Assembly: GCA_947455425.1 (NCBI GenBank)
Contig: CANGOT010000003.1
Location: forward strand, 1-33,013
DNA from: Chitinophagaceae bacterium
Lineage (GTDB): Bacteria; Bacteroidota; Bacteroidia; Chitinophagales; Chitinophagaceae
Reading direction: 5' to 3'
DNA: 33,013 nt
A program made the position numbers and the translations under genes. How positions within the stretch are numbered: the stretch's first letter is position 1; each line of letters opens with the position of its first letter. Shown in pieces: positions 1-33,013 of the stretch. The notes below the pieces were generated by a model, which did no database searches, was not told the origin of the DNA, and worked only from the letters and a program-made list of their open reading frames with translations.

Positions 1-141
1 TGCAGGGCTTGATTTTACAGGGTTTACAGTTTTGGCTGCTTTATCAGGAACAGGCCAGGGTTTTGTTTGTTCTAACACAAAACCTGTTGAAACTACTGTT
101 ACTGTGCCGATAGCAATTGCTAACAAAAATTTACTTTTCAT
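1..141 (-). CDS. N-terminal fragment of a probable c-type cytochrome (runs off the window)
   Basis: Reverse complement from ATG at 141 reads MKSKFLLAIAIGTVTVVSTGFVLEQTKPWPVPDKAAKTVNPVKSSPA: signal peptide plus a PWPVPDKAxxxxNPV segment typical of Bacteroidetes cytochrome c proteins. The haem motif lies outside the window. Confidence 0.55.
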   Translation of the reverse strand, partial: MKSKFLLAIAIGTVTVVSTGFVLEQTKPWPVPDKAAKTVNPVKSSPA

Positions 142-191
142 AACTTATATTTTTTGTGATTTAAAACTATTATTACCTACTACCAACAACG

Positions 192-1115
192 TTAGAAATT
201 CCACAATCTCGAAATATTAAACCCAATTAAGAACTGACCTTTTGTATAATCATTTTGGTTATACAAGTTGTTGTTTTGTGGTAATATATATCCATAATTG
301 CCCACGAAAATTTGAAAATCGTGACCACTGGTTTTCATATCCAATCCTACACTTAAATTGGGATGCGGATTATTCATTGGATGTTCCGATATGGGTTGAT
401 CGTAATTAGCTATCAAAGACATTGATTCTGTTAATTGATACTTTCCTGAAAAACTAATGGCAAAGTGTGTATGATAGAATTGTCCATGAATTACTTTAGA
501 ATCATCAACATATCCTGGAACATTGTTAAAATAAGAAGCACTCGGAGCAACCTGTAGTGATAGCTTATCGCTCATTTTTCGAGCAATAATTAATTGTGTA
601 AAATAGCTAAATCTATCTGCTGTATTTACAATAGGAACCGAGCTACCTTTTGCTCTTGTATCCATCACTGTATTACCAAATAATGTAACACTAACTGGCA
701 CACTGTTATTGGTTGTTTGTTTTACAGCTGCATACTTAATACTTCCTGTAATCTGCATTTTATCGTTTGTAGCTCCGAATCCTAACTGAAGGTCTTTTTT
801 AGGAACATAACTAAAACCTAAAAGCATATTGGCACTAGAAAAAAGTCCGAACAAGTCCTTAATTCCATGGTCGGTTGTACCAAACCTATGCTGAATATCG
901 AATTCGAAAGTACCTTTAATAGGAACCATTACAGATTGATTATCTATAATATAGTTTCCATCGAATGTATTTTTAACATAGGATTTTTTAACTACAGCAG
1001 GCTTTGTTGCACCAGCGGCTGTTTCTTGAGCTTTTACTTGGCTATTCATAATCATTATTCCTAATAGAAAAAATGATAGACGAAGTAGTAACTTATATTT
1101 TATTACCTTTCTCAT
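192..1115 (-). CDS. DUF5777-like outer-membrane beta-barrel protein
   Basis: Likely start MRKVIKYKLLLRLSFFLLG with a signal peptide. Beta-rich protein with 'FEFDIQHRFGTTDHGIKDLFGLFSSANMLLGFSYVPKKDLQLGFG', sits in an operon with cytochrome-like genes. Confidence 0.7.
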   Translation of the reverse strand: MRKVIKYKLLLRLSFFLLGIMIMNSQVKAQETAAGATKPAVVKKSYVKNTFDGNYIIDNQSVMVPIKGTFEFDIQHRFGTTDHGIKDLFGLFSSANMLLGFSYVPKKDLQLGFGATNDKMQITGSIKYAAVKQTTNNSVPVSVTLFGNTVMDTRAKGSSVPIVNTADRFSYFTQLIIARKMSDKLSLQVAPSASYFNNVPGYVDDSKVIHGQFYHTHFAISFSGKYQLTESMSLIANYDQPISEHPMNNPHPNLSVGLDMKTSGHDFQIFVGNYGYILPQNNNLYNQNDYTKGQFLIGFNISRLWNF

Positions 1116-1125
1116 TTGATTTAAT

Positions 1126-1524
1126 TTAATTGTTTTTAGCCCCTTGTTTAATCCAGGCATAAATTTTTGCATTTATTTTATCATCAGGTCCAGCACCAAG
1201 AGGCATCACTGGATTTTTTTTGCCAGTTAACCATAACATTAAGTTACTATTATCAGGATCGTTTGCTTTTATGTAATTACCATCTGTTAAAGCTTTGTAA
1301 GCAGCAGCACTCTCTAGATTAGGAGCTTTTGCTCCAGCATTGTGGCAGCCACTTTTGGCACAACTTGCAGTAAATATCGGCTGTATATCACTTTTAAAAC
1401 TCATTGTTTCTGTGATGGAACTTCCGGGATTTTCTACTATAGTTGTTACTTTATTGCATCCTGTAATAGCAAGTACTAATATGGTTAAAACACCTGATAA
1501 TATTGCTATTTTTTTCGTTAACAT
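1126..1524 (-). CDS. cytochrome c-like domain lipoprotein
   Basis: Lipobox LAITGC; 'IQPIFTASCAKSGCHNAGAKAPNLES' with a CX4CH haem-type motif. Confidence 0.7.
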   Translation of the reverse strand: MLTKKIAILSGVLTILVLAITGCNKVTTIVENPGSSITETMSFKSDIQPIFTASCAKSGCHNAGAKAPNLESAAAYKALTDGNYIKANDPDNSNLMLWLTGKKNPVMPLGAGPDDKINAKIYAWIKQGAKNN

Positions 1525-1562
1525 ACATTTTATTTTATCGATGAATTAAATCGACTGGTTGA

Positions 1563-2861
1563 TTATTTTTGAAACTTTAACATCAGGTTTGGTTGAATAC
1601 CATGTTGATAGTTAGAACTATTAAAAATAGCTAAACCAAAAGCTTGATCTTGCAGACTTGTAAAGTCTATATCTTGTTTCAAAACATCTCCTGTTTTTAG
1701 TTTACGTTTAAACTCTAATACCCAACTTGTTCCAGTATATGTTCCAGTTGCAATAAAGTCGCTACGACCACCAGTTAATGGGTTTGCAAGGAATGAAGGG
1801 AAGCATTTACTACCAACTGTAGGAGTGATTCCTGCATTATCTGAATAAGCTGCATCACCAGTAGGGTTAATAGAGTCGCCACTTGCTAAATAAAGTGTAC
1901 CCCAACTACTTACCTTAATTACTTTTATAGCTACGCCTCCAGCCAATGTATCTGTTAACTGATAATACAATTTACCTGATGCATTTGGAACTACCCATTT
2001 AGGCACAGAAACACTGGCACCAGTACCATCTAATTTTAAACTTTGTGAATTACTCAATGCACCATTAGCATTTGATGGATTGGGGTTTGTATTGGTATAT
2101 GTTGTAGAGAATGGTACAGGAGGAACTAAATCATCTGCATGACGTCCATTACCATTACCACCTACTGTATCTGTAACTGCTGGTCCACCTGCCCAATCTT
2201 GGTATTGGTCGTCCATTTGATTGGTAACCAAATCCTTGTTTAAATGACACCACCACATATCGATTTTCTCAGCTGCACCATTGGTATAATGATTACCACT
2301 AGCATTAGGAACCATCACCCCTGCATAATTTCTATACGGTGTAAATAAGTGACAACTAGCATAACAAGTTTGGCTGGCAAACTTTGGTGTAGAGTTATCG
2401 ATATTCCAAAGCATAGCAAATTGATCCTGACCCATACCTTGTTTAATCAAATTGCCATTAGCATCAAATTGGTCAGCATTTCCACGTTGTGCCCATCTTT
2501 TTGTAGTTGGATTAAAATACCATGGTTGAACAATATTGTTGCTAGGATCGTTCCATTCTGCCAAAAAATAAATGTATTGGTCATCATACATGGCTCTTAA
2601 AGTGGCAGGATAAGACTTTCCTGCATAGCCAGCAAATAAACCATTACCTGGGTCTGGAACTACTGGTGTAACGTTTAGTTTTTGAGCATTTGCCCAAATA
2701 GCATCTACGGTACCATCAATAGTGGGTATTGTTGTTGTTTTGTAACATAAAAGATCAGTGGTGTTTGTAGAGCTAGGTGCAACTACTTGATCTGTTTTGG
2801 TGCAGTACATAAAAAAGACTGCAAGCATTGCGAAGAGGATTAATACCTTAAACATTTTCAT
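1563..2861 (-). CDS. ethylbenzene dehydrogenase-related haem-binding lipoprotein
   Basis: Lipobox-like FFMYC; 'TIDGTVDAIWANAQKLNV ... DQYIYFLAEWNDPSNN' typical of EB_dh-type domains; internal CYASCH motif. Confidence 0.7.
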   Translation of the reverse strand: MKMFKVLILFAMLAVFFMYCTKTDQVVAPSSTNTTDLLCYKTTTIPTIDGTVDAIWANAQKLNVTPVVPDPGNGLFAGYAGKSYPATLRAMYDDQYIYFLAEWNDPSNNIVQPWYFNPTTKRWAQRGNADQFDANGNLIKQGMGQDQFAMLWNIDNSTPKFASQTCYASCHLFTPYRNYAGVMVPNASGNHYTNGAAEKIDMWWCHLNKDLVTNQMDDQYQDWAGGPAVTDTVGGNGNGRHADDLVPPVPFSTTYTNTNPNPSNANGALSNSQSLKLDGTGASVSVPKWVVPNASGKLYYQLTDTLAGGVAIKVIKVSSWGTLYLASGDSINPTGDAAYSDNAGITPTVGSKCFPSFLANPLTGGRSDFIATGTYTGTSWVLEFKRKLKTGDVLKQDIDFTSLQDQAFGLAIFNSSNYQHGIQPNLMLKFQK

Positions 2862-2970
2862 ATAAACTTATTTTGATTAAAAAATTGAAATTCAATACAC
2901 AAAGTTTCAGTCAATCTAAGCTTTAAATAAATGAGAAGAGATGTATGATTATATGTTATAAATCATATTT

Positions 2971-2986
2971 TGTCATAGCAATGACA
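2971..2986. promoter_or_regulatory. candidate Crp/Fnr-family operator TGTCATAGCAATGACA
   Basis: Perfect inverted repeat TGTCAT-AGCA-ATGACA (equivalently TGTCA-N6-TGACA) about 110 bp upstream of the start of the haem lipoprotein operon. Confidence 0.4.
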
Positions 2987-3194
2987 GGCTCTATTTACAG
3001 ATAAAATAAACAAACTGATATGGTTATGTATTTTCACAAAGCAAAGTTTGGCTAGACCGTATTTTATAGCATTATACAATTAGTCTATAACCTTACATAA
3101 TTCTTAGCTCTTGAAATCAGTAGTATTGTTTGCATTGAAAACCAGCTCCTTTGTAGCAGTTTCAAGAGCTATTGATGTGAGATGTGAAGCGTAT

Positions 3195-3800
3195 TTATAA
3201 TGAGGGTGTATTGTCTTTCCAATGCCAAAGATGCAAGCAGCCATAGGTTCTGTAGGGCGACCATTTTTTAGATAGCAATAGCATCTGCTCTTTTAATTGC
3301 TTCTTATCTAATGTTTCTAACTGATATAATCTTATCATAGCTTGTTGAATGCCTAAATCATCTAGGGCAAAAACATCTTCTCGCCCCAAAGAAAACATCA
3401 ACAACATTTCTACAGTCCATTTACCAACACCTTTAATCGCTGTAAGTAAATCAATAATTTCTTCATTATTCAGGGCTGCAAGTTTTTTATCGTTGATCTT
3501 ATGCTCTATGCAAAAAGCTGCAACGTTTTTAACTTATTGCACTTTAGCATTGCTCAATCCAATGGCTCTCAGTGTTTCGTGGGGTGTATCAATTACTTGC
3601 TGTGGCTTGGGTTCTTTCTTACCATACAAGTCTAAGAATCTATGATAAATAACTTTTGCCACTTTGGTACTAAGTTGCTGCCCCATAATGCTAGCCATTA
3701 ATCTCAAAGGAATATTCTTTTTCATCTCTAATTGATGATTTTCCGTTAATAAAATCTTGGCAAGCTTTTTATCTTTTGAAAGATGTTGTTTATAGGGCAT
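3195..3800 (-). pseudogene. DNA-3-methyladenine glycosylase II (AlkA/HhH-GPD) interrupted by an in-frame TAA
   Basis: ORFs 3534-3800 and 3195-3407 are in the same frame. Continuous translation is ...LSNAKVQ*VKNVAAFCIEHKINDKKLAALNNEEIIDLLTAVKGVGKWTVEMLLMFSLGREDVFALDDLGIQQAM... with HhH (VKGVGKWT) and catalytic-Asp regions after the stop. Confidence 0.8.
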
Positions 3801-4112
3801 ACTTTACTTTTTTGTATGATGAGGCAATAGTAAATCTATTTAAGATGATTGATTTAGTTTTTACACCCGGTATAGACATTACGTATTTTAAACTCTGTTA
3901 CTTCAGCTTCAAGACGCAGCTTCGACCTTATCAAAGCAAAGGATGAACGGAAGACAGTCGAACCCACTCTTAAGCAGCCAACAACCCAAACACAAAAGTA
4001 TATCATAAGAAGTTACGCAAAAGCAATTGAAAATTGCAAAACTATCGTTGAATAAAAACAATTACTATAAAAGCATCGAGAATAAAATAGCATATAAGTA
4101 CAAAAACCAGTA

Positions 4113-4535
4113 CTATCTTTTGGGGATGAGTTTTACCAATGCCATAGGGCGTACTCTTATCTTCGATGCAATAGATGGGTCTGTAGGTATTGACAGAAGA
4201 TATACAATAACAGACTTAGAAAAAGTTGTCTTACCAAGGCCTGTTTTACTAAACTGTAGATTGGCCTCATTTTTCTTCAGTTCTTTTCTGAATATCTCTT
4301 TCCTGTTTTCATCCATAATAATAAATGTATTTTCCATAGTCATGTTATCATGGCTAACATTATTTACCCTGATCTTTAACTTAGCTATATCTTTTGGCAA
4401 TACTTTATAACTTTTCTGCTCACCAATATTGCCTTTTAGTAATATTTTCCTTCCTGTTAATAGTTGCCAGGTATTATTGTTTTGAGCTTCTGATAAAAGA
4501 GGAAGCAGTAATAAAATAAATAGAATCCGTTTCAT
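4113..4535 (-). CDS. hypothetical secreted protein
   Basis: MKRILFILLLLPLLSEAQ signal peptide followed by a small beta-rich domain; ATG at 4535. Confidence 0.6.
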   Translation of the reverse strand: MKRILFILLLLPLLSEAQNNNTWQLLTGRKILLKGNIGEQKSYKVLPKDIAKLKIRVNNVSHDNMTMENTFIIMDENRKEIFRKELKKNEANLQFSKTGLGKTTFSKSVIVYLLSIPTDPSIASKIRVRPMALVKLIPKR

Positions 4536-4640
4536 ATTAATTAATTTGGGTTTGCCCAAAAGGCTGTCAATACACTCACACAATATTACAAGCTTTACTT
4601 TGCTTATTAACAACTATTTTAGCCCCTTAAATAAATACTA

Positions 4641-5066
4641 ATGATGAAACGAATACTTGTTGCTGCACTTTTATTGATAACAATGCCCTCTTTCTCGCAA
4701 AATAAAAATGAAGCAGCCATTATAAAAATGCTTCAAGCACAAGAAACTGCCTGGAACAATGGTAATCTTGATGACTTTATGAAAGGATATTGGCAAAACG
4801 ACAGTTTACTGTTTATTGGTAAAAATGGCCCAAAATATGGCTATAGCACCACCCTTGATAACTATAAAAAGGGATATCCAGATACCGTTAGAATGGGTAA
4901 GTTCACCAGCACCATCCTATCATTAAAAAAATTATCTAAAGAATATTATTTTGTAGTGGGCAAGTGGTATTTAAAAAGAAGCATAGGCGATGTAAGTGGT
5001 CATTATACACTACTTATCAGAAAAATAAATGGTGAATGGGTCATTGTTGCCGATCATAGTAGCTAG
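4641..5066 (+). CDS. SnoaL-like / DUF4440 nuclear transport factor 2-like protein
   Basis: Signal peptide, then 'AAIIKMLQAQETAWNNGNLDDFMKGYWQNDSLLFIG ... HYTLLIRKINGEWVIVADHSS'. Confidence 0.75.
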   Translation: MMKRILVAALLLITMPSFSQNKNEAAIIKMLQAQETAWNNGNLDDFMKGYWQNDSLLFIGKNGPKYGYSTTLDNYKKGYPDTVRMGKFTSTILSLKKLSKEYYFVVGKWYLKRSIGDVSGHYTLLIRKINGEWVIVADHSS

Positions 5067-5294
5067 TAACTGCATTATTAATCAAACCTTTTTTTAGTTT
5101 AAAAATACTTCATCTTCATGAATAGTGAATTCATCACAACTATAGCATCAAATCTCCTACTTTTGACAACTTTTAAAATAGAATGCTGACAGAGTGTCCA
5201 ATAAATATTTTTAGCATTTTATTTGACTAACGTAACACTTCAAAAATCATAGTTATCTGGCTTTTATGGCACGGATGCACGAAATATATTATAT

Positions 5295-8200
5295 ATGTTA
5301 AAATTTATCAGTAAGTTAATTGGTGGCAATAAAAGCGAAAAAGACGTTTCTAAAATTAAACCCATTGTAGAAAAAGTAAATACCTTCTTTCAACAATACC
5401 AAAACATCGATAACGATGCTCTGCGTAACAAAACCGCAGAATTCAAATCAAGAATTAAAGACCATCTGAAAGATATTGATGCTGAAATAGCTGAAAAGCA
5501 AGCCAAGGCAGATGCTTTGGAAGCTAGTGACTTTCATAATAAAGATTTAATCTATCAGGAAGTCGATAAATTGAAGAAAGATAGAGATACTAAAATTGAA
5601 GAAGCATTAGAAAAAATACTTCCCGAAGCGTTTGCTGTGGTGAAAGAAACAGCTCGTCGTTTTACAGTAAACACAGAAATTGCATCTACAGCAACGCAAC
5701 ACGATAGAGATTTAAGTGTTAAGAAAGATTATATCAGAATCGAAAACGATAAAGCCATCTATAAAAACACCTGGACTGCTGCTGGTGGACAAGTAACCTG
5801 GAATATGGTGCATTACGATGTGCAGTTAATTGGTGGTGCTGTATTACACAGTGGAAAGATTGCTGAAATGAGCACAGGGGAAGGTAAAACTTTGGTATCA
5901 ACCTTACCCGCATACTTAAATGCTTTAGCTGGCGAGGGTGTGCATATTGTAACAGTGAATGATTACTTAGCCCGACGTGATGGTGAATGGAATGGAACTC
6001 TTTTTGAGTGGCTGGGTTTAACTGTTGATTGTATAGATAAACACCAACCTAATAGCGAAGAAAGACGCAAAGCCTATTTAGCAGATATTACCTACGGAAC
6101 CAATAACGAATTTGGTTTCGACTACCTGCGTGATAATATGGTGCATAGTCCCGAAGAAATGGTACAACGCAAACATCATTTCGCTATGGTGGATGAGGTG
6201 GATAGCGTATTAATTGATGATGCCAGAACACCATTAATTATTAGTGGCCCTATTGGTAAGCAAGATAATGTAGAACAATTCTTTGAACTAAAACCAAGAA
6301 TAGAAAAACTGGTAGATGCTCAAAAGCGTGCAGTTAATGGATTTTTAACTGAAGCTAAAAAGAAAATAGCAGAAGGAAATGATGATCCTAAAGATGGTGG
6401 ACTAGCATTATTTAGAGCTCACAGAGGTTTACCAAAAACATCAGCATTAATCAAGTTCTTGAGTGAGCCAGGAATGCGTGTGAAGCTTCAAAAAGCCGAA
6501 AACTATTATTTGGCAGACCAACAAAAAGAAATGCCAAAAGCCGATGAAGAACTTTACTTCTACATAGATGAAAAACAAAACAGTGTAGAACTTACCGAGA
6601 AAGGCTTAAATTTAATTACTCGTGCTGGAGAAGATCAGAACTTCTTTATCATTCCAGATATTTCAACCTCTTTAGGTGCAGTCGAAAAAAGTGGTGCAAG
6701 TGCCGAAGAAAAACTACAGCAAAAAGAAGCCATTATTAACGATTACTCTTCTAAAGTAGATAGAATTCACACCGTACAACAATTGCTAAAAGCATATACA
6801 ATGTTTGATAAAGATGTTGAGTATGTAGTGATGGAAGGCGAAGTAAAGATTGTAGATGAACAAACAGGCCGTATTTTAGATGGCCGTAGATATAGCGATG
6901 GTTTACATCAGGCTATAGAAGCTAAAGAAGGAGTGAATATTGAAGCCACTACACAAACTTATGCAACTGTTACTTTACAGAACTACTTCAGAATGTATCA
7001 CAAGCTTTGTGGGATGACTGGTACTGCTGAAACTGAAGCTGCTGAGTTGTGGAGTATCTATAAATTAGATGTGGTCTCAATTCCAACCAATATACCTGCT
7101 GTAAGAAAAGATGAACAGGATTTAATTTATAAAACCAAGAGAGAGAAGTTTGGTGCTATTATAGACGAAGTTGTAAAACTTAGAGAAGCTGGAAGACCTG
7201 TATTGGTGGGTACCACAAGCGTTGAGTTTAGTGAATTAATCAGTAGAATGCTTCGCCAGAAACAAATTCCTCATAATGTATTGAATGCAAAGCAACATGC
7301 CAAAGAAGCACAGGTTGTTGCCGAAGCTGGTTTAGCAGGTGCTGTAACTATCGCTACCAATATGGCTGGTCGTGGTACCGATATTAAGCTTGGAGCTGGT
7401 GTTAAGGAAGCTGGAGGGCTTGCTATTATTGGTACAGAGCGTCATGAAAGTCGTAGGGTTGACAGACAGTTACGTGGTCGTGCTGGTCGTCAGGGAGACC
7501 CAGGTTCTTCTCAATTCTTTGTGGCTTTAGAAGATGATTTGATGCGTATGTTTGGTAGTGAACGTATTGCCAAGGTAATGGACTTCGCTGGTTATAAAGA
7601 AGGTGAAGTGATACAGCACAGTATGATTACCAATAGTATTGAACGAGCACAAAAGAAAGTAGAAGAAAACAACTTTGGTATCAGAAAAAGATTGCTGGAG
7701 TATGATGATGTAATGAATAAGCAACGTACTGTTATTTATGCAAAACGTAGCCATGCATTACATGGCGATAGGTTAGCTCTAGATTTAGACAACGCCTTTT
7801 ATAGTGTAGCAGATGGTTTAATTGCAAGCTATAAAGGTATCCACGACTTTGAAGGGTTTAAACTTTCTGCTATAGTAAACTTTGGAATTGAAACTACTAT
7901 TACCGAAGATGAGTTTACTAAAGCCAGTGAACAAACGCTTGCCGAAAAACTATATGATCAAGCTATTACAGGCTATCAACAACGCAAAGCAGCAATGGCC
8001 GAACAAGCTGTTCCTGTGTTTGAAAATATTCGCACACAACAAGGCACACGCATTGAAAATGTAATTGTACCGTTTACCGATGGCAAAAAGGGTATGCAGA
8101 TTTTAGGTGCTATGCAAAAAACTCTGGATACAAATGGTGTTGAATTGATGAATGCTTTGGAAAGAACGGTAACATTAGGTTTAATAGACGATGCATGGAA

Positions 8201-8603
8201 AGAGCATTTACGTAAAATGGATGATTTAAAACATAGTGTGCAAACAGCTAGCTACGAACAAAAAGATCCATTGGTAATATATAAAGTAGAAGCATTTAAT
8301 CTGTTTAAAACAATGGACGGTGAAGTAAACAAAGAGATTGTACAGTTCTTATGTCACGCCAGCATTCCATTAGAAGATGGTGCCAACCAGCAATTACAGG
8401 AAGGACATCAACAAAAGACAGATTTAAGTAAAATGCGATTGGAACACGAAACTGTTGATGGAGCTGGAAGAGACAATGACTACATAGACCCAACACCTGT
8501 AAAACAAGAACCAATACGTGTAGAAAAAATTGCTGGTCGCAATGACCCATGCCCATGTGGTAGTGGTAAAAAATTCAAGCAATGTCACGGAAAAGAAGCA
8601 TAA
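5295..8603 (+). CDS. secA: preprotein translocase subunit SecA
   Basis: Motifs AEMSTGEGKTLV, VTVNDYLARRD, GTNNEFGFDYLRDNM, VDEVDSVLIDEA-like (VDEVDSVLIDDARTPLIISG), TNMAGRGTDIKLG, RQLRGRAGRQGDPGSSQF, and C-terminal zinc motif CPCGSGKKFKQCHG. Confidence 0.98.
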   Translation: MLKFISKLIGGNKSEKDVSKIKPIVEKVNTFFQQYQNIDNDALRNKTAEFKSRIKDHLKDIDAEIAEKQAKADALEASDFHNKDLIYQEVDKLKKDRDTKIEEALEKILPEAFAVVKETARRFTVNTEIASTATQHDRDLSVKKDYIRIENDKAIYKNTWTAAGGQVTWNMVHYDVQLIGGAVLHSGKIAEMSTGEGKTLVSTLPAYLNALAGEGVHIVTVNDYLARRDGEWNGTLFEWLGLTVDCIDKHQPNSEERRKAYLADITYGTNNEFGFDYLRDNMVHSPEEMVQRKHHFAMVDEVDSVLIDDARTPLIISGPIGKQDNVEQFFELKPRIEKLVDAQKRAVNGFLTEAKKKIAEGNDDPKDGGLALFRAHRGLPKTSALIKFLSEPGMRVKLQKAENYYLADQQKEMPKADEELYFYIDEKQNSVELTEKGLNLITRAGEDQNFFIIPDISTSLGAVEKSGASAEEKLQQKEAIINDYSSKVDRIHTVQQLLKAYTMFDKDVEYVVMEGEVKIVDEQTGRILDGRRYSDGLHQAIEAKEGVNIEATTQTYATVTLQNYFRMYHKLCGMTGTAETEAAELWSIYKLDVVSIPTNIPAVRKDEQDLIYKTKREKFGAIIDEVVKLREAGRPVLVGTTSVEFSELISRMLRQKQIPHNVLNAKQHAKEAQVVAEAGLAGAVTIATNMAGRGTDIKLGAGVKEAGGLAIIGTERHESRRVDRQLRGRAGRQGDPGSSQFFVALEDDLMRMFGSERIAKVMDFAGYKEGEVIQHSMITNSIERAQKKVEENNFGIRKRLLEYDDVMNKQRTVIYAKRSHALHGDRLALDLDNAFYSVADGLIASYKGIHDFEGFKLSAIVNFGIETTITEDEFTKASEQTLAEKLYDQAITGYQQRKAAMAEQAVPVFENIRTQQGTRIENVIVPFTDGKKGMQILGAMQKTLDTNGVELMNALERTVTLGLIDDAWKEHLRKMDDLKHSVQTASYEQKDPLVIYKVEAFNLFKTMDGEVNKEIVQFLCHASIPLEDGANQQLQEGHQQKTDLSKMRLEHETVDGAGRDNDYIDPTPVKQEPIRVEKIAGRNDPCPCGSGKKFKQCHGKEA

Positions 8604-8623
8604 TAATTTTAGACTAGGGCATG

Positions 8624-8760
8624 GATACACCTAAAACTATTGTATTGATACCCTAAGGCGACGGTAGTCATACCCAAGGCTCCGGTAGTGATACCCTTAG
8701 CTGCGGTATCGATACCCTAAGTCTTGGGATTGACCCCCTAAGTCTCGGGATTGACCCCCA
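8624..8760. repeat. degenerate 21-bp tandem array (about 6 units)
   Basis: Units aligned on GATACCC: gatacacctaaaactattgtatt / gataccctaaggcgacggtagt / catacccaaggctccggtagt / gatacccttagctgcggtatc / gataccctaagtcttgggatt / gaccccctaagtctcgggatt / gaccccca. Junction 12-mers start at 8663, 8684, 8705, 8726 and 8747 (exact 21-bp period). Confidence 0.9.
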
Positions 8761-8933
8761 TGTTTATTTTAGTTGCCACTACACTTTAGTCGTTGAATAT
8801 CTTTTAAAATTCATTCAATTGAATTTTTCTATTATAAAAGGCAGTAATTAGGTTGATTAACAAAACAATACGTTTTCGTCTCTCTACATATATTTTTAAA
8901 CAAGATGATACATTGAAGACATCCTTAAACTAA

Positions 8934-8963
8934 AAATGCCCCATCAGTATTGATGAGGCATTT
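8934..8963 (-). terminator. Rho-independent terminator (probably for the PorP/SprF-like gene)
   Basis: AAATGCC-C-CATCA-GTAT-TGATG-A-GGCATTT hairpin just after the stop at 8983; minus-strand reading is followed by a T-run (plus strand taaaaa). Confidence 0.75.
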
Positions 8964-8982
8964 GTTATAATCTTTATAAAAT

Positions 8983-9987
8983 TTAAAAACCTGGGCATCT
9001 TACTGCATTTCCAGCTGCTGTTCTTCTATTTAATGTAGCACGATAAGTTAAAGAAAGCTCTGTACCGCCACGGTATTGAGAATAAGTTGCTAAACGAGAA
9101 ATGTTAACATCATAGCTTAACCCAAAAGTCCAATCATAGATATCCAAGTTTACAACTGGTATCAAAGCATCGTTCCATCTAAACATAGCTCCTAGATTTA
9201 ATCCTATTGTTTTTTCATCCTCATATCTTTTGCTTAACTCTATGCCATATAACATCCCAGCCAAGAATTGGTCACTACCTTCTTGCTTGATATAATCAGC
9301 GTAAGCAATAATTTTATTATTATCGCTTGTTTGAGCAGTAATACCACCATTTATCAATAGTTTTCTACCTAAAATGCTAAAATCATTTTTTGCAAAATAG
9401 TTCAACTTAGGGTTATTAATATGATACATGGCTGCTCCTAAATAATAGCGGATATCATCGCCATAATTACTGCTGTATGTTAAGCCTGCACCCATATCCC
9501 AATAAGTATATCCTGCACTATTAAGAAGGGCTGGATCTGATGCAACACTTTGGTGTGTACTCAGTTCACTTGGATTAAATTGAGTGCTAACAGGGCCTCC
9601 AATAAATGCAATTGATAGATAGCTATCATTTTCCTGACTTAAAGACTTGTTAAAACTAATTACAGGCAATAAAGAAGTTTTTCTTAATTTAATACTTCCT
9701 GCAACGTCGTTGGTAACCTGCATACCCAAAGTTACCCAATCACCTACAGCATTATTGAGAGGCATTTTATACTCAGCACTTAGTGCAGTAGTATTGTAAG
9801 GAACTGTTACGCTTGCCCACTGACTTCTGTAGCTAGCTTTTACTCGTATATCGCCTTTAAAAATCCCAGCTAAAGCAGGATTACGAAGCAATGGTGTTTC
9901 GTAGAACTGTGAAAAATTAAGATCCTGGCTTAATGCAACGTCTGCTAAAGCTAAGAAAACAGTTAATGATACTATAATTTTTTTCAT
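8983..9987 (-). CDS. PorP/SprF family type IX secretion system membrane protein
   Basis: 'QDLNFSQFYETPLLRNPALAGIFKGDIRVKASYRSQWASVTVPYNTTALSAEYKMP' and the C-terminal 'GLSYDVNISRL...RGGTELSLTY' are hallmark PorP/SprF features. Confidence 0.92.
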   Translation of the reverse strand: MKKIIVSLTVFLALADVALSQDLNFSQFYETPLLRNPALAGIFKGDIRVKASYRSQWASVTVPYNTTALSAEYKMPLNNAVGDWVTLGMQVTNDVAGSIKLRKTSLLPVISFNKSLSQENDSYLSIAFIGGPVSTQFNPSELSTHQSVASDPALLNSAGYTYWDMGAGLTYSSNYGDDIRYYLGAAMYHINNPKLNYFAKNDFSILGRKLLINGGITAQTSDNNKIIAYADYIKQEGSDQFLAGMLYGIELSKRYEDEKTIGLNLGAMFRWNDALIPVVNLDIYDWTFGLSYDVNISRLATYSQYRGGTELSLTYRATLNRRTAAGNAVRCPGF

Positions 9988-10009
9988 ATCTAAAATTCTT
10001 AAAGGTTAA

Positions 10010-13000
10010 TTATTTAATTAATGCAACATTGCCTTTGTAAGTGAATTTGGTTCCGTTTGCACAAACTACCTCACAAGTGTAAACATATACTTCTGTTGGA
10101 GCGGTAACACCATTTATTTTACCATTCCAAGAAGTAAGTGTATTTGGCGTCAATGTTCCAATAGGGTCTGGTTTAAAGCCTGAACGCTCGAATACAACTT
10201 GACCCCAACGATTAAATACTCGTAAGCTTAATACTTTTTCTATGCCCACAGCTGTGATATAGAAGAAGTCGTTGATACCATTACCATCAGGAGTGAATGC
10301 ATTAGGAATAAATACCTGACTTGCTTCACAGAATGGAATAATACAAATATCTGTAGATGCTTTACAACCATAAACACTTGTGGCGTCTACTTGATAACAT
10401 ACTTTATCTCCTACAGTTGCAATCGGATTACCACAATTATTGCAGCTTAGTCCAGCTGTAGAACCTGTAGATGATGTCCAAGCCCAGCTTGCTACCGGAC
10501 CATTAACTACAGAAGGATTTAATGGTAAAATTGTACCCCCTTGTAATACCACAGTATCAATTCCTAAACTGATGTGCAATGTATCACCAACTGCAATGGT
10601 AACTGAACCAGTAGTATTAGGGAAGCAACTTCCAGCATTGTTACCACGAACAATATAAGTAGTTGTTACTTTAGGAGAAGCTATTACACGAGAGCCATTA
10701 ATAGTATCTAATGAAGAACCACCTTGTATCCAGGTATATTCTGTTGCTCCACTAGCAGTTAATACAACTTTTTCACCTAAACAAATACTATCATTTGGAG
10801 AAGCATTTACACTAATAGTGTATGGTTGAACAACACTCACATTAACACTTGCTGTATCACTACATCCATTAGCACTGGTACCAGTAACTATATACTTGGT
10901 AGAAACAGTAGGATTTGCAATAACATTTGCTCCTGTAGTGGTGTTTAAACCTCCATTCACCGGATTCCAAGTGTAAGTTGCTATTGGTATTGGTCCAGAG
11001 CTAAATGCACTCAAAGGATAAGGAATATTTAAACATATTGTAGTATCAACACTTGGATTAATAGCAACTATTGGTGTACCACTAATAACAAGACCTCCTC
11101 TTGTAAGTGAACTTGTACAACCAGCAGATGTTACAACAGTTAATGTATCTGTGTATGTGCCTGGTGTAGCATAAATTGTTTGAGTGCTAATGCCACTGCT
11201 AATAGTTCCGTTTCCAAAACTCCAATTAAAATTGGTGATTGGATCTTCACTAAGACCAGGATTTGCAGTATAGTAAATTACTTGATTTGTACAAGCCGCA
11301 TCCTGACGAGTTATTGAATTAATAACAGGAATATTATTTACTTTAACACTAATTGGCGTTGTTATTACAGAGTCAAAACATCCACTCACAGAAGTTACTT
11401 GCATTCTTACATTATAAATTCCAGTAGTATTAAATGATACGCTAGGATTAGTTGTAGGATAAGTAACACCATTGACATTCCAAGAGTATGTTGGTGCTGT
11501 TGATAATTGATCAACATGCGATGTATTGGTGAAACTCAATACTGTAGTACCGCAGGTTTGAACCTGTGGATTCACATTATAAGACGCCTTAACATAATCT
11601 ACCCTTATTGCACCGTAAGCATTAATCTGGAATGTGCAACCATTTACAGATTTTAATGTAATGTTTGGATAATAAGTACCACCAACCGCATAAATATGTG
11701 TAAATGTATTTGCAAAACTAGCTGCAGTTACAGTTGTCACTGGAGTACCATCACCATAATTTACTGCAACACTATCATAAGAACTTGCAGCTAAAGTAAA
11801 GTGTACTGGCATATTGCTACCACATATGTATCCAGTATCGTGTATCCAAGAACCAAGAGGACCCGCAACAGTTACAAATTGACTGTCAATATATATGCAA
11901 CCACCCGCATTAGCAATATTAAGTTTTACTGCATACTGACCTAAAACGTTGTAAACATAAGTAACAGGGCTGGTTGTTGCAGTTGCCCCTGGCACTCCAA
12001 ACGACCAGTTAGTATTTAGAATTGGAAGTGTTGTGATAGCAGATGTATTTGTAAATAATACAGTATCTGGCAAGCAGCTTTTACCTAAATGTGTAACTGT
12101 AAATGCAGCAGGCATTGTATCACGAACAGTTACTGTTTGAATACCTGAAACAGCAGTACAAGAAATTGGACCACCTAAAGGTGTAACTTGTGTTCTGATT
12201 GCTGTTAAGGAAACATTGTAGGTTCCTGTTGCACTATAAGTACGTGTAGGATTTACACCACCTCCAGTACCATTTCCAAAATCCCAAACATAACTGGTTG
12301 CTGTATCTGTTAAATTGTTGAAATGAACCGTATCTCCTTTACAAATAGTTGTATTAGGGTTGATAGAGAATGCTACTATTGGGGTTCCATAAGCAATAAT
12401 ACTATCAGTTTTTGAAACACTACCACAGGCTGTACTACCAGTAAGTGTAACAATATATTTTCCAGATTTAGTATAAATGTGCGTCACGCTATCAATTCCG
12501 TTAGCACTTGGTGCAGATGTTGAGTTATCACCAAAATCCCAAACATATGAAGTTCCTCCAACGCTATTACTATAGAATGTTACAGTATCTGGAGTACATT
12601 TAAATTTATCAGAAGCTTTAACCGACATATTTAATGTAACCGTATTAGCAGCTATAACTACACAGTTTGTAAATGAATCACTAGCACATTCATTGCTCGC
12701 AATTACCTTAGGACAAATTGTAGTTAAAGTATTAACATTATAAGTATGCAAAGGATTTACCTGTGTTGAACCAACAGTATTTCCTGCATCACCAAATATC
12801 CATGCATACGTTAAGTTTGGACTACCAACAGTTTTATTAGTAAACGTATCGGCAATGCCAGAACATTGGTATGTAGGGCTCACACTAAATAATACTTTTG
12901 GTCTTGTTCTGATATTGATATTATGTGTTGCCTGACTGCTTCCACAGAATTGTGAAGTTGCAGTTAGTGTAACAGTATAAACCATATCTAACCCAGTAAC

Positions 13001-16000
13001 ACTCGGTGCATAAGTCGTTGGTAAAGGATTAGGTGAAGAACTAGCTGTACCATTTCCATAATCTAAAACATAAGTAAATGAATTTAGAGATGGGGTTGTG
13101 TTTGTGAAAGTGAATGTTGTAGTATTAGCCCCAGTATTATTGGCACAACCACTATCAGCAGAAACAGTAAATGATGCATTAGGTGTTGCCGATGTATAAT
13201 ACCATCTACTTAAACTATCTGTTTTGCAACCCTGTGTGCTCGTTGCAATTTCTGTAATCATAATACTATCTAATCCATTGGCAATGGTATAACCAGGAAA
13301 GCCTGCACCAGTACCAATAGAAGTTCTAACACCAGCACCAGTAGTAGCATACCAATTATGATTGGTTGTAGCCACTGGAGGAGTTGGCGTTTGTATCACA
13401 AGTGCAAAAGGAGCACAAGATGTATAAGGATTACTTACAAAACTGGCTATAGCATCTGGATTAACTGTTATAGTTGCCACAGCACTTGTATCGCTACATT
13501 TACCAGAAACCACTACACGACGAACATTTAGCGTTTGTGTTAAAATAGTTGTAGGGGTCCAGCTTGTTGTAGTAGTGTTGCCACTTATCCATAAGTTTTG
13601 TGCAAGATTGAAATTACTTGCAGTATCCCAGGCATAAGTATAAGAGCCACTACCACCAGCAGGTGCTGAACCTGTTAAAGTAGGTGCAAGTGAATTTATA
13701 CAAACTGCACTAGGTGTTGCTGTAATTGTATTGTTTGTGATATTAGGTTGAACAGTAATACAAATTGTATTACCATAGTCGTAGCAAGAATCTGATTTAA
13801 CAACCCTGCGAACGCAAGTATTTGTATTAGGTATTATTGAATAACTATTTGCATTTGTTCCACCAACAGTCCAAGTTGTACCACCATTGGTAGAATATTG
13901 CCAAGAGTAAGTATATGTTCCACTACCACCATTTGGTGTAGTAGCTGTGAAATTTACTGTAGTACCATTACAAACCGTATCTGCAGATGGTGTTATGGTG
14001 TTACTACCTATTGAAGCAGTATTTTTTACTGTGATTGTTTTAAATGTACCCGGACAAGTAAGGTTCTTTATTTCCCATTTAAATACATAGGTACCAGGTG
14101 TTGATATATTGGCTAACACAGGGTTTTGCGTAGTAGTATTTAATCCTGGAGTTGTAGGGAAAGAATATGCTCCTACGATAGGATTTCCACTTGTATTTTG
14201 TCCTGGACTCATGGACCAAACACCATTACCATTTACAGGAATATTACCAACTAAATTAATGGTTGTTGCGTTACATATAGCAGTATCACTACCTGTAATC
14301 ACTGCAACATCGGCTCCTGTTGGTAATTGTACCATTATTGGTGCAGATGTATCAACAGAACAATTGCCATTTCTTATAATGGCTCTGTACCAAGTAGTTG
14401 TAGTAACAGCCACAGAGGTTGGATTACCAAGTGCAAAACTAGAACCATAACCAGTTGTAGCAATTGTAGTAGACTTTATCCATTGGATGCTAGCAGCCTG
14501 ACCTCTAAAATTTGTTAAGGTCAATGAGATAACTGAATTTGGTGTACACACTACTGTATCGCTTGCCACAATATTACCAGCGATGGTTGCACTATCTACA
14601 TTAATTTGTGCAATAGTAGAATACACAGAATCTTTACAACCATAGTTCCAACCTTTAGATAGAAGTAAGGTTCTGTAGTTAATATTTTGTGTAGCAGTAA
14701 TATTTAAAGGATTAATATTAGTTGGTAAAAGGGTATAAGCATTTGGTGCTGTAGGGAATGCAGTTTCCCACTGAGAAATGCTGCTCAAGTTGGTATCAAT
14801 ATTTGCTGTAAGTGATATGCTGCTACCTTGGCAATAACTACCTTGATTTGGGTTCAGCGTAATAGAACCACCCAAAGGTTTGCCATAAGCACGAATAAGC
14901 ATCGTGTCAGTTTTATCAATACAAACATTATTTGAAACTCGCATTACTACAGGGTATATTGCTCTATTAATAAATGAATAATTAGTACACAATCCACCTA
15001 CTGACAAAGGATTATTTGACCAACGAATCACTTCTCCACCACCTAATGGTCTGGATAATGTACCACAAACATTTACGGCTCTTTGGCCAATACCATCTAC
15101 ATCACACAACACAACATCAGCTCCAGCATTTGGTGTAGGTATCGTATCAGAAACATAGAACTTCATACTATCAGCAGATGAGAAACAACCAGCTAATTTT
15201 GGATCAATCACCCATTTAACACTGTACCAATTATCAGGTTTTAAACCACACAAAATAGTAGTTGAATCGTTAGGATTAGAAACAGAAGGTAACGATGATG
15301 CAAACAAGTTTTTAACGATAACAGTTCCAATACCTGATGCACCTGGTATATTATGTTTAATAGTATAGCAGTTACTATCACACAAGTAAATGATAGCTGG
15401 GTTATATATTTTAGCAACATTAGGACCAGGAGTTACAACCACACTAACCTTAGTCGCTGGTCCATAACAACCATATTGGCTCGACGTTTTTATTTGGTAA
15501 TAAACGGTATCGGTTGCTATAGTATTGAAAATAGTATCGATAATTGATCCTGATTCTCCAGTTCCATTATGAAAGCCTGTAGCATTTCCTTGAGTATTAT
15601 ATGCAATCCAGTCAAATTCATCGCTAGGGAAATCTCCAGTCATAGTAAGGTTTGCAATATCGCCACTACACATACTGTGTGCAGGATTTGATGGTGCTGG
15701 ATGAATATAAGTAACCGTTGGTGCACTAGGCACAGGACGAACAGTATCTAAAACCGTAAAAGGATCGCCCACACAACCATCTTTTGTTGGATAAACTGTG
15801 TATTGAACAATTCCATTACCTACCAAAATATCAGTAATGGCATTTCCACCTAATGGGCCACTATTTGTAGCTCCACTAACAACACCCCCAACATAAGTAT
15901 ATGTCCACGTAATATGTGCATTTTGCAAACCAGCTTTTGTAACTTTAAAACTTATTGGAGAGCCTGAACAACTGTTAAAACCAGTATCACTAAGAGTTAC

Positions 16001-18502
16001 ACAAGGGCGTAAATATAACTTACGAGTACTTGACAATAAAGAACAAGATGTTGGTCTTACCCCTGTTGCAGATGCTTTAATTACAAAATTGAACCCTGTA
16101 TCACAAGCAAGTGCTTTGTCGTTAGGCCCAAAAGTTAGTATTGGATTAAATATATTTGGTGTAGAAGGACTACCCGATGCAGGTGTAAAATAGCTATCAC
16201 TACCTGGCAAATTATCTATAGTCCATGTAATTTCTCCAACAGCTCCACCACCATTTACATTAGCCCCAGTAATATTAAAACTATTTTGAGTATGACAAAC
16301 AGAGTCGATCAATCCTGTGCTAGCACCAGCACTAATACTCACAGGTTGGCGGTAAGCAACATATTGAACAGCAGCTTTTACCTGACAGCTATTAAAGAAA
16401 GAGTCGGTTACCACATATAGACCAGGTGTTAAAAATTCAATGATAGGATACTTAGATGTAGGTGAAGTACCACCTATAAATTGATAATCAGTAGGTGAAG
16501 TAGCAGGAGGGTTTCTTTTAACAGTCCATTTGTATGATAAACTTCCTGCAGCACTTGCCTGATAAGTATAGTGAACAGAATCATAATAACCAAGTAACGG
16601 GTTGCTTGGTGCAGTAGGATTATAATTGATAATAAGGGTACTAGAAGGGTATCCACAATAGGCAACTGTATCTCTGCCCAAAGGGAAGTTCACATCTGCA
16701 CTACCATTTGCTTCTACATATTTTATCATCCTCAACGATGTGTCTACCTGGCAAGTAGCACTCGCATTCAACTCTATAAAATATCTTCCCGATTTACTGA
16801 TAGATATACATGGAGCTCTGCTGGTATCTTTACCTGAAGTATATGTATAAGCACTATTGTTATTAGGAACAACAGTATAGTTTGGCCCAGGTGAATTGGC
16901 ATCCAATACTCTCCATTTGTATTTAAACTTTGTGCTATCTACACAAAAAGTACTTTTAGTATTATTCTTAATACAAAACACAGGTGCACAACCAACTATA
17001 CTATCTTTATAAACACCCAAACCCAAACTATCTAATTGGAAGTCTGGACGTACTTTAGCAGTATCTACACAAACTCTCTTGGTAGTATCGTGTGCAGGGC
17101 AGGGGGCAAAATTACCAAAATCGTTGTTTACAAATAAAGTTACATCGTGATAGCCTGGTTGGCTATGTAGCCAATAGTAGCCTGTATCTTTTGGTAATTC
17201 TACATTACCAGTTGATGTTTCATAAAGTGGTGATGCGTTATTATGATCAATCACCCAGGTATAATGTGCCAATTGAGCACAGCCTGTAATAGAGCCTTGG
17301 TTTGCTAACCCTTGTCCTGGGTCTGATATGTTTTTAAACTTCAGCGTATCTAATGCACATATAACTGTATCAGTATTAAATTTAGCAGTTGGAGGAGAAA
17401 ACACAAAGGCTGAAGCAACACTGTAAGCACCAGCAGCACAAGTACTGGTTAAACCAGGTCCATTAAAAACGTTAAATGGATTTGTTACCGTAGTTGTTAT
17501 TGTATAGCTAGTGCTGAAATTATTTTGTGGGCTATTACAAGCACCTACAGAGTAAAAATGAGATAATTTACCATTTACGGCCAATATATCACATTGCGTA
17601 CGAAATTCCGATGTTCCATCATTCCAGGCTATTTTAGTAAGAGCTCCAGGATAGTTTTGCTGTAAATGGGCAGTTTGAGTTCTATCAATTTCAAAACCTA
17701 AAATAATAGTGTCGCCTTTACAAGAATAAGCGTTTGAATTTTTTGATTGGGTATAGGTTAAAATGTCCCAAGAATTATTAATAATTTGATAGCCAATTGT
17801 AGAAACTACATTGCCAGCACCAACAGTTTTAACATAAGCAGTATAATAACCATCTCTGCTTTTACCAGAAATAAATTGTGGGGTAAAAGACAAATTAAAC
17901 TTGCCATTTACATCACGAGGAAAAGTATAAACAGGATGAGCCAATCTATAATCATCAATTAAAGTTACAGTATCAGCACCACCAGCAGTACTACTATCTC
18001 TTAATACCATACTACTCAAAGCCCCTCCATCACAAACACCATAGTAATATTGGTCTTTAAGAATCAATAACGCATTCGTAGGTACCGCCTTTGCATTTAT
18101 GGGTGTTCCTGCAACTTTTGTAACATTAAAAACATTTGTTGTATCACCCGTAGCACCGAGTGTACTAGAAGTAATTCTTATTCTATAAGAGCCGGTATTT
18201 AAGCCTGCTGGCAACACAGTATTGATGAATGTTGCATAAAAATAGCTCGCAGTTCCTGACGCAGCATTAACACCAGTAATTGGAGCACCGGCAGCATCAC
18301 ACAAGGTCCAGGTAAAAATGTTTGTTTGTGAAAAGCAACCATTCAAAGTAAATGGCACTGCAACTGAGCCACCACTGCTATAGCTTTGGCCAGCAGGTAG
18401 TGCAAAACGTGCATCATCAATAACAATGGTTTGTGCTTTAAGTGCATTGCAAAACACTAATACAAAAAGGGCAAGTAAAATTCTGTTCTTTAACATATAC
18501 AT
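10010..18502 (-). CDS. giant PKD/Ig-like repeat adhesin with gliding-motility-associated (type B T9SS) C-terminal domain
   Basis: Signal peptide MLKNRILLALFVLVFCNALKAQ (ATG 18502 or 18496 preferred over the 18532 ORF start); multiple PKD-like motifs (YVWDFGDNST...HIYTKSGKYIVTLTG, YVWDFGNGTGGGVNPTRTYSATGTYNVSLTA); C-terminus 'VFIPNAFTPDGNGINDFFYITAVGIEKVLSLRVFNRWGQVVFE...YKGNVALIK'. Confidence 0.93.
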   Translation of the reverse strand: MYMLKNRILLALFVLVFCNALKAQTIVIDDARFALPAGQSYSSGGSVAVPFTLNGCFSQTNIFTWTLCDAAGAPITGVNAASGTASYFYATFINTVLPAGLNTGSYRIRITSSTLGATGDTTNVFNVTKVAGTPINAKAVPTNALLILKDQYYYGVCDGGALSSMVLRDSSTAGGADTVTLIDDYRLAHPVYTFPRDVNGKFNLSFTPQFISGKSRDGYYTAYVKTVGAGNVVSTIGYQIINNSWDILTYTQSKNSNAYSCKGDTIILGFEIDRTQTAHLQQNYPGALTKIAWNDGTSEFRTQCDILAVNGKLSHFYSVGACNSPQNNFSTSYTITTTVTNPFNVFNGPGLTSTCAAGAYSVASAFVFSPPTAKFNTDTVICALDTLKFKNISDPGQGLANQGSITGCAQLAHYTWVIDHNNASPLYETSTGNVELPKDTGYYWLHSQPGYHDVTLFVNNDFGNFAPCPAHDTTKRVCVDTAKVRPDFQLDSLGLGVYKDSIVGCAPVFCIKNNTKSTFCVDSTKFKYKWRVLDANSPGPNYTVVPNNNSAYTYTSGKDTSRAPCISISKSGRYFIELNASATCQVDTSLRMIKYVEANGSADVNFPLGRDTVAYCGYPSSTLIINYNPTAPSNPLLGYYDSVHYTYQASAAGSLSYKWTVKRNPPATSPTDYQFIGGTSPTSKYPIIEFLTPGLYVVTDSFFNSCQVKAAVQYVAYRQPVSISAGASTGLIDSVCHTQNSFNITGANVNGGGAVGEITWTIDNLPGSDSYFTPASGSPSTPNIFNPILTFGPNDKALACDTGFNFVIKASATGVRPTSCSLLSSTRKLYLRPCVTLSDTGFNSCSGSPISFKVTKAGLQNAHITWTYTYVGGVVSGATNSGPLGGNAITDILVGNGIVQYTVYPTKDGCVGDPFTVLDTVRPVPSAPTVTYIHPAPSNPAHSMCSGDIANLTMTGDFPSDEFDWIAYNTQGNATGFHNGTGESGSIIDTIFNTIATDTVYYQIKTSSQYGCYGPATKVSVVVTPGPNVAKIYNPAIIYLCDSNCYTIKHNIPGASGIGTVIVKNLFASSLPSVSNPNDSTTILCGLKPDNWYSVKWVIDPKLAGCFSSADSMKFYVSDTIPTPNAGADVVLCDVDGIGQRAVNVCGTLSRPLGGGEVIRWSNNPLSVGGLCTNYSFINRAIYPVVMRVSNNVCIDKTDTMLIRAYGKPLGGSITLNPNQGSYCQGSSISLTANIDTNLSSISQWETAFPTAPNAYTLLPTNINPLNITATQNINYRTLLLSKGWNYGCKDSVYSTIAQINVDSATIAGNIVASDTVVCTPNSVISLTLTNFRGQAASIQWIKSTTIATTGYGSSFALGNPTSVAVTTTTWYRAIIRNGNCSVDTSAPIMVQLPTGADVAVITGSDTAICNATTINLVGNIPVNGNGVWSMSPGQNTSGNPIVGAYSFPTTPGLNTTTQNPVLANISTPGTYVFKWEIKNLTCPGTFKTITVKNTASIGSNTITPSADTVCNGTTVNFTATTPNGGSGTYTYSWQYSTNGGTTWTVGGTNANSYSIIPNTNTCVRRVVKSDSCYDYGNTICITVQPNITNNTITATPSAVCINSLAPTLTGSAPAGGSGSYTYAWDTASNFNLAQNLWISGNTTTTSWTPTTILTQTLNVRRVVVSGKCSDTSAVATITVNPDAIASFVSNPYTSCAPFALVIQTPTPPVATTNHNWYATTGAGVRTSIGTGAGFPGYTIANGLDSIMITEIATSTQGCKTDSLSRWYYTSATPNASFTVSADSGCANNTGANTTTFTFTNTTPSLNSFTYVLDYGNGTASSSPNPLPTTYAPSVTGLDMVYTVTLTATSQFCGSSQATHNINIRTRPKVLFSVSPTYQCSGIADTFTNKTVGSPNLTYAWIFGDAGNTVGSTQVNPLHTYNVNTLTTICPKVIASNECASDSFTNCVVIAANTVTLNMSVKASDKFKCTPDTVTFYSNSVGGTSYVWDFGDNSTSAPSANGIDSVTHIYTKSGKYIVTLTGSTACGSVSKTDSIIAYGTPIVAFSINPNTTICKGDTVHFNNLTDTATSYVWDFGNGTGGGVNPTRTYSATGTYNVSLTAIRTQVTPLGGPISCTAVSGIQTVTVRDTMPAAFTVTHLGKSCLPDTVLFTNTSAITTLPILNTNWSFGVPGATATTSPVTYVYNVLGQYAVKLNIANAGGCIYIDSQFVTVAGPLGSWIHDTGYICGSNMPVHFTLAASSYDSVAVNYGDGTPVTTVTAASFANTFTHIYAVGGTYYPNITLKSVNGCTFQINAYGAIRVDYVKASYNVNPQVQTCGTTVLSFTNTSHVDQLSTAPTYSWNVNGVTYPTTNPSVSFNTTGIYNVRMQVTSVSGCFDSVITTPISVKVNNIPVINSITRQDAACTNQVIYYTANPGLSEDPITNFNWSFGNGTISSGISTQTIYATPGTYTDTLTVVTSAGCTSSLTRGGLVISGTPIVAINPSVDTTICLNIPYPLSAFSSGPIPIATYTWNPVNGGLNTTTGANVIANPTVSTKYIVTGTSANGCSDTASVNVSVVQPYTISVNASPNDSICLGEKVVLTASGATEYTWIQGGSSLDTINGSRVIASPKVTTTYIVRGNNAGSCFPNTTGSVTIAVGDTLHISLGIDTVVLQGGTILPLNPSVVNGPVASWAWTSSTGSTAGLSCNNCGNPIATVGDKVCYQVDATSVYGCKASTDICIIPFCEASQVFIPNAFTPDGNGINDFFYITAVGIEKVLSLRVFNRWGQVVFERSGFKPDPIGTLTPNTLTSWNGKINGVTAPTEVYVYTCEVVCANGTKFTYKGNVALIK

Positions 18503-18852
18503 TAGCTTAACTAAATTTATAATCAACCACATTTTAAGTGAAAACTAAAAAGTCAAAACTAAAAGTTTGCTTATAGTAGTTTGTTTAAAATGTTTTTTTT
18601 CTATTTGTTTGGTTCCGGGTTTTTATTTACAAACAGGGTTTCAACTATATTGATGCAGCATTAATTTAAAACGCTGCTTCAAAGCGAAAAAAGTTTACAA
18701 ATAAACTACATCAAAAGGAAACTTCAAAATGAAGTATTAGAATAAGGATGATATAAAAGTATTCAATACAGTTTAAACCTAATAAAGATGTATCTAAAAT
18801 GAAGAAACTATCTAAAAAAGAAGTTCATTATCTGTTTACTTCTATTGAAACA

Positions 18853-19809
18853 CTATTTAATAATAGGTTTCATACCCCTGATTCCCATATCTATCACTTG
18901 TTCTCCTTTTAATGGTTGCCAGAAATGATCACCATTATCGTCTCTCCACTCGAAACTTTTGTTGGTGCTTAAATTACACTCTACTGTTATACTTTGAGTC
19001 TCTTTTCCTGTGATTACCAGGTTTGAGACAACTGTTGAGTCGTAACCTACATAACCCAGTTTATTATTTTTAATCTGATTAAATCTTGAAGTTACCACAC
19101 AAGAACCTTGAGGCACAGGACTACTAGCAAATAAAGGATTCACTACTGTAGTGGTCATAGCTTGTCCGGTATAGCTTTTTGTTGGAAACGTAAAACCTCC
19201 AGATCCAACCGTGGTTTCAAACCCCCAATAACCTTGTGTTTTTGTTTGATTGGCAACATCAGTTACCCTTAGATTTTTAATAAGGTAACCATCATTATTA
19301 AAATGAGTTTTAAACCCAATGAACGATGCGATAGTACCATTGTAAACACTGTAAAAAGAAATATTACCAAAGGTAGAATCTAGTTTGTATGGCACATCAT
19401 AGTTTTGATATGATAAAGATACTCTTAACCATTTATAGGTACCAGCAGGAATAGAACTTAAAGGCACTTGCAAAAAGGTTTCGCCATCTTTTGTGATAAC
19501 TGATTTAGAAAAATCAATAGCCGAGTCGCCAGAAATAGCACCTAAATATAAAACAGTTCCTTTACCCAAAGGTGTAGAATCGGACGGGGATAGTTCTAAA
19601 AAATGAGAACTAACACTATTAAAGGATGGAGAAACTGCCCAGTTACCAGGGGCAATACCAACAACAGCACCTGTGTCATTTAGTCTAGGAATCGTATCGT
19701 TGAACTTAAATTTAAAAATTAAGTAACGCTCAGTTGTTGTAGTTTCGGTTTTTGTGCAAGCTACGAAAACCAATGCCAGTAAGGGAATCCACGCAAATTT
19801 TTTCATCAT
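18853..19809 (-). CDS. hypothetical lipoprotein (possibly MbnP-like)
   Basis: Lipobox ALVFVAC after MMKKFAWIPLL; beta-rich secreted protein; 'YLIFKFKFNDT ... IPAGTYKWLRVSLSYQNYDVPY'. Family assignment tentative. Confidence 0.6.
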   Translation of the reverse strand: MMKKFAWIPLLALVFVACTKTETTTTERYLIFKFKFNDTIPRLNDTGAVVGIAPGNWAVSPSFNSVSSHFLELSPSDSTPLGKGTVLYLGAISGDSAIDFSKSVITKDGETFLQVPLSSIPAGTYKWLRVSLSYQNYDVPYKLDSTFGNISFYSVYNGTIASFIGFKTHFNNDGYLIKNLRVTDVANQTKTQGYWGFETTVGSGGFTFPTKSYTGQAMTTTVVNPLFASSPVPQGSCVVTSRFNQIKNNKLGYVGYDSTVVSNLVITGKETQSITVECNLSTNKSFEWRDDNGDHFWQPLKGEQVIDMGIRGMKPIIK

Positions 19810-19910
19810 TTATGCTAGTGATTTACACTTATTTAAAATTTTGAGTGCCGAAGATAGTTTTTTCTACCATTGCAAAGGCAGTTAATTTTGTTTTATTGAT
19901 ATTTTTTTTA

Positions 19911-20816
19911 ATGAAAAGTAAATTGCAAACGATACCATCTAATAAAATAAACCATCAAAAATGGGATGAATGCGTTTTACAGCACAAAGCACCTATATAT
20001 ACAAAATTTATTTTCTTAAATACCATGGCTAATAATTGGGTAGGGTTAGTGTTAAACGATTATGAAGCTGTAATGCCTATTTGTTATAGAAAAAAAATTG
20101 GAATTACTTATATTTACACCCCTGCGTTTATTCAACAACTAGGATGGATTGGTAAAAAAAATATTGAATGGGAATTAATAGAAAAAGCTGTTTTAAGTAT
20201 TGTAAAGTATGGCGATATCATGTTCAATCACTACAATGATTTTGATGCTATTGATTTAGAAAGAAAAACTAATTTTATTATTAATTTGAGTGCTGACTAT
20301 AATAAAATATCTAGCAATTACAAATCCGACCTGAAGCAAAATCTTAAAAAAGCTAGCAGAGAAAATTTGTTTTATCAACAAAGTAATAATGTTGAACAAG
20401 CCATTTCATTATATAAAAATACATATAGCCATAGAATGAATGGCTTAACAGATAATGATTTTAACAATTTTACACAACTTTGTTTATCACTACAAAAAAC
20501 AGGTGATTGCTTTGTTCGAGAGGTTGTAAATTCAAAACAAGAATTACTGGCTATTGCATTGTTATTAATTGATGAAAACAGAATTTATAATTTAGCCAAT
20601 AGCACCACAACCCTTGGCAGAAATACAGAAGCAAATCATTTTTTAATAGATAGTATTTTAAAAGAATTTGCAAACTCTAATTATATTTTCGACTTTGAAG
20701 GAAGCGATTTAGTGGGTGTGAATAGTTTTTATAAAAAGTTTGGGTCTGTTAATGAGCCTTACTATCACTGGCATTTTAATCATTTGCCCAAGTTAATTAA
20801 ATGGTTAAAACCCTAA
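19911..20816 (+). CDS. GNAT/FemAB-like acyltransferase superfamily protein
   Basis: Inner ATG at 19911 (MKSKLQTIPSNKINHQKWDECVLQHKAPIYTKFIFLNTMANNW...); 'NFIINLSADYNKISSNYKSDLKQNLKKAS' and 'NSTTTLGRNTEANHFLIDSILKEFANSNYIFDFEGSDLVGVNSFYKKFGS' typical of FemAB-like GNAT folds. Confidence 0.6.
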   Translation: MKSKLQTIPSNKINHQKWDECVLQHKAPIYTKFIFLNTMANNWVGLVLNDYEAVMPICYRKKIGITYIYTPAFIQQLGWIGKKNIEWELIEKAVLSIVKYGDIMFNHYNDFDAIDLERKTNFIINLSADYNKISSNYKSDLKQNLKKASRENLFYQQSNNVEQAISLYKNTYSHRMNGLTDNDFNNFTQLCLSLQKTGDCFVREVVNSKQELLAIALLLIDENRIYNLANSTTTLGRNTEANHFLIDSILKEFANSNYIFDFEGSDLVGVNSFYKKFGSVNEPYYHWHFNHLPKLIKWLKP

Positions 20817-20890
20817 ACGAGTTGTTAAAAAAAAGGGGACTTCCTCAAAAAGTAAACTTACTAGCATTCATTACAATATCTTCGCAGCCT

Positions 20891-21634
20891 ATGGCAAAAT
20901 ACGCCCACGACTTAGTAATGCCCAATGTGGCAAGTAATGAATCGAAAAAAAATCAAGTTGCTGAGATGTTTGATAACATTGCTCATCGTTACGATTTTTT
21001 GAATAGGTTTATGAGTGCTGGAATTGATATCGGCTGGAGAAAAAAAGCCATTAAAGAAATAAGTTCCGTTCGCCCAAAAGTAATTTTGGATGTTGCTACA
21101 GGAACCGCAGATGTTGCACTTTTAACAAACAAAATGTTGCAACCCAATAAAATAATTGGTATAGATATAAGTGAGGGAATGTTAAATTTAGGCAGAGAAA
21201 AAATTGCAAAACTGCACCTCCAACGCATTATAGATTTACAACTTGGCGATAGCGAAGCTATTGCTTTTGAAGATAATTATTTTGATGCTGTAACTGTTGC
21301 ATTTGGCGTAAGAAATTTTGAGAACTTAGAGAAAGGTTTAAAAGAAATTTTAAGGGTTTTAAAGCCTCGTGGAAAATTTGTAGTATTAGAGTGTAGCAGG
21401 CCAACCAAAAAAGGTTTTAAAGGGTTCTATCATTTTTATATGAATAAAATAATGCCCCGTTTTGGTAGTATTTTTTCAGGAAATAAAGAAGCATACCTAT
21501 ATTTGAACAATAGTGTTCAGGCCTTTCCAGAAGGCCAACAATTTTTAAACATAATGAATGAAGCAGGATTTACTCAAACTTATTTAAAAACACTTAGTCT
21601 AGGAGTATGTACAATTTATTGCGGAAGCAAGTAA
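20891..21634 (+). CDS. ubiE: demethylmenaquinone methyltransferase (UbiE/MenG)
   Basis: ATG at 20891; 'VAEMFDNIAHRYDFLNRFMSAGIDIGWRKKAI', 'ILDVATGTADVALL', 'DAVTVAFGVRNFENLEKGLKEILRVLKPRGKFVVLECSRP'. Confidence 0.95.
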   Translation: MAKYAHDLVMPNVASNESKKNQVAEMFDNIAHRYDFLNRFMSAGIDIGWRKKAIKEISSVRPKVILDVATGTADVALLTNKMLQPNKIIGIDISEGMLNLGREKIAKLHLQRIIDLQLGDSEAIAFEDNYFDAVTVAFGVRNFENLEKGLKEILRVLKPRGKFVVLECSRPTKKGFKGFYHFYMNKIMPRFGSIFSGNKEAYLYLNNSVQAFPEGQQFLNIMNEAGFTQTYLKTLSLGVCTIYCGSK

Positions 21635-22323
21635 TCCTGTTTTGCTTAATCTTTTTTGTTGTGTTACATTCATTTGCACAACCAGAGCAGTATCGTCCAG
21701 AACACGATAATCTTAAATATTATTTTGGGGCCACATTGGGCTACAATGTGGGGTATTTATCTGCTAAGAAATCCGAGAAATTTTTAATGGATGATAGTAT
21801 TTTGGTTGCAGAGCCCGCATCGAGTGGTGGCATATCTATTGGCATTCACGCCACTGCAAAACTCTCCAGACATTGGCAAGCCAGAATAAATCCTCAAATT
21901 ATTTTAGGGGGTGCCCGATATTTTAATTATCAGGTTAAAGATGCCGGAGGGCCACCTGTTGCTCAGTCATTTACTTTACCCACTACGCTCATTAGTTTTC
22001 CATTGAGTTTGAAATTTAATAGTGACAGAATAGATAACTTTAGAACATATCTATTATTTGGGGTAAAAGCAGATGTTGATTTATCAGCAAACTCTTCTTC
22101 AAGAAATCAAGATGGCTATATAAAGCTAAAAAAATATGATTATGGTATTGAAGCTGGTGTAGGCTTTAATCTTTTTCTACATTATTTTACTTTAACACCA
22201 GAACTTAAAATAAGCTATGGTTTGAGCAATATTTTAGATAGAGATCCCAATTTAAAATATTCTGCTGTATTTTCGAGTGTTCAGGCAAGAATGATCATGT
22301 TCAGTCTGCATTTTGAAGATTAA
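21607..22323 (+). CDS. porT: PorT family type IX secretion / outer membrane beta-barrel protein
   Basis: Signal peptide then 'YRPEHDNLKYYFGATLGYNVGYLSAKKSEKFLMDDSI...GGISIGIHATAKLSRHWQARINPQIILGGARYFNY'; directly downstream of and overlapping ubiE. Confidence 0.85.
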   Translation: MYNLLRKQVILFCLIFFVVLHSFAQPEQYRPEHDNLKYYFGATLGYNVGYLSAKKSEKFLMDDSILVAEPASSGGISIGIHATAKLSRHWQARINPQIILGGARYFNYQVKDAGGPPVAQSFTLPTTLISFPLSLKFNSDRIDNFRTYLLFGVKADVDLSANSSSRNQDGYIKLKKYDYGIEAGVGFNLFLHYFTLTPELKISYGLSNILDRDPNLKYSAVFSSVQARMIMFSLHFED

Positions 22324-22388
22324 TAGTATTATAACATTAGAATAATTAACCAAAACAACTTATGTGTTTGTTTATATAAACATCACAA

Positions 22389-23078
22389 ATGCAAAATCAG
22401 TCAATTAAACATTGGAGTGAAGACGACAGGCCCAGAGAAAAGTTATTGCTAAAAGGTAGTGATGCTTTGAGCAATGCAGAACTGTTGGCGATACTTATCA
22501 ATAATGGCACTCGCAATAAATCGGCAGTTGATCTAGCAAAAGAATTGATGAGCCTGGTGAATAATGATTTACAACGTTTGGGGCAACTATCAGTAAAAGA
22601 AATAGTAAAGTTAAAAGTTAAAGGTTTAGGTGAAGCTAAAGCCATAGCTATTAAGGCTGCATTAGAGATTGGAATAAGAAGAGGAGCGGTAGAAAACAGA
22701 AAAGAAATTATTAAAAACAGTAAGGATATAGCTAACTATTTTAAAGAGCAGCTTCAGTATAAAAATCACGAAGTATTTATTGCAGCCTTTTTAAACCAGG
22801 CCAATAAAATATTACATACCGAGGTATTAAGTGAAGGGGGAATTACCGGAACAGTTGTAGACTCAAGAATACTTCTGAAAAAGGCTTTAGAGTATAATGC
22901 AGTAAACATTATTTTATGTCATAATCACCCAAGCGGAAATTTAAAACCAAGCCAGGCAGACAAACATCTTACTGTTAAAATTAAAGATGCTGCTAAACTT
23001 TTAGATATTGTAGTTACCGATCACATCATTGTAAGCAGTGAAGGTTATTTTAGTTTTGCCGACGAAGGATTGATATAA
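22389..23078 (+). CDS. radC: RadC family protein (JAB domain)
   Basis: 'IKHWSEDDRPREKLLLKGSDALSNAELLAILI', HhH region, JAB metal motif 'ILCHNHPSGNLKPSQAD'. Confidence 0.96.
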   Translation: MQNQSIKHWSEDDRPREKLLLKGSDALSNAELLAILINNGTRNKSAVDLAKELMSLVNNDLQRLGQLSVKEIVKLKVKGLGEAKAIAIKAALEIGIRRGAVENRKEIIKNSKDIANYFKEQLQYKNHEVFIAAFLNQANKILHTEVLSEGGITGTVVDSRILLKKALEYNAVNIILCHNHPSGNLKPSQADKHLTVKIKDAAKLLDIVVTDHIIVSSEGYFSFADEGLI

Positions 23079-23081
23079 ATT

Positions 23082-23112
23082 AAAAAGTTCGGGGTAATAC
23101 CCCGAACTTTTT
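23082..23112. terminator. bidirectional Rho-independent terminator
   Basis: Perfect inverted repeat AAAAAGTTCGGGGT-AAT-ACCCCGAACTTTTT between convergent radC and the minus-strand operon end. Confidence 0.95.
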
Positions 23113-23123
23113 AATGATGTTTT

Positions 23124-23405
23124 TTATGCGATGATTGTTTTCTTTTTATCGACTTTCAGCAAAGACAAAATCGATACAACCCCACAAGACAATACAAAAC
23201 AAATTCCAAAATCGGCCAATAGTGCCTCTATATTAAAATGAGTGTCACTAATAATTTCCCCATTTGCAGAAGCTGTGAAAAATGTGAACGGGAATCCAAA
23301 TTTGTCTGTATCACCAAAAGTCGTTTGAACCGTTGACGTTGCAAATAATGCAACCATAAAAGTAATCATTGCAATTACGAATGTTAAAGAAAATTTCCTA
23401 TTCAT
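23124..23405 (-). CDS. small two-TM hypothetical membrane protein
   Basis: 93 aa with two hydrophobic segments; ATGA overlap with the upstream amidohydrolase stop. Confidence 0.6.
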   Translation of the reverse strand: MNRKFSLTFVIAMITFMVALFATSTVQTTFGDTDKFGFPFTFFTASANGEIISDTHFNIEALLADFGICFVLSCGVVSILSLLKVDKKKTIIA

Positions 23406-24586
23406 ATAATTTTATTTTGAAACAATACTTTAGACTTCTTTGAGTTAAATAAATCTTCAATTAAAATAATCCCAGGCTGTTTGCCACGTTTAAAACTACC
23501 ATACTTATCTTCAATACCTAAAGCTAAAGCTCCATTGAAAGTTGCAAACTGTAATAATTCAATTTGCGATAAAAAGGGGAATGCATTTTTCATAACCCCG
23601 ATTTCTGATAATAAGTTTAATGTATGATTGCTTGCTAAACTATCGGTACCTAAAACTATATTACTCAAATTTTTGTTGAACAAAACCTTACTTGGAAAAG
23701 AATTGGTAATGTATCTATTAGCTAAAACGCATAGGCAGAAATAAAATTGTGTTTTTGTTTTTTTTGAAAAAGAATTTAGTAGCTCAATGTCGCTTTGAGA
23801 CGTAAATGTATTATGAACCAGAATTGTATTTTGGGCTTTGTTTAGATGCTCTAAAACACTTGCCAAACTTGAATTATTTTTTGATTTAAAAAATGAAATA
23901 TCAATTCCCAATGTTTTGTAAAGTCGTTCAAAATCACCACAGCCCTGCTCAAAAAACAAGTTTTCTTCCTCGCTTTCTTGATTATGCATGGACGAGATTT
24001 TATTTTCTGAAATATCGCCAATGAGTTTAAATAAGTTCTTTGAAACAGAATACGGAGCGTGAGGAACTAGGGTTGTATTGTTTGGAAAAAAATTCACAAA
24101 TTGATTATATACTTCTAATCCTGCATCAAATCTTTGTTGGGCAGCTTGTGGTACAAAGCCTGAAATTTCAATAAAATTATGATAGTATAGTTTGGCTTTC
24201 ATTTTTTGATTGATGGTGTTTGTGGTGTTACAAATATCTCCAACAGCAACAATTCCATTTGCAATCATTTCCTCTTCTGCTTTTTCAATAGCGTCCAAAA
24301 TAAGCTCCTCAGTGGACGCTCTATTTTGCATGATATTCAAAATAAAATCAACCATTCCAGTTTGTTCTGGAATAACACCTTTTAGGTGACTTAATTCTAA
24401 ATGACAATGGCAATTAATGAAGCCAGGAGAAATAATTCCTTTAAACTTTTGAACATTTTCGCCGGCATCTTTTTCATCAACAATATCTTCAATAATTCCG
24501 TGATGCGAAGTGATTAAAACCTTACTGGAATCAAGCATTTCGGTGCCTGTAAAAATATTATCTGCCTGAAATTTAAGAAAAGACAA
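23402..24586 (-). CDS. amidohydrolase family protein (cytosine/aminofutalosine deaminase-like)
   Basis: 'GIISPGFINCHCHLELSHLKGVIPEQTGMVDFI', 'LVHNTFTSQSDIELL', 'IVLGTDSLASNHTLNLLSEI', 'ALGIEDKYGSFKRGKQPGIILIE'. Confidence 0.85.
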   Translation of the reverse strand: MSFLKFQADNIFTGTEMLDSSKVLITSHHGIIEDIVDEKDAGENVQKFKGIISPGFINCHCHLELSHLKGVIPEQTGMVDFILNIMQNRASTEELILDAIEKAEEEMIANGIVAVGDICNTTNTINQKMKAKLYYHNFIEISGFVPQAAQQRFDAGLEVYNQFVNFFPNNTTLVPHAPYSVSKNLFKLIGDISENKISSMHNQESEEENLFFEQGCGDFERLYKTLGIDISFFKSKNNSSLASVLEHLNKAQNTILVHNTFTSQSDIELLNSFSKKTKTQFYFCLCVLANRYITNSFPSKVLFNKNLSNIVLGTDSLASNHTLNLLSEIGVMKNAFPFLSQIELLQFATFNGALALGIEDKYGSFKRGKQPGIILIEDLFNSKKSKVLFQNKII

Positions 24587-24616
24587 TTTTAATGATTTAG
24601 AAAATCAAAGGTAGCT

Positions 24617-25102
24617 TTAGTAACATTTAAAATAATCAAAAGGTTCCTTGCAATCATTGCATTTGAATAATGCTTTGCAAGCTGTGCTACCAAATTCGCT
24701 AATGATTGTTGTGTTTAGCGAGTGACATTGAGGGCATTCTATTCCATCTTCAATAATTGTATTGGCATTTCCTTTTGGAGGTGCAATACCATATTCATGA
24801 AGTTTTTGTTTTCCTGTTTCAGTCATCCAATCTGTTGTCCATGCTGGCGATAAAACAGAAGTAATTTTGATATTTGCATATCCATTTTCAATTAGGGCTA
24901 ATCGAATATTCATTGCAATCATATCCATGGCTGGGCAGCCAGTATATGTTGGGGTAATAATAACTTCTACAGTTTCATCAATTATCTTTACATCTCTTAC
25001 AATTCCTAAATCTGTGAGGGTTAAAACAGGCACTTCAGGATCACAAACTGTTTCTAGTATGTTCCAGATTTTTTTTACTGATATGGATTGTATTGTAATC
25101 AT
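24617..25102 (-). CDS. paaD: 1,2-phenylacetyl-CoA epoxidase subunit PaaD
   Basis: 'IWNILETVCDPEVPVLTLTDLGIVRDV', 'VIITPTYTGCPAMDMI', C-terminal Cys cluster 'CPQCHSLNTTIISEFGSTACKALFKCNDCKEPFDYFKC'. Confidence 0.95.
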   Translation of the reverse strand: MITIQSISVKKIWNILETVCDPEVPVLTLTDLGIVRDVKIIDETVEVIITPTYTGCPAMDMIAMNIRLALIENGYANIKITSVLSPAWTTDWMTETGKQKLHEYGIAPPKGNANTIIEDGIECPQCHSLNTTIISEFGSTACKALFKCNDCKEPFDYFKCY

Positions 25103-25410
25103 TTTTGAAAACTGTATTCACGTTCTACTTTGCAAATTCTTGTAGTGTATGATTGATAAAAAACGTCTTTTCCCAATTGCTGTGCTATTAAATGCTCTGC
25201 ATTCTGTTTCCAGTTTTTTATGGCTTCTAAACTTTCCCAATAGCTAACAGTAATGCCAATTTCGTTTCTTGCAGATTCAACACCAATAAATCCTTCTTGT
25301 TTTGAAGCAAGCTCAATCATTCTATTGGCAATATCGGCGTAATTGTTCTCTGCTTCAACTTTTATTGAAGTAAAAATGACAGCATAATATGGTTTAAAAC
25401 TATCGATCAT
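25099..25410 (-). CDS. antibiotic biosynthesis monooxygenase (ABM) domain protein
   Basis: 'YYAVIFTSIKVEAENNYADIANRMIELASKQEGFIGVESARNEIGITVSYWESLEAIKNWKQNAEH' is a canonical ABM fold sequence; ATG at 25410, overlapping PaaD start. Confidence 0.88.
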   Translation of the reverse strand: MIDSFKPYYAVIFTSIKVEAENNYADIANRMIELASKQEGFIGVESARNEIGITVSYWESLEAIKNWKQNAEHLIAQQLGKDVFYQSYTTRICKVEREYSFQK

Positions 25411-25415
25411 AAATA

Positions 25416-26186
25416 TTACCACACGCTATTAGGATAGGTTCTTTGCAAGACTTGCATATCAACTAATAAATCTGTTAAATATTGAGTGTGTTGACACAGC
25501 TTTCCACCAATTTTAGGTTGTGTTGAATATAAAAATTGCAAAGTAGCTTCTGCAAAAACTTCATTAATTTTTTGTTGCCAATTATTTTTTATTGTTGATA
25601 AATCTACACTGATTGCTTGTTGTAAAAGTTCTATCTCTTCATTACTCATTACAAAAAACTCATCTGTATAATCTTTCAAAACTTCAACAGCATTTTGCAT
25701 TTTAGCATTACTTTCCGTAGTTCCATCACCAAGCCTTATGACCCATTCACTGCTCCAACGTAGATGATAGGCTACTTCTTTTAGGGATTTGTTTGCAATT
25801 GCTGCAAGTTGTTTATCACTGCTGTTTTTCAATTCACTATAAAAATAATGCTGGAAGCTGCTAAAGTAAAATTGGCGTAATACAGTTACAGCCCAATCTT
25901 CGTTTGGTCGTTCTGTGATAAGATGATTTTTAAATTCACTCGGGTTACGCAGATAAGCAAGCTTATCTTCATCAAATTCATCTCCCATAAGTGTAGCAGC
26001 ATATTGGTATAAATTTCTTGCTTGCCCCAACAAGTCCAACGCAATATTTGTTAATGCTATGTCTTGTTCTAGAATGGGGCCGTGCCCACACCATTCACTA
26101 TTTCGATGAGATAGAATTAATGTTGTGTCTGCTAAGTGAAGACAATAAGGAATTAGGAATTGGGAATTGGGAATTGGTTGTTGCAT
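25416..26186 (-). CDS. paaC: 1,2-phenylacetyl-CoA epoxidase subunit PaaC
   Basis: 'CLHLADTTLILSHRNSEWCGHGPILEQDIALTNIALDLLGQARNLYQYAA', 'RPNEDWAVTVLRQFYFSSFQ'. N-terminal MQQPIPNSQFLIPY is encoded by a heptamer repeat. Confidence 0.95.
   Translation of the reverse strand: MQQPIPNSQFLIPYCLHLADTTLILSHRNSEWCGHGPILEQDIALTNIALDLLGQARNLYQYAATLMGDEFDEDKLAYLRNPSEFKNHLITERPNEDWAVTVLRQFYFSSFQHYFYSELKNSSDKQLAAIANKSLKEVAYHLRWSSEWVIRLGDGTTESNAKMQNAVEVLKDYTDEFFVMSNEEIELLQQAISVDLSTIKNNWQQKINEVFAEATLQFLYSTQPKIGGKLCQHTQYLTDLLVDMQVLQRTYPNSVW
26149..26177. repeat. GGAATTR heptamer array, left terminal inverted repeat of the S23 cassette
   Basis: Plus strand GGAATTAGGAATTGGGAATTGGGAATTGG; 22/29 identical to the reverse complement of 26578-26606. 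Confidence 0.9.
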
Positions 26187-26563
26187 TACTTCTTTGTTGC
26201 TTTTGATTTATCTAAATAATTGATATATCCATTAATCAATTTTATAACAATTTCACATTTTTGTTCAAGTATATTCAATGTTTCTTCAGTAATATATTTT
26301 TCATCAAATGCAGTTGTTAAATGCTCCATTGTTTCAGTTGTAGAGCCTCTTGCAATAATAAAAAAATTTCTAGTATCAGTATATGTATAGCGTCCGTAGC
26401 CTTCTGCAATGTTAGTAGTAATTGACCTTGAGGAACGAATAATTTGATTTGCAAGTAAGAATTTTTCAGAATTTGGAAACTGTTTTACAAGGTCTGAAAT
26501 AGTAATTCTCAATTCTCTAGCTTTTATATAAGATTCTAATTCTTTATAGCCCTTATAATTCAT
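26186..26563 (-). CDS. four helix bundle protein (S23 / 23S rRNA intervening-sequence protein family)
   Basis: 'MNYKGYKELESYIKARELRITISDLVKQFPNSEKFLLANQIIRSSRSITTNIAEGYGRYTYTDTRNFFIIARGSTTETMEHLTTAFDEKYITEE' is diagnostic of the family (S.SI.NIAEG.GR, ARGS..E). Confidence 0.95.
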   Translation of the reverse strand: MNYKGYKELESYIKARELRITISDLVKQFPNSEKFLLANQIIRSSRSITTNIAEGYGRYTYTDTRNFFIIARGSTTETMEHLTTAFDEKYITEETLNILEQKCEIVIKLINGYINYLDKSKATKK

Positions 26564-26577
26564 AATTATATCATTTA

Positions 26578-26606
26578 CTAATCACTAATTCCAAATACCT
26601 GATTCC
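26578..26606. repeat. degenerate heptamer array, right terminal inverted repeat of the S23 cassette
   Basis: Minus-strand reading GGAATCA GGTATTT GGAATTA GTGATTA G. Confidence 0.8.
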
Positions 26607-26610
26607 AACA

Positions 26611-26961
26611 CTACATATGATTCACTTCATCAGGAAGTTGATAGAATGTTGGATGGCGATATACTTTATCCATCGATGGCTCATAAAGGCTTTCGGCTTC
26701 ATCTGGGTTTGATGCGTGAATATATTTACTTTCAACAACCCAAATGCTTACACCTTCCATTCTGCGGGTATACACATCCCTTGCATTTTCCATTGCCATT
26801 GCTGCATCTGCTGCATGTAAGCTACCTACATGCTTGTGGTCTAGACCCTGTTTACTGCGAATAAACACTTCCCAGAGAGGAAATTCTGTTTCAGATTTGT
26901 TTGAAGAGACGCCTCCTTCAATTTCACCATAATCGCCGTAGTAATATTTTTTTATTAGCAT
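26611..26961 (-). CDS. paaB: 1,2-phenylacetyl-CoA epoxidase subunit PaaB
   Basis: 'FPLWEVFIRSKQGLDHKHVGSLHAADAAMAMENARDVYTRRMEGVSIWVVESKYI'. Confidence 0.96.
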   Translation of the reverse strand: MLIKKYYYGDYGEIEGGVSSNKSETEFPLWEVFIRSKQGLDHKHVGSLHAADAAMAMENARDVYTRRMEGVSIWVVESKYIHASNPDEAESLYEPSMDKVYRHPTFYQLPDEVNHM

Positions 26962-27016
26962 ATTGTTTATTTTTTAAACACAAAATTCACAAAGATTTTC
27001 ACAAAGAACATAGAAT

Positions 27017-27982
27017 TTAGGCTGTTTTCAAAGCCCCTCCTTGGAGGGGTTGGGGGAGGCTTTTCTTTTTCTTTTCTGCATAAGCAATTGCAGCCTCTCT
27101 CACCCAGGCACCATCATTCCAGGCTTTTTTCCTAGCATCTAATCTTTCCTTATTGCAAGGACCATTTCCTTTTACAACCTGCCAGAATTCATCCCAATTA
27201 ATAGCACCAAAATCGTAGTGTTTTCTTTCATCATTCCATTTTAAATCAGCATCAGGCAAAGTCATATTCAGCACTTTAATTTGCTGCACAGCCATATCAA
27301 CAAACTGTTGTCTTAATTCATCATTGCTTTTGCGTTTAATTTTCCATTTTATACTTTGGTCGCTGTTGGTACTTTCACTATCAGTTGGACCAAACATCAT
27401 TAAACTTGGCCACCACCAACGGTTAATGGCATCCTGGCACATAGCTTTTTGTTCATCAGTGCCCTGACTTAACACCAATAATATTTCAAAGCCCTGACGT
27501 TGATGAAAACTTTCTTCTTTACAAATTCTAACCATGGCACGTGCATAAGGGCCATAGCTTGTTCTGCACAACATAACCTGATTTAAAATTGCCGCACCAT
27601 CAACCAACCAGCCAATGGCACCCATATCGGCCCAGGTTAAAGATGGATAATTAAAGATGGATGAGTACTTTGCTTTACCTGTTAATAATTGATCCGTCAT
27701 TTCATCCCGGCTAATGCCAAGTGTTTCTGCTGCAGAATATAGATATAAACCGTGTCCACCCTCATCTTGAACTTTTGCCAATAAAATAGCTTTACGTTTT
27801 AAGGATGGAGCTCTTGTAATCCAGGCTCCTTCGGGTAACATACCAACAATTTCACTATGGGCATGCTGACTGATTTGACGAATATTCGTTTGTCGGTATT
27901 TCTCAGGCATCCAGTCTTTGGGTTCAATTTTAATTTCTTTATCAATTTTAGATAAAAACAGTTCTTCAAAATTGACTTGCAT
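27017..27982 (-). CDS. paaA: 1,2-phenylacetyl-CoA epoxidase subunit PaaA
   Basis: Inner ATG at 27982: '[89 protein letters not shown]'. Confidence 0.97.
27030..27064. repeat. palindromic repeat element AAAGCCCCTCCTTGGAGGGGTTGGGGGAGGCTTTT
   Basis: CCCCTCC-TT-GGAGGGG perfect hairpin plus a competing AAAGCC(C)CTCC...GGAGGCTTT pairing; lies inside the paaA 3' end (encodes [11 protein letters not shown]). Confidence 0.8.
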
Positions 27983-28115
27983 ACAAATAAATTTTAGGTT
28001 GTAAAAGTAAAAGAAAATTTGTGGCAAGCTAACAAATGTTAGGGCAATCATAAAAAGCAGCTAAAAAAATATTTTACATACTCATATCTTTTGTTCTTTT
28101 GCATAAAAAAAATAT

Positions 28116-28955
28116 ATGATAACTATTTGTGTTTGTGGTGCAGGAACAATGGGAAGTGGTATTGCACAGGTTGCTGCACAAGCTGGTTATAAAACCATTC
28201 AATTCGATGCGAATGAGACAATGTTGCAAAAAAGCAAAGTATCTATTGAAAAATTTCTTCAGGCATCTGTAGAGAAGAATAAAATCACAGCAGCAGAGAG
28301 AGATAACACATTATCCAATATTATTTTCACAGCAAATATTGATGAATGTATTGCAGATATTGTTATTGAAGCCATCATTGAAAAAAAAGAAGCTAAGATT
28401 AGTTTATTCAATCAACTTGCTGCAATAAATAGTGCCACAACTATTCTTGCCACCAACACCTCATCAATTGCAATCAATGAAATAGCCAATGAAATTGAGC
28501 ATCCAGAACGAGTGGTTGGTATGCACTTTTTTAATCCTGCAACTTTAATGAAATTAGTAGAAGTGATAAAGGGAGCATACACATCAGATACAGTGATAGA
28601 AACTATTTTAACCGTTTGTAAACAGATGAAAAAAGTGGCTGTGGTGTGCAAAGATTCTCCAGGATTTATTGTAAATCGCATTGCCCGACATTATTATTTA
28701 GAAGCAATGAAGTTAATAGAACTAAACCTTGCAACCATTGAAACCGTTGATGCTGTTATGGAAAATGCTGGTTTTAAAATGGGTCCGTTTAAATTGATGG
28801 ATTTAATTGGCATGGACATCAACTTTGGTGTAAGCAATATTGTTTATGAAGCAATGGATAAACCTTCAAGACTAAAGCCATCTATAGTTCAACAACAAAA
28901 AGTAGAAGCAGGAGAGCTTGGGAAGAAGACTGGCAAAGGGTTTTATCAATATTAG
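28116..28955 (+). CDS. paaH: 3-hydroxyacyl-CoA / 3-hydroxybutyryl-CoA dehydrogenase (PaaH-like)
   Basis: 'ICVCGAGTMGSGIAQVAAQAGYKTIQFDAN', 'ILATNTSSIAINEIANEIEHPERVVGMHFFNPATLMKLVEVI', 'DSPGFIVNRIARHYYLEAM'. Symbol inferred from the divergent paa operon. Confidence 0.9.
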   Translation: MITICVCGAGTMGSGIAQVAAQAGYKTIQFDANETMLQKSKVSIEKFLQASVEKNKITAAERDNTLSNIIFTANIDECIADIVIEAIIEKKEAKISLFNQLAAINSATTILATNTSSIAINEIANEIEHPERVVGMHFFNPATLMKLVEVIKGAYTSDTVIETILTVCKQMKKVAVVCKDSPGFIVNRIARHYYLEAMKLIELNLATIETVDAVMENAGFKMGPFKLMDLIGMDINFGVSNIVYEAMDKPSRLKPSIVQQQKVEAGELGKKTGKGFYQY

Positions 28956-29025
28956 AATTTCCACTCATCCAAATATCTTGCTTACCACTCCAATGTCCTT
29001 ATTTTTATTCCCAAATAAATTTTAT

Positions 29026-30804
29026 ATGAAACAAATCATTTCATCTCTACTAATCATTTCAATAATGGTAAGTTGTAACTCGCATCAAACAGTTTCAACA
29101 ACCGTTGCTGCTAATAAAGACTTAGCAACAATGCTCGACAAATACTATGAAGAGCGTTTACAACTCTTTCCTTTAGAAGCTACATCTAATGGCGATAACC
29201 GCTACAACGATAAATTGTATGCCGACTTTACCGATAGCTACAAAACCAAATTGCAAGCTTTTTACAGCAATTATGCAAAAGCAATTGATGGATTTAAAAG
29301 AGATGAATTAAACGATAATGACAAAATAAGTTATGATGTTTTTAAACGCGAAATGGCAATGAGTTTAAGAGGCTTAACTTTTAACGAAAACCTTACACCG
29401 CTAAACCAGTTTTATGGTCGTCATTTAGATATGGGGCAACTTGGAAGTGGCGATGGCAACCAACCTTTCAAGACAGTAAAAGATTATGATGATTGGGCAA
29501 AACGTGCTGCAGCATTTAGTATATGGGTGGACAGTGCTATTGTTTATTTTAAGAAGGGGATGGATAAAAATTATGTATTACCAAAATCATTGGTAGTAAA
29601 AATTGTTCCTCAATGCAAAGCAATCGTTGTAACTGATGTTACCAAAAGTTTATTCTGGGGACCCATCAACAAACTTCCTACAACATTCTCCGATGCAGAC
29701 AAAAAAAGGCTTACATCAGATTACACCAAATTGATTAAAGAACAGATCATTCCTTCATACAAAAAGCTGGGAGACTTTTTCGAGAAAGAATATCTGCCTA
29801 AAGCCCGCACTACAAGTGGTATTAGCAGTAATCCAACTGGTAATGATTATTATAAATATTTAATAGAACAATGGACAACAACTACCCGCACACCCGATGA
29901 AATTTATGCAAAGGGATTAGAAGAAGTGAAACGCATTCGTGAAGAAATGGAGAAGGTAAAAGCACAAGTAAAATTCAATGGCGACTTAAAGACCTTCTTT
30001 GACTTTATGAAGAAAGATAAACAATTTATGCCGTATAAAACCCCAGCAGAAGTGTTAGCAGCTTTTCATGCTATTCAAACCAAAATAGACCCAAAATTAC
30101 AAACAATGTTTGGCAGAACACCCAAAACAAAATTCGAGATTCGCCAAACAGAAGCCTTTCGTGCTGCTAGTTCTAGTGCTGAATATAATCAGGGTAGTGC
30201 CGATGGATCAAGGCCCGGCATTTTTTATATTCCAATTATCGACGCCACTAAATTCAACACTACCAGCGGTATGGAAAGTTTGTTTTTGCATGAAGCCATT
30301 CCTGGGCATCACTATCAAATTTCATTACAACAAGAAAATGAAAGCCTGCCTAAGTTTAGAAGATTTAGCTGGTATGGTGCTTATGGCGAGGGTTGGGCTT
30401 TATATTGCGAAAGCCTGGGTAAAGAGTTAGGTTGCTACACAGACCCTTATCAATATATGGGTGCATTGGGCGATGAGATTCATCGTGCAATTCGCTTAGT
30501 AGTTGATGTTGCGATTCACACAAAAAATATGAGCAGGGAAGATGCCATCAAATACATGATGGAAAACGAACCAATTAGCGAAGAAGGTGCCACTGCCGAA
30601 ATTGAGCGTTATATGGCCATACCTGCACAAGCTTTGAGCTATAAAACAGGTGCGTTGAAAATAAAAGAACTGAGAGAAAAATATAGCAAACAAAATGGTG
30701 CAATATTTTCTTTAAAAGCTTATCACGATGAGTTGTTGAAAGATGGTTGTCTGCCTTTGGATGTGTTGGAGAAAAAGATGGATGCCTGGAGTAAGAACAA
30801 TTAA
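29026..30804 (+). CDS. DUF885 family lipoprotein
   Basis: ATG at 29026 with lipobox IMVSC; 'GIFYIPIIDATKFNTTSGMESLFLHEAIPGHHYQISLQQENESLPKFRRFSWYGAYGEGWALYCESLGKELGCYTDPYQYMGALGDEIHRAIRLVVDVAIH'. Confidence 0.93.
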   Translation: MKQIISSLLIISIMVSCNSHQTVSTTVAANKDLATMLDKYYEERLQLFPLEATSNGDNRYNDKLYADFTDSYKTKLQAFYSNYAKAIDGFKRDELNDNDKISYDVFKREMAMSLRGLTFNENLTPLNQFYGRHLDMGQLGSGDGNQPFKTVKDYDDWAKRAAAFSIWVDSAIVYFKKGMDKNYVLPKSLVVKIVPQCKAIVVTDVTKSLFWGPINKLPTTFSDADKKRLTSDYTKLIKEQIIPSYKKLGDFFEKEYLPKARTTSGISSNPTGNDYYKYLIEQWTTTTRTPDEIYAKGLEEVKRIREEMEKVKAQVKFNGDLKTFFDFMKKDKQFMPYKTPAEVLAAFHAIQTKIDPKLQTMFGRTPKTKFEIRQTEAFRAASSSAEYNQGSADGSRPGIFYIPIIDATKFNTTSGMESLFLHEAIPGHHYQISLQQENESLPKFRRFSWYGAYGEGWALYCESLGKELGCYTDPYQYMGALGDEIHRAIRLVVDVAIHTKNMSREDAIKYMMENEPISEEGATAEIERYMAIPAQALSYKTGALKIKELREKYSKQNGAIFSLKAYHDELLKDGCLPLDVLEKKMDAWSKNN

Positions 30805-30914
30805 AAAACAACTCTCTAAAAAACAACTTTAACTGCACATATTATAATGAGCTTAATTGTTTTTTAAGGGGCATTTGATACACTAGAATACATCTAATAA
30901 AAGTATAACTAATT

Positions 30915-31112
30915 ATGACCACAAAAACATCCAACCTATTACAGGATGGCGACCCATGCAGGGTAATATCTGGTACACATAAAGGGAAAAAAGGTATTGT
31001 GAAAGACATTAATCTCAGCAAATCAGGTCACATAACCATTACCGTAGTTCAACAAAACGGTGAACGTTTTAAAACATTGGGAAGAAATGTTGTTGTTGAA
31101 CAAATTGGTTAA
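30915..31112 (+). CDS. small KOW-motif protein
   Basis: 'GDPCRVISGTHKGKKGIVKDINLSKSGHITITVVQQNGERFKTLGRNVVVE' is a KOW domain. Confidence 0.85.
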   Translation: MTTKTSNLLQDGDPCRVISGTHKGKKGIVKDINLSKSGHITITVVQQNGERFKTLGRNVVVEQIG

Positions 31113-31219
31113 ACGTATAATATGAGTTTTGCTGAACAGGTCATTTATCAGCACACAGAGTATTTAGCAATTGATTGAATTCACGAATCTTACTTTAAAA
31201 CGATTTAAGAAAAAATAAA

Positions 31220-31771
31220 ATGTCCTATTGCATTCATATAGAATCTATGCAGCCAGCAGAAAGAAAAGCACTGCATAAAAATTACCACGATAATTTTTAT
31301 GGTTTTCCTATACATAATGATGATGAATTATTCGGCCGATTGATATTGGAAATAAATCAGGCTGGTTTAAGTTGGGAAACAATTTTGAAGAAGGAGGAGC
31401 AGTTCAGAAAAGCATACAGCAACTTCAATATTAAAAAGATTGCATCTTACACAGAAGCTGATAGAGAAAGACTTTTGCAGGATACTGGTATTATTCGCAA
31501 CAGACTAAAAATAAATGCAGCTATAGAAAATGCTAAAGTAATTGTGGCATTGCAAAGTGAATTTGGATCGTTTGAAAACTGGCTCGAATATCATCACCCT
31601 AAAACTAAAGATGAGTGGGTTAAATTGTTTAAAAAAACGTTTAAATTCACAGGAGGCGAAATTGTAAATGAGTTTTTAATGAGCATTGGCTATTTGCCAG
31701 GTGCACACGCTGAATCCTTTGCCATACATAAAAAAAATTTAAAAACAAAGCCAATGTGGTTGAAAAGATAA
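31220..31771 (+). CDS. tag: DNA-3-methyladenine glycosylase I (Tag-like)
   Basis: 'YHDNFYGFPIHNDDELFGRLILEINQAGLSWETILKKEEQFRKAYSNFNIKKIASYTEADRERLLQDTGIIRNRLKINAAIENAK'. Confidence 0.92.
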   Translation: MSYCIHIESMQPAERKALHKNYHDNFYGFPIHNDDELFGRLILEINQAGLSWETILKKEEQFRKAYSNFNIKKIASYTEADRERLLQDTGIIRNRLKINAAIENAKVIVALQSEFGSFENWLEYHHPKTKDEWVKLFKKTFKFTGGEIVNEFLMSIGYLPGAHAESFAIHKKNLKTKPMWLKR

Positions 31772-31790
31772 AACCTAAAATACCAACACA

Positions 31791-32303
31791 ATGGATATTA
31801 CTGCAATACTGAAAGATAAAGGCCTTAAGGCAAAAGCTAAAACCGAGTGTATTTGCCAAATGATACTTGAAGGTAATCTTAGCACCGATGAACTCATTGA
31901 TGTTGCAATGTCTTGTAAAGATGCAGACAAAGCTACTTGTATTGAAGCACTTGAGTTTGCCACAAAACAACAACCCAAGATCGCTTCTGCTGCATGTCTG
32001 GATTTTGTTACCAAAACATTATTAGACAAAGCACCAAGAGTAAAATGGGAGTCGGCAAAAGTAATTGGCAATATCGCTCATCTTTATCCAACTAAATTAA
32101 ATGATGCAGTGAATCATTTGCTTGTCAATACCGAGTCCTCTGGAACTGTAGTAAGATGGAGTGCAGCTTTTGCACTTGGAGAAATCATTACACTTAAAAC
32201 AACATTAAATAAAACCCTTGTTCCTGCAATTGAAGCAATTTGTAATCGTGAAGAAAAAAACAGTATCAAGAAAATTTATATTACTGCCTTGAAAAAAGTA
32301 TAG
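31791..32303 (+). CDS. HEAT-repeat protein
   Basis: Alpha-helical repeats 'APRVKWESAKVIGNIAHLYPTKLNDAVNHLLVNTESSGTVVRWSAAFALGEIITL'. Confidence 0.75.
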   Translation: MDITAILKDKGLKAKAKTECICQMILEGNLSTDELIDVAMSCKDADKATCIEALEFATKQQPKIASAACLDFVTKTLLDKAPRVKWESAKVIGNIAHLYPTKLNDAVNHLLVNTESSGTVVRWSAAFALGEIITLKTTLNKTLVPAIEAICNREEKNSIKKIYITALKKV

Positions 32304-32335
32304 ATTTCATAAATTCATACTACCATTCATTTACA

Positions 32336-32710
32336 ATGCTAAAGATTAAATTAGCCAACTTTCTAATGTTATTGTCATCTTTAATAGGCTATTTAGAGTG
32401 GTCTAATAATAAACGATTTGTTTTTTCGCTTGAAGCTGAACTATTCATAAAATCACTGCAAGGGCCAAAAGATATCATGAATCCATTTATTATCATTCCA
32501 TTGATTGGGCAGTTGTTATTGGTATTTACACTATTTCAAAAAAGTCCTAAACGTGTATTAACTTTTATATCTGTTGCCTGTATTGGCTTAATTATGCTTC
32601 TACTGTTATTGATTGGTTTTTTGTCAATGAAGCTAAAAATAATATTTTTTGCCTTTCCTTTTTTGATATGTTCAATATGGGTCATAAAACTTAACCGCAA
32701 GAAAAACTAA
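32336..32710 (+). CDS. hypothetical integral membrane protein
   Basis: 124 aa with about four hydrophobic segments. Confidence 0.6.
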   Translation: MLKIKLANFLMLLSSLIGYLEWSNNKRFVFSLEAELFIKSLQGPKDIMNPFIIIPLIGQLLLVFTLFQKSPKRVLTFISVACIGLIMLLLLLIGFLSMKLKIIFFAFPFLICSIWVIKLNRKKN

Positions 32711-32730
32711 TAAAAGGTTCAAAAAAACCT

Positions 32731-32760
32731 CCGATGCTTTTACAACATCGGAAGCTTTTT
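32731..32760 (+). terminator. probable Rho-independent terminator
   Basis: CCGATG-N9-CATCGG followed by aagcttttt, just after the 32710 stop. Confidence 0.65.
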
Positions 32761-32782
32761 AAATCGTACTTCGTAAATTGAA

Positions 32783-32872
32783 CTATTCTATCACCAATTT
32801 CTTCGTAGTCTTTCCTTGTTCTGTTATAATGCTCACCAAGTAAAATCCTTTACTCAAAAGCATAGTCATCAT
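32783..32872 (-). pseudogene. orphan T9SS C-terminal sorting-signal remnant
   Basis: Minus-strand translation MMTMLLSKGFYLVSIITEQGKTTKKLVIE*, matching the end of a type A T9SS sorting domain, with an in-frame TAA a few codons upstream of the segment and no secreted domain in front. Confidence 0.65.
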
Positions 32873-32901
32873 ATAGAATACATACAAGCAATATCTACTT
32901 T

Positions 32902-32978
32902 AAGCGAAGGATAGGCGAAGGATGGGCGAAGGCTTAGCGTTAGTTAAGCGAAAGTTTTTCGAAGGATACTTCAAAGAT
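32902..32978. repeat. degenerate 11-bp tandem array (7 units)
   Basis: aagcgaaggat / aggcgaaggat / gggcgaaggct / tagcgttagtt / aagcgaaagtt / tttcgaaggat / acttcaaagat. Confidence 0.85.
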
Positions 32979-33013
32979 ACATATCTTTACCATATGGCAA
33001 AAAATAATGATAA

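Follow-up and report, generated by a model that had tools for sequence, protein, structure and literature searches.

An S23 gene between inverted heptamer arrays in a paa operon: a candidate minimal mobile cassette

S23 open reading frames are familiar from intervening sequences in 23S rRNA, as in Coxiella and Leptospira, and to our knowledge no function has been assigned to S23 proteins despite solved structures. Why, then, does such a gene stand in the paa operon of a Chitinophagaceae bacterium, enclosed by inverted arrays of seven-base units? The answer we favor, and hold to be probable while far from certain, is that the locus is a minimal mobile cassette, in which one S23 gene lies between inverted arrays that would be the recognition sites of its own S23 protein, and which would spread in a homing-like manner.

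The S23 gene and its arrays in the paa operon

In the window, the whole stretch of 33,013 nucleotides that was analysed, Pfam and NCBIfam matches give the minus-strand gene order paaA, paaB, S23, paaC. The features of the locus are:

25416..26186, minus strand: paaC; its start codon shares bases with the S23 stop (TAATG)
26149..26177, plus strand: downstream (3') heptamer array, (GGAATTR)4, inverted relative to the upstream array
26186..26563, minus strand: S23 / four-helix-bundle gene (PF05635, TIGR02436), the sole gene of the cassette
26578..26606, minus strand: upstream (5') heptamer array, on the S23 sense strand GGAATCA GGTATTT GGAATTA GTGATTA G
26611..26961, minus strand: paaB, the host gene upstream of the cassette; few bases separate its stop codon from the cassette

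From the paaB stop into the paaC frame, the block opens with GGAATCAGGTATTTGGAATTAGTGATTAG, next comes the S23 ORF of 125 aa, whose ATG lies 14 nt from the 5' array, and CCAATTCCCAATTCCCAATTCCTAATTCC closes it. The two arms are complementary at 22/29 positions in inverted orientation, and among all pairs of inverted 29-mers in the 33-kb window with arms at most about 800 bp apart they are the only one to reach at least 22/29; TRF also picked up the downstream array. An earlier note on this DNA had described these 29-bp inverted repeats around the S23 ORF, and its coordinates and sequences prove exact. It had also placed the block between paaB and paaC; the neighbors are as it said, but the arm at 26149-26177 lies inside the paaC frame and not outside the host gene. 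Translated in frame on the operon strand, this 3' array supplies the N-terminal residues of PaaC (MQQPIPNSQFLIPYC). Roughly the first 15 residues derive from the array and fall outside the family model, the NCBIfam PaaC match not setting in before residue 18, and the start of PaaC at an empty site in the same genus (G003, L035) is unrelated to the array-derived start in the window. Elsewhere in the window, a G+C-rich palindrome-like repeat at 27033-27062 (CCCCTCCTTGGAGGGGTTGGGGGAGG) encodes the C-terminal end of PaaA and is apparently a further small repeat that has become part of a gene; directly downstream of secA, at 8648-8759, lie two neighboring tandem arrays of about 21 bp, ATACCCTAAGGCGACGGTAGTC and CCCTAAGTCTCGGGATTGACC.

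The family identity that had been read from the sequence is borne out by matches to PF05635, 23S_rRNA_IVP (E 1.6e-30, 105.9 bits against a cut-off of 33.8), and to TIGR02436 (101.9 bits, cut-off 24). The AF2 model of the protein consists of four helices (pLDDT 94.5). Its closest solved folds are 2gsc and 2rld, with a TMt of 0.92-0.96 to 2gsc; the Avd structures 4dwl and 8ub7 are more distant (TM 0.67-0.78, identity 5-10%), and PHROG 3206 (Avd) is matched at E 3.7e-7. Within the genus a dN/dS of 0.06-0.12 indicates purifying selection. No nuclease or recombinase domain is recognisable in S23 by Pfam or NCBIfam, and the cassette holds no transposase, S23 being its only ORF. Among 50,697 phage records there is no match that would point to phage carriage of S23. 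A reading of S23 as a defence system was set aside, the PADLOC match being at chance level only.

Inverted periodic ends around S23 genes

Is this layout peculiar to the paa operon? The host genome contains seven further PF05635 matches, and by eye each of these S23 genes lies between short inverted repeats built of other units (GTTTACR, GTCCACA, TTAGTGA and others). We scored the layout by local alignment of the left flank against the reverse-complemented right flank at 118 S23 loci, those of the host genome together with 110 from a sample of 120 Bacteroidota genomes, the loci being chosen mainly from the best profile matches. The mean score is 19.7 (p=5e-49). Controls average 11.2 when the flanks come from different loci, 12.6 when they are aligned in direct orientation, and 10.4 when the DNA is taken 800 bp further out. 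The difference persists (24.0 versus 11.2, p=2.4e-8) once 179 elements are merged by single linkage into 13 groups, elements being joined if their proteins are similar or their site is the same. At 35 of the 118 loci (about 30%) the paired ends are not significant (score below 16); these loci may be decayed, or may be bounded by units that the method misses.

The ends are periodic as well as inverted. Close to S23 the autocorrelation has maxima at 7, 14 and 21 nt that are missing further out, and the period of paired ends is 7 bp in 68/83 and 8 bp in 13/83. In the 150 nt next to S23 the density of four-unit arrays is 2.28/kb for period 7 and 0.64/kb for period 8, against 0.12/kb and 0.03/kb, respectively, at greater distance; no enrichment near S23 is seen at periods 5, 6 or 9-11, and an S23-rich genome yielded no four-unit array in 400 kb of its DNA taken at random. 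The earlier note would have given up its reading had heptamer arrays shown no enrichment beside S23 ORFs; they are clearly enriched there. On plasmids, inverted heptamer arrays flank S23 at 8 of 10 loci, nine of the ten being cyanobacterial and one from Riemerella, and 6 of those 8 exceed the plasmid set's own 95% null, with units such as AGGAGTC in Nostoc, AGGGTGT in Calothrix and AGGTGAC in Anabaena. Three of the cyanobacterial plasmid cassettes (L323, L327, L331) interrupt CRISPR-Cas operons, in the orders cmr2-S23-cmr3 and, in two different cyanobacteria, cas6-S23-cas4. The inverted-array layout around S23 is general across Bacteroidota and is also present on cyanobacterial plasmids.

Cassettes measure roughly 0.45-0.65 kb, and their unit, of 7 bp or in some lineages 8 bp, usually carries one RG dinucleotide, an AG or GG that points inward. 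The ends are accordingly polar, G exceeding C on the left in 156/177 elements and C exceeding G on the right in 146/170. The earlier note had suggested a search for GGAATTR arrays beside other S23 ORFs; arrays are indeed enriched there, but GGAATTR is only the unit of the window's lineage, and as a universal signature it is ruled out, each S23 lineage having its own unit. Left arrays at different sites are alike (score at least 16) in 38% of pairs with related S23 versus 0.6% of unrelated pairs, and in none of the far-flank controls. S23 genes at least 68% identical to the window's retain GGAATTR-like units at sites outside paa (L208, L210, L212, L241), and relatives of the window S23 at quite different loci carry GGAATTR- or GGTAATTR-like arrays. 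A clade about 55% identical to the window's S23 has the unit GTTGAYN, also at the paaB-paaC junction. On these comparisons the unit belongs to the S23 lineage and accompanies S23 to unrelated sites.

Arrays also occur apart from S23. The host genome has other (GGAATTN)2-3 arrays, on contigs C19, C46, C64, C66, C96, C99, C116, C124, C165 and C187 of G000 (loci L008-L023); as most have no S23 next to them, they were rejected as additional S23 cassettes. Several are read in frame inside genes (nadR-like, tilS-like, alaS-like and adenine-deaminase-like). At the same codon region of nadR in two species (L030, about 2103-2220, and L196), the units are TACGAAG and AAATTCC in G000 and GAAACGA in G003, which implies that one unit has been replaced by another at a single place in a coding region.

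Empty sites, transfer and orientation

The paaB-paaC junction is plain in G003, of the same genus, and in many other relatives. Elsewhere it holds S23 cassettes, which come from two clades or more with different units, or small S23-less inverted heptamers, and 15 of the 41 loci found with the window S23 as query sit between paaB and paaC. A like mix of plain, small-hairpin and cassette-filled states recurs at two more junctions, in a species-rich genus. Empty sites in close relatives, for which the earlier note had proposed to look, are thus found in G003 and in congeners with plain junctions, and the opposite pattern it had considered, S23 at this locus in all relatives without the arrays, is not what the relatives show. 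Short inverted heptamer hairpins that lack S23 occur at cassette sites, namely paaB-paaC (L041, L043, L045, L060) and L260, L288 and L294, and are possibly deletion derivatives of cassettes. At the gmk-nadD junction several congeners (L295, L298, L300-L302) carry a different inverted repeat, with longer CACAGAG/CACAAAG-like units.

Transfer is documented in one case. Between G000 and G015, which belong to different genera, identity reaches 92-98% along most of the cassette, whereas paaB is 76% and paaC 69% identical, indicating a horizontal move into the same site. The high identity breaks off sharply at the paaB stop and, at the other end, fades over about the first 100 nt of paaC, as would be seen in co-conversion. 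The G015 copy of S23 (L037 / L200) is frameshifted with its arrays intact, and appears to be decaying. No close S23 pairs were found within one genome (maximum normalised score 0.61 among 171 pairs of sampled copies), where up to 18 diverged copies coexist, and of the cross-genome pairs above 0.7 similarity 73 are at the same site versus 13 at another. Such a pattern is one of persistence at a site and spread to the same site, not of multiplication in the manner of an insertion sequence; the cassette seems to behave more like a homing element. Between co-directional operon genes the cassettes lie in sense orientation in 143 cases versus 12 (p=1e-29). No target-site duplication is visible at paaB-paaC, fadA-acd or gmk-nadD in comparison with G003 and G214, pairs that are 9-25% diverged, and the nearest filled/empty pairs, at that same divergence, yield no base-precise empty site. 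The free-standing, transposase-less cassette of the earlier note draws support from the empty sites, from arrays that travel with S23 and from the transfer of a whole block. As far as comparative sequence goes, arrays and S23 gene are shown to be a single unit of inheritance, sense-oriented in operons and present or absent among close relatives.

Could S23 instead be an ordinary gene of the operon, its arrays being regulatory sites or products of replication slippage and its patchiness the result of gene loss? Purifying selection, sense orientation, a position conserved within the genus and the overlap of the S23 stop with the paaC start would all suit such a gene. Yet different S23 clades with different units occupy one paaB-paaC junction, the junction is plain and array-free in relatives, diverged S23 copies reach 18 per genome, and the cross-genus move of the block already strains an account by gene loss; we judge this explanation quite improbable. 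A MITE-like origin would make S23 the passenger of a non-autonomous element that depends on a host transposase acting in trans on its inverted ends. Here the S23-less inverted-heptamer hairpins at the same junctions are in keeping, and the host genome does encode Y1 transposase domains. Nevertheless the ends change with every S23 lineage, such that one transposase could hardly recognise all of them, the unit follows S23, and near-identical copies are absent within a genome among the sampled copies. We give a MITE-like origin very little credence.

Complementary ends raise a further possibility, already put forward in the earlier note, that they pair in mRNA. The block would then be an mRNA intervening sequence, its arrays forming a stem at which RNase III removes S23 from the polycistronic message, and complementarity would be kept by selection on the RNA stem. 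Sense orientation in operons agrees with this, as do the predicted fold of the window transcript, in which the arms pair, and the precedent of the Coxiella 23S intervening sequence, where an S23 ORF is found together with a 28-bp (4x7) terminal stem cut by RNase III and with tandem AG-containing GACAGAT heptamers just upstream of S23 (PMC4990558). The predicted fold, on the other hand, is no more stable than shuffled sequences (z +1.13). Mismatches between paired ends comprise 176 G-U versus 157 A-C, and given that A-C is nearly as common as G-U, nothing marks the transcript strand; when the units of one array are permuted, complementarity falls only a little (by 0.8 on average, p=0.008), with an effect individually notable at 11% of loci, both tests being limited in power because the units within an array resemble each other. 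Moreover, one arm in the window is paaC coding sequence, and cutting the stem would damage the paaC message. Selection on an RNA stem finds no strong support in wobble asymmetry, fold z-score or unit-order permutation, and we regard an mRNA intervening sequence as unlikely.

A putative reader for the arrays, and known systems

The order of units in the two arrays is mostly unmirrored, as it should be if a single factor binds both, and the ends look more like two site sets for one reader than like the strands of a conserved stem. Given that the unit tracks the S23 sequence and that S23 is the sole protein present, the putative reader is most likely S23 itself. The 7-/8-nt step is mismatched to the DNA helical repeat, a hint of single-stranded nucleic acid, and suggests that the arrays may be recognised on single-stranded DNA or RNA. 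A homopentameric ring is reported for Xanthomonas S23p (as cited in PMC4990558). In the mobile cassette that we favor, the S23 pentamer encoded by the cassette would recognise the arrays as multimeric sites; its ring would present equivalent surfaces to the repeated units, each of which would contact a single subunit. S23 would bridge or protect both cassette ends. The cassette would spread chiefly in a homing-like way, host recombination or repair replacing the allelic empty site, and would borrow its expression from the host operon. The lineage-specific 7/8-nt repeat pair provides a candidate ligand for each S23 protein.

How does the cassette compare with systems already known? With the intervening sequences of 23S rRNA it shares the protein family, a size of about 0.43 kb with nothing but an S23 ORF, and terminal inverted repeats. 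It differs in lying between the protein-coding paaB and paaC and not in 23S rRNA, the location that defines that class, and in having lineage-specific units at both ends without sign of RNA-stem selection. The Avd proteins of diversity-generating retroelements resemble S23 in fold and through the PHROG 3206 match; however, the S23 structures 2gsc and 2rld are far closer, and no reverse transcriptase (PF00078) is found in the host genome, an assembly 79% complete. Insertion sequences and MITEs likewise have inverted ends, presence and absence among relatives and small derivatives, here S23-less, at the same sites, but the cassette has no transposase, its tandem-heptamer ends vary between elements, multicopy families within a genome are not seen, and target-site duplication is not found at 9-25% divergence. 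With homing-type elements it has in common same-site transfer with co-conversion of the flank, in the one case of G000 and G015, and it differs in encoding no site-specific endonuclease recognisable by Pfam or NCBIfam.

Tandem 7-bp units like those of the cassette ends are also known as heptanucleotide repeats, among them STRR sequences, TAACTGA arrays and P6b repeats. In cyanobacterial tRNA-Leu introns the P6b repeats pair into a hairpin, and the sections consulted of that paper make no mention of S23 (PMC3488679). TAACTGA arrays are known from Beggiatoaceae, where they lie immediately before start codons, and from cyanobacteria and Bacteroidetes as well, according to a paper whose consulted sections contain neither S23 nor four helix (PMC4679880). 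A link of S23 genes to heptamer arrays is absent from the literature searched, which was open access, most subscription papers lying outside its scope. What was known already is the S23 family and small inverted-end S23 elements in rRNA; in the literature searched, S23-heptamer-array cassettes in operons are apparently undescribed. We tentatively propose, as a wider view that may well be wrong, that S23 cassettes are transposase-less mobile elements found across phyla, whose 7-/8-nt repeat ends are specific to the element, co-evolve with it and are read by a four-helix-bundle protein that forms rings, and that the heptanucleotide repeats of cyanobacteria and Bacteroidota derive in part from decayed cassette ends. 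S23 cassettes would in this way connect three puzzles: the intervening sequences of rRNA, the Avd fold of diversity-generating retroelements, and the heptanucleotide repeats of cyanobacteria.
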